Origin: Oscillospiraceae bacterium
GTDB taxonomy: Bacteria > Bacillota > Clostridia > Oscillospirales > Oscillospiraceae
Length of the DNA: 64,000 nucleotides
Assembly: GCA_017434755.1 (NCBI GenBank)
Contig: JAFRER010000007.1
Coordinates: forward strand, 1 to 64,000
Reading direction: 5' to 3'
The notes beneath the pieces were generated by a model. The model did not search any database. It was not told where the DNA came from and was given only the letters and a program-made list of their open reading frames with translations. The position numbers were made by a program, and so were the translations under genes. This document shows, piece after piece, positions 1 to 64,000 of the stretch; positions within the stretch are counted from its first letter, which is position 1, and the number at the start of each line of letters is the position of its first letter.

Positions 1-1
1 C

Positions 2-70
2 AAAGTCCCCTCGAAGGAATTAAGCGATGCTCTGATAAAAGGATTGAAGAAACAGAGAAAAGACAAATAG
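2..70 (+). CDS. 3' end of a gene, possibly the integrase of an integrated element (partial)
   Basis: Only the last 22 codons are present. The frame reads a lysine-rich tail (ending KGLKKQRKDK) and stops at TAG 68-70, right before a terminator. No domain is visible, so identity is inferred from position. It points towards, and ends about 200 bp from, the guaA 3' end, where Tn916/Tn5801-type tyrosine recombinases sit beside their attachment site. It could equally be any small cargo gene at the element end. Confidence 0.45.
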   Translation, partial: KVPSKELSDALIKGLKKQRKDK

Positions 71-71
71 C

Positions 72-115
72 AAAAAAGGTCTTGCCGACTGGTGAAAGTC
101 AGCAAGACCTTTTTC
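72..115 (+). terminator. Rho-independent terminator after the left-edge gene
   Basis: A 12-bp perfect stem (74-85 with 102-113), with an inner GACT/AGTC extension, is followed by a T-rich stretch. It lies 2 bases after the stop codon of the partial CDS. Confidence 0.85.
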
Positions 116-188
116 TTAGGATATGGAGGATTTACCCGCAAGCCACCCGCTATACGGGAGTGAGCAAAGTAAATCCGGTTTTGGTATC

Positions 189-208
189 TGCTATCAACTT
201 GCTATCAA
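189..208 (+). repeat. Two 9-bp direct repeats, candidate integrase arm sites
   Basis: TGCTATCAA occurs at 189-197 and again at 200-208, 11 bp apart, so both copies face the same side of the helix. They lie between the partial gene and the guaA 3' end. Short helically phased repeats in that position are typical of arm-type binding sites for tyrosine integrases; this role is inferred. Confidence 0.5.
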
Positions 209-265
209 ATGCCCTGTTTCCGTTTCAAGAACCCAGTGTTTTCAAGGCTTTGCGGGTTTTGTTAG

Positions 266-1249
266 TTATTCCCACTCGATGGTGGCGACGGGCTTGGGGG
301 ACAGATCGTAGAGGACTCTGTTCACGCCCTTCACTTCAGAGAGGATCCTGCCGGTAATGTGGCCGAGGAGCGCATAGGGGATCTCCTCGATCGTCGCGCT
401 GGTGGCGTCGACGCTGTTGACGGCACGGATGACCACGGGCCAGTCGTAGGTGCGCTTGTTGTCCTTTATGCCGGTGGACTTGAAATCGGGAACGATGGTG
501 AAGTACTGCCACACCTTGCCCTCAAGCCCGTTCTTTGCAAACTCCTCCCGGAGGATGGCATCGGACTCGCGGACTGCCTCGAGGCGGTCGCGGGTGATGG
601 CGCCGACACAGCGGACGCCGAGTCCGGGGCCGGGGAAGGGCTGACGGAAGACCATGCTGTCGGGCAGGCCGAGCGCCTTTCCAACGGTACGGACCTCATC
701 CTTGAACAGGATGCGGACAGGCTCCACCAGTTCAAACTGCAGATCCTCCGGCAGACCGCCGGCATTGTGGTGCGCCTTGATGCCTGCTTCGCTTTCGAGA
801 ATATCCGGCCAGATCGTTCCCTGTGCCAGGAACTCGATGCCGTCGAGCTTGCGGGCTTCTTCGGCAAAGACATCGATAAATTCTCCGCCGATGATCTTTC
901 TCTTGGTCTCGGGATTGGAAACGCCGGCGAGTTTATCGAGGAATCTGTCCACCGCGTCCACATAGATGAGGTTGGCCTTCATCTGATTGCGGAAGACCTC
1001 GATCACCTGCTCCGGTTCGCCTTTTCTCAGCAGGCCGTGGTTGACATGAACACAGGTGAGCTGATCGCCCACCGCACGGATCAGAAGCGCCGCGACAACG
1101 GAGGAATCCACTCCTCCGGAGAGGGCAAGAAGGACTTTTTTATTTCCGATCTGCTCCCGCAGGGCCTTGATCTGCTCGGCGATAAAAGCTTCCGCCAGTT
1201 CAGGGGTGTTGATGCGTTTCATGTTTTCGGGTCTGACGCTTACGACCAT
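266..1249 (-). CDS. guaA: GMP synthase, ATP-pyrophosphatase subunit (no glutaminase domain)
   Basis: It adenylates XMP and aminates it to GMP, the last step of guanine nucleotide synthesis. The P-loop SGGVDSS is at about residues 44-50, followed by the XMP-binding and dimerisation part with QPFPGPGLGVR and the C-terminus KPVATIEWE. The 327-residue protein begins at the synthetase domain. The N-terminal class I glutamine amidotransferase domain of ordinary bacterial GuaA is absent, so ammonia must come from a separate subunit (as in archaeal GuaAa/GuaAb) or from free ammonia. No such subunit is in this window. The start at 1249 was chosen because GGAGG (complement of 1258-1262) lies at ideal spacing; a longer frame to 1306 would run into the promoter. 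It is transcribed from its own promoter. Confidence 0.93.
   Translation of the reverse strand: MVVSVRPENMKRINTPELAEAFIAEQIKALREQIGNKKVLLALSGGVDSSVVAALLIRAVGDQLTCVHVNHGLLRKGEPEQVIEVFRNQMKANLIYVDAVDRFLDKLAGVSNPETKRKIIGGEFIDVFAEEARKLDGIEFLAQGTIWPDILESEAGIKAHHNAGGLPEDLQFELVEPVRILFKDEVRTVGKALGLPDSMVFRQPFPGPGLGVRCVGAITRDRLEAVRESDAILREEFAKNGLEGKVWQYFTIVPDFKSTGIKDNKRTYDWPVVIRAVNSVDATSATIEEIPYALLGHITGRILSEVKGVNRVLYDLSPKPVATIEWE
267..277 (-). other. Candidate attachment-site core at the guaA 3' end
   Basis: Read on the minus strand, the last codons of guaA are GAGTGGGAATA(A). This matches the 11-bp core I recall for Tn5801-family elements, which insert at the guaA 3' end and leave the gene intact. Together with the phased repeats and the gene tail to the left, it suggests that positions below about 266 belong to an integrated element. 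The second att copy would lie outside the window. Confidence 0.6.
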
Positions 1250-1282
1250 GGTCAATTCCTCCGTTACTTTTTTATGAAAGAG

Positions 1283-1311
1283 ATTATAGCTTTCCTGCTT
1301 AACCATTGCAA
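1283..1311 (-). promoter_or_regulatory. Promoter of guaA
   Basis: On the minus strand, TTGCAA (1306-1311) and a perfect TATAAT (1283-1288) are separated by exactly 17 bases, about 34 bases upstream of the chosen guaA start. No purine-type riboswitch structure was seen in the short leader. Confidence 0.75.
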
Positions 1312-1352
1312 TAAGCGGGTCTCAATTCCGCTCAATTTTATGAAAAGTAACA

Positions 1353-1378
1353 ACGCAGGGCCTTTTCAGGCCCTGTGT
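1353..1378 (-). terminator. Hairpin after trkH, probable terminator
   Basis: An 11-bp stem with a CAGGGCCT core lies between trkH and guaA. On the minus strand the trailing sequence is only moderately T-rich; the plus side has the better T-run, but no plus-strand gene ends here. It probably separates trkAH from guaA. Confidence 0.55.
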
Positions 1379-1386
1379 TCTTGTTC

Positions 1387-2826
1387 TTATTTTTTCCTCC
1401 ACATGGCCGGCATCACGAGAACCAGCAGCGGGTAGATCTCCAGTCTGCCCAGCAGCATGGCCACAGTCATGACGATCTTGGAAAAGTCCGAGAAGATGGC
1501 GAAGTTTCCGGCAGGTCCGACAAGGGAGAGGCCGGGGCCGATGTTCGACAGGCAGGAGACGGCGGCGGTGAAGTTGGTGGTCACGTCGAAGCCGTCGACG
1601 GAGACGAGCAGCGTGGTCAGCAGAAGGGCGATCATATAAATGGCAAAGTAGGTGTTGCAGGCCTTGACCGTCTCGGAGCTGACTCTTCTCTTATCCAGCC
1701 GCACGACATTCACGCTGCGGGGGAAGATCATCTGGGAGATATCGGCAAAGGCGGACTTGAACACCACCATGATCCTGGAGACCTTCATGCCGCCGCCGGT
1801 GCTGCCGGCGCAGCCGCCCATGAACATGATGGCGACGAGCATCGCCTGGGCAAGGGCCGGCCACTGCGTGAAGTCCGCGTTCCCGAAGCCGGTGGTGCTG
1901 ACCACGGTGGCCACGTTGAAGAAGGAATAGCGCAGGGCATGGAAGAAGCCGCCGTAGATCTTTGCAATGAGGACCGCAATGATCACGGCCGCGGAAACGA
2001 TGATCCCGAGATATACATGGAGCTCCTCGCTCTTCAGCGCGTCCTTGAATTTGCCGATGAGCATGAGGAAATAGAGGTTGAAGTTGACGCCGAAGAGGAT
2101 CATGAACACGGTGATGACGATATCGATATAGGCGCTGCCGTAGGCGCCGATGGAGGCGCCCCGCGTGGAGAAGCCGCCGGTGCCCGCTGTCGCGAAGGCA
2201 TGGAGGATGGCATCGAAGAAGCTCATGCCGCCGCAGAGGAGCAGGATGGCCTCCAGGACCGTCAGGCCGAGATAGATCACGTAGAGGATCATGGCGGTCT
2301 TTTTGACTCTGGGAACGAGCTTGCCGACGGTGGGTCCCGGAACCTCGGCGCGCATGATGTGCATGGAGTGCTCCCCGCTCATGGGCATGATCGCCATGAG
2401 GAACACCAGCATGCCCATGCCGCCGATCCAGTGGGTGAAGCTTCTCCAGAACAGGCCGCTTCTCGTGAGTCCCTCAATGTCATTGAGGATGGAGGCGCCG
2501 GTGGTGGTGAAGCCGGAGGCGGTCTCGAACACCGCATCCACATAGCTGGGGATGTCCCCGCTGATCACGAAGGGCAGGGCACCCAGAAGGGACATAAGCA
2601 GCCAGGAGATGCCCACGATGGCAAAGCCGTCCCTGGCGAAAAGGTCCTGGCTCCGGGGCTTCACACGGGTCATGGCAAAGCCGAGGACCGCGGTGCAGCC
2701 GATGGTTATGACAAAATTCAGGACGTTCTCTCTGTACCACAGGCCGCAGATCAGAGGCAGCAGCATCAGCGCCGCTATGATCAGCAGGACGTAGCCGAGA
2801 ACGCGGCTAATCATTCGGTAGTTCAT
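1387..2826 (-). CDS. trkH: Potassium uptake protein TrkH (membrane pore subunit)
   Basis: This is the 479-residue ion-conducting subunit of a Trk-type K+ (or Na+-coupled K+) uptake system in the inner membrane. It has four repeated membrane-pore-membrane units. The filter loops are visible as TTTGAS near residue 108, TAGTGGFST near 214-221, STTGFGN near 315 and SNIGPG near 430. Length and the C-terminal MPAMWRKK ending are normal for the family. Its start overlaps the trkA stop by 4 bases, so the two are translationally coupled with trkA first. A GGAG-like site lies within the trkA end. Confidence 0.95.
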   Translation of the reverse strand: MNYRMISRVLGYVLLIIAALMLLPLICGLWYRENVLNFVITIGCTAVLGFAMTRVKPRSQDLFARDGFAIVGISWLLMSLLGALPFVISGDIPSYVDAVFETASGFTTTGASILNDIEGLTRSGLFWRSFTHWIGGMGMLVFLMAIMPMSGEHSMHIMRAEVPGPTVGKLVPRVKKTAMILYVIYLGLTVLEAILLLCGGMSFFDAILHAFATAGTGGFSTRGASIGAYGSAYIDIVITVFMILFGVNFNLYFLMLIGKFKDALKSEELHVYLGIIVSAAVIIAVLIAKIYGGFFHALRYSFFNVATVVSTTGFGNADFTQWPALAQAMLVAIMFMGGCAGSTGGGMKVSRIMVVFKSAFADISQMIFPRSVNVVRLDKRRVSSETVKACNTYFAIYMIALLLTTLLVSVDGFDVTTNFTAAVSCLSNIGPGLSLVGPAGNFAIFSDFSKIVMTVAMLLGRLEIYPLLVLVMPAMWRKK

Positions 2827-4190
2827 CCGGCAGATCCCTCAATGATGGAGTCCAGATCGTTGAGCCTTCCGGCCGCCGTAATGACGATGACATGGTCCCC
2901 TTCTGCGATCACCGAGGAGCCGTTGGGGATATGGGCCTTGGAGCCGTGGATGATGGCCGCCACGATCATATCCTTCCGGATCTTCAGATCCTTCAGCGGG
3001 ATGCCGATGCACTTTGAGCCTTCGCTGACCTTGAACTCCAGCGCCTCGGCCTTGCCGTCGGCGATGCGGTAGAGGGATTCCATACCGCCCGCCTGGGAAT
3101 TGTCCATGGCACGCACATACCGGGCGATCTGCTGGGCGATGACGTTCTTGGGGGTGACCAGGCTTTCGAGGACCGTCTTGTCGATGATCTCGGAATAGTG
3201 GTCCCGGTTGACCTTGGTGACGATCTTCTCCACGCCGCTCTTGGCCGCATAGAGGGAGGTGACGATGTTGTCGCCGTCGTCGCCGGTGAGGGCAACGAAG
3301 CCGCCGGTCTTATGGATGTTCTCCTCGAGCAGGACCTCGTTGCTGGTGCCGTCGCCGCAGATCACGGTGGCTTTCGGGACGAGATCGCAGAAGCGCTCGC
3401 ACTGTTCCCTGTCCATCTCGATGACGGTGACGTCGATGTCCGAATCGATGAGCAGAGAGGCCAGGTACACGCTGATCCGGCCGCCGCCCATGATGATGGC
3501 GTCCTTGATGGGCCGGCGGTATTCCCCGGCGGAGATGAAGAACTTGCGGACCTCGCCGGAGGGGCCGGTGATCTCCAGGGTGTCGCCCCCCTTGAGGACG
3601 AAATCGCCGTTGGGGACAAAGACCTGCTCGCCCCGCTTGACGACGCCCACCAGGACCTTGGCCCGGAAGAGGCGCTCCAGATCCTTCAGCTGCACCCCGT
3701 CCAGCTTTCCGTTTTCACGGACGCGGTGCTCCACAAGCTCGGTACTGCTCTTGGAAAAGATCTCGACCCTGGCGGCACTGGGGAAGCGCAGGATTCGGGA
3801 GATCTCCTTGGCGCACTCGTATTCGGGATTGATGATGAACGTAATGCCCAGCGCGTTCCGGAGGAATTCGCTCTGCTTCATGTACTCCGTCTCGCGGACA
3901 CGGACGATGACCTCCCTGGTGCCGAGCTTTTTGGCGGAGATACCGCAGACCATGTTGACCTCGTCCTGCTGCGTTGCCGCGATGAGAAGGTCCGCGGTCT
4001 CGGCGCCCGCCTCGATCAGCGTTTCCGCTATGGTGGCGTTGCCTTCCACACAGATGACATCGTATGTATTGGACGCATTGTAGATGATATCGGCATTTCT
4101 GTCGATGAGCGTAATGTCGTGCCCTTCTTCGGAAAGCACCTTGGTGAGCGCCAGTCCGATGCGGCCCGCTCCGGCTATGATGATCTTCAC
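2823..4190 (-). CDS. trkA: Trk potassium transport regulatory protein TrkA
   Basis: This is the cytoplasmic NAD(H)/nucleotide-binding gating subunit that assembles on TrkH. It is a duplicated protein: RCK_N with GAGRIG at residues 4-9 then RCK_C, and a second RCK_N beginning near residue 235 (GGGRIS) then a second RCK_C. The total of 455 residues equals the double-RCK TrkA form rather than the single-RCK KtrA form. I chose GTG at 4190 because it gives the family start MKIIIAGAG and sits 7 bases after a G-rich ribosome-binding site. A TTG at 4196 is the alternative. It is the first gene of trkA-trkH. Confidence 0.93.
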   Translation of the reverse strand: MKIIIAGAGRIGLALTKVLSEEGHDITLIDRNADIIYNASNTYDVICVEGNATIAETLIEAGAETADLLIAATQQDEVNMVCGISAKKLGTREVIVRVRETEYMKQSEFLRNALGITFIINPEYECAKEISRILRFPSAARVEIFSKSSTELVEHRVRENGKLDGVQLKDLERLFRAKVLVGVVKRGEQVFVPNGDFVLKGGDTLEITGPSGEVRKFFISAGEYRRPIKDAIIMGGGRISVYLASLLIDSDIDVTVIEMDREQCERFCDLVPKATVICGDGTSNEVLLEENIHKTGGFVALTGDDGDNIVTSLYAAKSGVEKIVTKVNRDHYSEIIDKTVLESLVTPKNVIAQQIARYVRAMDNSQAGGMESLYRIADGKAEALEFKVSEGSKCIGIPLKDLKIRKDMIVAAIIHGSKAHIPNGSSVIAEGDHVIVITAAGRLNDLDSIIEGSAG

Positions 4191-4306
4191 GCACAAGCCC
4201 CCTTAAACGTTCCGGTATGAAAACATACAAAATAATGTATTATTATATCATAAAGCCGTGCTGATGTACAGAATAAAGCCATACGGATGTTCCGATTCCG
4301 TCCGGA

Positions 4307-4335
4307 TTGATTTGTTTTCCCGCATGTGGTAGAAT
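4307..4335 (+). promoter_or_regulatory. Promoter of the DUF2461 gene
   Basis: TTGATT (4307-4312) and TAGAAT (4330-4335) are separated by 17 bases, 27 bases before the start codon of the downstream gene. The divergent trkA promoter should lie in the AT-rich stretch at about 4220-4255, but no clear pair was assigned there. Confidence 0.65.
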
Positions 4336-4362
4336 CATCGGCGCAAAGCGAGGTTTTGAAAG

Positions 4363-5034
4363 ATGTTCAAGGGATTTTCCAAAGAGACGAGCGAATTTCT
4401 GTGGGAACTGGCCTTCAACAACGAACGGCCCTGGTTCAACGCCCACAAGCAGGAGTTCGAGACCTATCTGAACCAGCCCCTGCGGGCACTGGCGGCGGAC
4501 ACCTATGCCCTGATGAGCGAGCGGCTTCCGGGAACGGATTTCCGGGTGCACGTCTCCCGGATCTACCGGGACGCCAGACGGCTTTTCGGCAGAGGGCCCT
4601 ACAAGGAGGCAATGTGGTTCACCATCATCCCGGACCGGACATCGGACGATCCGGACTATGACGGCCCCGCCTTCTGGTTCGAGATCCGGGCCGCCTCCTA
4701 CGCCTACGGCATGGGCTACTGGGGCTATCCGCAGGAGATGGAGCGTTTCCGGAAGACCGTGGACGCCAACCCCGCGGCCTTTGAGCGGCTGGCGGAAGAG
4801 ATGGCCGCCCTGCCGGGACTGAAGCTGGAGGGCGAGGACTACAAGCGGCCGAAGGCCGAGAAGACCGGACGGACCGCGGAATGGTACAACAAGAAGCATT
4901 TTTCCCTCAGCCGGCACGGCGATTTCGGCGGAGACCTGCTCTCGCCGGAGCTGCCGAAGATCCTGGCCGACGCCTTCGGCTCGATGATGCCGATGTTCCT
5001 GTTCCTTTCCCATATCAGCTCACGGGAATCCTGA
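4363..5034 (+). CDS. DUF2461 family protein (TIGR02453)
   Basis: The protein is 223 residues and cytoplasmic, with no signal or membrane segment. The N-terminal signature FLWELAFNNERPWFNAHK (about residues 12-29), an RIYRDAR motif near 67-73 and a conserved KRP/HFS C-terminal region identify the DUF2461 family, which is widespread in bacteria and fungi. No biochemical function is established and none is proposed here. It is a single-gene unit with its own promoter and a strong terminator, and it converges on the terminase gene that follows. Confidence 0.85.
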   Translation: MFKGFSKETSEFLWELAFNNERPWFNAHKQEFETYLNQPLRALAADTYALMSERLPGTDFRVHVSRIYRDARRLFGRGPYKEAMWFTIIPDRTSDDPDYDGPAFWFEIRAASYAYGMGYWGYPQEMERFRKTVDANPAAFERLAEEMAALPGLKLEGEDYKRPKAEKTGRTAEWYNKKHFSLSRHGDFGGDLLSPELPKILADAFGSMMPMFLFLSHISSRES

Positions 5035-5048
5035 GCTTTTGCCCGTCG

Positions 5049-5078
5049 ACGGCAGCACTGCACGTGCTGCCGTTTTTT
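5049..5078 (+). terminator. Terminator of the DUF2461 gene
   Basis: A 10-bp perfect stem ACGGCAGCAC/GTGCTGCCGT with a 5-base loop is followed by TTTTTT. The terL stop codon lies 3 bases beyond, so the terminase module abuts it directly. Confidence 0.9.
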
Positions 5079-5080
5079 GT

Positions 5081-6538
5081 TCAGCGCATCCAGATCCGGT
5101 CGCTTTTGAGGAAGGTCTTCCTCTTCTCCAGCGGATCGATGAGGAGGTGCACCGGCTTCGGCGGGATCACGGGACGGATCGGGCGGGACATGCAGGCATA
5201 CCTCCATTCATCGGCCACATGGTCCTCCAGATCGGAATCCATGTCCTCGGGGCAGTGCTCATCGTAGATCATGAGGGGGATGGTGCGGATGAAGGCCTCG
5301 CAGTTGCTGAAGACATACATGCCGGGAAAGCCGTTGTCATCGAACTGCAGTCTGTAATGGCACTGCATCCAACCCGGAATGCGCGCATTATCGCCCGGTT
5401 TGAAATAAATTCCGTACTTTAACCCGGTCTCGGCGATGGACTCACCGTGGGAAGCGTCCCAGATCGAAGGATCCGCAACGCCTTCGATGCGCTTTCCCTT
5501 CAGCCACGGATGCTCCCTTTCGATGCGCGCAACCTCGCGAAACTGCGCGTCGGCGGTCCAGCGCAGACCCTCGTTGGGCGTGCCGTTCCAGCCGTAGAGC
5601 TCGAGGAAGCGGTAGAGGATGCCGTCGAAATCCACGGCCCACCAGCCCACGGAGAAGGGCCGGTTATAGCCGAAATCATAGGAGCGGAAGACGGTCCAGT
5701 TCGCCTGCGGGCCCCTGTCCAGATCGAAGGGTTCGATGACGTGGACGAAGCGGCACTCCTTCCGGAGGACATCCGCGCTGTCCGCGCAGCCGCGCTCACG
5801 GGCGAGGTGCAGGTCCGGCTCGAGGCGGAACTCCTCGAAGAACTGGCCGCGGAACACATCCCACCTGCCGTGGAGCCAGATCTCCCGCAACGCGGGCGGA
5901 AGGGCCTCGAGCTGGCGGAGATAATCCGGGTCGGCCTTCAGGAGGGCTTTGTTGTCGAAGACATTCGACTGAATGAAGCAATACTCGTCCGGCTCCTCGC
6001 CGGGGCTGTATTTCCGGTCGATAAACTGCCGCTTCACCCAGGCGTGGCCCTCGCCGCCGGGGTTGCAGGTATAGCGGATGAGCTTGGGAAAGGGGTTGAC
6101 GCCCCTGACGCAGGCCGTGAGCTTTTTCATCCGCTCCTCCGGCTGCTGGGTGGCCTCGTCCACATAGAGCACGTCGCACTCGGTGCCCTGGAACCTGTCC
6201 GCGTCGCGGTCCGTGTCGCAGTAGCGGAAGAGGATGAGGCTGCCGTTGGGGAAGGTGAGAGTCTTGTCCCGGTCGTTATAGCGGGCGACAGCGTCCGGCG
6301 TGCCGCAGCGGAGCATCTCCAGCATGGGGCGGATATGGTTGGAGGTAAGCTCCGGGTAGGTCTTTCGCACGATCATGATCTTTATGCCGGGACAACTCAG
6401 GGCCTTTATGACGGCGTCCAGCCTGACGGCATGGCTCTTGCCGCCTCCCCTGGCGCCGCCGAAGGCGAGGTATTTGTGCCGGTCGTTGATAAACTGCCAC
6501 TGCTTGGGAGAGGGAGAGAAAAGCTCAAGATCCTTCAT
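5081..6538 (-). CDS. Phage-type terminase large subunit (TerL)
   Basis: This is the ATP-driven DNA-packaging motor and nuclease of tailed phages. It has 485 residues. The N-terminal ATPase carries Walker A GGARGGGKS (about 27-35) and Walker B LYVDEA (about 124-129). The C-terminal RNase H-like nuclease carries the expected acidic positions in SYDFGYN (about 288), VADPSIWD (about 356) and DHVADEW (about 443). All key motifs look intact, so this is not an obvious pseudogene. The start at 6538 (MKDLELF) was chosen because it overlaps the terS stop; the longer frame has no family match. No portal, capsid or tail genes are adjacent, which is unusual. The gene is read with terS as one unit. Confidence 0.92.
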   Translation of the reverse strand: MKDLELFSPSPKQWQFINDRHKYLAFGGARGGGKSHAVRLDAVIKALSCPGIKIMIVRKTYPELTSNHIRPMLEMLRCGTPDAVARYNDRDKTLTFPNGSLILFRYCDTDRDADRFQGTECDVLYVDEATQQPEERMKKLTACVRGVNPFPKLIRYTCNPGGEGHAWVKRQFIDRKYSPGEEPDEYCFIQSNVFDNKALLKADPDYLRQLEALPPALREIWLHGRWDVFRGQFFEEFRLEPDLHLARERGCADSADVLRKECRFVHVIEPFDLDRGPQANWTVFRSYDFGYNRPFSVGWWAVDFDGILYRFLELYGWNGTPNEGLRWTADAQFREVARIEREHPWLKGKRIEGVADPSIWDASHGESIAETGLKYGIYFKPGDNARIPGWMQCHYRLQFDDNGFPGMYVFSNCEAFIRTIPLMIYDEHCPEDMDSDLEDHVADEWRYACMSRPIRPVIPPKPVHLLIDPLEKRKTFLKSDRIWMR

Positions 6539-6968
6539 TTTCCCAGTCCCCGTTGACGAAGACCACGTTGAGGCTCCTGTCATCGGCCTTCCGGTCACAG
6601 GAAAGGAAGCTTTCCAGATTGCCCTGCATGAGAGAAAGGGCTTTCTGCAGCATGCTCAGATCCCGCGGAGCAAAGGGCTCGTCATAGCTCAAGGTCTCCT
6701 CCATCTTTTTCGCGAGGATGCGGCTGAAGCAGACGACCTTCTCCTTCATCTCGGCCACGTAGGCAGCGTCCCGCTCCGCCGCGAGCCGGGCGTACTGTGC
6801 CACGAGCTCCTCCTGATACTTCTGACGGAGGGCGGGCCAGTCCTCCCTGCGGCCATGGCGGGAGATGTTGCTGCTTGAGATGGCGTATTTCGAGCCGAGA
6901 TTCCTGTAGCTCACGGTTCCCGTCACATAATCGTTCTTCACTGCATTCCAGTCGATAACCTTCTTCAT
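6525..6968 (-). CDS. Small terminase subunit-like DNA-binding protein (TerS)
   Basis: This 147-residue protein is encoded just before terL and overlaps it by 14 bases. Its N-terminal part (DWNAVKNDYVTGTVSYRNLG, then SKYAISSSNISRHGRREDW) resembles the helix-turn-helix of small terminases that recognises pac or cos DNA. The C-terminal part is helical and probably mediates oligomerisation. The start at 6968 has GGAGG at ideal spacing; the longer frame to 7031 would cover the promoter. With terL it would form a packaging complex, but the substrate is unknown because no structural genes are present. Confidence 0.8.
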   Translation of the reverse strand: MKKVIDWNAVKNDYVTGTVSYRNLGSKYAISSSNISRHGRREDWPALRQKYQEELVAQYARLAAERDAAYVAEMKEKVVCFSRILAKKMEETLSYDEPFAPRDLSMLQKALSLMQGNLESFLSCDRKADDRSLNVVFVNGDWENEGS

Positions 6969-7029
6969 CAAATACCTCCACATTCTGATCTTTGAACCGG
7001 ATACCACAACGGGCATTTCATTCGACATC

Positions 7030-7059
7030 ATTCTATATCCGGATACCGGGGTATGTCAA
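7030..7059 (-). promoter_or_regulatory. Promoter of terS-terL
   Basis: A perfect TTGACA (7054-7059) and TAGAAT (7030-7035) are 18 bases apart on the minus strand, about 60 bases before the terS start. A 20-bp palindrome begins only 7 bases upstream of the -35 box. Confidence 0.75.
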
Positions 7060-7065
7060 TTGCAG

Positions 7066-7085
7066 AAACACAATATATTGTGTTT
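7066..7085. promoter_or_regulatory. Perfect 20-bp palindrome, candidate operator
   Basis: AAACACAATATATTGTGTTT equals its own reverse complement. It lies just upstream of the terS promoter in the divergent region, as expected for a dimeric regulator site. It shares the ACACAA...TTGTG half-site pattern with the second palindrome at 7111-7124. Confidence 0.7.
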
Positions 7086-7110
7086 ATAGACGCCTATTCA
7101 ACTATATTTC

Positions 7111-7124
7111 CACAACATGTTGTG
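7111..7124. promoter_or_regulatory. Second palindrome (14 bp), candidate operator
   Basis: CACAACATGTTGTG is a perfect palindrome, extended on one side by TTT. Its centre is 42 bp from that of the first palindrome, four helical turns, so the same dimeric protein could bind both sites on one DNA face and loop or cooperate. Confidence 0.65.
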
Positions 7125-7189
7125 TTTCCGCTGCCCGCATGCCTGTCATCACGCCAATGATATCACATCCGGAAACAATCATTCTCCCC

Positions 7190-7228
7190 CCGTAAAAGGA
7201 AAAAGAACCGCCTCTTTCGAGACGGTTC
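7190..7228 (+). repeat. Partial third copy of the repeat flanking the DUF4143 gene
   Basis: CCGTAAAAGGAAAAAGAACC and the following hairpin (CGCCTC TTTC GAGACGG) match 9619-9656 nearly base for base and 11094-11118 in part. The hairpin is followed by only a short pyrimidine tract. The rest of the divergent stretch, 7229-7386, shows no further structure that I can name. Confidence 0.65.
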
Positions 7229-7386
7229 CCTTCCTGTTATTTGATAGGTATTGTATACCGGTATTATTCGGCGCGGCAGGCATAAAGTCAGGCAGCGAGG
7301 ACCGAGGCCCCGGCCTAAACTAAAAAGGCTTTTTGGTCTTTCACCGCTAAGTTCGTTTTTATCCCGGGCATGAGCAGGCAATGTTC

Positions 7387-7415
7387 TTGAAGGGCAAATC
7401 AGTACCTGTTATTAT
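7387..7415 (+). promoter_or_regulatory. Promoter of the HTH / GYW-domain gene pair
   Basis: TTGAAG (7387-7392) and TATTAT (7410-7415) are spaced 17 bases apart, 37 bases before the start at 7452. It points away from the terS promoter. Confidence 0.55.
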
Positions 7416-7451
7416 GATCAAGGAGATGCTCAACGGGAGGAGGTGAAGGGC

Positions 7452-7790
7452 ATGAGCAGATATACGGATGACGATATCCGGGGAATGAAAAGAGTCACCA
7501 TACAGGCGGCGGCACAGTATCTCGGGATTTCTCCTCTTGCGGTAACCCTGGGGATGCGAAACGCATTGCTTCCCATCGGGTTTGCAGTCAAGAATGACGA
7601 AGACAACTACTCGAACTCCTGGCATTATGTGATCGTCCCCGAGCGGCTTATTGCATATAAGTACGGCAGGATCAACGAGATCCAGGTACAGAACATCGAA
7701 GACAATCTCACAGCGATCGTCAAAAGCTTTGAAGAAATTAAGCACGACCTGCTTTTTCTGTTAAAAGAAAACGGGGGATCGGAGGGATAA
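7452..7790 (+). CDS. Small helix-turn-helix / excisionase-like protein, uncharacterised
   Basis: The protein has 112 residues. The N-terminal half (VTIQAAAQYLGISPLAVTLG, about residues 14-33) has the shape of a helix-turn-helix of the excisionase/MerR kind. The middle (NSWHYVIVPERLIAYKYG) looks like the short wing seen in excisionase-like proteins, and the end is an amphipathic helix that may dimerise. ATG at 7452 was chosen because GGAGGAGG lies 8-10 bases upstream; an upstream GTG at 7443 overlaps that site. It is 53 bases before the next gene, with an almost identical ribosome-binding region, so the two are probably co-transcribed. It could bind the two palindromes in the divergent control region. 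Function is not established. Confidence 0.6.
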   Translation: MSRYTDDDIRGMKRVTIQAAAQYLGISPLAVTLGMRNALLPIGFAVKNDEDNYSNSWHYVIVPERLIAYKYGRINEIQVQNIEDNLTAIVKSFEEIKHDLLFLLKENGGSEG

Positions 7791-7843
7791 AACTATTTGA
7801 CAGCCTTTTTGAGCAGAAAAATGAAACGGAGGAGGTGAAAGCA

Positions 7844-9367
7844 TTGGCAGACAAAGGAGGAACAGCAATCACCCGTCAGGCATTATATGATGAGATATGG
7901 ACAGATTCAGCCCGGAAGGTGGCGGAGAAATATGAGATTTCTTACTCCCGTTTTCTGAAAATATGCAAAGAGAACAGCATTCCGGTCCCTCCGTCCGGGT
8001 ATTGGACGAAACTGGAGTTCAACAGGCCTGTTCAAAGAACTCCACTGCCTTCTTCCAAAACAGAGACGATCCTGCTGACTCCCGAAAAGGACCGGCAGAA
8101 GGAAACCGATACGATCATCGCGGAAGAAAGCATTCCGGTATCAGAATCAGATAAAATTGAACTGGAGATCCGGCGTGAGGGAACATCCCCGAAATATGAT
8201 CGGGAGAAGCTGTATAAGGAAGTGTGGGCAGATCCGGTCACAGAAGTAGCCAAGCGGTACCAGATGTCCGATGTCAATTTGCGGAAGATCTGCAAAAAGC
8301 TCGATGTTCCGTTGCCTCCGGCAGGATACTGGGCAAAACTGCGGGCAGGAAAAGAAGTATCCAAGCCGGCTTTGCCTAAACTGAAAGCACCGCCGAATGA
8401 AGACAAACCGAAAACCGGCCAGGCACGCACCCTGCATATAGAGGATTCCGCCCTCTCATTTCTGAGGGAAGATGACCGGCTCAAAGTCATAGACGCTGCC
8501 AGCAAGCTACGGGTCGCCGGGCCGGGTTCCAGACTGTATAAAGATATTTCCGCACAGAAAGAAAAATGTGAGAACTGGCCGGAACAGCAAAAAAAGGGCC
8601 CGTTCCGCTATGGAAAATTCGTAGGAGAAAAGCCGCTGATGGCGGATACTATGTCTCCCAAATCCTTTCCCAGAGCGTTCCATATTCTGGATGCGCTCAT
8701 AAAAGGCATGCTTCCGTTCGGCGCTTCCGTGACGTATGAGTTTGCTTTTCAGGTCAACGGGGAAGTCGTTCCTTTCACCATGTCGGAGGGACAGGATCAG
8801 ATCCCGCATGAAGTGACCCAAGCGGAAAAGCTTCAGCTTCTGAAATATGAAGAGGAAAAGAGGAAGTATTCGTGGGCATCGAAACCGAATATTCCCAAGT
8901 GGGAGCATCCTTGGAACGGCAGACTGACACTGACCGTCAACGGGAAGTACAGGTTCACGGACTGCAGATCCTATGTGCTGGAAGACCGGATCGGCGAGAT
9001 CATGATCGCGTTTTATGAAGCCTCCTATGCGGTCCGGCTGGCACGACTGGAAAAGGAGGAAAAAGAACGGATAGAGGAGGAGAAGCGCCGCAAGGCAGCG
9101 GAGATCCGGGAAAGGTACAATCAGGAGGTCGATTACACGGAAGGGCTTGTCAACGCTGCGGATGATTATGCAACAGCTTGTAAGATCCGAGACTATGTTG
9201 CGGCGGTCAAAGCTTCCGGAAGTGAAAGCGAAGAATGGATCGAGTGGGCAAGCGCCAAGGCAGACTGGTATGATCCGACCGTCTGTGCTAAAGATCCGTA
9301 TTTCGGCAAACGCGAACACACGAAGGATCCGAAATGGAAATCGCCGGAAAAGAGATATCGTTGGTAA
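7844..9367 (+). CDS. Uncharacterised protein with a duplicated LYxEVW...PP.GYW.K domain
   Basis: The protein has 507 residues and no signal or membrane segment. Two copies of a roughly 60-residue domain are visible (about 10-67 and 117-180), each reading LYxEvW..p..kVAekY.iS...L.KICK...iPvPP.GYWtKL followed by a basic Pro-rich tail. Each resembles a helix-turn-helix, so DNA binding is likely. A conserved block follows (FPRAFHILDALIKGMLPFGA...FQVNGEVVPF, about 280-330), then a charged coiled coil (about 400-440) and a basic C-terminus. I recall single-domain relatives in accessory regions of many bacteria, always annotated hypothetical. A GTG at 7835 overlaps the ribosome-binding site, so TTG at 7844 is preferred. 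It ends at a strong terminator. I cannot assign a function. Confidence 0.7.
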   Translation: MADKGGTAITRQALYDEIWTDSARKVAEKYEISYSRFLKICKENSIPVPPSGYWTKLEFNRPVQRTPLPSSKTETILLTPEKDRQKETDTIIAEESIPVSESDKIELEIRREGTSPKYDREKLYKEVWADPVTEVAKRYQMSDVNLRKICKKLDVPLPPAGYWAKLRAGKEVSKPALPKLKAPPNEDKPKTGQARTLHIEDSALSFLREDDRLKVIDAASKLRVAGPGSRLYKDISAQKEKCENWPEQQKKGPFRYGKFVGEKPLMADTMSPKSFPRAFHILDALIKGMLPFGASVTYEFAFQVNGEVVPFTMSEGQDQIPHEVTQAEKLQLLKYEEEKRKYSWASKPNIPKWEHPWNGRLTLTVNGKYRFTDCRSYVLEDRIGEIMIAFYEASYAVRLARLEKEEKERIEEEKRRKAAEIRERYNQEVDYTEGLVNAADDYATACKIRDYVAAVKASGSESEEWIEWASAKADWYDPTVCAKDPYFGKREHTKDPKWKSPEKRYRW

Positions 9368-9453
9368 TAAGCGGCAGAATTCCAATCGGTAATATCTTCT
9401 GTTCCGGGCATAATAATTCCACACGACACGTCATGTCAACAGTTGAGTCGCAG

Positions 9454-9477
9454 AAAAGGTAGAATTCTACCTTTTTT
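9454..9477 (+). terminator. Terminator after the duplicated-domain gene
   Basis: The palindromic hairpin AAAAGGTAGAA/TTCTACCTTTT is followed by further T residues, 87 bases after the stop codon. The intervening 9370-9453 shows nothing else recognisable. Confidence 0.8.
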
Positions 9478-9549
9478 CGAACTATATGCTTTCGGTTTCA
9501 CTAATCCCTGCTTAAATAAAGCAGCAATTCCAGTAATACAATCCCGCAA

Positions 9550-9658
9550 CCCGTATCATTAGAAAAGGATAGAATCAGACCCGCTCCGCCGGGCTCTGAT
9601 CCTGTTCTGAGAAGTGCCGTAAATGGAAAAAGAACCGCCTCTTTCGGGGCGGCTCTTT
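9550..9658 (+). repeat. Direct repeat, copy A (109 bp), flanking the DUF4143 gene
   Basis: It aligns with 11018-11120 over its whole length with few mismatches and small gaps. It contains two hairpins: AGAATCAGA-CCCG paired with CGGGCTCTGAT (about 9570-9603), and GAACCGCC TC TTTC GGGGCGGCTC (about 9632-9656) followed by a T-rich tract. The second hairpin can act as a terminator in either direction. Confidence 0.8.
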
Positions 9659-9716
9659 AATTTCTTTTGCAGTTTTCCTTTTTATCTGCCTGTTTCCTTC
9701 AAAAAACCCTACTTGC

Positions 9717-10967
9717 TTAATCCTTCTCAAGCAGCCAGTTCGCCAAGTCGTGTATCTTGATTCCTTCGAAGTCATAGGTCTCATGCCGGGTGTTCGCCAG
9801 AATCAGCTTTGGATACGCATCCTTGATCTTCAGCAGCGGATCATATTCCCGCTCAAAAGTCTCCTGGCGAGTAATATCGTCACTGACCTGGATATATACT
9901 TTCTCGTTCCCCCGGATTGCTACAAAATCCACTTCTTTCTGATAAAGCTTTCCGACATAAACTTCATATCCCCGCCGCATCAGTTCAATGCAAACGATAT
10001 TCTCATACATCCTGCCATAGTCAAGATTTCTTCTGCCGAGTCTTGCAAACCGGAATCCTGTATCACTCAGATAATACTTGACGGAGGTTTTCAGATACTT
10101 TTTGCCGCGGATATCGTATCTGCGGACACCGTAAAAGACAAATGCATCACATAAGTACTTTATATAATTGCCAACGGTCTTATGGTTCGTAACCACCACG
10201 TTTGCCGTCAGTGTATCGCTGATGTTGTTAGGGGAGGTCAGGCTTGAAACATTGTCCATCATAAAATCCGCCAGATGCTCCAGGGTCGTGGTGTCCGGAA
10301 GGTTATACTTTGTGACCAGATCACGGTTGATGATCGTGTCGTAAACATCTCGAATATAGTTTGTACGGTCTCTATCTGTGCGGTATTCATAGGAGCCGGC
10401 CAAGCCTCCCTTTATCACATACTCATCGAAAAGCTTTGCGGTGTCCTTCTCATCCGCAAAGTAACGGCAGAATTCTGCGAAGCTGAACGGGAAAACATGA
10501 AGCTCTATATATCTTCCTGTGAACAGCGTCGCAAGATCTGAACTCAGAAGGAAGGCATTTGAACCGGTAATATAAAGATCATATTTCCGGGAAGTGTGCA
10601 GACTGTTAATGGCAAGCTCAAACTTTTCGCAGAGCTGCACCTCATCCACAAATACATAGTTCTGCTTTCCCTTGGCATAACGGCCTTCAATATAGTCATA
10701 CAGCGCATGGTATTCCTTAAGGGATTCGTATTTCAGATCGAAGAAATCCACGAATATGATATTGGCGTCCGGCTGTATTTCAGTGATTTTGCTGATAAAC
10801 GCCTTCATCAGTTCAGACTTTCCGCTGCGCCTTACTCCTGTGATAATCTTGATGTCCGGGGTCCCCATAAGATCAAAGAGCCTTTGCAAATATTCCGGTC
10901 TTTCGATATAGTTCACAAACTCACTTCCGAAACTGAAAATTTTTTTAATTTTCGCACCTGCATTCAT
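9717..10967 (-). CDS. AAA_14 / DUF4143 ATPase
   Basis: The protein has up to 416 residues and is cytoplasmic. The P-loop ITGVRRSGKS lies at about 42-51 and Walker B YVFVDEVQ at about 103-110, followed by the sensor-like TGSNAFLLSS. The C-terminal DUF4143 region ends with EVDFVAIRG...IQVS, which resembles a PD-(D/E)xK nuclease-like core. Such ATPases are common in gut anaerobes and archaea as solitary, often variable genes of unknown role. The first Met at 10967 lacks a good ribosome-binding site. GTG at 10916, seven bases after GGAAG, fits the family N-terminus (YIERPEYL) better and may be the true start. The gene is bracketed by near-identical 103-109 bp direct repeats, so it looks like an acquired cassette. 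Confidence 0.85.
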   Translation of the reverse strand: MNAGAKIKKIFSFGSEFVNYIERPEYLQRLFDLMGTPDIKIITGVRRSGKSELMKAFISKITEIQPDANIIFVDFFDLKYESLKEYHALYDYIEGRYAKGKQNYVFVDEVQLCEKFELAINSLHTSRKYDLYITGSNAFLLSSDLATLFTGRYIELHVFPFSFAEFCRYFADEKDTAKLFDEYVIKGGLAGSYEYRTDRDRTNYIRDVYDTIINRDLVTKYNLPDTTTLEHLADFMMDNVSSLTSPNNISDTLTANVVVTNHKTVGNYIKYLCDAFVFYGVRRYDIRGKKYLKTSVKYYLSDTGFRFARLGRRNLDYGRMYENIVCIELMRRGYEVYVGKLYQKEVDFVAIRGNEKVYIQVSDDITRQETFEREYDPLLKIKDAYPKLILANTRHETYDFEGIKIHDLANWLLEKD

Positions 10968-11017
10968 AATCTACTCGAAAACGCTCTGTTTGTCAACGGG
11001 GATATTCTGCGCTGCAC

Positions 11018-11120
11018 CCCGTATCATTTGAAAAGGACAGAATCAGACCCGCTCCGCCGGGCTCTGATTCTGTTCTGAGAAATACCGTAAAATGAACCGC
11101 CTCTTTCGAGACGGCTCTTT
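11018..11120 (+). repeat. Direct repeat, copy B (103 bp), flanking the DUF4143 gene
   Basis: It begins CCCGTATCATT like copy A, shares the 20-base core CAGACCCGCTCCGCCGGGCT and ends with the same GAACCGCC TCTTTC GAGACGGCTCTT hairpin. Same orientation as copy A. The region from here to 11311 holds no gene; I see only an AT-rich spacer with a weak inverted repeat near 11236-11262. Confidence 0.8.
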
Positions 11121-11311
11121 TCCTGTTCTGACCTCTTTACTGATCTATCCTGTCTATTTCCTAACCTATACTATTGTTTCAATAAAAATGAGCACTGTGT
11201 TACAGATGCAACGTTTAGATATAAAACAAGTCCTTCACATCCCCCAGTTTGGAAATGTGAGAGCCTTTTCTTTTTTCACCATTATCTTTTGATAAGCAAG
11301 CCGACCGATAT

Positions 11312-11340
11312 TTGACAGGATATTTTCCCTCTGATACGAT
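11312..11340 (+). promoter_or_regulatory. Promoter of the EFR1 ferredoxin gene
   Basis: A perfect TTGACA (11312-11317) and TACGAT (11335-11340) with 17-base spacing lie 40 bases before the start codon. Confidence 0.75.
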
Positions 11341-11379
11341 ATCTTTAAAGTGTTCAGGCTATCTGAAGGAGGATCCGCC

Positions 11380-12120
11380 ATGATCTTTTATTTCACCGGA
11401 ACCGGCAACTCCCTGTTCGCCGCGCAGAAGCTGGCAGAGGAGGGCGAGGAAATCATCTCCATCGTCGAGGCCCTGCGCAGCAAGACCTTTTCCTACGTTC
11501 TGAAAGAAAACGAAAAGCTCGGTTTCGTGTTCCCCGTATATTTCTACACAGTGAGCGACCCCGTCCTGGAGTTCGTCCGGAAGCTGACCGTGGAGAACGC
11601 GGGCTTCGTCTACGCCGTCATCCCCTGCGGGGCGAGCATCGGCGCGGCGGGCGGCTTTCTGAAGAGCGAGCTGAAGAAGCGAGGTTTGGAGCTGCAGCGG
11701 GTCGATGCGCTGGTCGTGCCCGACGGCGCGCTGCTCTTCTACGATATCGATTCGCCGGAGAAGATGGAACAGCAACTGGAGGCGGCGGAGAAAGAACTTG
11801 CCACCATCCGGCAGGCCATCGACAGGCGCGAGGGCAACGACATCCGAGGGAGCGCACAGGCAGGAATGATCGGTCTGGCAGGCTATCACGCCTTTATGGG
11901 CACGAAAGCCTTTTATGCGGATGAAAAATGCATCGGCTGCGGCAAGTGCGCCTCGATCTGCCCTGCCGGGGCGATCGAAATGGCCGAAGGCCGCCCTGCC
12001 TGGACGAAAAAGAAATGTTTCAAGTGCTGCGGGTGCATCAACCGCTGCCCGGTCTCGGCCATCCAATACGGCAAGAAGACCGCCGAGCGCGGCCGGTACG
12101 TGAACCCGGTGCTGAAGTAA
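11380..12120 (+). CDS. EFR1 family ferrodoxin (flavodoxin-like plus two 4Fe-4S clusters)
   Basis: A 246-residue cytoplasmic electron-transfer protein. The N-terminal flavodoxin-like domain starts MIFYFTGTGNS, the FMN phosphate loop. The C-terminal bacterial ferredoxin domain has two cluster motifs, CIGCGKCASICP (about 184-195) and CFKCCGCINRCP (about 213-224). This is the typical EFR1 layout in Clostridia, whose physiological partner is unknown. ATG at 11380 has GGAGG seven bases upstream; an in-frame Met at 11350 lies next to the promoter and is unlikely. It is a single-gene unit. Confidence 0.9.
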   Translation: MIFYFTGTGNSLFAAQKLAEEGEEIISIVEALRSKTFSYVLKENEKLGFVFPVYFYTVSDPVLEFVRKLTVENAGFVYAVIPCGASIGAAGGFLKSELKKRGLELQRVDALVVPDGALLFYDIDSPEKMEQQLEAAEKELATIRQAIDRREGNDIRGSAQAGMIGLAGYHAFMGTKAFYADEKCIGCGKCASICPAGAIEMAEGRPAWTKKKCFKCCGCINRCPVSAIQYGKKTAERGRYVNPVLK

Positions 12121-12202
12121 GCGGATCTGCCGTTTCATCGGGCCAAGCCCGAACGGGAAAACGACTCTCGAAAAAATATTTACGATAAACGATAATTTAT
12201 AC

Positions 12203-12231
12203 TTGACAAATGATAATCGCCATGATACAGT
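12203..12231 (+). promoter_or_regulatory. Promoter of the DUF2975-HTH operon, within CGATAA repeats
   Basis: TTGACA (12203-12208) and TACAGT (12226-12231) are spaced 17 bases apart. Around the promoter the motif CGATAA or TGATAA recurs (about 12183, 12190, 12211 and 12245), twice at 7-base spacing just upstream of the -35 box. Such repeats suggest operator sites, plausibly for the HTH protein encoded by the operon. Confidence 0.6.
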
Positions 12232-12288
12232 GTTCTCGAAATTAACGATAAACATTAAATCTTTATCGAAATCGAAGGAGAACACCTC

Positions 12289-12894
12289 ATGGAAAACAAG
12301 AAACTCATCAAGAATGCAACGATCATCGACCGCATCCTAAAGATCCTGCAGGGATTTGCCGCTGCCGGCGTCATCGTCTCTGCCGTCTTCATCCCGCTGA
12401 CCCTGATCTTCGGGGAGAAGGTCATCGCAAGCGCTGACAATCTGACGGTCGGCGAGCTGCAGTTCAAGCTGTCCGGCGACATGTCCTCCTATCTGGACAT
12501 GGCAAGGATCAAGTCCAGCATCGTGGTGATGCTGATCGGAGCGATCCTGACGGCGGCTGCCGTCTGGTACTGCCTGCGCGTCCTGCGGGAGATCCTGGCG
12601 CCGATGAAGGAAGGACAGCCTTTCGCCAGCGGCATGGCGGACAAGATCCGCAAGCTCGGATGGACCGTGCTGGCCACCGGAGCGATCGCCGAGATCGGCG
12701 GTATGATCACTTCCGTATTCGAGCTGCGCGCCTATCAGCTCGACAAGATCGTGAACCGGGAGATCGTCTCCGGAATAACCTTTAACTACAGCTTCGGCCT
12801 CTGGTTCGTCTTCGCGGCGCTGATCATCTTCTTCCTGTCCTATGTCTTCCGTTATGGGGAAGCGCTGCAGAAGGAATCGGACGAGACGCTCTGA
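12289..12894 (+). CDS. DUF2975 family membrane protein
   Basis: The protein has 201 residues with about four transmembrane segments (near 21-43, 78-98, 119-140 and 169-189) and a polar loop between the first two. The pattern and the immediately downstream small XRE-type regulator are the standard DUF2975 arrangement in Firmicutes. Its function is unknown; membrane sensing or control of the HTH partner has been presumed only from the pairing. A GGAG site lies just before ATG 12289. Confidence 0.8.
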   Translation: MENKKLIKNATIIDRILKILQGFAAAGVIVSAVFIPLTLIFGEKVIASADNLTVGELQFKLSGDMSSYLDMARIKSSIVVMLIGAILTAAAVWYCLRVLREILAPMKEGQPFASGMADKIRKLGWTVLATGAIAEIGGMITSVFELRAYQLDKIVNREIVSGITFNYSFGLWFVFAALIIFFLSYVFRYGEALQKESDETL

Positions 12895-12904
12895 GGTAAG
12901 AGAA

Positions 12905-13141
12905 ATGGGAAAGATCATTCTGCGGCTGGACCGCGTGATGGCAGATCGCAAGATCAGCCTCAAGGACCTGTCAGATCAGGTCGGCGTATCAAACGTAAAC
13001 CTTTCCAAAATGAAGACCGGAAAGATCAGCGCGATCCGCTTCTCTACCCTGGAAGCGATCTGCGAAGCCCTGCACTGCCAGCCGGGAGACATCCTGGAAT
13101 ATGATCCCGACGCGAGCGGGGAGGAGGAAGAAACAGCATAA
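12905..13141 (+). CDS. Small XRE-family helix-turn-helix regulator (YozG-like)
   Basis: The protein has 78 residues. It is a single Cro/CI-type domain: LKDLSDQVGVSNVNLSKMKTG forms the helix-turn-helix (about 21-41), followed by FSTLEAICEALHCQPGDIL, the hallmark of the HTH_26 group, and a short acidic tail. It starts 10 bases after the DUF2975 gene with GAGGTAAGAG upstream, so the two are co-translated from one transcript. It probably autoregulates the CGATAA-rich promoter. Confidence 0.9.
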   Translation: MGKIILRLDRVMADRKISLKDLSDQVGVSNVNLSKMKTGKISAIRFSTLEAICEALHCQPGDILEYDPDASGEEEETA

Positions 13142-13172
13142 AAAGGTCGTCCCTGTCGGGACGGCCTTTTTA
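13141..13172 (+). terminator. Terminator of the DUF2975-HTH operon
   Basis: A 13-bp stem AAAAGGTCGTCCC/GGGACGGCCTTTT with one G-U pair and a TGTC loop starts at the stop codon itself. Confidence 0.9.
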
Positions 13173-13205
13173 TATGCGTCTGCAGGGAGCGCCGCGATGT
13201 TGTGT

Positions 13206-13251
13206 TTCAAATAAATTTGAACGATTTATGAAATGTTTCATAATTCATAAA
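13206..13251. promoter_or_regulatory. Two phased inverted repeats upstream of the recombinase-like gene
   Basis: TTCAAAT-AA-ATTTGAA (13206-13221) and TTATGAAA-TG-TTTCATAA (13226-13243) are perfect inverted repeats with centres 21 bp apart, two helical turns. An extra half site TTCATAAA (13244-13251) abuts the second. The array ends 6 bases before the -35 box of a consensus promoter, so it is probably an operator or a recombinase-type binding site. Confidence 0.7.
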
Positions 13252-13257
13252 AACCTA

Positions 13258-13286
13258 TTGACACGCTTTTTCTTCTGTGCTATGAT
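13258..13286 (+). promoter_or_regulatory. Promoter of the recombinase-like gene
   Basis: TTGACA (13258-13263) and TATGAT (13281-13286) are separated by 17 bases, 31 bases before the start codon at 13318. Confidence 0.8.
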
Positions 13287-13317
13287 GCGCGCATAACGAT
13301 GAAAGGGGTGCATCCGG

Positions 13318-14055
13318 ATGAAAAATGTCCGCATCGAGGAACTGAATGATCTGCCGTCCGTCCTTGAGGAACTGGCGCCGGGCGACTGCGTGGAGGCCGA
13401 AAGTCTCGCCCTGCTCGCAGACAGCGGGAAGGAACTGCTGGACGTCCTTGCGGAGATCGGCTGGCGCGGCGCGGACTTTGTCAGCCTGCGGGAAGGCATC
13501 GATACACGCGGAGGACAGGGAACGTCCTTTTTCGCGCTGTGCAGGGCTCTGCAGGAATCGGACCTGTTCTCACGCCGCCGCGACGGTGTTGAACGCGCAA
13601 AGGCAGAAGGCCGGTACAAGGGCCGCAAGCCGATCGCCGTGGACGGGGGTCTGTTCGATTCCGTCGTAGCGCTCTGGCAGAGCGGCCAGATCACCGCACG
13701 GGAAGCCATGGCGCGGCTGGATCTGAAGCCGAACACCTTTTACCGCCGCATCAAAGAAATGGAGGAACTGAAAATGAAAGACTATAAGAAAGTGGAACAG
13801 GAGCTCCGGGATGAGATCAAGGAAGCGGCCAAACAGAGCCGCAAGGATCTCGATGATCTGAAAAAGCAGGTCAAGGCCGAGGCCAAGGAGATCAAAAAGG
13901 CCGCCGACGAGAAGCTGGAACTCCACGACGTAGAGCGCGAGATGCGCCACGACCGCGCCCGCGCCGAGGCCGAGCACCACGACGCCGTCCGTCAGATGAA
14001 AAAGGACGTGGAAGCCGAGGCAAAAGAACTGAAAAAGCTGATGGAGAACAGCTGA
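13318..14055 (+). CDS. Degenerate serine-recombinase-like protein fused to HTH and coiled coil
   Basis: The protein has 245 residues. Residues about 33-105 match the second half of a resolvase/invertase catalytic domain (LLDVLAEIGWRGADFVSLRE, then GIDT), the following E-helix (RRRDGVERAKAEGRYKGRKP) and the C-terminal Hin-like helix-turn-helix (GQITAREAMARLDLKPNTFY). The N-terminal strand with the catalytic Ser and first Arg residues is missing and replaced by an acidic segment, so strand exchange is not expected. After residue 148 a highly charged coiled coil of nearly 100 residues follows. An in-frame ATG at 13774 with its own GGAGGA site could yield that coiled coil separately. It may act as a DNA-binding regulator or scaffold rather than a recombinase. 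Confidence 0.7.
   Translation: MKNVRIEELNDLPSVLEELAPGDCVEAESLALLADSGKELLDVLAEIGWRGADFVSLREGIDTRGGQGTSFFALCRALQESDLFSRRRDGVERAKAEGRYKGRKPIAVDGGLFDSVVALWQSGQITAREAMARLDLKPNTFYRRIKEMEELKMKDYKKVEQELRDEIKEAAKQSRKDLDDLKKQVKAEAKEIKKAADEKLELHDVEREMRHDRARAEAEHHDAVRQMKKDVEAEAKELKKLMENS
13761..13776 (+). promoter_or_regulatory. Internal ribosome-binding site and start codon
   Basis: GGAGGA followed by 7 bases and ATG (13774-13776) lies in frame inside the recombinase-like gene, exactly at the junction between the HTH part and the coiled coil. Translation from here would give a 93-residue charged coiled-coil protein beginning MKDYKKVEQ. Confidence 0.45.
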
Positions 14056-14082
14056 AGCCGCTTCACGGCATGAGAAAAACCA

Positions 14083-14120
14083 AACCGGCGCCCTGTTTCA
14101 CGCAGCGCGCCGGTTCCTTT
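14083..14120 (+). terminator. Probable terminator after the recombinase-like gene
   Basis: A 9-bp stem AACCGGCGC/GCGCCGGTT with a 15-base loop is followed by a short CCTTTACC tract. The weak T-run makes it a modest terminator. Confidence 0.6.
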
Positions 14121-14145
14121 ACCCTGTAAACGGAGGAAGAGCAAA

Positions 14146-14817
14146 ATGGATCGGATCCCGCTTCGGAAACGGATTCTTCCCGGCTATACGCACGGCGAGG
14201 AGATCATGAATATGGTCACCCATATCGTCGGAGGGGCCATCAGCCTGCCGGTCCTCGTCATCGGGATCGTTCTTTCTGCAAAGCACCATAATCCATGGGC
14301 GGTCGTCAGCTGCTGCATCTACGGGGCGACCCTGCTCTGGCTTTATACGATGTCCAGCGTGTACCACGGGCTGGCAGACAACACCGGCAAACGCGTGCTG
14401 CAGGTGCTGGACCACTGCACGATCTACGCGCTGATTGCGGGGACCTACACGCCGATCCTGCTGGTGTCGATCCGGCCGGTGTATCCGGCCCTTGCATGGA
14501 CGGTCTTCGGCTGCGAGTGGGGTCTTGGCGCAGCCGCCGCCACGCTGACGGCCATCGACCTGAAAAAGTTCGGAAAGGTCTCGATGGCCTGCTATATCGC
14601 GATGGGCTGGCTGATCGTGATCGCGCTCGGGCCGACGATCAGAACGGTCGGCATGAGCGGATTTCTGTGGCTGCTTGCGGGCGGCATCGCCTATACCGCC
14701 GGTGCGGTCCTTTACGGGATCGGGAAGAAACGGCGCTACTTCCACAGCATCTTTCACCTTTTTGTTCTTCTGGGCAGCCTGCTGCAATCCGTCAGCATCC
14801 TGTTTTATGTTCTGTAG
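14146..14817 (+). CDS. Hemolysin III family (YqfA/PAQR-like) membrane protein
   Basis: The protein has 223 residues and about seven transmembrane helices. Family marks are EEIMNMVTHIVGG near residues 18-30, SSVYHGL (about 69-75), LDHCTIYALIAGTYTP (about 89-104) and HSIFHLFVLLGS near the C-terminus. The conserved His residues in the last motif and in SxxxH are those that bind zinc in PAQR proteins. The Bacillus cereus founder was named for hemolysis, but the physiological role in most bacteria is unknown. ATG at 14146 has GGAGG upstream at 9-base spacing. Confidence 0.9.
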   Translation: MDRIPLRKRILPGYTHGEEIMNMVTHIVGGAISLPVLVIGIVLSAKHHNPWAVVSCCIYGATLLWLYTMSSVYHGLADNTGKRVLQVLDHCTIYALIAGTYTPILLVSIRPVYPALAWTVFGCEWGLGAAAATLTAIDLKKFGKVSMACYIAMGWLIVIALGPTIRTVGMSGFLWLLAGGIAYTAGAVLYGIGKKRRYFHSIFHLFVLLGSLLQSVSILFYVL

Positions 14818-14963
14818 GAGATCTCCGGAGGACGAACAGGAGAAAACATTTCCGGAATTCCGGACCGTATGGTATAATCCATTCAGACAAAGCGGGATGT
14901 CCGCGATCCTGATGCGGCGCTTTTCAGAATGCGTGAAAGAACAAGCGGTGAGGAGAACAGGAA

Positions 14964-15632
14964 ATGAATCTGCTCTGTAAGATGACCGGCCACAAATGGG
15001 ACCGGTGCAAGTGTGTCCGCTGCGGCGAGACACGGGACGAAGGCCACGAATGGCTCGGCTGCAAATGCCTGATCTGCGGCAGGACACGGGATGAGGAACA
15101 CCGGTGGACCTATCCCGGAGGGAACACAAAACTCTGCGTCCGGAAATGCAGCCGCTGCGGCAAAACGGAGAAACGGCAGCACCGGATGGAGAATGTTCCC
15201 GGAAAGTGTTATGAGGAATGCGCGGAGTGCGGCTATAAGACCGCGCCGGTGCACAGCTGGGACGGCTGCAGGTGTACGGTGTGCGGCGAGCAGCGGGATC
15301 AGAACCACAGATGGGTCCGGAACGGATGCACGGAGACGTGCTCGATCTGCGGGAAAACGCGGACAGACGATTCCCTGCACGACTGGGTCCGGGAAGGCTG
15401 CACGGAGCGGTGCAGCGCCTGCGGAAAAGAACGGGAGGCCCATGACTACCAGTTCGTCCGGAAAGAGACGGAATACGGGACCGGAAAGTGCTCCACGGTG
15501 TACGCCAACGACGACTATGCGTGCAACTTCTGCAACACGCCCAACGCCTGCCTGAAATATCCCCAGACGGACAAGGACCTCTATAAATGCTCCCGATGCG
15601 GGAAAGAAAAATGGAATATCTACCGGCCGTAA
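14964..15632 (+). CDS. Cys-rich protein with about eight to nine CxxCG repeats
   Basis: The protein has 222 residues, with no signal peptide or membrane segment. It consists of repeats of roughly 20-25 residues with the pattern C.CxxCGxxRdexHxW.. (for example CKCVRCGETRDEGHEW, CKCLICGRTRDEEHRW, CRCTVCGEQRDQNHRW, CSICGKTRTDDSLHDW). Later units are degenerate, and the C-terminus has CNFCNTPNAC and CSRCGKEKWN. Each unit has the Cys pair and His expected of a small zinc site, so an elongated zinc-binding array is likely. Related CxxCG repeat proteins occur in gut Firmicutes without known function. It has its own AG-rich ribosome-binding site (GAGGAGAAC) and is followed by a strong terminator. Confidence 0.75.
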   Translation: MNLLCKMTGHKWDRCKCVRCGETRDEGHEWLGCKCLICGRTRDEEHRWTYPGGNTKLCVRKCSRCGKTEKRQHRMENVPGKCYEECAECGYKTAPVHSWDGCRCTVCGEQRDQNHRWVRNGCTETCSICGKTRTDDSLHDWVREGCTERCSACGKEREAHDYQFVRKETEYGTGKCSTVYANDDYACNFCNTPNACLKYPQTDKDLYKCSRCGKEKWNIYRP

Positions 15633-15648
15633 GAGGCAGAAGATAAAA

Positions 15649-15682
15649 AACAGGAACCGTGAAAACACGGTTCCTGTTCTTT
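15649..15682 (+). terminator. Bidirectional terminator between the Cys-rich and flavoprotein genes
   Basis: A perfect 13-bp stem AACAGGAACCGTG/CACGGTTCCTGTT with an AAAA loop is followed by TCTTTGTT on the plus strand and by TTTTTTATC on the minus strand, so it can serve both converging genes. Confidence 0.85.
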
Positions 15683-15697
15683 GTTCCGGGCAACCTG

Positions 15698-17284
15698 TCA
15701 TTTCCTATGCTTCCGGATCACGGCTTCGGCGCAGCGCATGCCGTCCACGGCGGCGGAGCTGATGCCGCCGGCATAACCGGCGCCCTCGCCGCAGGGATAA
15801 AGGCCCTTCAGCTCCGAAGAGAGGTCTTCTTCCCGGAGGATTCGCACGGGCGAGGAGGAGCGGGTCTCGGGCGCGGTGAGGACCGCGTCCGGCGCATCGA
15901 AGCCCCGGAGCTTTTTCCCCAGCTCGGGGATGGCATTGGCAAGGACGTAGGTGATTCGCTCGGGAAGCACACGGCGGAGTTCGCCCCAGGTGACGCCGGG
16001 ACGGTAGGACGGGGTGACCTTTCCGGGGCCCTCACTCGGCCGGTTCTCCAGAAAATCGCCGAGGAGCTGGGCGGGGGCGTGATAATTGCCGCCGCCGCAT
16101 GCGAAGGCACGCTGTTCGATCTCCCGCTGCCAGCGCATGCCGGCCAGGACACCCTCGCCGGGGAAGTCCTCGGTATGGAGCGTGACGAGGAGGGCGGAAT
16201 TGGCGTTGGCCCCATCGCGGGCGGAATTGCTCATGCCGTTGGTGACCACGCCGCCGCTCTCGGAGGCCGCGGCGATGACCTCGCCGCCGGGGCACATGCA
16301 GAAGGTATAGGCGCTGGTGCCGTCCGGCAGGCGGACGTTCAGGGAATAGTCCGCAGGAGGAAGATCAAGGTCCGGGTCGCCGTATTGGGCCGCGTCGATA
16401 TCGCACTGCCGGTGCTCGATGCGCACGCCCATGGAGAAGGGCTTGCGCTCCATGGCGATGCCGCTGCGGAAGAGCATTTCGAAGGTGTCCCGTGCGGAAT
16501 GGCCTATGGCAAGGATCAGGTCCTCACAGGGCAACTCATAGTCTCCTTCCGGGCCGCTCACTTTCAGACCACAGAGCCTGCTCTCCGAAGTGATCAGTCC
16601 GTCGAGCCGGGTATGGAAGCGGATCTCCCCGCCGAGGGAGAGGATCTCCTCCCGGAAGGAGCGGACCACATCGACGAGGATGTCCGTGCCCACATGGGGC
16701 TTGGCGTCATAGGTGACGCTCTCGGGGGCGCCGTGGGCATGGAACTGCTCCAGCACCCAGAAGAGCCGTTCGTCATTGATGCCGGTATTGAGCTTGCCGT
16801 CGGAAAAGGTGCCGGCGCCGCCCTCGCCGAACTGGACATTGGCTTTTTCGTCCAGGGGTCCGCCGCTGCGGAAGGCGTTCACGGCCTTTGTCCGCTCCTC
16901 CACGCAGGCGCCGCGCTCCAGCACGAGGGGCCGGGCACCGGCGCGGGCAAGCACCAGGGCAGCAAACATCCCCGCAGGGCCGAAGCCCGCGATGACCGGC
17001 CGCGGCGCGTCCTTCGGATATTCCGGTATGCGGTATTCTTTCTTCTGATACGCGCTTACGTCCTTGTGTTTCCGTTTCAGGATCTGCCTGTCGCCGCCCT
17101 TGATCTCCGCGGCGACGGAATACACATAATGTATATCGCCCTTTTTGCGGGCGTCCAGTGATTTTTTGAGGATCTTGAGCTCCGCGATGCGGGACGCGTC
17201 CGTTCCCGCCCTGGCAGCGGCAAGCTCCTTGAGCCTGCTCTCGTCCCCGCCGGGGTCCAGACGCAGATTTCTGATTTGGATCAT
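15698..17284 (-). CDS. FAD-dependent dehydrogenase (COG2509-type)
   Basis: The protein has 528 residues and is cytoplasmic. A short N-terminal ferredoxin-fold-like region (MIQIRNLRLDPG... KILKKSLDARKKGDIHYVYS) precedes the FAD-binding Rossmann motif VIAGFGPAGMFAALVLARAG (about 95-114). The sequence NVQFGEGGAGTFSDGKLNTG and the C-terminal YPCGEGAGYAGGISSAAVDG complete the flavin site. These are the marks of the uncharacterised COG2509 dehydrogenases common in Clostridia. The start at 17284 overlaps the stop of the upstream flavoprotein gene by 4 bases, so both are translated together. The natural substrate is unknown. Confidence 0.9.
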   Translation of the reverse strand: MIQIRNLRLDPGGDESRLKELAAARAGTDASRIAELKILKKSLDARKKGDIHYVYSVAAEIKGGDRQILKRKHKDVSAYQKKEYRIPEYPKDAPRPVIAGFGPAGMFAALVLARAGARPLVLERGACVEERTKAVNAFRSGGPLDEKANVQFGEGGAGTFSDGKLNTGINDERLFWVLEQFHAHGAPESVTYDAKPHVGTDILVDVVRSFREEILSLGGEIRFHTRLDGLITSESRLCGLKVSGPEGDYELPCEDLILAIGHSARDTFEMLFRSGIAMERKPFSMGVRIEHRQCDIDAAQYGDPDLDLPPADYSLNVRLPDGTSAYTFCMCPGGEVIAAASESGGVVTNGMSNSARDGANANSALLVTLHTEDFPGEGVLAGMRWQREIEQRAFACGGGNYHAPAQLLGDFLENRPSEGPGKVTPSYRPGVTWGELRRVLPERITYVLANAIPELGKKLRGFDAPDAVLTAPETRSSSPVRILREEDLSSELKGLYPCGEGAGYAGGISSAAVDGMRCAEAVIRKHRK

Positions 17285-18495
17285 CCGCCCAACCTCCCGG
17301 CAAGCCTTCCGCTGGCCCAGGCCCACTGCAGGTTGTAGCCGCCGCAGTCGCCGTCTATGTCGAGCACCTCGCCGCAGGCGAAGAGGCCGGGGACAATGCG
17401 GCTCTCCAGCGTACGCGGGTCGAACTCCTCTGTGCGGATGCCGCCGGCCGTGACCTGGGCGCTTTCAAAGCCTTCGGTGCCTTTTATCCGCAGGCGAAAG
17501 TCCTTTGCCACGGCCGCGGCGGAGGCAAGTTCCTCCTTCGAAAGCTCCGAAAGCTGCTTCTGCGAGCGCAGGCCGGCGTATTTCAGGAGCATCTTTCCGA
17601 GGCGGTTGTGGAGCATGCCCGTGAAGAGCTCCTCGGCCGGGATCGCACCGAAACGGGAAGCTTTTTCCTCCAGTTTTGCGAGCACGGTCTGCTCCGTATA
17701 GTCCGGGAGGAGATCGATTTGCGCCGCGGCGGGTTTTCCGCCGAGGGAGGAGACTGCCCGCGAGACCTCAAAGGTAACGGGGCCGGAGAGGCCCTTCTCC
17801 GTAAACTGCAGTTCTCCCCTGCTGACGGCGAGCTGCTTTCCCTCACAGGAAATTTTCAGCTCCGCATCCGCCCGCACGCCTTTGAGCGCCCGGGGATACT
17901 CGGGGTCCGTGGTGACCTGCACGAGGGCCGGCGCCAACGGGGTCCGCGTGTGGCCGAGGGAACGGAGCAGCTCATAGCCGTCGGAGACGCCGCCGAGCTT
18001 TCCGCCGGCAAGGCCGCCGCAGGCCACGATCACCTTATCCGCGAGAAAGCTCTGCTCCTCCGCGGCGAGGCGGAAGCGGTCCCCTTCCCGGCGGACGGAC
18101 CGGACCGGGCAGGCGGCCAGCAGTTCCACGCCGGCGCAGAGGCAGGCGAAGCGCAGGACATCCACCACGCTGTTGGCGGAATCGGAAAGCGGATAGACCC
18201 GGCCCGAGGGCTCCCGGACCGTAAGCAGGCCGAGAGAGCCGAAGAAGGCCAGCGCCTTTTCCGGGGGAAAGGCCTCCAGCGCGAAGGAGGCGAAGGAGGG
18301 ATCGGCCCCGTGGTAGTTCTGTATCGTCAGTTCCGTATTGCTGAGGTTGCAGCGGCCGTTGCCCGTGGCCATCAGTTTCCGGCCGGCCCGCTGCTGCCGC
18401 TCGAAGAGCAGCACCCTGTTCTCTTTGTTCTCCGCGGCGGTAAGGGCCGCCATCATTCCCGAGGCGCCCGCGCCGATCACCGCAACTGTTCTCAT
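17281..18495 (-). CDS. HI0933-like flavoprotein (BaiN/YhiN family)
   Basis: The protein has 404 residues and is an FAD-dependent oxidoreductase. The dinucleotide motif VAVIGAGASGMMAALTAAEN is at about 4-23, with LMATGNGRCNLSN (about 42-54), the family insert ending ELQFTEKGLSGPVTFEVSR, and the C-terminal GLFACGEVLDIDGDCGGYNLQWAWASG. One clostridial family member, BaiN, has been linked to bile-acid metabolism, but most members are uncharacterised, so that role should not be assumed here. MRTVAVIGAG at 18495 is the start; the longer frame to 18564 adds a non-family leader. It is the first gene of a two-flavoprotein operon. Confidence 0.9.
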   Translation of the reverse strand: MRTVAVIGAGASGMMAALTAAENKENRVLLFERQQRAGRKLMATGNGRCNLSNTELTIQNYHGADPSFASFALEAFPPEKALAFFGSLGLLTVREPSGRVYPLSDSANSVVDVLRFACLCAGVELLAACPVRSVRREGDRFRLAAEEQSFLADKVIVACGGLAGGKLGGVSDGYELLRSLGHTRTPLAPALVQVTTDPEYPRALKGVRADAELKISCEGKQLAVSRGELQFTEKGLSGPVTFEVSRAVSSLGGKPAAAQIDLLPDYTEQTVLAKLEEKASRFGAIPAEELFTGMLHNRLGKMLLKYAGLRSQKQLSELSKEELASAAAVAKDFRLRIKGTEGFESAQVTAGGIRTEEFDPRTLESRIVPGLFACGEVLDIDGDCGGYNLQWAWASGRLAGRLGG

Positions 18496-18652
18496 AGTTT
18501 TTCCGCTCCGCGATTTTTTAAAAACTTGTAAAATGATTATAGCAACAGGCGGGTTTTTCGGCAAGGGGCGCGGTTTAAGTTGAATTTAAAGTAATTATGG
18601 TTTATTATAGTCATACTTTTCCGCCGAGAGCGGAAGAATTGAGGGAACCCGA

Positions 18653-20116
18653 ATGAAGAAATTCCTTTCCATATGCATCATCGCCGTCCTGCTGGCCACG
18701 CTGTTCGCCGGCTGCGGCTCCGCATCCACATCCGCCGGCACGGAGATCGAATCCGTATCCGCGCCGCCGGCGATCGAACTGACCGGCAACTCCGCGAAGT
18801 ATTCCGGGAAGGGCGTTGTGATCAACAAGAACGTGATCACCATCAACGCCGAGGGAGACTATCACCTGACCGGGAAGCTGGACGACGGGCAGATCGTGAT
18901 CAACACCGGCGATACCGCCGGGACCGTATACCTCTATCTGGAGAACGCCGATATCACCTGCCTCACCGCACCGGCCATCTATGTGCTGCAGGCGGAGAAG
19001 CTCCATATCGTTCTGCCGGATGGCACCAGCAACCGGATCGTCTCCGGCACCGAGGCAGACATGGAGGCCCATGACGAGAACGCCAACGGCGGGGCCATCT
19101 TCGCCGAGGACGACGTGGACTTCGAAGGGGTAGGCTCCCTGGAGATCTATGGCTATATCAACAACGGCGTCACCTGCAAGGACGACCTGAAGATCGAGGG
19201 CGGAAACATCAGCATCACGGCCGCGAACAACGGGCTGAGGGGCTCGGAGAGCGTGACCGTGGAGGCCGGAAGCGTTTCGATCACCTGCGGGAACGACGGC
19301 ATCAAGTCCACCTCCCAGAACAAGGACGGCAAGGGCTTTGTCCAGATCGACGGGGGCAGCGTTTCCATCAACTCCAAGGGAGACGGGATCTCCGCGGAGA
19401 CGGAGCTTGTCATCACGGGCGGCACGCTGACCGTGAACACCACGGGAGATTCTCTCTCCGAAAGCTGCAAGGCCATCAAGGCCAACAACACCGTCACCAT
19501 CAGCGGCGGAACGCTGGACCTTTCCTCCGATGACAACGCCATCAGCTCCAACGAGGCCGTGCTCATCAGCGGGGCAGAGATCAAGGCCGTGTCCGCCTCC
19601 CGCAAGGGGATCCACGCCGACGAGCTGATCCGCATCTCCGGCGGAACGCTGAACGTCTCCGCCACGGAGGACGGCATCCAGACCAAGGGCGACGTGGACA
19701 TCAGCGGCGGGACGATCACCGTTTCCTCCGGCGAGGACTGCATCAAGGCAGGCGACAAGAACGACAGCGGCTCGGCGGCCGGCAACGTGACCGTATCGGG
19801 CGGTGAACTGCTCCTGAGCGCGGCAGGGGACCCGATAGAGGCCAAGAAGGACCTGACCGTCACCGGAGGCTCGGTCTTCGGCGCGGGCTCGCCCAAGAAC
19901 CCGAAGGCACCGGAATCCGGATCCCAAAGCTACCTTGCGGTCAACTACAGGGGTCACGCAGGTGACCTGCTGACCGTGTTCGGCGAGGGCGTGGAGAGCA
20001 GCCTGGAAGTCAGCCATGACTACAGCTATGTGCTGTTTACAAGCTCCGGGCTTTCCGCCGGATCGACCTATAAGCTCGGCACCGCCGACAGCAGCACGGA
20101 CGTGACTGCAAAGTGA
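18653..20116 (+). CDS. Lipoprotein with Cthe_2159-like right-handed beta-helix (carbohydrate-binding)
   Basis: The protein has 487 residues. A lipoprotein signal peptide ends LLATLFAGC with Cys21 as the lipidation site, so it is anchored outside the cell membrane. The body consists of many short repeats of the form xxISGGTLxVxSxxDGIxxxG, which make a parallel beta-helix. This matches the Cthe_2159 / DUF4353 family, whose Clostridium thermocellum founder binds cellulose and acidic polysaccharides and calcium. Catalytic activity is unproven. It is monocistronic or is followed by the membrane gene 49 bases downstream. Confidence 0.85.
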   Translation: MKKFLSICIIAVLLATLFAGCGSASTSAGTEIESVSAPPAIELTGNSAKYSGKGVVINKNVITINAEGDYHLTGKLDDGQIVINTGDTAGTVYLYLENADITCLTAPAIYVLQAEKLHIVLPDGTSNRIVSGTEADMEAHDENANGGAIFAEDDVDFEGVGSLEIYGYINNGVTCKDDLKIEGGNISITAANNGLRGSESVTVEAGSVSITCGNDGIKSTSQNKDGKGFVQIDGGSVSINSKGDGISAETELVITGGTLTVNTTGDSLSESCKAIKANNTVTISGGTLDLSSDDNAISSNEAVLISGAEIKAVSASRKGIHADELIRISGGTLNVSATEDGIQTKGDVDISGGTITVSSGEDCIKAGDKNDSGSAAGNVTVSGGELLLSAAGDPIEAKKDLTVTGGSVFGAGSPKNPKAPESGSQSYLAVNYRGHAGDLLTVFGEGVESSLEVSHDYSYVLFTSSGLSAGSTYKLGTADSSTDVTAK

Positions 20117-20165
20117 GCCGCGTCCGGGCACCTTTGTCTTAATCTTTTAAAAGGAGATCTTTCCC

Positions 20166-21002
20166 ATGCTTTCCAAGCTGCAGATGAGAGCCCTCGAGAC
20201 CTGCTGCTATGTGGTGGGCGCCGGCGCATTCGGCGTGTTTATCCGCTGGCTGCACAACGTTGCCGGCACCAACGAGGAAAAACTGTATAACTCATCCCTG
20301 TGGTCCTACCTGGTGCCGCTGGTGATCATCATCGGCGCGTTCGTGTTCGTCGGGATGGTGCGGAAGATCGCCAAGGACCGGCTGTATGTGGATGAGGACG
20401 TCTGCACTGCCCTGAAAAACACCGGCAAGATCTATGCGGCGATACGGATCGCCATAGGCGTGATCATGGCCGGAGGCTCCGCGCTCCTGATCGCCCAGTG
20501 CGAACTGGACAAGGCGGCGACTCTTCTGCGGGTTGTGGGCGCCATGGGCTTTGTCACAGGGGTATCGTTCCCGTTCATGATGAAGTGGTATAATGATCCG
20601 GAACGCCGGGTCGGGCTGATGTATCTGTTCTCCATTCTGCCCGTGTTCCTGTTTTCCGTATGGCTCGTTGCCACCTACAAGCAGAACGACATCAACGGGG
20701 TGGTGTGGCAGTATGCCGTGGAGATCATTGCCGTATGCGCCTCCATCTGTGCGTTTTTCCGGGTGGCAGGGTTTTCCTTCTACTCCGCGAAGCCGCAGCG
20801 CATCCTCTTCTCCTCTTTCTTTGCCGCGTTCCTCCTCATCGTCACCCTCGCCGACGAGCGGTATCTCGGTCAGCAGGCCATGATCATCGGCTCTGCCTGC
20901 ATGCTTCTCTACTATGACTGGGTGCTGATCGTGAACATGCAGCAGAAGGAAAAACCGCTGTCTTATCAGCCGCGGGACGGCTTTGACCATCTTTATAACT
21001 AA
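20166..21002 (+). CDS. Polytopic membrane protein, unknown family
   Basis: The protein has 278 residues with about seven hydrophobic segments: near 15-28, 46-64, 91-110, 118-135, 148-166, 179-203 and 214-232, plus a possible eighth at 240-255. The N-terminus MLSKLQMRALETCCYVVGAGAFGVF and the tail QPRDGFDHLYN are not signatures I can name. Similar lengths and layouts occur among hypothetical membrane proteins of Oscillospiraceae. AAAGGAGATC precedes the ATG, and a strong terminator follows. I do not recognise a transporter or enzyme motif. Confidence 0.7.
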   Translation: MLSKLQMRALETCCYVVGAGAFGVFIRWLHNVAGTNEEKLYNSSLWSYLVPLVIIIGAFVFVGMVRKIAKDRLYVDEDVCTALKNTGKIYAAIRIAIGVIMAGGSALLIAQCELDKAATLLRVVGAMGFVTGVSFPFMMKWYNDPERRVGLMYLFSILPVFLFSVWLVATYKQNDINGVVWQYAVEIIAVCASICAFFRVAGFSFYSAKPQRILFSSFFAAFLLIVTLADERYLGQQAMIIGSACMLLYYDWVLIVNMQQKEKPLSYQPRDGFDHLYN

Positions 21003-21028
21003 AACATAATTCGAAACAGAAAGATCAT

Positions 21029-21062
21029 GCCGTACCGCCGGATCCGGCGGTACGGCTTTTTA
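21029..21062 (+). terminator. Terminator after the membrane-protein gene
   Basis: A perfect 12-bp stem GCCGTACCGCCG/CGGCGGTACGGC with a GATC loop is followed by TTTTTAT. Confidence 0.9.
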
Positions 21063-21100
21063 TGCCTGTCTCGCTGCGGCGAGGGACAAGCAACACCAGT

Positions 21101-21210
21101 GACACCTCATCCGTCAGCTTCGCTGACACCTTCTCCTCAAGGAGAAGGCTTGCAGGGTGCGACACCTCATCCGTCAGCTTCGCTGACACCTTCCCCTCAA
21201 GGGGAAGGCT
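21101..21210 (+). repeat. Two tandem copies of a dispersed hairpin repeat
   Basis: Units at 21101-21150 and 21161-21210 (period 60) both read GACACCTCATCCGTCAGCTT then CGCTGACACCTTC(T/C)CCTCAAGG(A/G)GAAGGCT. Each makes two hairpins: GTCAGC/GCTGAC and CCTTCYCC/GGRGAAGG, with the variable bases compensating. I recall this sequence type as a common dispersed element in Faecalibacterium and relatives. It lies between a terminator and the rpsF promoter. Confidence 0.85.
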
Positions 21211-21228
21211 ACTTATGCGAGAAAAGGC

Positions 21229-21256
21229 TTGACAAGAAGGCGAAAACAGATATAAT
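21229..21256 (+). promoter_or_regulatory. Promoter of rpsF-ssb-rpsR
   Basis: A perfect TTGACA (21229-21234) and TATAAT (21251-21256) with 16-base spacing, about 80 bases before rpsF. Confidence 0.85.
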
Positions 21257-21261
21257 TATTA

Positions 21262-21325
21262 GGCCTGTCCTCAGAGACGGGATAATCCTTGCTCCCGCCC
21301 AGAGCGGGGGCCAACAGACCAGAAG
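21262..21325 (+). promoter_or_regulatory. rpsF leader with hairpin, possible S6:S18 binding site
   Basis: The transcript leader contains GCTCCCGC paired with GCGGGGGC (about 21290-21311). In many bacteria the S6:S18 complex represses this operon through a leader hairpin with a conserved CCG bulge. I cannot show the full consensus here, so the call is tentative. Confidence 0.3.
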
Positions 21326-21336
21326 GAGGTGCAACC

Positions 21337-21633
21337 ATGGCAAAAGCAAGCGAAAAATACGAGGCAATGTATATCATCAACCCCAACCTCACGGAGGAGG
21401 AGACCGCAGCGGTTGTTGAGAAGTTCAAGGCACTTGTTGAAGCTAATGGTACGCTTGATGAATTGGAGGAGATGGGTAAGCGCAAGCTCGCTTACGAGAT
21501 CAACTACATTTCTGAAGGCTACTATGTGCTGATGAAGTTCACGAGCGGCCCCGAGTTCCCCGCAGAACTCGACCGTGTCCTCGGTATCACAGACGGCATC
21601 ATGCGTCGCCTGATCACCATGCGCGCGGAGTAA
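21337..21633 (+). CDS. rpsF: 30S ribosomal protein S6
   Basis: The 98-residue S6 binds the central domain of 16S rRNA with S18. The sequence KYEAMYIINPNLTEEE and the core EEMGKRKLAYEINYISEGYYVLMKF are standard; the C-terminus ends with the RRLITMRAE strand. The start MAKASEKYEAM at 21337 has AAGGAGG 8 bases upstream; a frame opening at 21289 lies in the leader and is not used. It is the first gene of rpsF-ssb-rpsR. Confidence 0.97.
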   Translation: MAKASEKYEAMYIINPNLTEEETAAVVEKFKALVEANGTLDELEEMGKRKLAYEINYISEGYYVLMKFTSGPEFPAELDRVLGITDGIMRRLITMRAE

Positions 21634-21645
21634 AGGAGAGACAGG

Positions 21646-22095
21646 ATGCTCAATCATATCGTTATTATGGGCCGCCTGGTCCGTGATCCCGAACTGCGTT
21701 ACACGCAGAGCAACACGCCCGTTACTTCGTTCACGCTCGCGGTGGACCGCGATTTCGGCAAGACCGATTCCGGCGACAAGCAGACCGATTTCATCGACTG
21801 CGTCGCATGGAGGAGCACTGCCGAGTACATCAACAAGTATTTCACCAAAGGCCGCATGGCAGTCGTCAGCGGCAGACTGCAGCTTCGCGAATGGGTGGAC
21901 AAGAACGAGAACAAGCGCAGAAACGCTGAAATCGTTGTTGACAACATCTATTTCGGCGACAGCCGCCGTGACGGTGAGAATCACCCCGCCTCTTCCCAGT
22001 CCGCTTCCGGCGGATTCGACTTCGGCCCCGGCCGTTCGGCCGACACGCCGAGTCCCTTCGAGGAGCTTGAGGACGACGGTGAACTCCCGTTCTGA
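21646..22095 (+). CDS. ssb: Single-stranded DNA-binding protein
   Basis: The 149-residue SSB coats single-stranded DNA in replication and repair as a homotetramer. The OB-fold starts MLNHIVIMGRLVRDPELRYTQ and contains FTLAVDRDFG and DFIDCVAWRSTAEYI (about residues 1-105). A glycine/serine-rich linker follows, and the acidic tip EELEDDGELPF is the protein-interaction tail. It lies 12 bases after rpsF, between the two ribosomal genes, the usual Firmicutes arrangement. Confidence 0.97.
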   Translation: MLNHIVIMGRLVRDPELRYTQSNTPVTSFTLAVDRDFGKTDSGDKQTDFIDCVAWRSTAEYINKYFTKGRMAVVSGRLQLREWVDKNENKRRNAEIVVDNIYFGDSRRDGENHPASSQSASGGFDFGPGRSADTPSPFEELEDDGELPF

Positions 22096-22121
22096 TCTAT
22101 TAAATACAGGAGGATAAAGCA

Positions 22122-22361
22122 ATGCCTTTCGATAAGAACAACCCCAAAGCGCGCAAACGCAGAAAAGTATGTCAGTTTTGCGAGCAGAAGGCCACTTTCG
22201 TCGACTACAAGGACACCGCAACGCTCCGTCATTATCTCTCTGAGCGCGGCAAGATCCTTCCCCGTCGCACCACCGGCGCATGCGCCATGCATCAGCGTCA
22301 GGTGACCGAGGCCATCAAACGGGCACGTCAGGTCGCTCTGCTTCCCTACGTCATCGACTGA
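22122..22361 (+). CDS. rpsR: 30S ribosomal protein S18
   Basis: The 79-residue S18 is the partner of S6 on 16S rRNA. The N-terminal [23 protein letters not shown] retains the CxxC zinc-ribbon-like pair, so this is the Cys-containing (C+) form. The conserved core [25 protein letters not shown] follows. AGGAGG lies 8 bases upstream, and a strong terminator ends the operon. Confidence 0.97.
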
Positions 22362-22373
22362 TCACCAAAAAAC

Positions 22374-22411
22374 AAAAAACGGACAGTGTTTGAAAGCACT
22401 GTCCGTTTTTG
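22374..22411 (+). terminator. Bidirectional terminator between rpsR and birA
   Basis: The stem ACGGACAGTG/CACTGTCCGT (22379-22388 with 22397-22406) is flanked by A5 on the left and T5 on the right, so it can end transcription from both sides. Confidence 0.9.
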
Positions 22412-23149
22412 TTATTCCTGAAAGATCTCTCCGAAGTATATCCTGTCCTCCGTTCCGTCGGGAAGGAGCGTAACAAGGGAGAAATCCTCTTCGATCCGGA
22501 GCGCCGTCCCGTGACCGGAGACCTTTCGGCCCAGGGTGCAGCACAGGCGCCTGTATTCCGCGAGATCCTCCGGGGCCGTCAGGGGAAGGGGCGCAAAGGC
22601 TCTGTCGAGCTCCGCGGTGAGCTGCGCGGCAAGGGCTTCAATGCCGGAGATCTTTCCCGTTTCGGTGAACACCGAGCATGCCGTGCCCTCCGGAAGGCCG
22701 GGAAAAGCCTTTGTGTTCACATTGATGCCGATGCCCACGACGATCTGCATCCCGCCGGCACCGACGGTGGATTCCGTGAGGATGCCGCACAGCTTGCCGC
22801 CGTCCGTGAGCAGATCATTTGGCCATTTGATCCGGGCTTCGAGGCCGCAGACCTTCCGCAGCGCCCGCACGGCCGCCACAGCCGCCAGCGGCGTGACCGC
22901 GGTGAGCCGCTCGTCCGGTTCCGGGAAGCGGAGGAGCATCGAATAATACAGGCCGCCGTCGGGAGAGAGAAAGCTCCGGCCGCTCCGGCCGCGCCCCGCG
23001 GTCTGGCGAAGACTCCAGAGCACCGTGCCATGGGGCAGATGCTCCGCGCGGGCTTTCAGCTCCGTGTTGGTGGACACGGTCTCCTCTTCAAAAAGAACCG
23101 GCGCGGAGCGCGCCGGTATCTTATTGTTATCTGTATCCGTTTTCATCAT
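22412..23149 (-). CDS. birA: Biotin--[acetyl-CoA-carboxylase] ligase, catalytic-domain form
   Basis: A 245-residue cytoplasmic enzyme that activates biotin with ATP and attaches it to carrier proteins such as AccB. Visible motifs are STNTELKAR (substrate), QTAGRGRSGRSF (biotinyl-AMP loop, about 45-56), LEARIKWPNDLL (catalytic Lys) and QIVVGIGINVN. There is no N-terminal DNA-binding domain, so it is a monofunctional ligase and not the BirA repressor. The start is placed at 23149, inside the end of the carboxypeptidase gene (23-base overlap); the upstream 45 residues of the open frame are out-of-frame shadow sequence. Confidence 0.92.
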   Translation of the reverse strand: MMKTDTDNNKIPARSAPVLFEEETVSTNTELKARAEHLPHGTVLWSLRQTAGRGRSGRSFLSPDGGLYYSMLLRFPEPDERLTAVTPLAAVAAVRALRKVCGLEARIKWPNDLLTDGGKLCGILTESTVGAGGMQIVVGIGINVNTKAFPGLPEGTACSVFTETGKISGIEALAAQLTAELDRAFAPLPLTAPEDLAEYRRLCCTLGRKVSGHGTALRIEEDFSLVTLLPDGTEDRIYFGEIFQE

Positions 23150-24614
23150 CGTCGTATCCGCTTCCGTAGGTTCTCCTGTAATCCTGCATCTCCTTCTCGG
23201 AAAACCGCTGGGTCCGCTCCTGTGCCTCCTGCGCAGCCTGCCTCCGGAGCTCCTCCATCTTTTTGCGCCGCCGTATCTCGGCAAGCTTCTGTTCTCTCAG
23301 CTGCTGTTTCCGGAGCTTCCTGTATCTCACCACGAGGAAGATATAGGAGGCGATGATGATCACAAACAGGATGACCCCGAGCTTGAACCAGATCGAGGAG
23401 GTGACGTTCTTAAACTGTCTTCTCAGAAGCTCGTGGCGTGAGATCTCCACGTTTATGTTGTTCACGAGGTTGACGGTATCATAATACTCGCCGTCGATAT
23501 AAATATCCATGATGCCGAGCACGGTCCCTGCCGAGATGGGCGCGACCAGATCAGCCTCGTGTACTGTAATGCTGGTCGTCATCTGCGTTTCATCAAAGTC
23601 TTTCGGCAGCAGAAGCGTGACATCGTTCTGCGGTCTCAGGATCACAGTTCCGTCTCCGGAGGCCAGATCGACCGTGACCTTCTTTATGCCGTCCGAAGCA
23701 GTCAGCACCGTCTGGTAGCTGTAATTGGCAAAGGCCCAGTTATACAGGGCGATGGTATCGACAAAGTGCCCGTAGTCCTCCCGGTCGGAATTCAGCACGC
23801 CGGTGCTTCCCATGACGATGCAGATGATGCCGACATCATTTCTGGTGGCCGTGGAGATCAGGCAGTAACCCGCCGCACGGGTATAGCCGGTCTTCACGCC
23901 GGCTGCGCCGTCATAGAGATAGCCGCTGCCGTACATGGAGTCTGAGCAGATGAGGGCATTCGTGCTGTCGAGCGTACGGGTCGTCGCCGTCTTGTTGGTG
24001 GGCGGGACCGTGTAGCTCTTGGTGCTGCAGATGGTCATGAACAGGTCGTGGCCGATGGCTTCCCTTGTAATGAGAGAGAAATCATAGGCCGTGGAATAGT
24101 GATCGGGATCGGTGAGGCCGTTGGTGTTGGCAAAATGCGTGTTCAGGCAGCCGAGGGCGGCGGCCCTTGCATTCATTCTCTCCACAAAGGCGGAGATGCT
24201 GCCGGAGAGATAGGTGCCGATGATGTTGCAGGATTCGTTGGCCGACTGCAGCATGGCACAGTACATAAGATCTTCGAGGCGCATCTGCTCTCCCGGGTAA
24301 ATGTCCGATGTGGAACTGTCGCTCTCCATGCCGATCCGGCAGTCATCCTGGGCGGTGATCATGTCGTCCAGAGAACACTGCCCCGCCTCCAGAGCCTCAA
24401 TGGTTATGAGGATGGTCATTATTTTCGTCAGGCTTGCAGGGGCTACCTTTTCATTCATATTCTTTGAGTAGATGATATGGTCCGACTTCATGTCGGCCAG
24501 CACAACGGCGCGCGCGGCCACCGTCGGAACATCGAGTGCCGATGCCGTCGGAGCGAAAACGCACAGAAGCGTGCAGAATATGAGTATGAAAGCCGTGGCC
24601 CTGATTTTTTTCAT
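23127..24614 (-). CDS. D-alanyl-D-alanine carboxypeptidase (DacF-like) with C-terminal anchor and charged tail
   Basis: A 495-residue penicillin-binding peptidase S11 that trims stem-peptide D-alanine in the cell wall. The signal peptide covers residues 1-26. The active-site triad is ASLTK (Ser61/Lys64), SAN (about 124) and KTGYT (about 240). A C-terminal beta domain (PBP5_C) is followed by a transmembrane helix near residues 415-436. A strongly basic and then glutamine/arginine-rich coiled-coil tail of about 55 residues is probably cytoplasmic. Family members usually end with a short amphipathic anchor, so the long tail is notable. It precedes and overlaps birA. Confidence 0.92.
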   Translation of the reverse strand: MKKIRATAFILIFCTLLCVFAPTASALDVPTVAARAVVLADMKSDHIIYSKNMNEKVAPASLTKIMTILITIEALEAGQCSLDDMITAQDDCRIGMESDSSTSDIYPGEQMRLEDLMYCAMLQSANESCNIIGTYLSGSISAFVERMNARAAALGCLNTHFANTNGLTDPDHYSTAYDFSLITREAIGHDLFMTICSTKSYTVPPTNKTATTRTLDSTNALICSDSMYGSGYLYDGAAGVKTGYTRAAGYCLISTATRNDVGIICIVMGSTGVLNSDREDYGHFVDTIALYNWAFANYSYQTVLTASDGIKKVTVDLASGDGTVILRPQNDVTLLLPKDFDETQMTTSITVHEADLVAPISAGTVLGIMDIYIDGEYYDTVNLVNNINVEISRHELLRRQFKNVTSSIWFKLGVILFVIIIASYIFLVVRYRKLRKQQLREQKLAEIRRRKKMEELRRQAAQEAQERTQRFSEKEMQDYRRTYGSGYDDDENGYR

Positions 24615-24728
24615 TTTATTCTCCCATTTTTCCGGGAATATGGTATAGTAGAATAACCAAATACGACTTGAATATTATAAAGTTTGGCCGGGAGAAATGC
24701 AACAGCTATTTTCCCGCCCGGAGGACAG

Positions 24729-25124
24729 ATGCTCAGCCGAAAGCACACTCTGATCATTTCCGTCTCGCTTGTGCTCCTGTTTATCCTGTTGCTCGGGATC
24801 CTGCTGCTCGTAAAAGCGGGCAGCTCCGGGATGCAGGTCATCACGGAGCGGAAGGCCGACCCGGAGGCCATGCTGAAAGGCGGACAGGAAAACGAAAAGC
24901 CATACCGCGTCATGCCCGGTGAAACCGTCAACATCAACACGGCCGATGCATCCGAGCTGCAGCGTCTTCCCGGAATAGGGGCCGTTCTTGCCGAGGCGAT
25001 CGTGGCATGGCGGGAAGAAAACGGGCCTTTCGGCGATCCGGCGGATATCATGAAAGTACCCGGGATCGGAGAGGAGATATTCAAGTCTGTTTCCGATTAT
25101 ATTGTTACAGGTGATCCGAGATGA
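24729..25124 (+). CDS. ComEA-like helix-hairpin-helix protein, membrane anchored
   Basis: The protein has 131 residues. A single membrane helix (about residues 9-29) is followed by a linker and a tandem helix-hairpin-helix: INTADASELQRLPGIGAVLAEAI and FGDPADIMKVPGIGEEIFKSV. This is the ComEA/topoisomerase-associated HhH family, which binds double-stranded DNA at the membrane during uptake, but the SLBB domain of classic ComEA is absent. The start at 24729 follows GGAGGAC at short spacing. Its stop overlaps the next gene by 4 bases, which places it unexpectedly at the head of a two-component operon. Confidence 0.85.
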   Translation: MLSRKHTLIISVSLVLLFILLLGILLLVKAGSSGMQVITERKADPEAMLKGGQENEKPYRVMPGETVNINTADASELQRLPGIGAVLAEAIVAWREENGPFGDPADIMKVPGIGEEIFKSVSDYIVTGDPR

Positions 25125-25816
25125 AAATACTTGTTGTGGATGATGAAAAACTCCTTGTAAAGGGGATAAAATTCAACCTTGAAAACGAAGGATACACCGT
25201 CGATTCCTGTTATGACGGAGAGGCTGCCGTTGAAATGGCGAGGGAGAACGGGTACGATCTGATCATCCTCGATTTGATGATGCCGAAAAAGGACGGGCTT
25301 TCGGCCTGCCAGGAGATCCGGATGTTTTCCACCGTTCCGATCATCATGCTCACCGCCCGCAGCGAGGATTCCGATCTTCTCATGGGCTTTGAGTCCGGAG
25401 CGGACGATTACATCACCAAGCCCTTCAAGATCCTCGAACTCAAGGCAAGAGTCCGGGCCCTTCTGCGGAGAGCCGGGATCAACTCCGCCGCACAGGCTGA
25501 GAATGAGGAGTCCCTTTTTGTTATGCGCAAGGGTCCTCTGAAGGTGGATACGGAACGCAGAAGCGTTACCAAGGACGGCATCCCCGTTGAACTCACGCTG
25601 AAGGAGTTCGATCTGCTGGCGTTTCTGATGAAGAACCCCGGCAGGGTATACAGCCGCGACAAGCTGCTGGAGCTCGTGTGGGACTATGACTATATGGGCG
25701 ACACGAGGACCGTGGACGTCCATATCCGCAGGCTTCGCGAAAAGCTTGAAAGAGACCCCGCATCGCCGGAATACATCATGACCAAATGGGGCGTAGGATA
25801 CTATTTCGCCGAGTAA
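25121..25816 (+). CDS. OmpR-family response regulator
   Basis: A 231-residue DNA-binding regulator of the WalR/PhoP type. The receiver domain has acidic residues DDE (7-9), the phosphoacceptor Asp51 in LIILDLMMPK and Lys near 101 in ADDYITKPF. The winged-helix effector covers about 130-230 with LTLKEFDLLAFLMKNPGRVYSR and RTVDVHIRRLREKLE. The start overlaps the ComEA-like stop (ATGA), and the cognate kinase begins 10 bases after its stop. Confidence 0.95.
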   Translation: MKILVVDDEKLLVKGIKFNLENEGYTVDSCYDGEAAVEMARENGYDLIILDLMMPKKDGLSACQEIRMFSTVPIIMLTARSEDSDLLMGFESGADDYITKPFKILELKARVRALLRRAGINSAAQAENEESLFVMRKGPLKVDTERRSVTKDGIPVELTLKEFDLLAFLMKNPGRVYSRDKLLELVWDYDYMGDTRTVDVHIRRLREKLERDPASPEYIMTKWGVGYYFAE

Positions 25817-25826
25817 GGAGAGCCGG

Positions 25827-27227
25827 ATGCACAGCATAAGAAATCAGTTCGTGGCGTTTGTCTCCGTTCTGCTGATCATTCTTCTGATCCTTCTGAACAT
25901 CTTTCCGCTCACCGCTTCCAGGGATCAGGTGTTTGAAGAAAAAAAGGCGTCCCTGTCCGCACAGGCGTCTGTCATATCGTCCTCGCTCGGCGGACTTGAC
26001 AGCCTGACCAGAGAGACCGTGAGCGACGTCATCTCCTTCCTCGATATTAGCGGCTTTGCAAGGACCATCGTTGTAAACGACGACGGAATAGCGGTCTACG
26101 ACGACGGCGGACCCACGGGCGTCGACCCGGAGATAGAGGATCTCCGGAATTCCCTGAGCGGCAAGGTCATCTTCCATTCCTTCTTTGAAGATTCGGCCTT
26201 CCGCAGCTCCGCGAGCACCCCGGTCAGCAACAGGCTGGGACGGATCACCGGAGCCGTGTATCTTTATGAATATGATGCCCAGCGCGCCCAGATCCTTCTG
26301 GAGATCCAGCACAGGATCCGCAACATCTCGCTGGCTATTGGACTTGTGTCCCTTGCCATTGTCGCCGTCTTTTCGGAGGTGCTGATCCGGCGGATGCGTG
26401 AGCTGGTCCGATCCATCCGCATCGTTGCCGCCGGGGATTATTCCCACAGGCTGGTGACCCGCGGGAACGACGAACTGACGGAGCTCGGGGACGAATTCAA
26501 TCAGCTGACCGAGCGGCTCGATACCACCGAGAAGCAGCGCCGGCGCTTCGTTTCGGACGCGTCCCACGAGCTGAAGACCCCGCTGGCTTCTATCCGGCTC
26601 CTTTCGGACAGCATCGTGCAGAATGAGGACATCCCGCCGGAGACCGTGCGCGAGTTCGTGGAGGACATCGGCAACGAGGCGGAGCGCCTGCAGCGCACCA
26701 CGGAAAAGCTGCTGGATCTTTCCAGACTGGATGACGACATCCAGGTGGTGCCGGAGCCGGTGGACGTGAAGCAGACGGTCATCGACGCCGTCTCGATGCT
26801 CAATCCGCTCGCCGCGGAGAAGGGCGTGAAGCTGAAATGCGATCTGGCGGACGGCTGCGTCATCATGGCGACCTCCGAAGACCTCTACCACATCGTCTTC
26901 AACCTGATTGAGAACGCCATCAAATATAATGTGAAAGACGGCTCGGTGCATGTCATCGCCGACGCCGACGAGGAGACAGTCTCCCTGACCGTGGAGGATA
27001 CCGGCATCGGCATCCCCGAGGAGGACAGGCTCAATATTTTCTCGAGATTCTATCGGGTCGACAAGGCCCGTTCCCGCGAGGCCGGAGGCAGCGGCCTCGG
27101 TCTGAGCATCGTGCATGACGCCGTTCTTGCCCACGGAGGCAGCATAACGGTCGGGGCAAACAAGCCGCAGGGCTCGGTATTCAGCGTAACGTTCCCGCGG
27201 CCGTCAGACGAGGAGACAGGAATATGA
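25827..27227 (+). CDS. Sensor histidine kinase (HAMP-HisKA-HATPase)
   Basis: A 466-residue membrane kinase. A first transmembrane helix (8-30), an extracytoplasmic domain of about 130 residues, a second helix (about 167-186) and a HAMP segment precede the H box SDASHELKTP with His247. N, G1, F and G2 boxes (NLIENAIKYN, DTGIGIPEED, FSRFYR, GGSGLGLSI) complete the catalytic domain. Layout and partner resemble WalK/PhoR-type kinases, but no PAS domain is apparent between HAMP and the H box. It overlaps the peptidase gene by 4 bases. Confidence 0.95.
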   Translation: MHSIRNQFVAFVSVLLIILLILLNIFPLTASRDQVFEEKKASLSAQASVISSSLGGLDSLTRETVSDVISFLDISGFARTIVVNDDGIAVYDDGGPTGVDPEIEDLRNSLSGKVIFHSFFEDSAFRSSASTPVSNRLGRITGAVYLYEYDAQRAQILLEIQHRIRNISLAIGLVSLAIVAVFSEVLIRRMRELVRSIRIVAAGDYSHRLVTRGNDELTELGDEFNQLTERLDTTEKQRRRFVSDASHELKTPLASIRLLSDSIVQNEDIPPETVREFVEDIGNEAERLQRTTEKLLDLSRLDDDIQVVPEPVDVKQTVIDAVSMLNPLAAEKGVKLKCDLADGCVIMATSEDLYHIVFNLIENAIKYNVKDGSVHVIADADEETVSLTVEDTGIGIPEEDRLNIFSRFYRVDKARSREAGGSGLGLSIVHDAVLAHGGSITVGANKPQGSVFSVTFPRPSDEETGI

Positions 27228-28291
27228 ACAACGTTGAAAGAATAAGACAGAAACTGGCCGAAAAAGATCTTGACGCCGTCATCATCGAGAATGAGAAGAA
27301 CCAGCGCTACGCCGCGGGCTTCCCCTTCACGGACGGCTCGGTCATCGTGGCAAAGGACGGGGCCTGGCTCATAACCGACTCCCGGTACATCGAAGCCGCC
27401 AACCTCCGCGCCGAGGGCGTGACTGTACTGCTGTACAACAAGGAAAAGCCGCTCAAGGCCTTTATCTCCGAGCTCGTTTCCGATGCAGGGGTGAACAGGC
27501 TGGGCATCGAGGAGAACAGCATGAGCTACGGCCGCTGGCTCGCTCTCAAGGAGCAGCTGTCCTGCGAGCTCGTCCCCGCCCAGTATATCTTCTCGGATCT
27601 GCGCGCCTCCAAATCGGAGGAGGAGATCGGATATATGAAGGAAGCCCAGGCCATAAGCGAAGCGGCGCTGGACGAGGTGCTCGGGATCATAAGGCCCGGC
27701 ATGACGGAGTCCGAAATCGCGGCGGAGCTGGTATACCGCATGCTCAGGCACGGTTCCGAGGGCAACTCCTTCGACCCCATCGTTGTGGCCGGAGCGAAGA
27801 CGAGCATGCCGCACGGCGTCCCCGGAGACAACGTGGTGAAAGACGGAGACTTTCTCACCATGGACTTCGGCTGCATCCGCAACGGTTACTGCTCCGATAT
27901 GACGAGAACGGTCGCCGTAGGTCACGCCGATGACGAGATGCGGAAGATCTATGCCATCGTGCTGGAGGCGCAGCTGGCCGGCATCGCCGCCTCGCGTGCA
28001 GGCATCCCCGGGTGCGAGATCGACGCGGCGGCCCGGAAGGTGATATGCGACGCGGGGTACGGGGAATACTTCGGCCACGGATACGGCCACAGCCTCGGAC
28101 TCGATATACACGAAGCACCTAACGCCAACCCCCTGGGCAAGGCTATCATGCCGGTCGGAGCCGTGGTCAGCGCGGAGCCCGGCATCTATCTGCCGGGAAG
28201 ATTCGGCGTGCGGATCGAGGACGTGGTCGTGATGCGGGAAGGCGGCTGCGAGGTGATCACGAAAGCCCCGAAGCAACTCATCGTGCTCTGA
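27224..28291 (+). CDS. Xaa-Pro peptidase (M24 family)
   Basis: A 355-residue cytoplasmic metallopeptidase that removes N-terminal residues before proline. A creatinase-type N-terminal domain (about 1-130) precedes the pita-bread catalytic domain with the metal ligands DFGCIRNGYCSDMTR (two Asp), HGYGHSLGLDIHE (His), AEPGIYLPG (Glu) and VRIEDVV (Glu). Its ATG overlaps the kinase stop, making it the fourth gene of the ComEA-like/RR/HK/peptidase unit. In many Clostridia a peptidase of this kind lies directly upstream of efp, as here. Confidence 0.94.
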   Translation: MNNVERIRQKLAEKDLDAVIIENEKNQRYAAGFPFTDGSVIVAKDGAWLITDSRYIEAANLRAEGVTVLLYNKEKPLKAFISELVSDAGVNRLGIEENSMSYGRWLALKEQLSCELVPAQYIFSDLRASKSEEEIGYMKEAQAISEAALDEVLGIIRPGMTESEIAAELVYRMLRHGSEGNSFDPIVVAGAKTSMPHGVPGDNVVKDGDFLTMDFGCIRNGYCSDMTRTVAVGHADDEMRKIYAIVLEAQLAGIAASRAGIPGCEIDAAARKVICDAGYGEYFGHGYGHSLGLDIHEAPNANPLGKAIMPVGAVVSAEPGIYLPGRFGVRIEDVVVMREGGCEVITKAPKQLIVL

Positions 28292-28314
28292 AAAAGGGCC
28301 GGTTCAAATAGTAC

Positions 28315-28343
28315 TTGCAAAAAACATATACATAAAGTAAAAT
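28315..28343 (+). promoter_or_regulatory. Promoter of efp
   Basis: TTGCAA (28315-28320) and TAAAAT (28338-28343) are spaced 17 bases apart, 41 bases before the start codon. Confidence 0.65.
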
Positions 28344-28384
28344 TATTAAGTTGATTACGTATTTATTTATGGGAGGACCATTTT

Positions 28385-28942
28385 ATGATTACAGCAGGTG
28401 ATTTCAGAAACGGCGTCACGTTCGAGATGGACGGCCAGGTCATGCAGGTCGTTGAGTTCCAGCATGTCAAGCCCGGAAAAGGCGCGGCATTTGTCCGCAC
28501 CAAGATGAAGAACGTCATCACCGGTGCCGTTACCGAGACTTCCTTCAACCCCACGGCAAAGTTCGAGAACGCCACTGTTGACCGCATGACCGCGGAATTC
28601 AGCTATGCCGACGGCAACCTCTATTACTTCATGAACCCCGAGACCTATGAGCTCGAGCCCGTTGACGAGTCCGTCCTCGGCGACAACTTCAAGTTCGTGA
28701 AGGAGAACATGGAGTGCACGATCTATTCCTATAAGGGAAAGGTCTTCAACGTTGAGCCCCCCTTCTTTGTGGAGCTCGAAGTGACCGATACGGATCCGGG
28801 ATTTGCCGGCAACACCGCCACCAACGCCACCAAGCCCGCCACCCTCGAGACCGGCGCCGAGATCAAGGTGCCTCTGTTCATCGAGCGCGGTGAAAAGATC
28901 AGGGTCGATACCCGCACGGGAGAGTATCTCTCCAGAGCCTGA
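28385..28942 (+). CDS. efp: Translation elongation factor P
   Basis: A 185-residue factor that relieves ribosome stalling at consecutive prolines. The three beta-barrel domains follow the normal order. The domain I loop reads [14 protein letters not shown], with Lys at the tip, and the C-terminal signature ([19 protein letters not shown]) is intact. GGGAGG precedes the ATG. It lies downstream of the M24 peptidase and is followed by a CD1247-type gene, a conserved clostridial neighbourhood. Confidence 0.97.
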
Positions 28943-28960
28943 CAGTTCCGTTATCCATAT

Positions 28961-28986
28961 TGAAAAAGGGGGCTTGCGCCCCCTAT
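28961..28986 (+). terminator. Hairpin after efp
   Basis: A GGGGGC/GCCCCC stem with a TTG(C) loop is preceded by A5 but followed by only TATTCTG, so it probably attenuates rather than fully stops transcription into the next gene. Confidence 0.5.
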
Positions 28987-29011
28987 TCTGAACATAAGGA
29001 GGTACAGCATC

Positions 29012-29572
29012 ATGACAATTTCCGAAAAAGCGGCATACCTTAAAGGCCTTATCGACGGCCTCGGCGCAGATAAGGATACCCGCGACGGCAAGCTCTGGAC
29101 ATGTGTTTCGGACCTTATGGCGGACATCGCCTCGGAGATCGAGGATCTGAAGGATCAGGGCCTTGATTTTGCGGACACTCTCGATGAAATCGGCGATGAG
29201 CTTTCGTACCTGGAGGAGATCACCTGCGATCTGGACTCTCCCGAAATGTTCGATGATGAATGCGACGGCAACTGCGAAGAGTGCGGCCTGTGCGACTACG
29301 ACGAGGATGACGACATCGGCGATGTGGTCGCCTTCTCCGATTATGCGGACGATGAGGATGACGCGCTGCCAGACGAGATGCCGGACGAGATGCCCGAGGA
29401 CGATGAGACAGAAGAGGATGACGAGGAACTGGAATACGACGGCGTCATCTATGACGTCACCTGCCCGGCCTGCGGGGAGGAGATCAGCTTCGACGAAGAC
29501 ACCCTCAAAAAGGGCTCCATCACCTGCCCCAAGTGCGGGGAAGTGCTGGAATTCGAACTGGACGAGGAATAA
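29012..29572 (+). CDS. CD1247 N-terminal domain protein with acidic linker and zinc ribbon
   Basis: The protein has 186 residues and is very acidic. The N-terminal helical region (MTISEKAAYLKGLIDGLGAD to about residue 80) is the CD1247 domain. A Cys cluster (DGNCEECGLCDYD) and a Glu/Asp-rich linker with a repeated DEMP motif follow. The C-terminal zinc ribbon has CPACGEE and CPKCGEV. Such genes follow efp in many Clostridia. No biochemical role is known; a translation- or transcription-associated scaffold is only conjecture. Confidence 0.85.
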   Translation: MTISEKAAYLKGLIDGLGADKDTRDGKLWTCVSDLMADIASEIEDLKDQGLDFADTLDEIGDELSYLEEITCDLDSPEMFDDECDGNCEECGLCDYDEDDDIGDVVAFSDYADDEDDALPDEMPDEMPEDDETEEDDEELEYDGVIYDVTCPACGEEISFDEDTLKKGSITCPKCGEVLEFELDEE

Positions 29573-29602
29573 GGCCCCTTCTGATCCCTTTATAATGAAC
29601 AC

Positions 29603-29628
29603 GGCCGCCTTCCCGGCGGCCTTTTTTA
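29603..29628 (+). terminator. Terminator after the CD1247-type gene
   Basis: The stem GGCCGCC/GGCGGCC with a TTCCC loop is followed by TTTTTTAT. Confidence 0.88.
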
Positions 29629-29674
29629 TGCTCTGCGGCAGCGGAGCGCCCATCAGACCGAGGAGGCATGATCT

Positions 29675-30391
29675 ATGAAAATCTTTCTGCTGGAAGACGA
29701 CGACGCGATCGGCATGGGCCTGAAGTATTCCCTGGAAAAGGAAGGTTACGAGGTCCGGCAGGTCAGGACCTGTACCGAGGCGGAAGCGGAATGGGACGCT
29801 GGGCAATCCGGGCTGGCGATCCTTGACATCAATCTGCCCGACGGGAACGGCTATGATCTTTGCCGGACCATCAAGGCATCCGGGGATGTTCCCGTGATCT
29901 TCCTGACAGCGGCGGACGCGGAAGTGAACGTCGTCATGGGCCTTGAGATGGGCGCCGATGACTATATCTGCAAGCCGTTCCGGATCCATGAACTGATGGC
30001 GCGGATAAGGGCCGTCCTCCGGAGAGCCGGGAGCGGACGCGACTGCGCGGAGCCGGAAGGGGTCATCCGGGTCGGCGGTCTCAGCGTCTACACGAAGGAG
30101 GCTCGGGTGACCATGACCGACGAGGTCACGGGGAAAGAGACGCCCGTGGAGCTCACGGCGCTGGAATACCGGCTCCTTCTGACCTTCTGCAGCAACCGCG
30201 GGACGGTGCTGACCAGGGGGACGCTCCTTCAGGATCTCTGGGATGTGAGCGGGGACTTTGTCAATGACAACACCCTCACAGTCTATATCAAGAGGCTACG
30301 CGACAAGATCGAAAAGGACCCCTCGAATCCGCGGATCATCCGAACCGTCCGGGGGCTCGGATACGTCATGGACAAGCAGGCGGAAGTATGA
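29675..30391 (+). CDS. OmpR-family response regulator of an ABC-transporter sensor system
   Basis: A 238-residue regulator with receiver Asp51 (LAILDINLPDGNG), the KPF loop near 101 and a C-terminal winged helix (about 140-235, TVYIKRLRDKIEKDPSNPRI). The short receiver-to-effector linker and partner genes are those of BceR/VanR-like systems. The start has GAGGAGGC upstream. Its last 4 bases overlap the kinase start (ATGA). It probably activates the downstream ABC genes through repeats at 31395-31423. Confidence 0.93.
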   Translation: MKIFLLEDDDAIGMGLKYSLEKEGYEVRQVRTCTEAEAEWDAGQSGLAILDINLPDGNGYDLCRTIKASGDVPVIFLTAADAEVNVVMGLEMGADDYICKPFRIHELMARIRAVLRRAGSGRDCAEPEGVIRVGGLSVYTKEARVTMTDEVTGKETPVELTALEYRLLLTFCSNRGTVLTRGTLLQDLWDVSGDFVNDNTLTVYIKRLRDKIEKDPSNPRIIRTVRGLGYVMDKQAEV

Positions 30392-31383
30392 GAAACCGGG
30401 CGCTGCGAAACTGCATACTTGCCGGATCGGTATCTACGCTGATCCTTGCGGCAGTCGGCCTGTATCTCTGCGGACCGGCAGCGGGCGTCCTGATCCTGCT
30501 GTCAGGCGCCGTGCTGACCGCGCTCTTTGCTTTCTATACGAGGCGGAGATATGCGGCGATCCGGGACCTCAACGATTATCTCGTCCGCGTTCTTGCCGGA
30601 GAGGACGTACCGGACATCCTCGACCAGCGGGAGGGTGAGCTTTCCATCCTGAAATCCAACATCTACAAGACCACGACCATGCTCAAAAGCCAGAGAGAAC
30701 TTCTGGCAAAGGACAAGGCAGATCTTGCCAGGGCGATCGCCGACATCAGCCATCAGCTGAAAACACCCCTCACCTCGATGATGGTGATGAATGATCTGCT
30801 GAAAAGCGAAGAGGACCCGGAAAAACGTCAGGAGTTCCTGGAGGTCCAGCAGACGCAGCTCGACCGGATGAACTGGCTGATCCAGACCCTGCTCAAGCTC
30901 TCAAAGCTCGACGCGGGAACCGTTGAGCTGAAACGCGTGGATGTGTCAGCACGGAGCCTTGTGGACGAAGCTCTGAAGCCTTTTGCGATCCTGATGGAAA
31001 TGAAAGGCCTCTGCCTCTCCGTATCCTGTGACGACATCCGCGTGAGATGTGATGAAAACTGGACCGTGGAGGCGATCCAGAACATCATCAAGAACTGCTG
31101 CGAACACATGGACAGCGGGGATACACTGACGATCAGGACCGGGGACAGCAATCTTTTTACCCGGATCAGCATAGCCGATACCGGCTGCGGCATTGCCGCG
31201 GAAGACCTCCCGCACATCTTCGAGCGATTCTATAAGGGGAAAAACGCCGGCAGGGACAGCGTGGGCATCGGGCTGAGCCTTTCCAAAACGATCATGGAAA
31301 ACCAGTCCGGCGACATCCTCGTCCAGAGCACGGAGGGCTGCGGCACCTGCTTTGAGCTGCGTTTCTACAAGACCATCCTCTGA
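30388..31383 (+). CDS. Sensor histidine kinase (VanS/BceS-like)
   Basis: A 331-residue kinase with two closely spaced N-terminal membrane helices (about 8-28 and 32-50) and almost no extracellular loop, as in intramembrane-sensing kinases that take their signal from a partner ABC transporter. The H box is DISHQLKTPLTS with His122, and the ATP-binding domain has NIIKNCCEH, ADTGCGIAAEDL, FERFYKG and SVGIGLSLS. The missing sensor domain plus an adjacent FtsX-type transporter supports detection of a cell-envelope-active compound. Confidence 0.92.
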   Translation: MRNRALRNCILAGSVSTLILAAVGLYLCGPAAGVLILLSGAVLTALFAFYTRRRYAAIRDLNDYLVRVLAGEDVPDILDQREGELSILKSNIYKTTTMLKSQRELLAKDKADLARAIADISHQLKTPLTSMMVMNDLLKSEEDPEKRQEFLEVQQTQLDRMNWLIQTLLKLSKLDAGTVELKRVDVSARSLVDEALKPFAILMEMKGLCLSVSCDDIRVRCDENWTVEAIQNIIKNCCEHMDSGDTLTIRTGDSNLFTRISIADTGCGIAAEDLPHIFERFYKGKNAGRDSVGIGLSLSKTIMENQSGDILVQSTEGCGTCFELRFYKTIL

Positions 31384-31384
31384 T

Positions 31385-31423
31385 GTGACAAAACTGTAAT
31401 GAAAACAGTCACCGGATCGTAAG
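31385..31423 (+). promoter_or_regulatory. Candidate response-regulator site before the ABC genes
   Basis: The stretch holds an interrupted inverted repeat GTGAC...ACTGT / ACAGTCAC (31385-31412) and two direct half-sites, TGTAAT (31395-31400) and CGTAAG (31418-31423), 23 bp apart, about two helical turns. Direct repeats of this kind upstream of a weak promoter are typical for OmpR-type activators. No clear -35 box is seen. Confidence 0.5.
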
Positions 31424-31475
31424 ACAGAAAAGATATCCTGTTCTCATAAAACACCTGTGGGAGAGGAGCACACAT

Positions 31476-32171
31476 ATGAGAATTCTTGAGATCAGAGACC
31501 TGTGCAAGGTCTACGGCTCAGGTGAGACAAGGGTGGACGCCCTGCGGGATGTCTCCTTTGACGTCGATCAGGGGGAGTTCGTGGCGATCGTCGGTCCTTC
31601 GGGATCGGGAAAGTCGACCCTTCTGCACATCCTCGGCGGCGTGGATACGCCGACATCGGGGCTCGTGAACATCGCCGGAACGGACATCAGCCGGCTGGAC
31701 GAGACGAAGCTCGCCATTTTCCGGAGAAGGCACATCGGCCTGATCTATCAGTTCTATAATCTTATACCGATCCTCAACGTTGAGGAGAACATGACGCTGC
31801 CCATCCTGCTCGACGGGAAGAAGCCGGACCGGACGCTTCTGAACAATCTCGTTGAAAAGCTCGGCCTGACGGACAGGCTGAAGCATCTGCCGAACCAGCT
31901 TTCGGGCGGACAGCAGCAGAGGGTCTCCATCGGGAGGGCGCTGATGAACAATCCCGCGCTGCTGCTGGCCGATGAGCCCACCGGCAATCTGGACACCGAA
32001 AACAGCAAAGAGATCGTATCGCTGCTGCGGAAATTCAACAAAGAAAACAAGCAGACCGTGATCATCATCACGCACGACGAGCGCATCGCCCTGTCCGCGG
32101 ACCGCGTGATCACCATAGAAGACGGCAGAATCACAAGAGACTCGAAGAATGCCGAGGTGAGCGCGCCGTGA
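31476..32171 (+). CDS. ABC transporter ATP-binding protein (MacB/BceA type)
   Basis: A 231-residue ATPase with Walker A GPSGSGKST (40-48), a Q loop in GLIYQFYNLIP, signature LSGGQQQR (about 141-148) and Walker B LLLADEPTGNLDT. These are marks of the LolD/MacB/BceA subgroup that powers FtsX-fold permeases. It overlaps the permease gene by 4 bases. Likely role: resistance or signalling toward antimicrobial peptides, inferred from the gene set. Confidence 0.94.
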   Translation: MRILEIRDLCKVYGSGETRVDALRDVSFDVDQGEFVAIVGPSGSGKSTLLHILGGVDTPTSGLVNIAGTDISRLDETKLAIFRRRHIGLIYQFYNLIPILNVEENMTLPILLDGKKPDRTLLNNLVEKLGLTDRLKHLPNQLSGGQQQRVSIGRALMNNPALLLADEPTGNLDTENSKEIVSLLRKFNKENKQTVIIITHDERIALSADRVITIEDGRITRDSKNAEVSAP

Positions 32172-34744
32172 ACATTCTGTCAAGGCTCACCCTTCGGCAT
32201 CTTGCCGAAAACAGGAAAAGGACCGTGGTCACGATCCTCGGCATCGCCACTTCCACGGCGCTCATCAGTGCGATCCTGCTCGGCGTGTTTTCGTTTTTCC
32301 GATTCTTCGGGCAGATCGCCGTCCTCAGGGACGGAAACGTCCATGCCGCTTTTTATGAACTGACCGAGGAGCAGGTGCTTTCTCTGAAAGAAGACAGCCG
32401 GATCGCGCTTGCGGGAATAACGGACACCGATCCCGTGATCAGCGGCGTGCGGCTGGACAGCGGCAGAAGCGACCGGCTGCGCATCGGGAATATCGCTCAC
32501 GGCGACCGGGACTATTTCACGGAGCTGGTCGTGTCCGAGTACGAGGGCAGGCTTCCGGCGAATTCGCATGAGATCGCGGTGGAGGAGAAGTTCCTCTCGG
32601 ACAACGGACTGGCGCTTTCGGTCGGAGACTGGCTCACATTCGAGCAGGGCAACCGGTATTCTTATGACGAGAACGGCGAGCGCACCTACTGGGCCGGAAG
32701 CTACCGCTCTGAGGAAAGCTTTGAAACCCTGTCCACCGAGACCTGCACCATTGCCGCCATCCTGCACGGCAACAGGCCGACGACCGGCTTTGACATCCTG
32801 CGGGGCATGGACGCCGGGGACTATCCCGCACTGAAGTATTCGGAAGTCCGGATCAGCCTGAAAAACTGCGACCATACAGCGATCCGGCAGGTCAAGCAGA
32901 TCGCGCAGGATCACGGGATCCAAAAATTTGCGCTGAACACCGAATACATGATCAGCGTCTTTGCCTTTGAGGGCAGCGTCGGAGCTTACCGTGCATTCTT
33001 CGTGCTGATGGCCATCGCGCTGCTGATCGTCGTCGTCACGTCGGTGATCCTGATCGTCAATTCCGTCGGGATGTCCCTTGCGGAGAGGATGCGCTATCTC
33101 GGCATGCTGGCCAGCGTCGGCGCGACGGGCAGGCAGAAGCGATCCTCTATCTATTATGAAGGCCTGATCCTCGGAGCCATCGGGATCCCGCTCGGGCTCC
33201 TGCTGGGCTACCTCGGAAGCAGGGTCACGCTCTCCGTTCTGGGGAGAAGAATCCTCGAAGCCGAAATCCTGGCCGGTGCAGAGGGGATCCGCGGAAGCAT
33301 ACCGGTACGCTGTTCGCCGTGGATCATCCTTGCCATCGTGCTGCTTTCAGGGATGACGGTGTTTCTGTCCACCCTCCTCCCTGCGCTGAGAGCGGCCAGG
33401 ATCATGCCCATCGACGCTTTGAGACAGAGCGACACCATAAAGGTAAGTGCGAAAAGCCTGAAGGTAAGCCCTCTCATCCATAAGCTGTTCGGCTATGAAG
33501 GCGAGCTTGCCTACAAGAACATAAAGCGGAACGGCCTGAAAGGCGCCGTAATCACAGGATCCATAGCCGTTTCCGTGATCCTGTTCCTCACCATCAGCTT
33601 CTTCTGCCGGGCAGTGGAGAAGGCAAACCAGGTCGACTTCGACCTGCCGTATCAGATCGCGGTGTCCTGCTCGCTCAGCGAAAGCGATAAACTGCGGGAG
33701 GCGCTGGAAGCCACCGACGGCGTAGACCGGGTGTTCAGCGGCGGGATGATCCAGTTTCTTTTCGAGAAAAAAGTGGACGAGAAAGCTGCTCTCGCAAACA
33801 GGGACATTGCCGACCCGCGCTTCCTGACATCCGGCTTTGCAAAGCTGAAGCTCGACAGCATTTCGCTCGTGATCGCAGAGGATGAAGACTTTAAAGAGCT
33901 CCTGCGGGCAAACGGACTGACGGAGGAAAAATACTTCGGCGATACGCTGCGCGGCGTTCTGCTGAACGATCTGTTCCGCAAGAAGAATTCAGGGACCGTG
34001 TTCAACGAGGAAATCCTTGGGCAAAGCCTCCGTTACGATGAGGCGGATGGAAATCCGCCGGCCGTGGAGATCGGGGATCTCGTAAAGTATGACAAGGACT
34101 GCACTCTGTTCGCCATGACTCCGAAGGGAACGGTGACCGTATTCGTCCCTGCATCGGTCTACTACGAAAAGGCAAAGGAGACGATCCCTGAAGAGATCCT
34201 GACCTGCGACATGTGCGTGGTGACAGAAAGGCACAGCGAGGTCTTCCGGGCAGTCGAGGAGATGCTGGAAAACGATGGATATCACCATTACAGCTGTGCG
34301 GATCTGTCTGCCACCCTTGCGGTGATGAACACCGTGACCATGATGCTCAAGACCGCGATGTACGGCTTTACCATCCTGCTCACGCTCATCGCCATTGCCA
34401 ATATCGTCAACACGATCTCCACCGGGGTGGTGCTGCGCAGGAAGGAATTTGCGATGTACAAGTCCGTTGGCATGGCGAGCGGCGGCTTCCGGAAGATGAT
34501 CCGGCTGGAGACTTTCCTCTACGGCTACAGGGCGCTCGTCATCGGCATCCCCGTTTCCCTGCTCCTCAGCTATCTGATGAACAGCACAATCGAAGACAAG
34601 ACATACGTCTTTGATCCGAACCTGCTGACCTATGCCGCCGTGATCGCGGCCGTCTTTTCCGTGGTCGGGCTGAGCATGCTGCTCAGCATACACAAGCTCA
34701 AGGACGACAGCATCATCGAGGCCCTGAAGGAGGATGCGGTCTGA
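32168..34744 (+). CDS. ABC transporter permease (double FtsX domain)
   Basis: A large 858-residue permease. An N-terminal membrane helix (about 18-42) and a roughly 220-residue MacB-like extracellular domain precede the first FtsX block (membrane spans near 275-300, 330-350, 375-405). A second helix near 460-480 and another extracellular domain lead to the second FtsX block (about 720-845). This two-FtsX, roughly 850-residue form is common in Clostridia next to VanRS-like pairs. It is a mechanotransmission-type transporter; the substrate is not predictable. A terminator follows 25 bases after the stop. Confidence 0.92.
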   Translation: MNILSRLTLRHLAENRKRTVVTILGIATSTALISAILLGVFSFFRFFGQIAVLRDGNVHAAFYELTEEQVLSLKEDSRIALAGITDTDPVISGVRLDSGRSDRLRIGNIAHGDRDYFTELVVSEYEGRLPANSHEIAVEEKFLSDNGLALSVGDWLTFEQGNRYSYDENGERTYWAGSYRSEESFETLSTETCTIAAILHGNRPTTGFDILRGMDAGDYPALKYSEVRISLKNCDHTAIRQVKQIAQDHGIQKFALNTEYMISVFAFEGSVGAYRAFFVLMAIALLIVVVTSVILIVNSVGMSLAERMRYLGMLASVGATGRQKRSSIYYEGLILGAIGIPLGLLLGYLGSRVTLSVLGRRILEAEILAGAEGIRGSIPVRCSPWIILAIVLLSGMTVFLSTLLPALRAARIMPIDALRQSDTIKVSAKSLKVSPLIHKLFGYEGELAYKNIKRNGLKGAVITGSIAVSVILFLTISFFCRAVEKANQVDFDLPYQIAVSCSLSESDKLREALEATDGVDRVFSGGMIQFLFEKKVDEKAALANRDIADPRFLTSGFAKLKLDSISLVIAEDEDFKELLRANGLTEEKYFGDTLRGVLLNDLFRKKNSGTVFNEEILGQSLRYDEADGNPPAVEIGDLVKYDKDCTLFAMTPKGTVTVFVPASVYYEKAKETIPEEILTCDMCVVTERHSEVFRAVEEMLENDGYHHYSCADLSATLAVMNTVTMMLKTAMYGFTILLTLIAIANIVNTISTGVVLRRKEFAMYKSVGMASGGFRKMIRLETFLYGYRALVIGIPVSLLLSYLMNSTIEDKTYVFDPNLLTYAAVIAAVFSVVGLSMLLSIHKLKDDSIIEALKEDAV

Positions 34745-34768
34745 CAGGGACAAAAAGACGCAACCATG

Positions 34769-34802
34769 CAAAAAGTGCCTGCTTCTGCAGACACTTTTTT
34801 GT
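34769..34802 (+). terminator. Terminator of the ABC transporter operon
   Basis: The stem AAAAAGTG-CTGC/GCAG-CACTTTTT with one internal mismatch and a TTCT loop is followed by T. It can also serve the converging PatB-like gene. Confidence 0.8.
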
Positions 34803-34822
34803 ATGCTCATTATTTAACCCCG

Positions 34823-36016
34823 TTATACGAACGCTTTTTCCTTCAGTCTCTCCATGGCTTCCTTCAAAACACGCGTCGGCAGGGCGAGGTTCATGCGGAT
34901 GGTATCCTTCATCACAAAGGCTTCTCCGTCCTGCCAGATGACGCCGGCTTTCACCCCCCTGTACTGCAGGTCCTGCACCGTTTCATGATGTTCGCGGCAC
35001 CACTCGGCGCAGTCCAGATAGAGCATATAGGTGCCCTGGGGCTTCATTACAGAGACGCCAGGGAAGTTTTCCTTTATGAAGGTGCAGGCATAGTCGAGAT
35101 TCTGCTCGATCACAGCGCACATCTCATCCGTCCAGGCCATGCCCTCTTCAGAATAGGCACCGATGAGCGCCCGCATGGAAAGCACGTTGGGGACGTTGTA
35201 GATCGCGCTCTCGGACGCCCGCAGGACCCGGTCCCGGAGGTATCTGTTATAAATGATCCCGTAGGAACCCACGAGGCCGGCAAGGCTGAAGGTCTTGCTC
35301 GGGGCATAGAAAGCCATGGTCATGTTTTTGGAGTCCTCGGAGACTGACTGGAACGGGATGTGCTTATAGCCCGGCATGATGATGTCCGACCAGATCTCGT
35401 CGGAGATCACGAGCACGTCGTTCCTCTTGAAGAGCTCGACCGCTTTCTCCAGTTCCTCCCGTTCCCAGACGCGGCCGGTCGGATTGTGGGGAGAGCAGAA
35501 GATCGCGAGATGGATGCCGAAATCCTTTATCTTCCGCTCCATGTCCTCATAGTCCATCCGCCAGATCCCGTCAGCGTCGCGCACAAGGGGGCTGTGGATA
35601 AGGTTTCTGCCGAGCCTTTTCATGGTGCCTGTGAAGCCAACATAGGTAGGAGAATGGACAAGGACATTGTCTCCGGGGGCGGTGAAGGCTCTTACTGCGG
35701 AGCAGACGCCGCCGAGGACGCCGTTTTCATAGGTGATGTCCTCTTTGCTTAAGTTTTCCGCGCCGTTGCGGACCCTCTGCCAGTTTATGATTGCGGCGTA
35801 ATACTCCTCCGGGAGCTCGAAATAGCCGAAGCTCGGCGTCTCGAGCCTCGCCCGGATCGCATCCAGGATGAACGGAGCCGTCGGAAAGCTCATATCCGCG
35901 ACCCACATGGGGATCTTTTTTGTTCCCTCTTCCGGTCCTTCCGGGAACGGCACCTTGTCCGCCGCAGTGGAATCCTTTCCCGCTCTTTCCACGAAAGTCT
36001 CAAAATCGTATTTCAT
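34823..36016 (-). CDS. MalY/PatB-family PLP-dependent aminotransferase / cystathionine beta-lyase
   Basis: A 397-residue fold-type I PLP enzyme. N-terminal MKYDFETFVERAGKDSTAAD and PMWVADMSF (about 36-44) are family marks. SPHNPTGRVW contains the cofactor Asn, ISDEIWSDI the Asp that pairs with the pyridine nitrogen, and APSKTFSLAGL the Schiff-base Lys. The C-terminal RMNLALPTRVL carries the carboxylate-binding Arg. Members cleave C-S bonds (cystathionine, cysteine conjugates) or transaminate; which applies here is not decided by sequence. It is transcribed alone. Confidence 0.92.
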   Translation of the reverse strand: MKYDFETFVERAGKDSTAADKVPFPEGPEEGTKKIPMWVADMSFPTAPFILDAIRARLETPSFGYFELPEEYYAAIINWQRVRNGAENLSKEDITYENGVLGGVCSAVRAFTAPGDNVLVHSPTYVGFTGTMKRLGRNLIHSPLVRDADGIWRMDYEDMERKIKDFGIHLAIFCSPHNPTGRVWEREELEKAVELFKRNDVLVISDEIWSDIIMPGYKHIPFQSVSEDSKNMTMAFYAPSKTFSLAGLVGSYGIIYNRYLRDRVLRASESAIYNVPNVLSMRALIGAYSEEGMAWTDEMCAVIEQNLDYACTFIKENFPGVSVMKPQGTYMLYLDCAEWCREHHETVQDLQYRGVKAGVIWQDGEAFVMKDTIRMNLALPTRVLKEAMERLKEKAFV

Positions 36017-36167
36017 GGCTATCTCCTGTACTGTATTCGGTCAGTTTATCCGAGTATACCCCAGCAGAGGCCTAAAAAGCAAGGGCCGGATCGTGTTCGG
36101 GCTTTTGAAACGCCGGGATCTGTGGTATATTGGTTTTTAACAATTCGGGATTTGCGGAGGATAAATT

Positions 36168-36332
36168 ATGATTAAATTCTTTGGGAAAAATAACGATTTA
36201 AGAACTGAAGAAGGAAAAATAACAAAAACAGGATATGTAGTTATGATGATATCCTCTGTTTTTGGACTGTGTGTATTTTTGACCGGAAGATATTTTTATG
36301 GAAAGTCGCTGCAAGAGAAACAGCCAGATTAA
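36168..36332 (+). CDS. 54-residue small membrane protein, AT-rich
   Basis: This short gene reads MIKFFGKNNDLRTEEGKITK and continues with one hydrophobic segment (about residues 22-42, YVVMMISSVFGLCVFLTG) and a polar tail ending EKQPD. GGAGG lies 7 bases before the ATG, and a TATATT -10-like box precedes it (about 36126-36131). Base use is strikingly AT-rich (codons such as AAA, ATA, TTA, TTT) compared with both GC-rich neighbours, which suggests recent acquisition or a fast-evolving small protein. It ends 73 bases before sfsA. I do not recognise the family. Confidence 0.7.
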   Translation: MIKFFGKNNDLRTEEGKITKTGYVVMMISSVFGLCVFLTGRYFYGKSLQEKQPD

Positions 36333-36405
36333 TCCTCATTTGCTGATCAGGCGTTGTTTTCGAACATCTGATCTCCGGTTTGATGTCATTTAAGGAGAAC
36401 GGTCC

Positions 36406-37098
36406 ATGAAATACAACAAAATCACAAAAGCATCTTTCATCGACCGGCAGAACCGTTTTATTGCCCATGTCGAGATCGAGGGACGTGAAAACACAGTACA
36501 TGTGAAAAACACCGGCCGCTGCAGGGAGCTGCTGATCCCCGGCGCAGAAGTATGGCTGGCCGGATCGGACAATCCCGTCCGGAAGACGGCATACGACCTG
36601 ATCGCCGTAAGGAAGACAAACGGGCTGCTTGTCAATATAGACAGCCAGGCACCGAATGCCGTGGCCCGTGAGTGGCTGGAAACGCAGGGCTTTGACGTGA
36701 TCCGGCCTGAATTCCGATACGGGCAGTCCCGGCTGGATTTCATGATGGAGCGCGGAAGCGAACGGTTCCTGATGGAAGTCAAAGGATGCACCCTTGAGCG
36801 GGACGGGATCGGTTACTTCCCGGACGCTCCGACACAGCGGGGTACAAAGCATCTGCACGAGCTGGCTGAAGCGGCCGGTTTCCGACCGGTCCTGCTGTTT
36901 GTGATCCAGATGGACGGCGTCACGGAAGTCCGCGGAAACCGGGAAACAGATCCCGCTTTCTGCGATGCGCTGGAAGCCGCGGAAAAGGCCGGCGTGAAGG
37001 TGATCTTCCTGCCGTGTCACGTGGAACCGGACAGCCTGTCCTTTTGCGGACAACGGAAAAGAACTCTGACGGAACAAAATGCGTATGATTTTGGATAA
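36406..37098 (+). CDS. sfsA: SfsA family DNA/RNA nuclease
   Basis: A 230-residue protein of the sugar fermentation stimulation family. The N-terminal OB-like part contains VHVKNTGRCRELLIPGAEVWL (about 31-51). The C-terminal domain has the PD-(D/E)xK-like set RPEFRYGQSRLDFMM...FLMEVKGCTL, with PDAPTQRGTKHLHEL next. Originally described as a DNA-binding regulator of maltose genes in E. coli, it is now regarded as nuclease-like; its role in Clostridia is uncertain. AAGGAGAAC precedes the ATG. Confidence 0.93.
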   Translation: MKYNKITKASFIDRQNRFIAHVEIEGRENTVHVKNTGRCRELLIPGAEVWLAGSDNPVRKTAYDLIAVRKTNGLLVNIDSQAPNAVAREWLETQGFDVIRPEFRYGQSRLDFMMERGSERFLMEVKGCTLERDGIGYFPDAPTQRGTKHLHELAEAAGFRPVLLFVIQMDGVTEVRGNRETDPAFCDALEAAEKAGVKVIFLPCHVEPDSLSFCGQRKRTLTEQNAYDFG

Positions 37099-37116
37099 AT
37101 AATGCGGAATTTGTTC

Positions 37117-37145
37117 TTGACAAAGATCTGCGGTTGATATATATT
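37117..37145 (+). promoter_or_regulatory. Promoter of rplJ-rplL
   Basis: A perfect TTGACA (37117-37122) and TATATT (37140-37145) with 17-base spacing lie directly before the L10 leader. Confidence 0.8.
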
Positions 37146-37149
37146 AAGC

Positions 37150-37262
37150 AAGCGCTCCGAAGACAGCAGGTGGTTCCGACCGTAAATCCTGCCGAGGACA
37201 ACAACAGTTTCAGGATTGTTTTTGTGCCTTTGCGTCTTCATGATGCAGAGGTTTTCTTTTTG
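37150..37262 (+). ncRNA. Ribosomal protein L10 leader
   Basis: The leader contains the conserved parts CCGAAGACAGCAGG and CCTGCCGAGGAC, which pair through GCAGG/CCTGC and form the kink-turn-like site bound by L10 (L12)4. Downstream the terminator hairpin at 37227-37251 gives the off state. This is the classic autoregulatory leader of Firmicutes rplJL operons. Confidence 0.88.
37227..37262 (+). terminator. Attenuator hairpin in the L10 leader
   Basis: CCTTTGCGTC pairs with GATGCAGAGG (two G-U pairs) around TTCAT and is followed by TTTTCTTTTT. It lies 40 bases before rplJ, so it must be bypassed for expression. Confidence 0.82.
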
Positions 37263-37301
37263 TGAGCGTGTCATCAATCATCACGGAGGTGAAACCCAAA
37301 A

Positions 37302-37838
37302 ATGCCTAATGCAAAGGTTCTCAGCGAAAAGCAGGCGATAGTCGATGCTCTCGCCGAGCGCATCAAGAATGCCGGCGCAGGTATCTTCATAGACTATAAA
37401 GGTATCACGGTCGAAGAAGACACCGCTCTCCGTGCCGAGCTGCGCAAGGAAAGCATCAACTATTCCGTCGTCAAGAACACCTTGGTCAGAAAGGCGCTCG
37501 ACAAGATCGGAATGAGCGATCTCGATTCCATTCTTAACGGCACCACTTCTCTGGCCACCACCGAGGATGATCCCATCGCACCTTTCCGCATAGTCAACGA
37601 CTACAGCAAGAAGCTGAACGACCGCTTCAACGTCAAGGCAGCCTTCATGGAGGGCAAGATGCTGAACGAAAGCGAGATCGTCGAGCTGGCTGCACTTCCT
37701 TCCAAGGAAGCTCTCTATGCGAAAGTGCTCGGCACCATGCTCGCGCCCATTTCCAGCCTGGCCGTATGTCTCGGTCAGATCCTCGAGCAGAAGGGCGGCT
37801 CCGTCGCTCCTGCAGAGGAAGCACCCGCTACCGAATGA
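37302..37838 (+). CDS. rplJ: 50S ribosomal protein L10
   Basis: The 178-residue base of the ribosomal stalk. The N-terminal rRNA-binding domain has FIDYKGITVEEDTALRAELR and YSVVKNTLVRKAL. The C-terminal helix that binds L7/L12 dimers is shorter and ends PAEEAPATE. GGAGGTG lies upstream of the ATG. Expression is controlled by the leader and by attenuation. Confidence 0.97.
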   Translation: MPNAKVLSEKQAIVDALAERIKNAGAGIFIDYKGITVEEDTALRAELRKESINYSVVKNTLVRKALDKIGMSDLDSILNGTTSLATTEDDPIAPFRIVNDYSKKLNDRFNVKAAFMEGKMLNESEIVELAALPSKEALYAKVLGTMLAPISSLAVCLGQILEQKGGSVAPAEEAPATE

Positions 37839-37873
37839 TCGGCAAAAAGAATTAATTATTGGAGGATTTAAAA

Positions 37874-38245
37874 ATGTCTGAAAAAATAGCCGCTATGATC
37901 GAAGAGATCAAGGCCCTTTCCGTTCTCGAGCTTTCCGAGCTCGTTCACGCTCTTGAGGAGACCTTCGGTGTTTCCGCAGCAGCAGTCGCAGCCCCTGCAG
38001 GCGGCGCAGCCGCAGCAGCTCCCGTAGAGGAGAAGACCGAGTTCGACGTCGTCATGACCGAGTTCGGCGCAGAGAAGATCAAGGTCATCAAGGAAGTCCG
38101 CAGCATCACCGGTCTCGGCCTTGCCGAGGCGAAGGCCCTTGTCGAAGGCGTTCCCGCCAAGATCAAGGAAGGCATTTCCAAGGAAGATGCAGAAGCTCTC
38201 AAGGCCCAGCTCGAAGCTGTCGGCGCAAAGGTCGAGCTCAAGTAA
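37874..38245 (+). CDS. rplL: 50S ribosomal protein L7/L12
   Basis: The 123-residue stalk protein that recruits translation GTPases. The N-terminal dimerisation helices (about 1-35), an Ala-rich hinge ([16 protein letters not shown]) and the C-terminal domain [21 protein letters not shown]...[15 protein letters not shown] are all present. The start at 37874 (MSEK) follows GGAGG; a frame five codons longer begins inside the ribosome-binding site. Confidence 0.97.
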
Positions 38246-38286
38246 TCTCTCTGAAAAGGATCGCGGTTCTTTTGAGCCGCTCCGCC

Positions 38287-38319
38287 ATACCGGGAGTTTT
38301 TCTCCCGGTATTTTTTTAT
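38287..38319 (+). terminator. Terminator of rplJ-rplL
   Basis: A perfect 10-bp stem ATACCGGGAG/CTCCCGGTAT is followed by TTTTTTATT. Confidence 0.92.
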
Positions 38320-38413
38320 TGCCATTTCCCTCCCCTTGTCCCTGCGCCGCGCTTTTGCTATACTGTTGGGCAGATCAAAGAACGGACGGAAGTCTGAGGG
38401 GGGAGGCATTCAC

Positions 38414-39448
38414 ATGACAGACCTGGAAGTCCTGAAAAAGGCGCTTCCGCTGATCCGGGAGTGGTATAAAAGCAACCCGCGCCCGCTGCCGTGGAGAGAC
38501 TCTCCTTCCCCCTACCATGTGTGGGTCTCCGAGATCATGCTCCAGCAGACCCGCATCGAGGCAGTGATCCCCTATTACGAGCGCTTTCTCGCGGAAGTGC
38601 CGGACATAGCGGCGCTGGCCGCGCTGGAGGAGGAGCGGCTGCTGAAGCTGTGGGAGGGTCTCGGCTATTACAGCCGTGCCCGCAATCTGCAGAAAGCCGC
38701 TTTGATCGTAACGGAGCAGTACGGAGGCGAGCTTCCTGCATCGGCGGAGGAACTGCGGAAACTCCCCGGCATCGGGGATTATACCGCCGGTGCAATCGCC
38801 TCGATCGCCTTTTCTTTACCGGAACCGGCGGTGGACGGGAACGTCCTTCGTGTTCTGACTCGTCTGCTTGCCGATGCGGAGGACATAAGCTCCCCCGCTG
38901 TCCGGAAAAACTTTACCTCCCTGCTCCGTGAATTCTATCCCTCCGGAGAGGATGCAGGTCTTCTTACACAGGGTCTGATGGAACTCGGCGAACTCATCTG
39001 CCTTCCCTCCGGCGAGATCCGATGTGCGGATTGCCCCGTACGCACACTTTGCCGCTCCGGAAGAGACGGAAAGGCGGACCTATATCCCGTCAAATCTCCG
39101 TCGAAGCCGAGAAGGATCGAACAGCGGACGGTGCTTCTCCTCCAATGTGACGGGAAGTATGCGATCCGTCAGCGTGAAAAAAGAGGCCTTCTTGCGGGCC
39201 TCTGGGAGTTTCCTTCGCTCGACGGCAGGCTTGGGGAGAAAGAACTCCGTTCTCACTATCCCTATGCGCAGGCGATACGCTCCTGCGGAGATGCGATCCA
39301 TGTTTTCAGCCACGTGGAATGGCATATGACGGGTTTTGATCTGGAGTTTCCCCACGAGCTCCCCGGATACCTCTGGGCCGCTCCGGAGGAGATACGCGAG
39401 CGCTACTCGGTCCCCACCGCATTCCGGTTTTATCTGAAGCAGTTATAA
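38414..39448 (+). CDS. mutY: A/G-specific adenine glycosylase
   Basis: A 344-residue base-excision repair enzyme removing adenine opposite 8-oxoguanine. WVSEIMLQQTRIEAV holds the catalytic Glu, LPGIGDYTAGAIASIAF the helix-hairpin-helix and AVDGNVLRVLTR the catalytic Asp. The iron-sulfur motif is ICLPSGEIRCADCPVRTLC (C-x7-C-x2-C-x5-C). The C-terminal NUDIX-like domain (about 225-344, with GLLAGLWEFPSL and FSHVEWHM) recognises 8-oxoguanine. The start at 38414 follows GGGAGG; the upstream part of the frame is leader sequence. Confidence 0.95.
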   Translation: MTDLEVLKKALPLIREWYKSNPRPLPWRDSPSPYHVWVSEIMLQQTRIEAVIPYYERFLAEVPDIAALAALEEERLLKLWEGLGYYSRARNLQKAALIVTEQYGGELPASAEELRKLPGIGDYTAGAIASIAFSLPEPAVDGNVLRVLTRLLADAEDISSPAVRKNFTSLLREFYPSGEDAGLLTQGLMELGELICLPSGEIRCADCPVRTLCRSGRDGKADLYPVKSPSKPRRIEQRTVLLLQCDGKYAIRQREKRGLLAGLWEFPSLDGRLGEKELRSHYPYAQAIRSCGDAIHVFSHVEWHMTGFDLEFPHELPGYLWAAPEEIRERYSVPTAFRFYLKQL

Positions 39449-39488
39449 AATGTTTTTGACAGTCACCGCTTTATGAAAGGAGTCTTCC

Positions 39489-40514
39489 ATGATCCATATC
39501 GGCATACTCGGCTGCGGAAACATCGCCCGGTCCAGGCACATCCCGGAATATGCCTCAAACTCTGAATGCATACTGACCGGATACTATAATCCGACCGCTG
39601 CCAAAGCAGAAGAAATGGCGGATCGGTACGGTGGAAGGGTCTATGCCTCGGCAGAGGCCCTTCTGGCAGATCCCGGAATCGATGCCGTATCCGTCTGTAC
39701 TTCCAACGATGCCCATGCCGCACTGTCCATCGCTGCCATGAAAGCAGGAAAACACGTTCTCTGCGAGAAGCCTATGGCCTGCACCCCGGAGGATGCGGAA
39801 GAGAGGGTTCGGGTCTCAGAAGAGACCGGATGCCTTCTGATGATCGGGCATAACCAGCGCTTCCTGCCGGCCCATCGAGAGGCCAAAGAATATCTCGACA
39901 AAGGCGTTATCGGGAAGGTCCTGAGTTTCCGTTCCGTTTTCGGCCACGGAGGCCCTGAGATGTTTATGCCCGTCAAGGACATGAGCAGCTGGTTCTTCCG
40001 GAAAGAAAAAGCCGCCATGGGAGCAATGGCGGACCTTGGGGTGCACAAGATCGATCTTATTCATTACCTGCTTGGCGAGCATACCGTAAAGGTCAGCGCA
40101 AGGCTGAGCACGCTTGACAAGCGCAGTGACAACGGCGAGCTGATCTCCGTTGATGACAACGCCGTATGCCTGATGGAGACGGAAAGCGGCGCTGTCGGAA
40201 CTGTAAACGCTTCCTGGACTTATTACGGCAGACCGGACAATTCCACCGTGCTTTACGGAAGCAGGGGGATCATGCGAATCTATGACGATCCGGAGCACTC
40301 CCTCATCATAAATCTCGCAGACGGCAGCGTTATTACCGGCAGATCAGGTCCGATGGACTTCCGCGCTCCTTCCGGCGTGATAGACTGCTGGATCGAGAGC
40401 ATAAAAGCCGGAAAGGTCCTTCAATCGGATGCCCGTTCATCACTTGATGCAATGAAGGCGGTTTTCGCGGCGATCCGATCATGCAAGACCGGAACCTGTA
40501 TAGAGATCGACTGA
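39489..40514 (+). CDS. Gfo/Idh/MocA family oxidoreductase
   Basis: A 341-residue NAD(P)-dependent dehydrogenase. The N-terminal Rossmann fold begins [18 protein letters not shown] (about 4-21), and the family motif [17 protein letters not shown] contains the conserved Lys-Pro. The catalytic region [16 protein letters not shown] has the His (about 184). Substrates in this family are sugars, inositols or biliverdin, and cannot be predicted here. It lies 40 bases after mutY with its own AAAGGAG site and may be co-transcribed. Confidence 0.92.
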
Positions 40515-40524
40515 CCGGATATAC

Positions 40525-40563
40525 AAAGACCGGCATCCCAACGGATGCCGGTCTTTCTTTATT
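40525..40563 (+). terminator. Terminator of the mutY / oxidoreductase unit
   Basis: A perfect 14-bp stem AAAGACCGGCATCC/GGATGCCGGTCTTT with a CAAC-type loop is followed by CTTTATTT. Confidence 0.9.
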
Positions 40564-40575
40564 TAGTTATCCGGT

Positions 40576-42015
40576 TTACTCCGGAAGCTTTTCGTTCTTT
40601 TCCTGGAAGTATTCGCGCACCAGCTTGATGATCACCGGGCTGAGCGTCAGGATAGCGATCAGGTTCGGGATGGCCATGAAGCCGTTGAGCGCGTCTGCGA
40701 GGTTCCATGCATCGCTGAGGGACATGGTCGCACCGACGATCGCAAAGAGGACAAACACCAGCTTGTAGCCGATGCTGGCCTTGGTGCCGAAGAGGTACTC
40801 AAAGCAGCGGGTGCCGTAGAGGCTCCAGCTGAGGACCGTGGACAGAGCGAAGAGCGCGAGGCACAGTGCGAGGATGATGGATCCAACGCCTCCGCCCAGC
40901 ACGCTGCTGAGCGCTGCGGAGACGATCGCTGCACCGCCGCTGGTGCCCCAGGCGATCTCAACGCCGCCCGAGCAAGCCGCGCAGAGCACGGTGAGAGCCG
41001 TAAGGGTGCAGATGACGATGGTGTCCATGAAGACTTCGAAGATCCCGAAGAAGCCCTGCTTGACGGGGTTTGTCTCGCTGGTGGCCGCATGGGCCATAGG
41101 CGCGGAGCCGAGACCGGCCTCATTGGAGAAGCAGCCGCGGGCGATGCCCTTTGTGATGGAGGTGGAGATCGTGATACCGAAGGCGCCGCCCAGAGCCGCC
41201 TCGGCACTGAAGGCACCCTTGAAGATCATGCCGAAAACCTGGCCGATGTGGCCGATGTTGGCAAAGATCACGATCAGTGTGGAAAGGATGTAGACGACCG
41301 CCATCACGGGGACGATCTTCTCCGTGACGGAGCCAATGCGTTTAATGCCGCCGAAGAGCACCAGGGCTACGATGATCGCCATGACGATGCCGACGATCAG
41401 GTTGCACAGCGTGAATTCATTGCCGAGGAAGGTGAGCATCGTTCCCTGCACGTTGCCGCCGAGGGCGTTGATGGCGGAGCCGATGGCCTCGCCGATAGAT
41501 TGGACCTGCGTGGCGTTTCCGATGCCGAAGGCGGCGAGGAAGCCGAAGAGGCAGAACAGCACGCTCAGCCAGCCAAAGCCCTTTCCGAGGCCGTTCTTGA
41601 TATAGTACATCGGGCCGCCGACCCAGTCGCCCTTGTCGTTGCGCTCACGGTATTTGACGGCGAGAGTGACCTCGGCAAACTTGGTGCACATACCGACCAG
41701 TGCGGAAAGCCACATCCAGAAAACGGCGCCCGGTCCGCCGATTACGATCGCGCCGGTGACGCCGGCGATGTTTCCGGTGCCAACGGTGGCCGCCAGTGCG
41801 GTGGTGAGGGCCTGCAGGGGCGTTACTTCACCCTTGCCGGCAGTCTGCTTTGTGAACACCTTGCCGAGGGTGTTCTTCATGGCATGACCGAATTTGCGGA
41901 ACTGCAGGAAGCGGGTGCTGATGCTGAGAATAATGCCGACGCCTACCAACAGGCACAGCACTACAGAGCCCCATGCAATGTCGTCCAGCTTGGTTATGAA
42001 TTCGCTGACTGTCAT
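40576..42015 (-). CDS. Sodium:alanine/glycine symporter (AGCS family)
   Basis: A 479-residue inner-membrane amino-acid carrier with about 11 transmembrane segments. TLGKVFTKQTAGKGEVTPLQALTTALAATVGTGNIAGV (about 43-85) is the AGCS signature region, with GGPGAVFWMW and the conserved FSNEAGLGSAPMAHAA (about 294-309). A tandem glycine riboswitch upstream shows that expression responds to glycine, so glycine is a likely substrate, alongside alanine. GGAGGACA lies just before the start. Sodium coupling is known for the family. Confidence 0.94.
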   Translation of the reverse strand: MTVSEFITKLDDIAWGSVVLCLLVGVGIILSISTRFLQFRKFGHAMKNTLGKVFTKQTAGKGEVTPLQALTTALAATVGTGNIAGVTGAIVIGGPGAVFWMWLSALVGMCTKFAEVTLAVKYRERNDKGDWVGGPMYYIKNGLGKGFGWLSVLFCLFGFLAAFGIGNATQVQSIGEAIGSAINALGGNVQGTMLTFLGNEFTLCNLIVGIVMAIIVALVLFGGIKRIGSVTEKIVPVMAVVYILSTLIVIFANIGHIGQVFGMIFKGAFSAEAALGGAFGITISTSITKGIARGCFSNEAGLGSAPMAHAATSETNPVKQGFFGIFEVFMDTIVICTLTALTVLCAACSGGVEIAWGTSGGAAIVSAALSSVLGGGVGSIILALCLALFALSTVLSWSLYGTRCFEYLFGTKASIGYKLVFVLFAIVGATMSLSDAWNLADALNGFMAIPNLIAILTLSPVIIKLVREYFQEKNEKLPE

Positions 42016-42078
42016 GTTTTTGTCCTCCTCAATGATCCGCTCATGTCCGTTTCCTTACGAGCGGAGTATAAATGAACA

Positions 42079-42104
42079 CGGGCTTCCCGTTTCGGAGAAG
42101 CCCG
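42079..42104 (-). terminator. Expression-platform hairpin of the glycine riboswitch
   Basis: CGGGCTTC pairs with GAAGCCCG on the minus strand and is followed by TGTTCATTTAT. It lies between the second aptamer and the symporter start, so it is a probable terminator arm, although the T-run is imperfect. Confidence 0.5.
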
Positions 42105-42138
42105 GCAACCGCAAAAGCACACTCACTCTGATGCGTGT

Positions 42139-42306
42139 ATGCCCTGTCCTTTTGCCTGAGAGATTCGCCGCGGCATAAAACCGCGGTTTTGCACCTTCGG
42201 CCCTCACATCGGGTGTGAGCTTCTCCAGAGAGCGATCCCCCTGCAGTCTGTTTGCCTGAGAATGTTATTCCTTCGGCGGCACTTTCCGTACTCTTTCCTG
42301 CAGAGT
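42139..42306 (-). ncRNA. Glycine riboswitch, tandem aptamers
   Basis: Read on the minus strand, aptamer 1 (about 42305-42240) has CCGCCGAAGGAATAAC and TTCTCAGGCAAACAGACTG. Aptamer 2 (about 42236-42139) has GGCCGAAGGTGCAAAA and TCTCTCAGGCAAAAGGACAG. The paired CGAAGG...CTCAGGCAAA core in two copies is diagnostic of the cooperative glycine riboswitch. It leads the AGCS symporter gene, so glycine level controls amino-acid transport. Confidence 0.95.
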
Positions 42307-42316
42307 TCATCTCGCG

Positions 42317-42344
42317 TTCATATATACTTTGAAATATGGTGCAA
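42317..42344 (-). promoter_or_regulatory. Promoter of the riboswitch-symporter transcript
   Basis: TTGCAC (42339-42344) and TATGAA (42317-42322) on the minus strand with 16-base spacing, 10 bases before the first aptamer. The remaining stretch to 42514 is AT-rich at first and shows no other feature I can name. Confidence 0.5.
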
Positions 42345-42514
42345 TAATAATATAGTCTTTCGGGATTTGCAAGCGCCGTGTTTTCTTTTTCACTTTTTTC
42401 TCTCAAAGTACTGAAAAAAGCGCCGTCCGCGCTCCCGATATTGCATCATTTCACAAAGAACCGGCTTTTTTGGCCCTTATATATTTATCGGTTATTCAAG
42501 GAGGAACCGCCCTC

Positions 42515-43555
42515 ATGAAAAAAACGATCCTTAGCATCCTCATTCTGGCGCTTGTTCTGTCGCTGAGCGTTTTCGCCTCCGGCTGTGCGTCGGAGCCCGC
42601 AGCTTCCGTTCCCGCTGCACAGGAGTCGAGTCAGGCGGTAAAAGATGTGATTGCCATGATCGACGCCATCCCGCAGCTTGCGGAAGACGGCAGCAACGCC
42701 TCCGAGGTATATGACGCTTATACCGCCGCGCAGAGCGCCTATTTCCAGCTGAGTTACGATGAGATGAACGCGGTGAACAATGTCGGCGGAATGTGGAAAG
42801 CCAGTGACGATTACTACCAGCATATTATGAATACTCAGCCGAAAGAGGATTATGAGTATTACCAGCGTGCCGCGGAGGCGGGAGCTCTTCTCGCCGGCAC
42901 GTGGTATGACTCCTCCTCCGTTATCTACAAGGAATACAACTGCTGGCAGATCAGCTTTGACGGGACCGTGGTAACGCCGTTTTATAATGAGGAGACCCAG
43001 TATGTGCAGTCACTCGGCAACGGTGAGTACTACATTCCCGATTACGGAACGATCTATCCGGACTACAGCATGGGCGAGATGCGCCTTGCTTCCGTTGACG
43101 GGCGCGGCTGCCTGATCAGCCAGGTCACCATTGACAAGATGTACGTCAAGGTCGAACTGTCTGCGGAGAACGTCGCGGATTATTTCACCTTCGACCAGAT
43201 CTATTCCTATGTCGATGAATGGGGCGATTACGCCAATTATGCCGATAACGGACAGACCTGCTATGCCGCCGTCAATAAATACGAAGGCTCCGACATGACC
43301 TATATCGGCTCGGATGGAGCACAGGTGGAGCTGTTTCTGAAAAACGGTACGAAAACTACCTTTTACGGCATCGGGCTCTTCCAGGTGGACGGCAAAAACG
43401 TCGCCATCAAGGAGTTCGGCAGGGCGAAGGGAACCCTCTGGTTCGTAAGAAGCGAATACGTATGGAAAACGGAGACAAACGACGGCTTTGTGTACGTTTA
43501 TCTCAACGACGGCTCCCTGTATACCTATTATCACGGTGAATATGCCTACGGCTGA
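42515..43555 (+). CDS. Putative lipoprotein, unknown family
   Basis: The protein has 346 residues. The signal peptide ends LSLSVFASGC with Cys24 as the lipidation site, so it is membrane anchored and exposed outside. Residues 25-100 include a helical region (VKDVIAMIDAIPQLAEDGSNASEVYDAY), followed by a beta-rich domain of repeated strand-like segments (GTWYDSSSVIYKEYNCWQIS and DGSLYTYYHGEYAYG). Aromatic residues are frequent. I do not recognise the family. The start at 42515 follows AAGGAGGAACC; an earlier Met at 42470 lacks support. Confidence 0.75.
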   Translation: MKKTILSILILALVLSLSVFASGCASEPAASVPAAQESSQAVKDVIAMIDAIPQLAEDGSNASEVYDAYTAAQSAYFQLSYDEMNAVNNVGGMWKASDDYYQHIMNTQPKEDYEYYQRAAEAGALLAGTWYDSSSVIYKEYNCWQISFDGTVVTPFYNEETQYVQSLGNGEYYIPDYGTIYPDYSMGEMRLASVDGRGCLISQVTIDKMYVKVELSAENVADYFTFDQIYSYVDEWGDYANYADNGQTCYAAVNKYEGSDMTYIGSDGAQVELFLKNGTKTTFYGIGLFQVDGKNVAIKEFGRAKGTLWFVRSEYVWKTETNDGFVYVYLNDGSLYTYYHGEYAYG

Positions 43556-43575
43556 TGCCTTTTGCTGAAAAAACC

Positions 43576-43618
43576 AAAACGGTGCCCTGCAAATCATATG
43601 CGGGGCACCGTTTTCTGT
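43576..43618 (+). terminator. Bidirectional terminator between lipoprotein and FAH-family genes
   Basis: The 15-bp stem AAAACGGTGCCCTGC/GCGGGGCACCGTTTT has one G-U pair and T-rich flanks on both strands. Confidence 0.88.
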
Positions 43619-43630
43619 TTACCAGGGATC

Positions 43631-44431
43631 TCAGACCATTCTGTTCACGAGTCTGCCTATGTCCTCTATCTCCACCTCAACAAGGTCACCGGGCTTGAGC
43701 CACTTTGCGTCCTTCTGTTCCAGGGCAACGCCGGACGGCGTACCGGTATAGATAAGATCCCCGGGTTCCAGCCGGATAAACTTCGAAGCAAAGGCCACGA
43801 TCTCGGCACAGCTGAAGATCATCTCCGAAGTGGATCCGTCCTGTCTGAGTTCTCCGTTGACATAGCTCCTGATCCGCTTTCCTTCTTCCGGATCGAAACT
43901 GTCCGCTGTCACGATGAACGGGCCGCAGGGTCCGAAGCCCGGCATCGTCTTGCCTATGAGCCATTGGGAAGTCATCTTCTGGGCTCTGCGCAGAGAGAGA
44001 TCGTTCCCGCAGGTGTATCCGAAGATATGCTCCGCTGCCTCGGAAACATCGATGTTCCAGGCTGTCTTTCCCATAACGATCACGAGCTCCGCCTCATAGT
44101 CGTAGCTGTCCTCCCATGAAGGCAGCTCCACATCCGCTCCGGAGGGAACGAGCGCATTTCCGAACTTGGAGAACAATATGGGGCTTTCCGCCCGGACAAA
44201 ATTCTCCCCCACTCTGTCCGCGTGGGATTTGTAGTTCAGGCCGACGCAAACGAGCTTCTCCGCTTTCACTACATTGGCAAACACCGGATCCGGGATCTCC
44301 TCACCCGGGACTCCCGGTTCCGCTCCGCGGACGAGCTCCTCCATTGTGAGCGGAAACAGATCGTAAAGCTTTCCTTCTTTCTCAACAGCAAGGCGGATCT
44401 CTCCGTCTTTTATAACATTGCAGTATTTCAT
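43631..44431 (-). CDS. Fumarylacetoacetate hydrolase family protein
   Basis: A 266-residue cytoplasmic metal-dependent hydrolase/isomerase fold. The family motifs are KLVCVGLNYKSHADRVG (about 55-71), SPILFSKFGNALVPSG and YDYEAELVIVMGKTAW (acidic metal ligands). The C-terminal LIYTGTPSGVALEQ completes the site. Members act on 2-oxo acids or 5-carboxymethyl-2-oxo-hex-3-ene-dioate-type substrates. The substrate here is unknown, and no catabolic neighbours help. It is monocistronic, with GGAGAG upstream. Confidence 0.9.
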   Translation of the reverse strand: MKYCNVIKDGEIRLAVEKEGKLYDLFPLTMEELVRGAEPGVPGEEIPDPVFANVVKAEKLVCVGLNYKSHADRVGENFVRAESPILFSKFGNALVPSGADVELPSWEDSYDYEAELVIVMGKTAWNIDVSEAAEHIFGYTCGNDLSLRRAQKMTSQWLIGKTMPGFGPCGPFIVTADSFDPEEGKRIRSYVNGELRQDGSTSEMIFSCAEIVAFASKFIRLEPGDLIYTGTPSGVALEQKDAKWLKPGDLVEVEIEDIGRLVNRMV

Positions 44432-44522
44432 CGTTTCTCTCCTTCCGGACTATCTGTTTTATGTTTTTCAGCTTATCATATATACTGCCCTCTTCCAACA
44501 CTTATTTTTTTAAGTGTTTCAG

Positions 44523-44551
44523 TTGAAAGATAGTATCCGTGTCGGTATAAT
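44523..44551 (+). promoter_or_regulatory. Promoter of the MFS transporter gene
   Basis: TTGAAA (44523-44528) and a perfect TATAAT (44546-44551) with 17-base spacing, 33 bases before the start codon. Confidence 0.8.
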
Positions 44552-44584
44552 AAATATACGAAACTGATGTCGGAGGATCTTTCC

Positions 44585-45832
44585 ATGGAAAAGAAAAGAT
44601 GGCTTTACGCGGTAATAGGCGTCATTATTCTTCTCTTCGCAGGCCTGGTTTATGCCTGGTCGGTCCTGTCCGGTCCCATCAAGGCTGATTTCGGCTGGTC
44701 TCAGGCTGAGATCACACTGCCCTATACAATCGTAATGATCTTTTTCTGCATCGGCTGCGTAGCGAGCGGCGCGCTCGCGTCCAGGATCCCCGCGAGGATC
44801 TATGTATGGATCTCCGCCGCGCTGTTCCTCATAGGATTCCTTATCTCCGCAAATATCAGCAATCTCATCATGCTGGTCATCGGTTTCGGCGTGATCTGCG
44901 GCTTTGCCTCCGGTCTTGCCTACAGCGCCGTCATGAGTACGGTGGGCAAATGGTTCCCCGACAAGCAGGGCCTGATCTCCGGCATCCTGCTCATGGGCTT
45001 CGGCATATCGAGTTTCGTGATCGGCAAGCTTTATGACGCCTTTACGCCCGATACCTTCGGCGCATGGAGGACATCCTTCACCGTGATCGGCATCGTCATC
45101 GCCGCGGTCATGGCGGTGTGCGGCTTCTTCATAAAAAAGCCTGGTCCGGACTTTGATATCAAGCCGGCAGCCGATGGCAAAAAACACAGGGAGAATCCCG
45201 CCGCGATCGACGCGAATGCGGGGCTTATGTTGCGGCAGCCCTCCTTCTGGCTGTATCTGCTCTGGGTCATCTTCATGTCCGCAGCAGGTCTTGCCCTGAT
45301 CTCGCAGGCAAAAGGTGTGGCAACAGAAGCGGGCGTCACCGGCGGAACGGTGGCAACGATCGTCGGCCTCATTTCTATCGCCAACGGAGTTTCCAGAATC
45401 ATATTCGGCGGTTTGTATGATAAAATCGGCAGGAGCGCCGTCATGCAGATCGTGAATGCTCTGTTCATTATTGAAAGCATCATTCTCATCTTTGCTCTGC
45501 TCAAGAGCAGTTTCGTCCTGCTCGTTCTCGGCTTTGTTATAGGCGGTGCCGCTTACGGCGGTGTCACCCCGACGAACTCCGCCTTTGTCAGCTCCTATTA
45601 CGGAATAAAGAATTATCCTCTGAATTTCTCCATTATCAACTGCAACCTTCTCATTGCTTCCTTCGGCAGTAATATCGCCGCAAAACTATACGATGCTTCG
45701 GGCTCCTTCCGCAGCATTTTCATCATGATCATTATCTGTGCGGTCGTCGGCATCGCCGCCTGTATCGGCATAGACTTCTGCGACAGGGCGATCATCCGGA
45801 AAAAAGCGGCGGCAGCTGAAAAAGAAGCATAA
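44585..45832 (+). CDS. OFA-type major facilitator (oxalate/formate antiporter-like)
   Basis: A 415-residue transporter with 12 transmembrane segments. The N-terminal RWLYAVIGVIILLFAGLVYAWSVLSGPI and WSQAEITLPYTI are OFA-subfamily marks (TIGR04259 type); GFGVICGFASGLAYSAVMS and KWFPDKQGLISGILLMGFG follow. The actual substrate of most OFA proteins is unknown (monocarboxylates are common), so oxalate should not be assumed. The start at 44585 follows GGAGG at 8 bases; a six-codon longer frame is less likely. Confidence 0.9.
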   Translation: MEKKRWLYAVIGVIILLFAGLVYAWSVLSGPIKADFGWSQAEITLPYTIVMIFFCIGCVASGALASRIPARIYVWISAALFLIGFLISANISNLIMLVIGFGVICGFASGLAYSAVMSTVGKWFPDKQGLISGILLMGFGISSFVIGKLYDAFTPDTFGAWRTSFTVIGIVIAAVMAVCGFFIKKPGPDFDIKPAADGKKHRENPAAIDANAGLMLRQPSFWLYLLWVIFMSAAGLALISQAKGVATEAGVTGGTVATIVGLISIANGVSRIIFGGLYDKIGRSAVMQIVNALFIIESIILIFALLKSSFVLLVLGFVIGGAAYGGVTPTNSAFVSSYYGIKNYPLNFSIINCNLLIASFGSNIAAKLYDASGSFRSIFIMIIICAVVGIAACIGIDFCDRAIIRKKAAAAEKEA

Positions 45833-45847
45833 GCTTTCCATCACAAT

Positions 45848-45884
45848 ACAACGGGAGACGGCCATCACGGCTGTCTCCCGTTGT
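45848..45884 (+). terminator. Terminator between the MFS gene and the converging membrane gene
   Basis: A 16-bp stem ACAACGGGAGACGGCC/GGCTGTCTCCCGTTGT with one G-U pair and an ATCAC loop. The downstream sequence is only moderately T-rich. Confidence 0.75.
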
Positions 45885-45901
45885 ACGTTATTTCTGTTTC
45901 T

Positions 45902-46747
45902 TTATTCCGCTGCTTCGGGTTCGGGTCCTTCTTTGCGGCGTCTCCTGTATATCTTTTTCCAGCCGCCCGGAGTCATCAGATCAGGTATGAAGTTCACGCC
46001 TGTGATGATCTTCGCCACCCACACGAAGAAGATGACCACAAGGATCGGTATCACGCAGGAGGTCACGATCATGACCGCGAGCGTCTCAACAAAACGGTTG
46101 AGGGTGTTCGCCGCCTTTTCCGTCAGGCTCGAGGCGGTCTCGGAGATCCCGTTGAGTATAGACTGCACCAGTCCCGCATCCTCTCCTGCATCGGTGATCT
46201 CAACGGTGTCGTCCGCTATCTGCTCCGCGGAACTGATGGTGTTGTTGATTGACTCGTCAAAAGTCGTATAGATCATATCCGATACTCTCACGCTGGCCGG
46301 GATTATGAGGAAGATTGCCAGGCCGAACACGGTGAACTTCACGGCCAGTCTCCGCCAGAGCGCACTTTCGCTGAACAGGGATATGCCCATGAACACGCAT
46401 GCCAGCGGTAAGAGTATCTTGAACGTTGCGAGGCCGATAATGGTTACGGAGTATTTCTCCGCATACAGAACACACATGATCAGTAGAAAATACTGTGTAA
46501 AATCTGCAAGCTTCTCGGCTATCGGCGTGGCTGTGTCGCCCGGTATCGCCGAGATGCCGGCTGATGCCACCGTAGAGGTAGCCGTCAGTTTCATGACCAT
46601 GTCCACCTTTTCGTCAATGGAGCTTATCGTATGGTCATGGGTCTCGATCTTCATTGCCCAGTCGCCGAGAAACAGCATGGATATCACTGCCGCAAGGAGC
46701 AGCAGGACGCAGATGAGCACTTTTTTCAGTACGGCATTGTCTTTCAT
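45902..46747 (-). CDS. Membrane protein of unknown family, downstream of a DUF4230 gene
   Basis: The protein has 281 residues. A first membrane helix (about 8-28) precedes an extracytoplasmic region (THDHTISSIDEKVDMVMKLT). Three further hydrophobic segments lie near 88-104, 107-124 and 138-153, then a helical region rich in Ser/Glu (about 165-215) and a last helix (about 222-249), with a basic cytoplasmic tail (KKIYRRRRKEG). It starts 17 bases after the DUF4230 gene, so both probably form one envelope complex. No motif reveals a function. Confidence 0.75.
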   Translation of the reverse strand: MKDNAVLKKVLICVLLLLAAVISMLFLGDWAMKIETHDHTISSIDEKVDMVMKLTATSTVASAGISAIPGDTATPIAEKLADFTQYFLLIMCVLYAEKYSVTIIGLATFKILLPLACVFMGISLFSESALWRRLAVKFTVFGLAIFLIIPASVRVSDMIYTTFDESINNTISSAEQIADDTVEITDAGEDAGLVQSILNGISETASSLTEKAANTLNRFVETLAVMIVTSCVIPILVVIFFVWVAKIITGVNFIPDLMTPGGWKKIYRRRRKEGPEPEAAE

Positions 46748-46764
46748 TCTTTTCCTCCCCCTGT

Positions 46765-47454
46765 TCAGCCGGTCACGTAACGGATCGAATACTCGGAAGC
46801 GTCAACCAGACTGTTCACAAAATTCGAGATCACGAGCACCGCATTCTCGTCCGCTCTTTCCAGAAGTCCTCTTTCCAGCGCTTTTTCCTCAGCAGTCCTC
46901 TCAAGCTCTATCAGAGAGTCATTATAATCGGTAAGAGAGATCTTGTTGCAGAGTCCCTCTTTCTCCGAATACAGCACAAAGCTTTCCGGATCTATATCCA
47001 GATACTTTATTTCGGATCTCGGCAGCCGGACGGTAATGGTTTTGGCTTCATCGTCTTTTTCCACACTGATCTTTTCAAAATCGAGCCCCGCGGCGATGAT
47101 CCCTTCATAGCTTGCCAGATAGCTCGATTCCGTTATCCCGATCTTTATGGTCTTGAAAAGCTTTTTTACGCTCGAATAGCTGATGACCTCTGTAAAATAG
47201 TACTCTTCGGTCACGAGGAAACCCATGTCCCGGAGACCGTCCTGTATGATCTCCCCCGAGATGTTCTTTTCCACCTCAACGATCTTTTCGACCTCGACGA
47301 TCTTTTTGGTCTGCTTCACCGGCGCGGAGGTGACTGCCGGCTGAGGCACGCTTTTCACGTCGTCCTTTCTGAGCGCCCAAACAACAGCAAGCACCGCAGT
47401 GACCAGCACGACTGCAGCAATAAGGATAAGGTAGATGCGCTTTTTGTTTTTCAT
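46765..47454 (-). CDS. DUF4230 family membrane-anchored protein
   Basis: The protein has 229 residues. A single N-terminal membrane helix (about 7-25) is followed by a linker containing a repeat KKIVEVEKIVEVEK (about 48-61). The DUF4230 domain starts near 70 (IQDGLRDMGFLVTEEYYFTEV) and includes ITVRLPRSEIKYLDIDPES. Members are extracytoplasmic and uncharacterised. The start at 47454 (MKNKKRIYLIL) follows GGGGGACG; the upstream 45 residues of the open frame are not supported. It is the first gene of a two-gene unit. Confidence 0.82.
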   Translation of the reverse strand: MKNKKRIYLILIAAVVLVTAVLAVVWALRKDDVKSVPQPAVTSAPVKQTKKIVEVEKIVEVEKNISGEIIQDGLRDMGFLVTEEYYFTEVISYSSVKKLFKTIKIGITESSYLASYEGIIAAGLDFEKISVEKDDEAKTITVRLPRSEIKYLDIDPESFVLYSEKEGLCNKISLTDYNDSLIELERTAEEKALERGLLERADENAVLVISNFVNSLVDASEYSIRYVTG

Positions 47455-47613
47455 TTTCGTCCCCCTTTCATGCTCCGGGTGATACTGAATCAGAAGCAGA
47501 CACAAAACATTCTGCCACGCTTTGATTATATAACCGTTTTTTGCAAGAATAATGCGAAAATACTGTAAATTAAATGCTGTTATTTCCACTGGATCCGCAA
47601 TTTACGGTTTTTC

Positions 47614-47642
47614 TTGCGCAGAATCCGAAACTGTTATATAAT
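47614..47642 (+). promoter_or_regulatory. Promoter of the small Cys protein gene
   Basis: TTGCGC (47614-47619) and a perfect TATAAT (47637-47642) are separated by 17 bases, 45 bases before the start codon at 47688. Confidence 0.7.
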
Positions 47643-47687
47643 TTCCTTACCGAAAACAAAAAAACACGGGGGAGAGGGACAACTATC

Positions 47688-47831
47688 ATGGCGGCAAAGA
47701 ATGTCAAATGTGCTGAGTGCACGAAGATCAAAGAATGGAGCTTCAGTGAGAACGTCGTAGCGTTCTGCCCGGTTGCCCAGAAATATGTCAAGGCCGAGGA
47801 TGGCTGCAAGAAGGGCGAAAAGAAAAAATAA
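47688..47831 (+). CDS. 47-residue Cys-containing small protein
   Basis: The sequence starts MAAKNVKCAECTKIKEWSFS and has four Cys: a CAEC pair at 8 and 11, one near 27 (VAFCPVAQKYV) and one near 40 (DGCKKGEKKK). The spacing suits a single zinc or iron site. It has a consensus promoter, a purine-rich GGGGGAGAGGG ribosome-binding site, and a perfect terminator, so it is a real independent transcript. Similar short CxxC proteins exist in Clostridia without known function. The longer frame to 47574 includes the promoter and is rejected. Confidence 0.75.
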   Translation: MAAKNVKCAECTKIKEWSFSENVVAFCPVAQKYVKAEDGCKKGEKKK

Positions 47832-47846
47832 GCCCTCATATATTGC

Positions 47847-47883
47847 AAAAGTGCGCCGCATACCAATGCGGCGCACTTTTATT
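47847..47883 (+). terminator. Bidirectional terminator after the small Cys protein
   Basis: A perfect 15-bp stem AAAAGTGCGCCGCAT/ATGCGGCGCACTTTT with an ACCA loop is followed by ATTTAT. It also serves the converging aminotransferase gene. Confidence 0.92.
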
Positions 47884-47898
47884 TATCCGGTCGGTTCC

Positions 47899-49179
47899 TT
47901 ATCCGATTCCGCAGAGTTTGCGGAGAGCTGCAAGGCGCATGCTGACACAGTAGATCTCCATTGCCTGTTCGAGCTGTTCGGTCGGCGGCAGAGACGGAGC
48001 TATCCTCATGTTGCTGTCATTGGGGTCGTTCTTGTACGGGAAGGTCGCTCCGGCGTCCGTCATGGTCAGGCCGGCTTCTTTGCAAAGCTGCCATGTGGCT
48101 TTTGCAATCCCCGGCATCGTATTCACGCTCACGAAGTATCCGCCGTTGGGATGCTGCCAGCTCGCAATCCCTCTCGGAGCGATCTCTCTGTCGAGCGAAT
48201 CCAGAACACAGCGGAATTTCGGTCCGAGGATCTCCGCATGCTTTTTCATCAGTTCCAGCACGCCGGCCTTATCTTTCAGGAAGCGGACATGCCGGAGCTG
48301 GTTCACTTTGTCAAACGAGATCATCTGCGCGTTGAGGAGTTTTTTCATATAGGTCATGTTGCTGTCGCTGCAGACGAACACCGACACGCCGGCTCCGGGG
48401 AAGGTGATCTTCGAGGTCGACGCGAATTCGAACACCATATCCTCATTGCCGTATTTCGCGCATTCGCTCAGGATATCCGGAAACGGGACATACTCCCCGA
48501 AGAATTCATGCACACAGTAGGCATTGTCCCACATCAGCAGGAAATCCTCCGCCGCGGGCTTCATCGATGCGATCCTCCGGATCGTCTCCGCGCTGTAGAT
48601 AATGCCGTCCGGGTTGGAGTATTTCGGCACACACCACATGCCTTTCACTTCGGGATCCCGGATCAGTTTTTCCACAACGTCCATATCCGGACCTTCCGCA
48701 GTCATGGGTACGGTGATCATCTCCATCCCGAAGCTCTGGGAAATGCCGAAATGCCCGTCATATCCGGGAGCCGGGCAGAGCCACTTTACTTTGTCCAGCT
48801 TTGCCCAGGGTTTGCTGCTGTTCACTCTGCCGTGGGTATAGGCCTTGGCGATGGTATCATACATAAGCGTCAAAGAGGCCGTTCCGCCGATAAACACGTT
48901 TTTCGCTTCCACTCCCAGCAGTTCCGCGAAAAGCTCTCTGCAGGAAGGGAGTCCCTCCAGATTTCCATAGTTGCGGACATCTATGCCGTCACAGACGAAA
49001 TCGCTGTCCGATCTCAGAACGTCCAGAATCCCGCTGACCATATCGAGCTGTGCCTTGCCGGGTTTCCCTCTTGCCATGTTGAGCGACAGGCCCATCTCTT
49101 TCAGAACCTCATAGCGCTCGGTTACCTCCCGGAGTTCCTCACGAAGTTCCTCAGCCGTCATCTCGGTGTACTTTTTCAT
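47899..49179 (-). CDS. Aspartate aminotransferase-like PLP enzyme (Aminotran_MocR group)
   Basis: A 426-residue fold-type I PLP enzyme. The N-terminal helix (MTAEELREELREVTERYEVLK) and LNMARGKPGKAQLD are typical of the PF12897 group, to which the Mycobacterium tuberculosis aspartate aminotransferase Rv3722c belongs. VPKYSNPDG holds the cofactor Asn, MWDNAYCVHEF the Asp, and ASTSKITFPGAGVS the Schiff-base Lys (about 255). RIAPSLPP carries the carboxylate Arg. It has no DNA-binding domain despite the MocR label. The start at 49179 follows AAAGGAAAA. Probable role: aspartate/glutamate transamination. Confidence 0.9.
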   Translation of the reverse strand: MKKYTEMTAEELREELREVTERYEVLKEMGLSLNMARGKPGKAQLDMVSGILDVLRSDSDFVCDGIDVRNYGNLEGLPSCRELFAELLGVEAKNVFIGGTASLTLMYDTIAKAYTHGRVNSSKPWAKLDKVKWLCPAPGYDGHFGISQSFGMEMITVPMTAEGPDMDVVEKLIRDPEVKGMWCVPKYSNPDGIIYSAETIRRIASMKPAAEDFLLMWDNAYCVHEFFGEYVPFPDILSECAKYGNEDMVFEFASTSKITFPGAGVSVFVCSDSNMTYMKKLLNAQMISFDKVNQLRHVRFLKDKAGVLELMKKHAEILGPKFRCVLDSLDREIAPRGIASWQHPNGGYFVSVNTMPGIAKATWQLCKEAGLTMTDAGATFPYKNDPNDSNMRIAPSLPPTEQLEQAMEIYCVSMRLAALRKLCGIG

Positions 49180-49400
49180 GCGTTTTTCCTTTCTTGCGCA
49201 CATTTTTTATTCCGGCTGCCGTTCTGCCTTTCCGGGCATGTGCGGCAGACTTTTTCCTGCCTCAACCATAGCACATTACACAGCCGTCTTCAACCTATAT
49301 TGTCTCCCTTTTTTGCGTTTTTGCGCCTTTCTTCCCTTTACTTTTTCCGGTCCGGTGTTATTATTGATTCCATCAGCAGAGAAAGGAGGGCGTGTCACAG

Positions 49401-50189
49401 ATGCAGGCGATGCTGTTTCCGGCAGAGCTTACCGTCCGGATGGTGATCATCGTCGTGATCGGTGTCTTCCTTGCCTCCTTTGTGGACGGTGTGGCCGGCG
49501 GCGGCGGGATCATCTCCGTTCCGACCTATCTTCTGACCGGTCTTCCCACCCATCTGGCTCTCGGCACGAACAAGCTCTCCTCCGGGATCGGGACCGCGGT
49601 CTCCACGGCACGCTTCATCCGAAGCGGCTACGTCAACTGGAAGCTGGGGGTCCCTTCCATCATCCTCGCGCTGATCGGCTCTCACCTCGGAACGAAACTC
49701 CAGCTCTCAATCGATGAGAGATATCTCAAATGGCTGCTGCTGATCGTCCTTCCCGTGGTGGCCTTCGTTGTGCTCCGGCAGAAAAAGCTCCCGGAGGAAG
49801 CCGGTCAGATCGATCCGGCAAAACAGGCGGCAATAGTGCTCGTCTCCTCTTTCATCGTAGGCGCCTATGACGGTTTCTATGGGCCCGGGACCGGGACTTT
49901 TCTCATCCTGATCTTCTGCAATCTGGCAAAAATGGATGTGCGCACGGCATCCGGCAACGTCAAGCTTGTGAACCTTGCCAGCAACATCGGGGCTGTTGCC
50001 ACCTCTCTGATGAACGGAAAGGTCTTCATCGTTCTCGGCCTTATCGGCGCGGTCTCCTCGATAGCCGGTCATTACATAGGCTCCGGGCTTGCGATCAAGG
50101 ACGGATCGAAGATCGTCCGTCCGGTCATAATAATCGTTCTTATTCTGCTTGCTGTAAAAGTCATATCAGAACTCTTCGGAGGTCAATAA
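49401..50189 (+). CDS. Sulfite exporter TauE/SafE family membrane protein
   Basis: A 262-residue transporter with about eight transmembrane helices in two halves. The first half contains FLASFVDGVAGGGGIISVPTYLLTG (about 20-45) and LGTNKLSSGIGTAVS. The second half has YDGFYGPGTGTFLILIF and SGNVKLVNLASNIGA. These paired motifs define TauE/SafE, which exports sulfite, sulfoacetate or other organosulfur anions; the substrate here is not known. The ATG at 49401 is about 10 bases from AGGAGGG; a GTG at 49392 is too close. It overlaps the next gene by one base. Confidence 0.9.
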   Translation: MQAMLFPAELTVRMVIIVVIGVFLASFVDGVAGGGGIISVPTYLLTGLPTHLALGTNKLSSGIGTAVSTARFIRSGYVNWKLGVPSIILALIGSHLGTKLQLSIDERYLKWLLLIVLPVVAFVVLRQKKLPEEAGQIDPAKQAAIVLVSSFIVGAYDGFYGPGTGTFLILIFCNLAKMDVRTASGNVKLVNLASNIGAVATSLMNGKVFIVLGLIGAVSSIAGHYIGSGLAIKDGSKIVRPVIIIVLILLAVKVISELFGGQ

Positions 50190-50902
50190 TGAAAAAACGT
50201 CTCGGCATACTGGGCGGTATGGGCCCCATGGCTACCGCGGACCTGTACAGAAAGATCGTTGAACTCACCGACGCTGATAACGACAACGGCCACATCCGTG
50301 TCATTATCGACAGCAATACCGCCATACCCGACAGAACTTCGGCGATCCTCTCCGGCGGCGCGGATCCTTTGCCCGAGATGCTTTCCGCCGCAAAGAATCT
50401 CATTGCCTGCGGAGCCGAGTGCATCATCATGCCGTGCAACACGGCCCACTTCTTTCTTCCGGTCCTTCAAGCGCAGATCCCTGTTCCCATACTGGATATG
50501 ACAAAGATCGCGGCTCAAAGCTGCGCCGGACTATATCCGGGGAAAAAAGCTGCCATCCTTGCCACCCGCGGCACACTGGCATCGGGCGTTTACAGCAGCG
50601 CGCTTGAAGAATACGGGGTGGAATATATTATTCCGGACAAGAACGAGCAGAGCACATTGATGCATCTGATCTATGATGTGGTAAAAGCGTCCAAGCCGGT
50701 CCTCCCCGAAAGGCAGGCATGGCGTGCGCTGCTGGACGGTCTCCACGACAAAGGTGCAGATTATTTCCTTCTCGGCTGTACGGAGCTTCCGATCCTTTCC
50801 GGCATCCTTGCCGTTCCGGGACCGTTCGTTGACGCCACGGATGAACTGGCAAAAGCAGCTGTGAAATACTGCGGATATGATCTGAAGCAGAAAAGCTGGT
50901 AA
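50189..50902 (+). CDS. Aspartate/glutamate racemase family protein
   Basis: A 237-residue cofactor-independent racemase. The two catalytic Cys are in CIIMPCNTAHFF (about residue 83) and FLLGCTELPIL (about 193). The N-terminus LGILGGMGPMATADLYRKIVELT and the substrate loop SNTAIPDRTSAIL match the aspartate racemase (RacX/YgeA-like) branch. It starts on the tauE stop codon, so the two are co-translated. Substrate stereochemistry cannot be read from sequence. Confidence 0.92.
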   Translation: MKKRLGILGGMGPMATADLYRKIVELTDADNDNGHIRVIIDSNTAIPDRTSAILSGGADPLPEMLSAAKNLIACGAECIIMPCNTAHFFLPVLQAQIPVPILDMTKIAAQSCAGLYPGKKAAILATRGTLASGVYSSALEEYGVEYIIPDKNEQSTLMHLIYDVVKASKPVLPERQAWRALLDGLHDKGADYFLLGCTELPILSGILAVPGPFVDATDELAKAAVKYCGYDLKQKSW

Positions 50903-50911
50903 GTATCCGCG

Positions 50912-50954
50912 AACTCCATCCGGCAGGTGATTCTGCCGGATGGAGTTTTTTCTT
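50912..50954 (+). terminator. Terminator of the TauE-racemase unit
   Basis: A perfect 15-bp stem AACTCCATCCGGCAG/CTGCCGGATGGAGTT is followed by TTTTTCTTTT. Confidence 0.93.
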
Positions 50955-51077
50955 TTCATTTTTTGAAATATAGCCAAAAAACCTCTACCAAAATTCGAAA
51001 AATATAGTATAATTGATATATTGATTGTCTCCGCCTTCAGCGGGCGGGAAAAGGCAAATATATTTAGGAGGGAAAAT

Positions 51078-52391
51078 ATGGAAAACGAAGCACCCAAGAA
51101 GGGCGGTATCTTTCGGGCATACCTGAACTTCAACGTACTGTACAAGATCCTTATCGGTCTCGTCATCGGTGCCATCGCCGGCATAATCCTTGCCGCAAAC
51201 GGTATCACGGCGCTCCCAGCCTGGATCAGCATGTTCGGTACGATCTTCACCAGACTGCTGAAAATGATCATCATCCCGATGATCGTCGGATCTCTGGTAG
51301 TCGGCGCATCCTCTGTTTCCCCGGCAAACGTCGGTAAAGTCGGTATCCGCGTGATCATCATCTATCTGGTCACCTCCGCCATCGGCGTTATCATCGGCCT
51401 GATCATGGCCAACATCTTCCAGCCCCATGCCGAACTGGCCGCCGTCACGGAAATGGCCGCTGATGCGGCAGGCAAGACCGCGGACGTCAGCGTCTGGAAG
51501 ACCATCTCGGACATCGTTCCGACCAGCGTTCTGTCCTCTCTTGTCAACGAGACGGTGCTCCAGGTCATCTTCTTCGCTCTGATCTTCGGTCTGTGCCTGT
51601 CCTATATGAAGGTCTCCGATGACGAGCGGATCCGCACCATCTCCACCACCATGTACAACGTGTTCGACTGCCTGACCGAGATCATGATGAAGGTCGTCCG
51701 CGGCATCATGCAGTATGCGCCCATAGGCGTTGCGGTATTGATCTGCGAAGTGTTCGCCAAGAACGGCGCCAAGGTCGCCGGCGCGCTGCTCACGGTCACC
51801 ATCGCCTGCTTCCTCGGATATCTGATCCATATCGTCCTCGTATACGGCGGTCTGCTGAAGATATTCCGCATCAAGATCGGCCCCTTCTTCAAAGAGGCCA
51901 GGATCCCCTTCATCACCGCATTTGTCACCCGTTCCTCCAACGGCACGCTCCCGACCACCATGGAAGCCGCCGAAAACCTCGGTGTCGACAAAGAAGTCTA
52001 TGCCTTCTCGCTCCCGCTCGGTGCCACCATCAACATGGACGGCACCGCGATCTACCAAGGCGTCTGCGCTTTCTTCCTGGTAATGAGCTGCTTCGGCCGC
52101 GGACTTACCTTCGGTGAAATGGGCATGATCGTTCTTCTCGCAACGCTCGCCTCCATCGGCACAGCCGGTGTTCCCGGAGCCGGTGCCATCATGCTGGCAA
52201 TGGTCATGCAGGGCATCAACCTGCCCATTGCAGAGGGCACTGTCCTGGCCGGCGCCTATGCGATGATCCTCGGTATCGATGCCATCCTCGACATGGGCCG
52301 TACCGCTCTGAACGTCGTCGGCGACCTGACCTGCACCTGCTGCATCGCCAAGAGCACCAAGTTCCTCAAAGAAGACTCCGTTCTTCAGTGA
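51078..52391 (+). CDS. Dicarboxylate/amino acid:cation symporter (DAACS family)
   Basis: A 437-residue elevator transporter for glutamate, aspartate or C4-dicarboxylates. Motifs are FTRLLKMIIIPMIVGSLVVGASSV, the serine-rich reentrant loop TRSSNGTLPTTM (about 294-305), TINMDGTAIYQGV (about 320-332; the NMDGT sodium/substrate site) and GVPGAGAIMLAMV. A late DAILDMGRTALNVVGD holds the Asp and Arg/Asn that bind substrate. The start at 51078 follows AGGAGGG. A PH-like gene follows after 3 bases. Confidence 0.95.
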   Translation: MENEAPKKGGIFRAYLNFNVLYKILIGLVIGAIAGIILAANGITALPAWISMFGTIFTRLLKMIIIPMIVGSLVVGASSVSPANVGKVGIRVIIIYLVTSAIGVIIGLIMANIFQPHAELAAVTEMAADAAGKTADVSVWKTISDIVPTSVLSSLVNETVLQVIFFALIFGLCLSYMKVSDDERIRTISTTMYNVFDCLTEIMMKVVRGIMQYAPIGVAVLICEVFAKNGAKVAGALLTVTIACFLGYLIHIVLVYGGLLKIFRIKIGPFFKEARIPFITAFVTRSSNGTLPTTMEAAENLGVDKEVYAFSLPLGATINMDGTAIYQGVCAFFLVMSCFGRGLTFGEMGMIVLLATLASIGTAGVPGAGAIMLAMVMQGINLPIAEGTVLAGAYAMILGIDAILDMGRTALNVVGDLTCTCCIAKSTKFLKEDSVLQ

Positions 52392-52394
52392 TCC

Positions 52395-52787
52395 ATGAAC
52401 CGGAAAGCACTGGACAGACGCCTGCAGGAGCTCTCCATATACAGTGACTTCTACCACAGGAAGGAGCTGAATGCTCTTGCCCAGGTCCTCACGGAGGACG
52501 AGACTCTCAACTGCATCCTCACCGGGGTGAACGAGGGCAACCGCAAGATGCTTGCCATCACCGACCGCCGGCTGATGATCATCTTCGCCGGCGCGCTGTC
52601 CGCCAAGGATTTTGTCGTTGTTCAGCGGAGCGCGGTAAAGGAGTTCCGGTTTGAAAAGAAATTTCTCTTTTCCCGGGCGGGCTTCTGTACCAACAGCGGA
52701 GCCGAATATGTATTTGAGAATACACAGGGTTCGCTGAAAGAGCTTTTCGAATGGGCCATGCAGCGGCCTCTGCCCTCCGTGGGCTGA
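52395..52787 (+). CDS. Small PH-like (bPH) domain protein, unknown function
   Basis: The protein has 130 residues, with no signal or membrane helix. An N-terminal helical segment (MNRKALDRRLQELSIYSDFYHRKEL) precedes a beta-rich part: NCILTGVNEGNRKMLAITDRRLMIIFAG with the TDRRLMI motif usual in bacterial PH-like domains (YokE/bPH_3 group). It starts 3 bases after the symporter stop. Such small proteins are poorly characterised; the tight coupling suggests co-expression with the transporter only. Confidence 0.75.
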   Translation: MNRKALDRRLQELSIYSDFYHRKELNALAQVLTEDETLNCILTGVNEGNRKMLAITDRRLMIIFAGALSAKDFVVVQRSAVKEFRFEKKFLFSRAGFCTNSGAEYVFENTQGSLKELFEWAMQRPLPSVG

Positions 52788-52817
52788 GCTGCGCAGGAAC
52801 AGCATCCGTATAAAGCG

Positions 52818-52852
52818 ATCGGGGTGCCCTTTCCGGGCACCCCGATTTTTTA
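52818..52852 (+). terminator. Terminator of the symporter-PH unit
   Basis: A perfect 12-bp stem ATCGGGGTGCCC/GGGCACCCCGAT with a TTTCC-type loop is followed by TTTTTAA. Confidence 0.93.
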
Positions 52853-52882
52853 ATGACGCCATTCAATGAAAGGATCATGTCC

Positions 52883-54037
52883 ATGAAACTGAAAGACCGG
52901 ACGGATCTGTCCTTCCCGGAGGCGGCGAGCATCATCGTCGGGCACGGGATCGGCGCGGGAATCCTTTCCGTGCCGTATCTCGCCTCCCGCAACAGCATCC
53001 GGGACATCCTCATCATCCTTGTTCTCTGCACGCTGTTCAACATCGTGCTTCACCTTCTCATTGCGGAGCTCTCCCTGAACAACGGCGGCGCGCAGTTCGT
53101 GACATGCTTCCATGCGGAGCTTTTCCACGGACTGTTCAAGAAGATCTTCACCTGGCTTGCATTCGCCCTGATGGGCTTTTCCGTGATCGTCAACGTCGGC
53201 GCGTACCTCACCGGGGCTGCGGCTGTTTTTGAAAGCTGGTTCGGCGTCAGCCGCATCGTCGGCATGCTCCTTTTCTATGTGCTCTGCGCCGCCGTCGTTT
53301 TCTTCGGTGTGAAGCTGGTGGGGATCTGTGAAAAATACGCCGTCGGCGCCATGGTCCTCGTCGTGCTGGTCCTGCTTGCCGCCGTCCTTGCCGGCAGCAC
53401 CTCTCCCCTGCCGACGCAGTTTAGGACCTGGAGCAACGTCCTTGCCCTCTTCGGCATGGTCTCCTTCTCTCTTTCCGCCGTAATGTCCACCCCGCAGGTG
53501 GTAAAAGGACTCGGCATGAAACCGGGCAGGATCCGCGCCGCGATCAGTGCGGGCATCATCGTGAATGCCTGCGTCATCTTCCTTGTCACCCTCACTACCC
53601 TCATGGGCACGGGCTCCGCCATCACGGAGGACGGCGCGCTCGTAGACCTTGCGAGGAAGATGGGCGGATGGGTCAGCATCGTGGGATACATCTTCACGCT
53701 GCTCGCTCTTGCCACGTCCTTCTGGACCAACACCCTGAATCTCCGGGACATCATCTCCGAGCAGGTGCACTGGAACCGGGACATCTGCTGGCTTGCAGCC
53801 TCCCTGCCGCCGCTGGTCCTTGCCGTGCTTGCAAGCTCCAGCTTCGTGACGCTCTCGCGGATCGCCAGCATCATCATGGTGGTGACGAGCCTCGGGATCA
53901 TCCTCGCCTATAACCGCTCCCGGAAGCGGGTCGGCCGGTCGGAGCTGCTGGGGTCCTTCGGCACTCTGCCCTTCCAGCTGATCGTCCTCTCCCTGTCGCT
54001 GCTTGCCACCATCGGCTCGGTTTTGAAGGTAAGCTGA
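52883..54037 (+). CDS. Amino-acid permease (APC superfamily, aromatic/hydroxy amino acid type)
   Basis: A 384-residue permease with about 11 transmembrane helices. The N-terminal motif FPEAASIIVGHGIGAGILSVPYLA (about 13-36) has the unwound GxGIGxGILxxP segment of helix 1. Length and pattern place it among the short permeases close to the HAAAP and spore-germination families rather than the long APC members. Substrate not predictable. ATG at 52883 (MKLKDRT) was chosen for the AAAGGATC site at 6-8 bases; earlier ATG codons overlap that site. Confidence 0.85.
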   Translation: MKLKDRTDLSFPEAASIIVGHGIGAGILSVPYLASRNSIRDILIILVLCTLFNIVLHLLIAELSLNNGGAQFVTCFHAELFHGLFKKIFTWLAFALMGFSVIVNVGAYLTGAAAVFESWFGVSRIVGMLLFYVLCAAVVFFGVKLVGICEKYAVGAMVLVVLVLLAAVLAGSTSPLPTQFRTWSNVLALFGMVSFSLSAVMSTPQVVKGLGMKPGRIRAAISAGIIVNACVIFLVTLTTLMGTGSAITEDGALVDLARKMGGWVSIVGYIFTLLALATSFWTNTLNLRDIISEQVHWNRDICWLAASLPPLVLAVLASSSFVTLSRIASIIMVVTSLGIILAYNRSRKRVGRSELLGSFGTLPFQLIVLSLSLLATIGSVLKVS

Positions 54038-54068
54038 ACGCTTTTCCGTTGGATCCCGCATTTATCAA

Positions 54069-54102
54069 AACCCCGGAGCCTGAACGGCACCGGGGTTTTT
54101 CA
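54069..54102 (+). terminator. Terminator of the permease gene
   Basis: AACCCCGG pairs with CCGGGGTT, with an inner GCC/GGC extension, followed by TTTCAAGC. Confidence 0.78.
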
Positions 54103-54167
54103 AGCTTTTTCGCGGAAACGTGTAATATCCTTCTCCGGATCGCTACTGTATGGTTGAGACGGAAAAG

Positions 54168-54737
54168 ATGGGAAGTGATGATTTGGAAGACAGCCGGATA
54201 CTCGATCTGTTCTTTGAGCGCTCGGAACAGGCGATCGTCGAGCTGACGGACAAATACGGGAGATCCGCAAAGCGCACGGCGGCGAACATTCTGAACAGCG
54301 AATCCGATACGGAGGAATGCATGAATGACACGAATCTTGCCATGTGGAATTCCATCCCGCCCGAAAAACCGGATAACCTGAAGGCCTTTTATATGAAAGT
54401 GGCGAGAAACCAGGCCGTTTCGAAATACCGTTCCAATACGGCCCGGAAGCGAAACAGCCTGTATGACACAGCCCTCGACGAACTGGAGGACTGCCTTGCC
54501 GCGAAGGACGATCCCTCGGCCGATGTGGAGGCGAAGGAGCTTTCGGAGGCGATAAACGCCTTTCTGAAAAGGCTTTCGAAGGAGGACCGGCAGATGTTCG
54601 TATGCCGATACTGGCTGGCAGACTCAACGGAAGACATCGCCGCAAAACTGCACTGCCGAAGCGGCCGGATCTCCGTAAGACTTTTCCGTATCCGTGAGAA
54701 ACTGAAGACCTATCTTATAAAGGAGGGACTGATATGA
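54168..54737 (+). CDS. Sigma-70 family RNA polymerase sigma factor (ECF-like)
   Basis: A 189-residue sigma factor. Region 2 is at about 1-80 (LDLFFERSEQAIVELTDKYGRSAKRTAANILNSE, then DTEECMNDTNLAMWNSIPPEKPDNLKAFYMKVARNQAVSKYR). Region 4 (about 130-185) has REDRQMFVCRYWLADSTEDIAAKLHCRSGRISVRLFRIREKLK with a helix-turn-helix. The pattern matches clostridial sigma factors typically paired with a membrane anti-sigma-like protein. The start at 54168 follows GGAAAAG; an ATG at 54150 has no site. The stop overlaps the next start (ATGA). Confidence 0.92.
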   Translation: MGSDDLEDSRILDLFFERSEQAIVELTDKYGRSAKRTAANILNSESDTEECMNDTNLAMWNSIPPEKPDNLKAFYMKVARNQAVSKYRSNTARKRNSLYDTALDELEDCLAAKDDPSADVEAKELSEAINAFLKRLSKEDRQMFVCRYWLADSTEDIAAKLHCRSGRISVRLFRIREKLKTYLIKEGLI

Positions 54738-55636
54738 GCCGGGAAACGATCTCGAAGGCACTGGACGGCATCGCGGATGAATACAAGGCCGAAGCCCTTG
54801 AACTGGAGCTTCCTGCCTCTGCGGCCTCCTCCGGAACGGAGGAAAAGATCATGCATCCGAATGAGCAGAAGACGAAAAGATTCTCCCGCAGGGTCGTTAC
54901 CCTCGCCCTTGCGGCCTGCCTGATCCTGGCGCTGGCCGTCACGGCCTATGCCGTGGGCAGCGCGGTGAACAGCCCGAAAGCCGCGGAGAAGGTGGCCAGA
55001 GAAGAACTGGCGAAATGGAAGGAGATGGGCCTGCTGTCCGAAGAAATAACGGCAGACGGTCCCGCGGATAAGATCTATGAGATCGAAGGACATACCGGCA
55101 ATGACTACTGGTACGGCCGGATCTTCCCCCACAGCTACGACGTCCGGTGGTATATGGGAAAAGAAGGAAAGTATTTCCTGAATCTCAGCGTGGATACCAT
55201 CACCGGAAAAATCCGGTTTGCATCGTTTGAGGCCAGGGCCGACGAAACGGATGTGCCGGTGAAGGAGATCGAAGCGGAGCAGCCGGTGGATCCGGAGAAT
55301 CCGGAGGGCGAATGGGCGCCCGTCACGATGTATCTCTACGATAATTTTGACGACATCTTCCCCGCGGACATGACCGTGGACCGCTTCTGCAGCCTGCTGG
55401 CGGAGTACTGGGGTTTCTCGGGATACACCCTGGCGGACACCGTGGACGAGGCCTATTACGACGCCCACTGGAGCGCCGTGGACGGAAACTCTCTGCTGAA
55501 AGATATGCCGACGGACAATTATTATCTCACCGTTTTCTTCGAGGGCGACCAGGACGGCGCGCCCATGTATATCCAGCTGAGCCAGTTCCCCGGAAGAGTG
55601 AACATGAACATCGGAACGGGACATGCGGTAGGATAA
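54734..55636 (+). CDS. Membrane-anchored protein, putative anti-sigma partner
   Basis: A 300-residue protein with a short cytoplasmic N-terminus of about 50 residues (MSRETISKALDGIADEYKAEA), a single membrane helix (about 54-74, VVTLALAACLILALAVTAYAV) and an extracytoplasmic domain of about 220 residues with acidic and aromatic segments (NYYLTVFFEGDQDGAPMYIQ). Overlap with the sigma gene and the tail-out topology point to a cognate anti-sigma-like role. The cytoplasmic segment has no zinc-binding HxxxCxxC motif, so it would be non-canonical. Confidence 0.8.
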   Translation: MSRETISKALDGIADEYKAEALELELPASAASSGTEEKIMHPNEQKTKRFSRRVVTLALAACLILALAVTAYAVGSAVNSPKAAEKVAREELAKWKEMGLLSEEITADGPADKIYEIEGHTGNDYWYGRIFPHSYDVRWYMGKEGKYFLNLSVDTITGKIRFASFEARADETDVPVKEIEAEQPVDPENPEGEWAPVTMYLYDNFDDIFPADMTVDRFCSLLAEYWGFSGYTLADTVDEAYYDAHWSAVDGNSLLKDMPTDNYYLTVFFEGDQDGAPMYIQLSQFPGRVNMNIGTGHAVG

Positions 55637-55668
55637 ATCTCATTATTTCATAAGTGAAGAGCAAAAAG

Positions 55669-55708
55669 AAATGGCCTGTCAGATGCCTGACAGGCCATTT
55701 CTTTTTTG
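55669..55708 (+). terminator. Bidirectional terminator between the anti-sigma and glgP genes
   Basis: A perfect 14-bp stem AAATGGCCTGTCAG/CTGACAGGCCATTT has TTCTTTTTT after it on the plus strand and CTTTTTGC on the minus strand. Confidence 0.93.
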
Positions 55709-55720
55709 GGACCCGGCAAC

Positions 55721-58126
55721 TCAGTACTTCACGTTCCAGATGTTGTCCGCGTATTCCTTTATGGCACGGTCCGCGGCGAAAATGCCGCTCTTGCCGGTGT
55801 TGATAATGGACATCCGTGCAAACTCGTCGCTGTCCTTTATCGTGTCATAGAGCCTGCGCTGGCAGTCCGCATAGGCCCGGTAATCTGCTATGAGCATGTA
55901 CGGGTCTCCGCCGAATATCAGCGAGGAGACAAGATCCGAGTAGCTCTTGCCGTCGGAGAAGCCTATGTTGAGACGGTTGAGTATCCTCGAGATAACAGGG
56001 TCGTTTCTCGACATCTGCTCCGGATTGTAGCCGCCGCGTTTCCAGTTCTCTATCTCATCGGTACGCAATCCGAAGAGGAACATGTTCTCGTCGCCGAGCT
56101 GCTCGTACATCTCCACGTTCGCTCCGTCCAGCGTGCCGATGGTGACGGCGCCGTTCATCATCAGCTTCATGCAGCCCGTGCCCGAAGCCTCTTTTCCGGC
56201 CGTGGAGATCTGCTCGGAGATCTGGGCGGCGGGGATGATGGATTCGGCAGCGGATACCCGGTAGTTTTCCACAAAGTAGACCTGCAGCTTGTCCTTGCAG
56301 AGCGGATCGTTCGCAAGCTCTTTCGAGAGCGAGAGCAGCAGCTCTATGATCCTCTTGGCCGTCTTGTATGCGGCGGCCGCTTTGGCGCCGAACACGAAGG
56401 TGCGCGGCACGAACTCTCTGTTCGGGTCGTCGTGGATCTGCATCCACTGGTCCACTATGCTCATCGCGCAGAGGAGCTGCCTCTTGTACTCATGGAGCCT
56501 CTTGATCTGCACATCAATGATGCTGTCCGGATTGAGGATGTAATTATCATTCCTCTTTGCGAATTCTGCAAACTTTCTCTTGTTTTCGGCCTTGATGAGG
56601 CTGATCTGCTTCCGGACCTCCGCGTCATCGGCAAAGGCGCAGAATTTTTCCAGTTCCTCCGGCTTGGTGAGATAGTCCTCGTTCCCGAGAGTCTCGCAGA
56701 CGAGACTGTGCAGTCCCGGGTTGATCTGGGCAAGCCAGCGGCGGTGGTCTATGCCGTTGGTGACATAGGTGAACAGCTCGGGCTTGAGGCCGCAGATGTC
56801 CTTGAAGAGATCCCGCTTGAGGATGTCGCCGTGCAGTCTGGAAACGCCGTTCACTTTGTAGCAGGTGGCAAGACACATGTTGGCCATGTACACCTGATCG
56901 TTCCGGATGATCAGATTTCTGCCGACGCGCTCATCGTTCCCGAAGGAATAGATAAGGGTATTGGCCCAGCGCTTGTTGATCTCGCATATGATCTCCCAGA
57001 TCCTCGGCATCAGCTGCTGGATGAGAGACTGCGGCCACTTCTCCAGCGCCTCGCTCATGACGGTGTGGTTGGTATAAGCAACAGAAGCCTTCACAAGATT
57101 CCACGCCTCGTCCCAGCCGAGATTGTACTCATCCATGAAGATCCTCATGAGCTCCGGGATGATCAGCGTCGGATGGGTATCGTTGATCTGGATGGTGTGG
57201 TGCTCCGGGAAGGACTTGATGTCTCCCCATGTCTTCATATGCTTGCGCACGATATCCTGGGCCGTGGCGGATACGAAGAAGTACTGCTGTTTGAGCCGGA
57301 GCGTCTTTCCCTTGATGTGGTCGTCCGCGGGATACAGGACCTTCGTGATGACCTCCGCCATGGTACGCTCTTCCATGCTCTTTACGTATTCACCCTCGGA
57401 GAAGAGGAACATGTCAAGCGAACGGGGGCTCTTCGCCTCCCAGAGCCTGAGCAGGTTGATCTTTTTCCCGCCGTATCCGGCGATGAGCATGTCCTCCGGG
57501 ACCGCCGTCACCGAGGTATAGCCCGTATGCTGGAAGGAATAGTGACCGTAGCTGTCCCAGTGGGGGGAGAGCTGGCCGCCGAAACGGACCTCCACAGCCT
57601 CGTCGAACTTCGGGACGAGCCAGCTGTTCATGGCGTTGCCCCAGGAATCCTCGACCTCGGTCTGCTTTCCGTTAACGAACTTCTGGCGGAAGATCCCCAG
57701 CTCATAGCAGATGGAATAACCCGAAGCCTCTATGCCCAGCGTCGCAAGGCTGTCCATGTAGCAGGCAGCGAGCCTTCCCAGACCTCCGTTTCCGAGACCT
57801 GCGTCCGGTTCCTCCTCGAATATGTCCGTCGCATTTCTTCCCATATCCGCCAGCGCCTCTGTAAGGGCCTCACCGACACCGAGGTTGAAAGCGTTTTTCA
57901 TAAGGCTCCTGCCGAGAAGGAATTCCATCGACATATAATGGACCTCTTTGCCGGGTTTTCTCTCCGGCTCCGCAGAGCGAAAGCGGCTCATGATCTCCCT
58001 GAGCACCATTGCCGCAGACTGGAACACCTGGTCATCCGTTGCATCTTCGCTTGTGACGCAGAAATAAGCGCTCAGCTTGTCCTCTATAGCGCTCCGGATT
58101 TCATCTTTGGATATTTCACTTACCAT
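55721..58126 (-). CDS. glgP: Glycogen/starch/alpha-glucan phosphorylase
   Basis: An 801-residue PLP enzyme that phosphorolyses glycogen to glucose-1-phosphate. The pattern is of the MalP/glycogen phosphorylase family: LGNGGLGRLAACYMDSLATL (about 108-127), HYSFQHTGYT, HTIQINDTHPTLIIPELMRI and HEYKRQLL are all present. The C-terminal EASGTGCMKLMMNGAVTIGTLDGANVE contains the PLP-binding Lys. Length is complete. It is last in prs-pth-glgC-glgD-glgP, 75 bases after glgD with a hairpin in between, and has GGAGG upstream. Confidence 0.97.
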   Translation of the reverse strand: MVSEISKDEIRSAIEDKLSAYFCVTSEDATDDQVFQSAAMVLREIMSRFRSAEPERKPGKEVHYMSMEFLLGRSLMKNAFNLGVGEALTEALADMGRNATDIFEEEPDAGLGNGGLGRLAACYMDSLATLGIEASGYSICYELGIFRQKFVNGKQTEVEDSWGNAMNSWLVPKFDEAVEVRFGGQLSPHWDSYGHYSFQHTGYTSVTAVPEDMLIAGYGGKKINLLRLWEAKSPRSLDMFLFSEGEYVKSMEERTMAEVITKVLYPADDHIKGKTLRLKQQYFFVSATAQDIVRKHMKTWGDIKSFPEHHTIQINDTHPTLIIPELMRIFMDEYNLGWDEAWNLVKASVAYTNHTVMSEALEKWPQSLIQQLMPRIWEIICEINKRWANTLIYSFGNDERVGRNLIIRNDQVYMANMCLATCYKVNGVSRLHGDILKRDLFKDICGLKPELFTYVTNGIDHRRWLAQINPGLHSLVCETLGNEDYLTKPEELEKFCAFADDAEVRKQISLIKAENKRKFAEFAKRNDNYILNPDSIIDVQIKRLHEYKRQLLCAMSIVDQWMQIHDDPNREFVPRTFVFGAKAAAAYKTAKRIIELLLSLSKELANDPLCKDKLQVYFVENYRVSAAESIIPAAQISEQISTAGKEASGTGCMKLMMNGAVTIGTLDGANVEMYEQLGDENMFLFGLRTDEIENWKRGGYNPEQMSRNDPVISRILNRLNIGFSDGKSYSDLVSSLIFGGDPYMLIADYRAYADCQRRLYDTIKDSDEFARMSIINTGKSGIFAADRAIKEYADNIWNVKY

Positions 58127-58149
58127 ATATCAATTGTCCTCCAATAGAA

Positions 58150-58174
58150 CAGAGGCGGCCGTTTGCCGCCTCTG
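58150..58174 (-). terminator. Intercistronic hairpin between glgD and glgP
   Basis: A perfect 10-bp stem CAGAGGCGGC/GCCGCCTCTG with a 5-base loop is followed on the minus strand by TTCTATTGG. The weak T-run suggests an attenuating or mRNA-stabilising hairpin rather than a complete stop. Confidence 0.55.
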
Positions 58175-58201
58175 CGACTAACAGTGTATGATTTTCTCTT
58201 A

Positions 58202-59308
58202 TCAGATCACAGTACCCTTGGGCACCACGATCGGAAGCCTGTCGCTTCCCACCAAAGTGACGTCCTCGGAGAACTGCACGTTCTTATCGGCTATCACGCA
58301 GTTGAGCTCAACGCCTTCCTCTACCGAGCAGGCCCTCATCAGAATGCTGTTCTTTATTTTGGCGCCGGCGCTGACAGTCACCCCCGGGAAAATGATGCTG
58401 TTTTCCACACTGCCGTTTATCCAGCAGTTGTCGGCGATCAGGCTGTTTCTGCAGTCTGCGCCTTCTCCGTACAAGGTGCTGGTTATTTCATTGTTCTTTG
58501 TCTTTACTGGCCTGTCCTTCGGGAAAAGGGTCCTTCTGTTCTCAGGCTTGAGAAGGTCTTTGTTGGCGTTGTAATACTCATCAATGGTGCGTATGAACGA
58601 GACATAGCCCTCGTGCATGTATACGCCCATCTTTCCGCCCTTTTTGAAAAATCCGTCAAGGGCCTCCTTGTGGAAACGGAACTGGTTCATCACCATGGCG
58701 TTCCGTACCATATCCACAAGGAACTTTTTGTTTACTATATAGCACTCCATGGCGGTAAGTCCTTCCGCATCGCCGGAGTACCGGATCTCGGAGATAAGGC
58801 CGTCTTCGCCGCAGACATATTTATAGTGCTGGCTGGAAATGTTTTTCTCCGTGCAGATGGCCGTGATCTCGACACCCGAAGCTATATGCTGCTTGAGGGC
58901 GGCTGTCAGGTCCACATTGGCACAGAGGCTGCCGAGCATTAGCACGACGTAGTTCTGACGGCTCTCTTCAATATAGGTGATCACGGCGCTCAGAGCTTCG
59001 ATGGTGCCCGAATAGTTGCCGTGGTGGAATTCCGGAAGTCCGAACGGGGGCAGGATCCTCAGCCCGTGGCTCTTGCGGTCCATATCCCAGGCCTTGCCGC
59101 TGCCGAGATGATCGAGGAGGGACTGGTAGTCTCTCTGCATGATCACGCCGACGTCATATATCCCTGCGTTCATCATCGATGACAATGAAAAGTCGATCAT
59201 GCGGTATCTCCCCGCGAAAGGCAGGGAAGCAGCAGTCCTCTGCTTAACGAGGTCACCGAGATCGGGGGATGCGCTGTAAGCGAAGATTATTCCCTTTGCG
59301 TCTGTCAT
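58202..59308 (-). CDS. glgD: Glucose-1-phosphate adenylyltransferase subunit GlgD
   Basis: A 368-residue GlgC-like regulatory subunit of ADP-glucose pyrophosphorylase in Firmicutes. The N-terminus MTDAKGIIFAYSASPDLGDL lacks the GGxGxRL nucleotide-binding loop of GlgC, and the GKYRIIDF motif is replaced by GRYRMIDFSLSSMMNAG, consistent with a catalytically weak partner that modulates GlgC. The C-terminal half has left-handed beta-helix repeats (NSIIFPGVTVSAGAKIKNSIL). It follows glgC by 1 base. Confidence 0.95.
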   Translation of the reverse strand: MTDAKGIIFAYSASPDLGDLVKQRTAASLPFAGRYRMIDFSLSSMMNAGIYDVGVIMQRDYQSLLDHLGSGKAWDMDRKSHGLRILPPFGLPEFHHGNYSGTIEALSAVITYIEESRQNYVVLMLGSLCANVDLTAALKQHIASGVEITAICTEKNISSQHYKYVCGEDGLISEIRYSGDAEGLTAMECYIVNKKFLVDMVRNAMVMNQFRFHKEALDGFFKKGGKMGVYMHEGYVSFIRTIDEYYNANKDLLKPENRRTLFPKDRPVKTKNNEITSTLYGEGADCRNSLIADNCWINGSVENSIIFPGVTVSAGAKIKNSILMRACSVEEGVELNCVIADKNVQFSEDVTLVGSDRLPIVVPKGTVI

Positions 59309-59309
59309 T

Positions 59310-60506
59310 TCAGAACTCCTCCTCTCCTGTATAGACCATGGCTCCGGCAGGTATCCGGGCGCCCTCCTTTATGCAGATCTCCGGTCCGCAGGTAGCAACA
59401 CCCCAGTTCTCGCTTCCGTCGGGCGGATTGCCCACCACTGCGTTTTCGGAGATCACGGTGTTCTCACCGACGATCGCATACTGGACAGTCGCTCCCGCCT
59501 TTACGGTGACGCCGGGCATCAGCACGCTGTAAAGAACATTTGCTCCTTTTTCCACCGTTACGGCACTCGAGAGCACCGAGTTCTCGATCCTGCCGTCGAT
59601 ATCGCAGCCCTCGGTGACGATCGAGTAGATTATCTCGGCATTCTCGCCGACATAATGGGGCGGAACGGTATCGTTGCGGGAGCTGATCGGCCAGCTGCTG
59701 TCATACAGCGAGAGGGTCTCCGGGGTAAGCAGGTCCATGTTGGCATCCCACAGGCTGGTGATCGTTCCCACATCTCTCCAGTAGCCCTTGAAGCGGTATG
59801 GCCAGAGTTTTTCTCCCGCATTGAGCATCGCGGGGATGATGTTCTTTCCGAAGTCGTTGGAGGAATTCGGATCGTTCTCGTCATCGATCAGGTATCTGCG
59901 GAGCTTTTCCCAGTTGAAAATGTATATGCCCATGGACGCAAGATCACTCTTGGGCTGTTTCGGCTTCTCTTCGAATTCGCAGACATAGCCGTTCTCACCG
60001 AGGTTCATGATACCGAACCTGGTCGCCTCCTCCATGGAGACCTGCAGAACAGCGATCGTGCAGGCTGCATCCTTTTCCAAATGTTCCTTCAGCATGTCGG
60101 CGTAATCCATTTTATAGATATGGTCGCCCGACAGGATGAGCACGTTCTCGGGATCATACTCATCTATGAAGTTGATGTTCTGGTAGATCGCGTTGGCGGT
60201 GCCTCTGAACCAGGACCCCTTTTCGCCGGCACCAAGATAGGGCGGAAGGATATAGGCGCCGCCCGTGGAAGTGTCAAGATCCCAGGGCTGGCCGTTGCCG
60301 ATATAGCTGTTGAGCTTCATCGGCTTGTACTGTGTGAGCACGCCTACGGTGTCGATGCCGGAATTCGCACAGTTCGAGAGCGGGAAATCGATTATCCTGT
60401 ATTTCCCTCCGAAAGGAACGCTCGGCTTTGCTACCTGCTGGGTCAGGGCATAGAGTCTTGATCCCTGTCCTCCCGCTAGGAGCATTGCTATGCATTTTTT
60501 CTTCAT
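59310..60506 (-). CDS. glgC: Glucose-1-phosphate adenylyltransferase (ADP-glucose pyrophosphorylase)
   Basis: A 398-residue enzyme making ADP-glucose for glycogen. [14 protein letters not shown] (about 9-22) is the nucleotide-binding loop, [19 protein letters not shown] (about 27-45) the catalytic region, [10 protein letters not shown] and [11 protein letters not shown] the ATP/glucose-1-phosphate site, and [20 protein letters not shown] the Lys-containing motif. The C-terminal beta-helix has [20 protein letters not shown]. It follows pth by 27 bases on the minus strand. Confidence 0.97.
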
Positions 60507-60533
60507 AGTCGAAAGTCTCCTTCTGTCTTGCTG

Positions 60534-61124
60534 TCAGTTGTATTTATTCATGGCGCGTTCCGCGCCTTCGCTTATGTAGCATTCGACAGCCTCCGCAGCT
60601 TTCTCCGCCGCTGCTGCCATATCCTCGGCGTCCTGATTCCGGAATACCGAAAGGACCCACTCCTTCACGTCGTAATCCGGATGCGGCGGGGCTCCCACGC
60701 CGAGACGTATCCGGGGGAACTCCTCCGTTCCGAGCTTTTCTATTATGCTCTTAAGTCCGTTGTGCCCTCCCGCGGAGCCTTTGGTCTTGATCCGGATCTT
60801 TCCTACGGGAAGCGCCATCTCATCCGAGATGACCATAACATGATCCGCCGGGATCTTATAGAACCTCACCGCCTGGATGACCGCGTCACCTGAAAGGTTC
60901 ATGTAGGTCTGCGGCTTCATGATCATCACCGTTTCCCCGCCGATCGGGCAGGTCCCGGTAAGGGACTTGAAGCGCAGCCTGTTCACGGCCGCTCCGTATT
61001 TTTTTGAAAGGGCGTCGGCTGCCATGAAGCCGGCGTTATGCCTCGTCCCCTCGTACTTCGGTCCGGGATTGCCGAGACAGACCACCAGCCACCTGGGCGC
61101 GCCCCTGCTTCTGTCGAAAAACAT
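60534..61124 (-). CDS. pth: Peptidyl-tRNA hydrolase
   Basis: A 196-residue enzyme that frees tRNA from dropped-off peptidyl-tRNA. LVVCLGNPGPKYEGTRHNAGFMAADAL contains the catalytic His of RHNAGF. PQTYMNLSGDAVIQAV, ISDEMALPVGKIRIKTKGSAGGHNGLKSI and PRIRLGVGAPPHPDYDVKEWVLS are conserved. An N-terminal extension of about 11 residues (MFFDRSRGAPR) precedes the usual start. It begins 2 bases after prs. Confidence 0.96.
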   Translation of the reverse strand: MFFDRSRGAPRWLVVCLGNPGPKYEGTRHNAGFMAADALSKKYGAAVNRLRFKSLTGTCPIGGETVMIMKPQTYMNLSGDAVIQAVRFYKIPADHVMVISDEMALPVGKIRIKTKGSAGGHNGLKSIIEKLGTEEFPRIRLGVGAPPHPDYDVKEWVLSVFRNQDAEDMAAAAEKAAEAVECYISEGAERAMNKYN

Positions 61125-61126
61125 GA

Positions 61127-62092
61127 TCAGTTATCGAACATGCTCCCGAGGGACACTTCTTCGTATACTCTGCGTATCGCCTCGGCAAAGATCGGAGCCG
61201 TGGACATATATGCTATCTTGTCGCAGGGTTCGGCAGTCGACGGATAGGGTATGGTGTCGAGCAGGCGCAGTTCTTTTATACAGCTGTTGTTGATCCGCTC
61301 GATCGCAGGTCCCGAGAGCACACCGTGCGTTGCGCAGGCATAGACCTCCTTTGCCCCGCCGATCTCCACGATGGCATTCGCGGCTCCGCAGAGGGATCCT
61401 GCCGTGTCCACGATGTCATCGAGCATGATGCAGGTCTTTCCCTCGACATTGCCTATGATGTTTTTCACCTCAGACTGATTGGCTCTCTCACGGCGCTTGT
61501 CCACGATCGCGAGGTTGACCCCGAGCTTCATGGCGAATGCGCGTGCCCTGGCGGTGCTTCCCACATCGGGAGATACGACCATGACATCCTCGTTGCCCTT
61601 TCCGAATGTCTTGGCATAATACTTTGAGAAGATATAGGCCCCCTGGAGATTGTCCACCGGGATATCGAAGAAGCCCTGGATCTGCGCAGCATGCAGGTCC
61701 ATGGTGAGCACTCTGTCGGCCCCGGCGGCTGTGATGAGGTTCGCCACGAGTTTTGCAGAGATCGGGTCACGGCTCTTGGCCTTCCGGTCCTGCCTGGCGT
61801 ATCCGAAATACGGCATGACCGCCGTGATCCTGCCGGCAGATGCACGGCGCATCGCGTCGATCATGATGAGAAGCTCCATGAGATTGTCATTAACGCGATT
61901 GCATGTGGACTGGATAATGAAAACGTCATTGCCTCTTACGGGCTCATATACGGATATCGAGCACTCCCCGTCTGCGAACTGTGTTACCGACGCCTTGCCC
62001 ATCTGCAGGAAAAGCTGCGCACATATGTCCTCAGCCAGTTCGGGGTTCGAGTTTCCGCAGAACACCTTGATTTCCTTGCCGTGAGATATCAT
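61127..62092 (-). CDS. prs: Ribose-phosphate pyrophosphokinase
   Basis: A 321-residue PRPP synthetase (class I). VFCGNSNPELAEDICAQL, SVYEPVRGNDVFIIQSTCN and PYFGYARQDRKAKSRDPISAKL bind ATP and ribose-5-phosphate; MDLHAAQIQGFFDIPVDNL is the flexible-loop region. The PRPP motif is CIMLDDIVDTAGSL. VVSPDVGSTARARAFA completes the site. It is the first gene of the minus-strand cluster, divergent from prfB. Confidence 0.97.
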   Translation of the reverse strand: MISHGKEIKVFCGNSNPELAEDICAQLFLQMGKASVTQFADGECSISVYEPVRGNDVFIIQSTCNRVNDNLMELLIMIDAMRRASAGRITAVMPYFGYARQDRKAKSRDPISAKLVANLITAAGADRVLTMDLHAAQIQGFFDIPVDNLQGAYIFSKYYAKTFGKGNEDVMVVSPDVGSTARARAFAMKLGVNLAIVDKRRERANQSEVKNIIGNVEGKTCIMLDDIVDTAGSLCGAANAIVEIGGAKEVYACATHGVLSGPAIERINNSCIKELRLLDTIPYPSTAEPCDKIAYMSTAPIFAEAIRRVYEEVSLGSMFDN

Positions 62093-62227
62093 TTCGTTCT
62101 CCCTTTGTTAGCAATGTAGTGCGGTCGGCTTTATTTCACCGATGGCGCATATTATTACAAATATCATTGTAACATAAAAGCTTTACTAATAAAAGTAAAA
62201 CCGCCATGATCCCCGTAAAAAATTTGA

Positions 62228-62256
62228 TTTACAATCATATGGAATTTGTTTATAAT
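62228..62256 (+). promoter_or_regulatory. Promoter of prfB
   Basis: TTTACA (62228-62233) and a perfect TATAAT (62251-62256) with 17-base spacing, 47 bases before the start. The divergent prs promoter must lie at about 62130-62200 but was not assigned with confidence. Confidence 0.75.
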
Positions 62257-62303
62257 GTTTTAGCCGTTTGCGGCCTTCCATTCAACATAAAGGAATAGTA
62301 CCG

Positions 62304-63410
62304 ATGCTGGAATTTGAAGAATACAAAGTCAAACTGAATAATATAAAGCCGACTCTCGAAGTCCTCCGATCCGCTCTAAAGCTCGAAGCCGCCGAGAAGG
62401 AGATCGAGGAGCTGCAGGCTGCTTCGGAGCGCGACGGCTACTGGAACGATGTGGAAAGATCCCAGAAAGACCAGAAGCGTCTGAAATCCCTGCAGGCCAA
62501 ATGCGACAATTACGCCCGCCTCTGCTCCGCGTGGGACGACATGTACACCATGTGTGAAATGGCGATTGAGGAAAACGACGGTTCCATGCTCGAAGAGCTG
62601 ACGGCCGAATTCGAGAAATTCGCATCGAACGTCGAGGCGACCCGCCTGAGCACATTGCTCAACGGCGAATACGACGCCAACAACGCCATCCTCACCCTGC
62701 ACGCGGGTGCCGGCGGCACCGAGGCGCAGGATTGGGCCGCCATGCTTTACCGCATGTATAATATGTGGGCGGACCGTCACGGCTACAAAGTGAAAGTCAT
62801 GGACTATCTCGACGGGGACGAGGCCGGCATCAAGAGTGCGACCATCATGATCGAGGGCGAGAATGCCTACGGTTTCCTGAAAAGCGAGCACGGCATCCAC
62901 CGTCTTGTCCGCATTTCGCCGTTCGACGCAGCCGGCAGAAGGCACACTTCCTTCGCCGCGGTCGAGGTCATGCCGGAGATCTCCAACGACAACGAGATCG
63001 AGCTCCGCGAGGAGGACATCAAGATGGACGTTTTCCGCTCCTCCGGCGCGGGCGGCCAGAAAGTAAACAAGACATCGTCCGCCGTCAGACTCACGCACAT
63101 TCCGACAGGCATCGTGGTCTCGAGCCAGGTGGAGCGCAGCCATTTCCAGAATCTGGAAAACTGCAAGAACATGCTCCGGGCGAGGCTTGCAGAGATCAAG
63201 GAACGGGAACATCTTGAAAAGATCAGCGATATCAAGGGCGTTCAGATGAAGATCGAGTGGGGCAGTCAGATCCGTTCCTATGTTTTCATGCCTTACCAGC
63301 TTGTAAAGGATCACCGCACCGAATATGAAAACGGCAACATCCAGAATGTCATGGACGGCGATCTCGACGGCTTTATCAACGCATATCTGTCGATGAAGGC
63401 AGGCAGCTGA
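62304..63410 (+). CDS. prfB: Peptide chain release factor 2
   Basis: A 368-residue class I factor that reads UGA and UAA stops. RF2 marks are the SPF motif (RLVRISPFDAAGRRHTSFAAV, about 213-233) and the GGQ loop (SSGAGGQKVNKTSSAVRLTHIPTG, about 258-281). The reading frame is continuous from ATG 62304. The usual CTTTGAC programmed-frameshift site near codon 25 is missing: the equivalent codons read GCT CTA AAG CTC. Synthesis is therefore not controlled by RF2-dependent frameshifting. ATG is preceded by AAGGAATAG. Confidence 0.96.
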   Translation: MLEFEEYKVKLNNIKPTLEVLRSALKLEAAEKEIEELQAASERDGYWNDVERSQKDQKRLKSLQAKCDNYARLCSAWDDMYTMCEMAIEENDGSMLEELTAEFEKFASNVEATRLSTLLNGEYDANNAILTLHAGAGGTEAQDWAAMLYRMYNMWADRHGYKVKVMDYLDGDEAGIKSATIMIEGENAYGFLKSEHGIHRLVRISPFDAAGRRHTSFAAVEVMPEISNDNEIELREEDIKMDVFRSSGAGGQKVNKTSSAVRLTHIPTGIVVSSQVERSHFQNLENCKNMLRARLAEIKEREHLEKISDIKGVQMKIEWGSQIRSYVFMPYQLVKDHRTEYENGNIQNVMDGDLDGFINAYLSMKAGS

Positions 63411-63516
63411 AACCCTTGCTTGTTCAGGAAAAGGTGTTTTCCTTGAAATCCTGTCTTTACGGCTGTATAATACAGGCGTTTTGCTGAGAATCAATACTGA
63501 AAAAGGATAAAATGAT

Positions 63517-64000
63517 ATGAGTGCAAAGAGTATAAAACAGGATCGCCTTGCAGCGAGCGAGGCAAAGCGGGACAGAAAGCTCCGCGAAGCGCAGGAGGCT
63601 GAAAAGGCAAAAGCCAAGGCCAGAACCGGATGGATCGTCGGATCCGTCATCGCCGTGCTGGCAGTGGTTCTGATGATCTTCGTCAACACCGGCCTGATCT
63701 ACCGGTGCACCACTGCTTTAAAAATCAATGACAAAAGCTATTCCCCCGCCGAGCTCAATTATTTTTACGGCAATGAATATATCAGCGTTGCAAGGACCTA
63801 CGGCTCTTATGCGTCTTATTTCGGCTACACCGGACTCGATACCAGCGCCGGGATCTCCTCTCTGAAAAATCAGGCATATCCCTCGGATGAATATGCAAAC
63901 TACAAGGAGTTTTTCCTTGATGCGGCCAAAAAGACGATCCTGGCGAACCAGCCGCTCTATGATTACGCCGTGGAAAACGGCGTGAGCCTCAGCGATAAAG
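63517..64000 (+). CDS. N-terminal part of a SurA/parvulin-like membrane protein (partial)
   Basis: The first 161 codons are present and the frame is open to the window edge. A basic, lysine-rich cytoplasmic start (MSAKSIKQDRLAASEAKRDR, then RKLREAQEAEKAKAKAR) is followed by a membrane helix (about 41-59, WIVGSVIAVLAVVLMIFV). The outer part begins LKINDKSYSPAELNYFYGNEY, which resembles the N-terminal chaperone region of SurA_N/PrsA-type peptidyl-prolyl isomerases. AAAGGATAAA precedes the ATG. The PPIase domain itself would lie beyond the window, so this call is provisional. Confidence 0.7.
   Translation, partial: MSAKSIKQDRLAASEAKRDRKLREAQEAEKAKAKARTGWIVGSVIAVLAVVLMIFVNTGLIYRCTTALKINDKSYSPAELNYFYGNEYISVARTYGSYASYFGYTGLDTSAGISSLKNQAYPSDEYANYKEFFLDAAKKTILANQPLYDYAVENGVSLSDK

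Follow-up and report, generated by a model that had tools for sequence, protein, structure and literature searches.

The window analysed here comprises 64,000 nt of contig JAFRER010000007.1 from a gut bacterium of the Oscillospiraceae and contains a pair of genes, P1 and P2, on the forward strand. P1 (7452..7790, + strand, ATG start) encodes a small helix-turn-helix (HTH)-like protein of 112 aa. P2 (7844..9367, + strand, TTG start) encodes a protein of 507 aa that is composed of two HTH-like modules, a central domain, a coiled coil-like stretch, and a C-terminal domain. An alternative, longer version of P2 would start with a GTG at 7835, i.e. inside the ribosome-binding site of P2. The initial annotation, which was made from the sequence alone, had described nearly identical ribosome-binding sites for both genes, and indeed the same sequence, AGGAGGTGA, is present at 7438..7446 (+ strand) for P1 and at 7830..7838 (+ strand) for P2, in both cases ending five bases 5′ of the start codon. 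In the whole window it occurs three times, compared with 0.48 expected occurrences. A special ribosome-binding-site switch was considered and rejected, because both sites are merely near-perfect Shine-Dalgarno sequences. The genes are separated by a gap of only 53 nt, and none of the terminator-like sites predicted for the window is located in this gap. Co-transcription, which had been stated as a fact, is therefore likely. Judged from pN/pS values, P1 (0.01-0.11) and P2 (0.09-0.25) are both under purifying selection; these values stem from a comparison of the window with two further loci (L003 and L004), in which the synonymous sites are almost saturated. P1 is the best-conserved part of the unit in the alignments, with a mean pairwise identity of 69% versus 51-61% for the domains of P2 (16 loci).

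P2 contains two copies of a module of about 60 residues, as had been proposed. Module A (residues about 8-68, 7865..8047, + strand) is the copy that tracks P1, and module B (residues about 118-180, 8195..8383, + strand) is RWP-RK-like and is the module of the solo relatives. The two are 41% identical over 63 aa (E 9e-20), and all of the motifs named in the initial annotation were found in both of them (LYDEIW/LYKEVW, VAEKY/VAKRY, KICK/KICK, and GYWTKL/GYWAKL). The duplication is old, because the two modules fall into separate subfamilies by score in every two-module protein examined. The description of the modules as DNA-binding-like is in agreement with HTH similarities that remain below the Pfam cut-off. 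The RWP-RK model (PF02042) matches module B with an E-value of 4e-4 and 20.7 bits, under the cut-off of 29.3 bits, and it was found at E ≤ 0.1 in 12 of 34 P2 relatives; the rest of P2 is without a family. When 26 module sequences were compared with Pfam at E ≤ 1, 16 resembled RWP-RK and seven HTH_6, and hhalign gave a value of 82% for module B and HTH_17. Apart from HTH families, the Pfam matches of the 34 relatives are weak and scattered.

The central domain (residues about 195-395, 8426..9028, + strand), for which no known fold was found, and the coiled coil-like stretch are both conserved, as had been noted before. Two residues of P2, R277 and E315, are invariant in the 34 relatives. The coiled coil-like stretch and the C-terminal domain, which has the pattern W..WA..KADW.DP, together occupy 9029..9310 (+ strand). 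A PDB profile search matched the coiled coil-like stretch with CdsO (E 9e-4), a coiled-coil protein, and R, W, and P residues are conserved in the C-terminal domain. The best PDB match of the central domain had an E-value of 0.17 and nothing was significant, the C-terminal domain had no significant match, and the PDB profile searches with whole P2, the modules, P1, the central domain, and the C-terminus retrieved no useful relative. A nuclease function of P2 was considered and rejected, because no nuclease model of Pfam, PHROG, PADLOC, or NCBIfam matched except for a module that is common to HNH endonucleases. This module of about 47 aa is C-terminal in phage HNH homing endonucleases (phrog_15471) and matches residues 117-163 of P2 (E 7e-4); in contrast to these enzymes, no nuclease part was matched in P2, and its module is N-terminal and duplicated. 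P2 may nevertheless have a remote homology to nucleases, and an enzyme could be concealed in the central domain.

P1 had been described as excisionase-like. The hhalign comparison of P1 with HTH_17 (PF12728) gave 85% (P 6e-6, 27 columns), compared with a maximum of 15.4% for 20 column shuffles of the P1 alignment as a control, so that the assignment to an HTH_17-type helix-turn-helix is retained in this indirect form, whereas the Pfam HTH_17 model had no match at E ≤ 1 in any of 16 P1 proteins. Residues 10-76 of P1 match phrog_6058 (E 5.6e-12), a group of phage proteins without assigned function. One relative with 30% identity to P1 is encoded by the Flavonifractor phage Cormatin, between regulator and replication genes; a P2-like protein of this phage was not among the phage matches listed. 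From these profile comparisons, both P1 and P2 look like helix-turn-helix DNA binders.

The gene pair resides in an accessory insertion of about 10.7 kb (5035..15697, both ends being approximate), which is flanked by a DUF2461 gene on one side and by an FAD-oxidoreductase-like gene on the other. By its DUF2461 protein (82%), genome G886 (locus L137) is the closest of 81 genomes, and its alignment with the window matches up to position 5003 and again from position 15723, with about 87 bp in between in G886. The window contains no tRNA genes, and the ends of the insertion have no repeats longer than 10 bp. Within the insertion, a TerS-TerL terminase pair with terminase family matches (Pfam, PHROG) lies at 5081-7031 on the minus strand and thus diverges from P1-P2, as had been recognized; no phage structural genes were found by Pfam among the scanned non-terminase genes. 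The initial annotation had gone further and joined the four genes into one compact system. This view had to be abandoned, because the terminases do not recur beside P1-P2: relatives of TerS or TerL were not found in 46 other P2 loci (4-20 kb per locus, a set without the viral loci L178-L194). Furthermore, TerL is common in the genus, with 56 of 81 genomes carrying the family, versus P2 in 3 of the 61 genomes of the genus that were searched, and the genome of the window has a second TerL copy.

The four-gene system had also been credited with a switch of its own. The divergent region does contain two strong palindromes, 42 bp apart (7066-7085 and 7111-7127); however, they lie just upstream of 7059-7030 (minus strand), where the terminase pair has a promoter-like site. 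Their 12-base core is confined to this region of the window (0.13 occurrences expected, with up to one mismatch), the palindrome occurs with one mismatch at one further place in the genome (G000:C12:193767), and no exact match is present at any other independent locus among 106. The palindromes look like an operator of the phage-derived terminase pair, and not like a switch of P1-P2.

Downstream of P2, an AAA_14/DUF4143 ATPase gene (9717-10967, minus strand) matches the PADLOC candidate PDC-S01 with an E-value of 1.8e-149. It is the sole defence-like neighbour among the genes scanned in the window, and a relative of it also adjoins P1-P2 in locus L049. Further on, a partial resolvase-like protein is encoded at 13318-14055 (+ strand), whose match is confined to the later portion of the Resolvase domain (profile 52-145) and which has a long charged tail. 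A 26-bp element is present in three nearly identical copies (7200-7225, 9627-9652, and 11089-11114; 0 expected by chance), which all have one orientation and bracket P1-P2 and the ATPase gene like cassette borders. The element at 9627-9652 also scores as a terminator-like hairpin, and no other independent locus contains an exact copy of a 16-base core of the elements.

The P2 family is sporadic in its occurrence. A housekeeping role was rejected, because P2 is present in a single copy in its own genome and in only 5 of 99 relatives, own genome included. For comparison, the fractions were 3 of 61 in the same genus, 9 of 391 genomes in a sample of the class, and 16 of 398 genomes in a sample of the phylum. 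Among plasmid records 62 match P2, but the match covers 80% or more of the query in just one of them, and ten phage records match in part. The relatives in other phyla have a single module, are located on plasmids, and are without assigned function, in line with what the initial annotation had stated. Neither P1 nor P2 reaches a Pfam cut-off, both are without a match in NCBIfam at E ≤ 1, and no component family of PADLOC-DB 2.0.0 matches them at E ≤ 1. In open-licence papers no publication could be tied to the family, a kind of search that is weak for a family without a name. According to these comparisons, P1-P2 is an unnamed family without a model in the scanned libraries.

P2 proteins occur in two forms, i.e. 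with module A (with or without module B) and accompanied by P1, or with module B alone and without P1. For 46 loci with a recognisable module (near-copies of L002, i.e. L007 and L008, and the fragments L009, L013, and L015 are included, and L069, which has no module, is omitted), 24 P2 proteins have module A and 22 have module B only. P1 is encoded directly upstream of P2 in 24 of the 24 loci with module A, near full-length in 22 of them, as a partial gene in L009, and as a remnant in L056 (about 10560-11300), where P1 was lost naturally by an internal deletion that left its start and its end, and P2 stayed open. By contrast, P1 accompanies none of the 22 proteins with module B only. A scan of viral contigs for P1 alone yielded 15 loci, and all 15 have a module-A P2 directly downstream, which is cut by the contig end in L185 and has a short frame in L189. 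Twelve of these loci are new, because two contigs were already known and L181 has the same P2 as L058 in the tree. P1 was detected in 8 of the 398 genomes of the phylum sample; in seven of them it accompanies a module-A P2, and in the eighth (G579) its match is only partial. Five module-A proteins without module B (L052, L053, L061, L182, and L186) retain P1, showing that P1 follows A and not B. In a tree of the shared P2 domains, the P1 carriers (31 of 53 rows) occupy one side of a single branch with a support of 100/99. The pairing of P1 and module A fits a single association that was kept over a long radiation, as opposed to many independent origins.

To characterize the neighbourhood of P2, 148 proteins from 37 loci were collected (L001, L007, L008, L009, L013, L015, L068, L004, L063, and L069 are not part of this set), together with 134 of 143 control proteins; nine proteins of more than 1003 aa were dropped, and six control regions that did not exist were not replaced. 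The bulk PADLOC tally does not discriminate between the two sets by number, with 144 models in the neighbours versus 155 in the controls. The 25 models that were listed for each set differ in kind and include AbiEi/AbiEii, TniQ, AriA, and PDC candidates for the neighbours, and reverse-transcriptase, PD-T4-6, mad6, and MkoA models for the controls. The Pfam tally of the neighbours contains AbiEii (5), Fic (2), TniQ (2), and TnsD (2).

Because the PADLOC tally was not informative in this respect, three families were counted across whole genomes of 26 carriers. Within 10 kb of P2 we found 4 of 27 AbiEii matches (3 genomes, 0.17 expected), 11 of 145 serine recombinase matches (5 genomes, 0.81 expected), and 5 of 32 N6 methylase matches (4 genomes, 0.20 expected), with the expectations based on rounded genome sizes. 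Within 20 kb the values were 5 (0.24 expected), 22 (1.51 expected), and 8 (0.35 expected), respectively. The genome counts are safer than the hit counts, because some matches are pieces of one gene. The second AbiEii match in G355 is partial, and in G295 an N6_Mtase match of 1.7e-10, kept despite the label of 1e-10, belongs to a gene of which another piece had been counted before. The neighbours of the P2 homologues are therefore not random, being enriched in defence and mobility genes, and on this point the proposal of the initial annotation stands. Ten neighbours that were picked by eye were then scanned individually, and eight had strong PADLOC matches, i.e. JetC, AbiLi, AbiLii, type I restriction, Vsr, type II methylase, GajA, and PifA; the other two are a helicase with weaker defence matches and the protein cl62 without a match. 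Some P2 relatives are thus located near genes of Wadjet, Gabija, AbiL, or type I restriction systems.

A serine recombinase is encoded within 5 kb of P2 in 15 of 33 loci with P1 (one not evaluable), versus 2 of 19 controls, so that the cargo position as such is no proof of a defence function. The profile used was built from recombinases beside P2, and the count omits L178, L179, and L193, which repeat L001, L002, and L105; L181, which repeats L058, was kept. Separated by origin, the fractions are 6 of 20 for genomic loci with P1, 9 of 13 for the further viral loci with P1 (one not evaluable), and 4 of 21 for loci with module B only. In the viral contigs L181, L188, and L190, lysis-type genes (named by eye) are found on the far side of the recombinases, which suggests a cargo position at the end of a prophage. 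In L011 and L014, solo P2 genes come after three clustered transposition-type genes, of which one is of the TniQ/TnsD type, and in L012 a few genes lie in between; in this they are similar to the cargo of Tn7-like transposons; the available part of PMC8649781, which treats such cargo, names no family like P2.

P1-P2 can be described as a self-contained two-gene cargo of prophage-type elements and defence islands. We favour the reading that it is an autonomous DNA-binding unit without a recognised nuclease that would probably act against phages or other elements, and we assign a probability of roughly 0.4 to it. A stand-alone DNA-binding unit is favoured because no catalytic family was recognised, both proteins are HTH-like, the orientation of the neighbours is not fixed, and the cargo position is shared with defence genes. 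In 11 of 33 loci, the gene called immediately after P1-P2 is encoded by the other strand, as would suit a unit that is autonomous. P2 would dimerise via its coiled coil and would read DNA with up to two HTH modules, and P1 might set the specificity by binding beside or onto module A. As no catalytic family was recognised, the complex would occupy the DNA instead of cutting it, and expression or replication of the incoming element would be blocked. The central domain of P2 may serve as a sensor or as a contact surface.

The HTH-like nature of both proteins, the failure to recognise a catalytic family, and the presence of several different defence systems among the neighbours would also be expected of a transcriptional regulator that controls cargo or defence genes in its vicinity and senses a ligand through the central domain. 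Such a role is possible, yet we regard it as rather unlikely. It would resemble that of the BrxR/WYL-domain regulators, HTH proteins that are also found beside several unrelated defence systems; PMC9122601 reports that known defence systems are found together with 48% of the BrxR homologues. P2 precedes a defence-like gene on the same strand in some loci, i.e. a PifA-like gene in L014 (distance 56 nt), a helicase-like gene in L011 (120 nt), and an AbiLi gene in L053 (366 nt). However, a gene on the same strand follows P1-P2 in 22 of 33 loci and precedes it in 24 of 33, as determined with a simple script that takes the longest ORF and also yields spurious antisense genes, and the unit thus has no leader position. 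In addition, the neighbours vary between loci, and no second locus was found to have the paired palindromes of the window. P2 differs from BrxR in that it can carry two modules and has a small HTH protein as its dedicated partner, an operator common to the P1-P2 loci was not found, and Pfam detected no WYL domain in P2 or its 34 relatives.

The excisionase-type HTH of P1 and the higher frequency of serine recombinases within 5 kb, at viral loci with P1 in particular (9 of 13, compared with 6 of 20 at genomic loci and 2 of 19 in the controls), would be explained if P1-P2 were an accessory or directionality factor for the adjacent recombinases, or had another role in element maintenance. We consider this unlikely, because the DNA examined contains no recombinase match at 12 of the 20 genomic loci with P1, the gene matched in the window is resolvase-like but partial and lies at a distance of about 4 kb, and the role would not fit the solo relatives that are located after TniQ/TnsD-type genes or near Wadjet. 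If P1-P2 were a regulator or a recombination factor, it would account for part of the control or the movement of the islands. A toxin-antitoxin pair with P1 as the antitoxin is very improbable: the small DNA-binding-like gene that precedes a larger one, the sporadic occurrence on viral-type contigs, and the AbiEii (5) and Fic (2) genes in the 148 neighbours would be compatible with it, but P2 is open in L056 with its P1 remnant, module-B-only relatives exist without P1, and P1 is more conserved than P2, which is unusual for an antitoxin.

Defence islands and prophage ends carry many unnamed genes, and P1-P2 is a defined, recurrent two-gene unit among them that obeys a clear rule, i.e. P1 accompanies module A. 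Because of this rule, the lack of a library model, and the statistically supported context of defence and mobile genes, the unit can be directly cloned and tested. If the preferred reading of an autonomous unit with a role in immunity is correct, it would act by DNA reading through HTH modules, without a recognised nuclease.

A wider version of this reading, which we offer as a tentative and in its entirety doubtful proposal, would view P2 as the platform of a nuclease-free immune unit that reads foreign DNA, that passes from one to another of prophages, Tn7-like elements, and Wadjet islands, and whose module chooses the partner, P1 in the case of module A and cl62 for some forms with module B. 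In the preferred reading, too, solo P2 proteins with module B would pair with other partners, such as the cl62 protein that is encoded beside Wadjet and in phages. The cl62 protein has no match in PADLOC at 1e-5 and none in Pfam at 0.01. Pairs of cl62 and a solo module-B P2 are located in L054 (7767-10764), L055 (5192-8189), L105 (4349-7371), and L194 (6001-8945). In L054 and L055, the P2 gene overlaps the end of the cl62 gene, which encodes 559-564 aa. The JetC protein of Wadjet was confirmed by PADLOC in L054 (E 0), and L055 contains all or most of the same four neighbouring clusters. The phage record PV036453.1 also carries cl62 together with a module-B P2, with an identity of 42-55% for cl62. 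A scan of viral contigs for cl62 retrieved two loci, both of which have a module-B P2 directly downstream, and one of them is 100% identical to PV036453.1.
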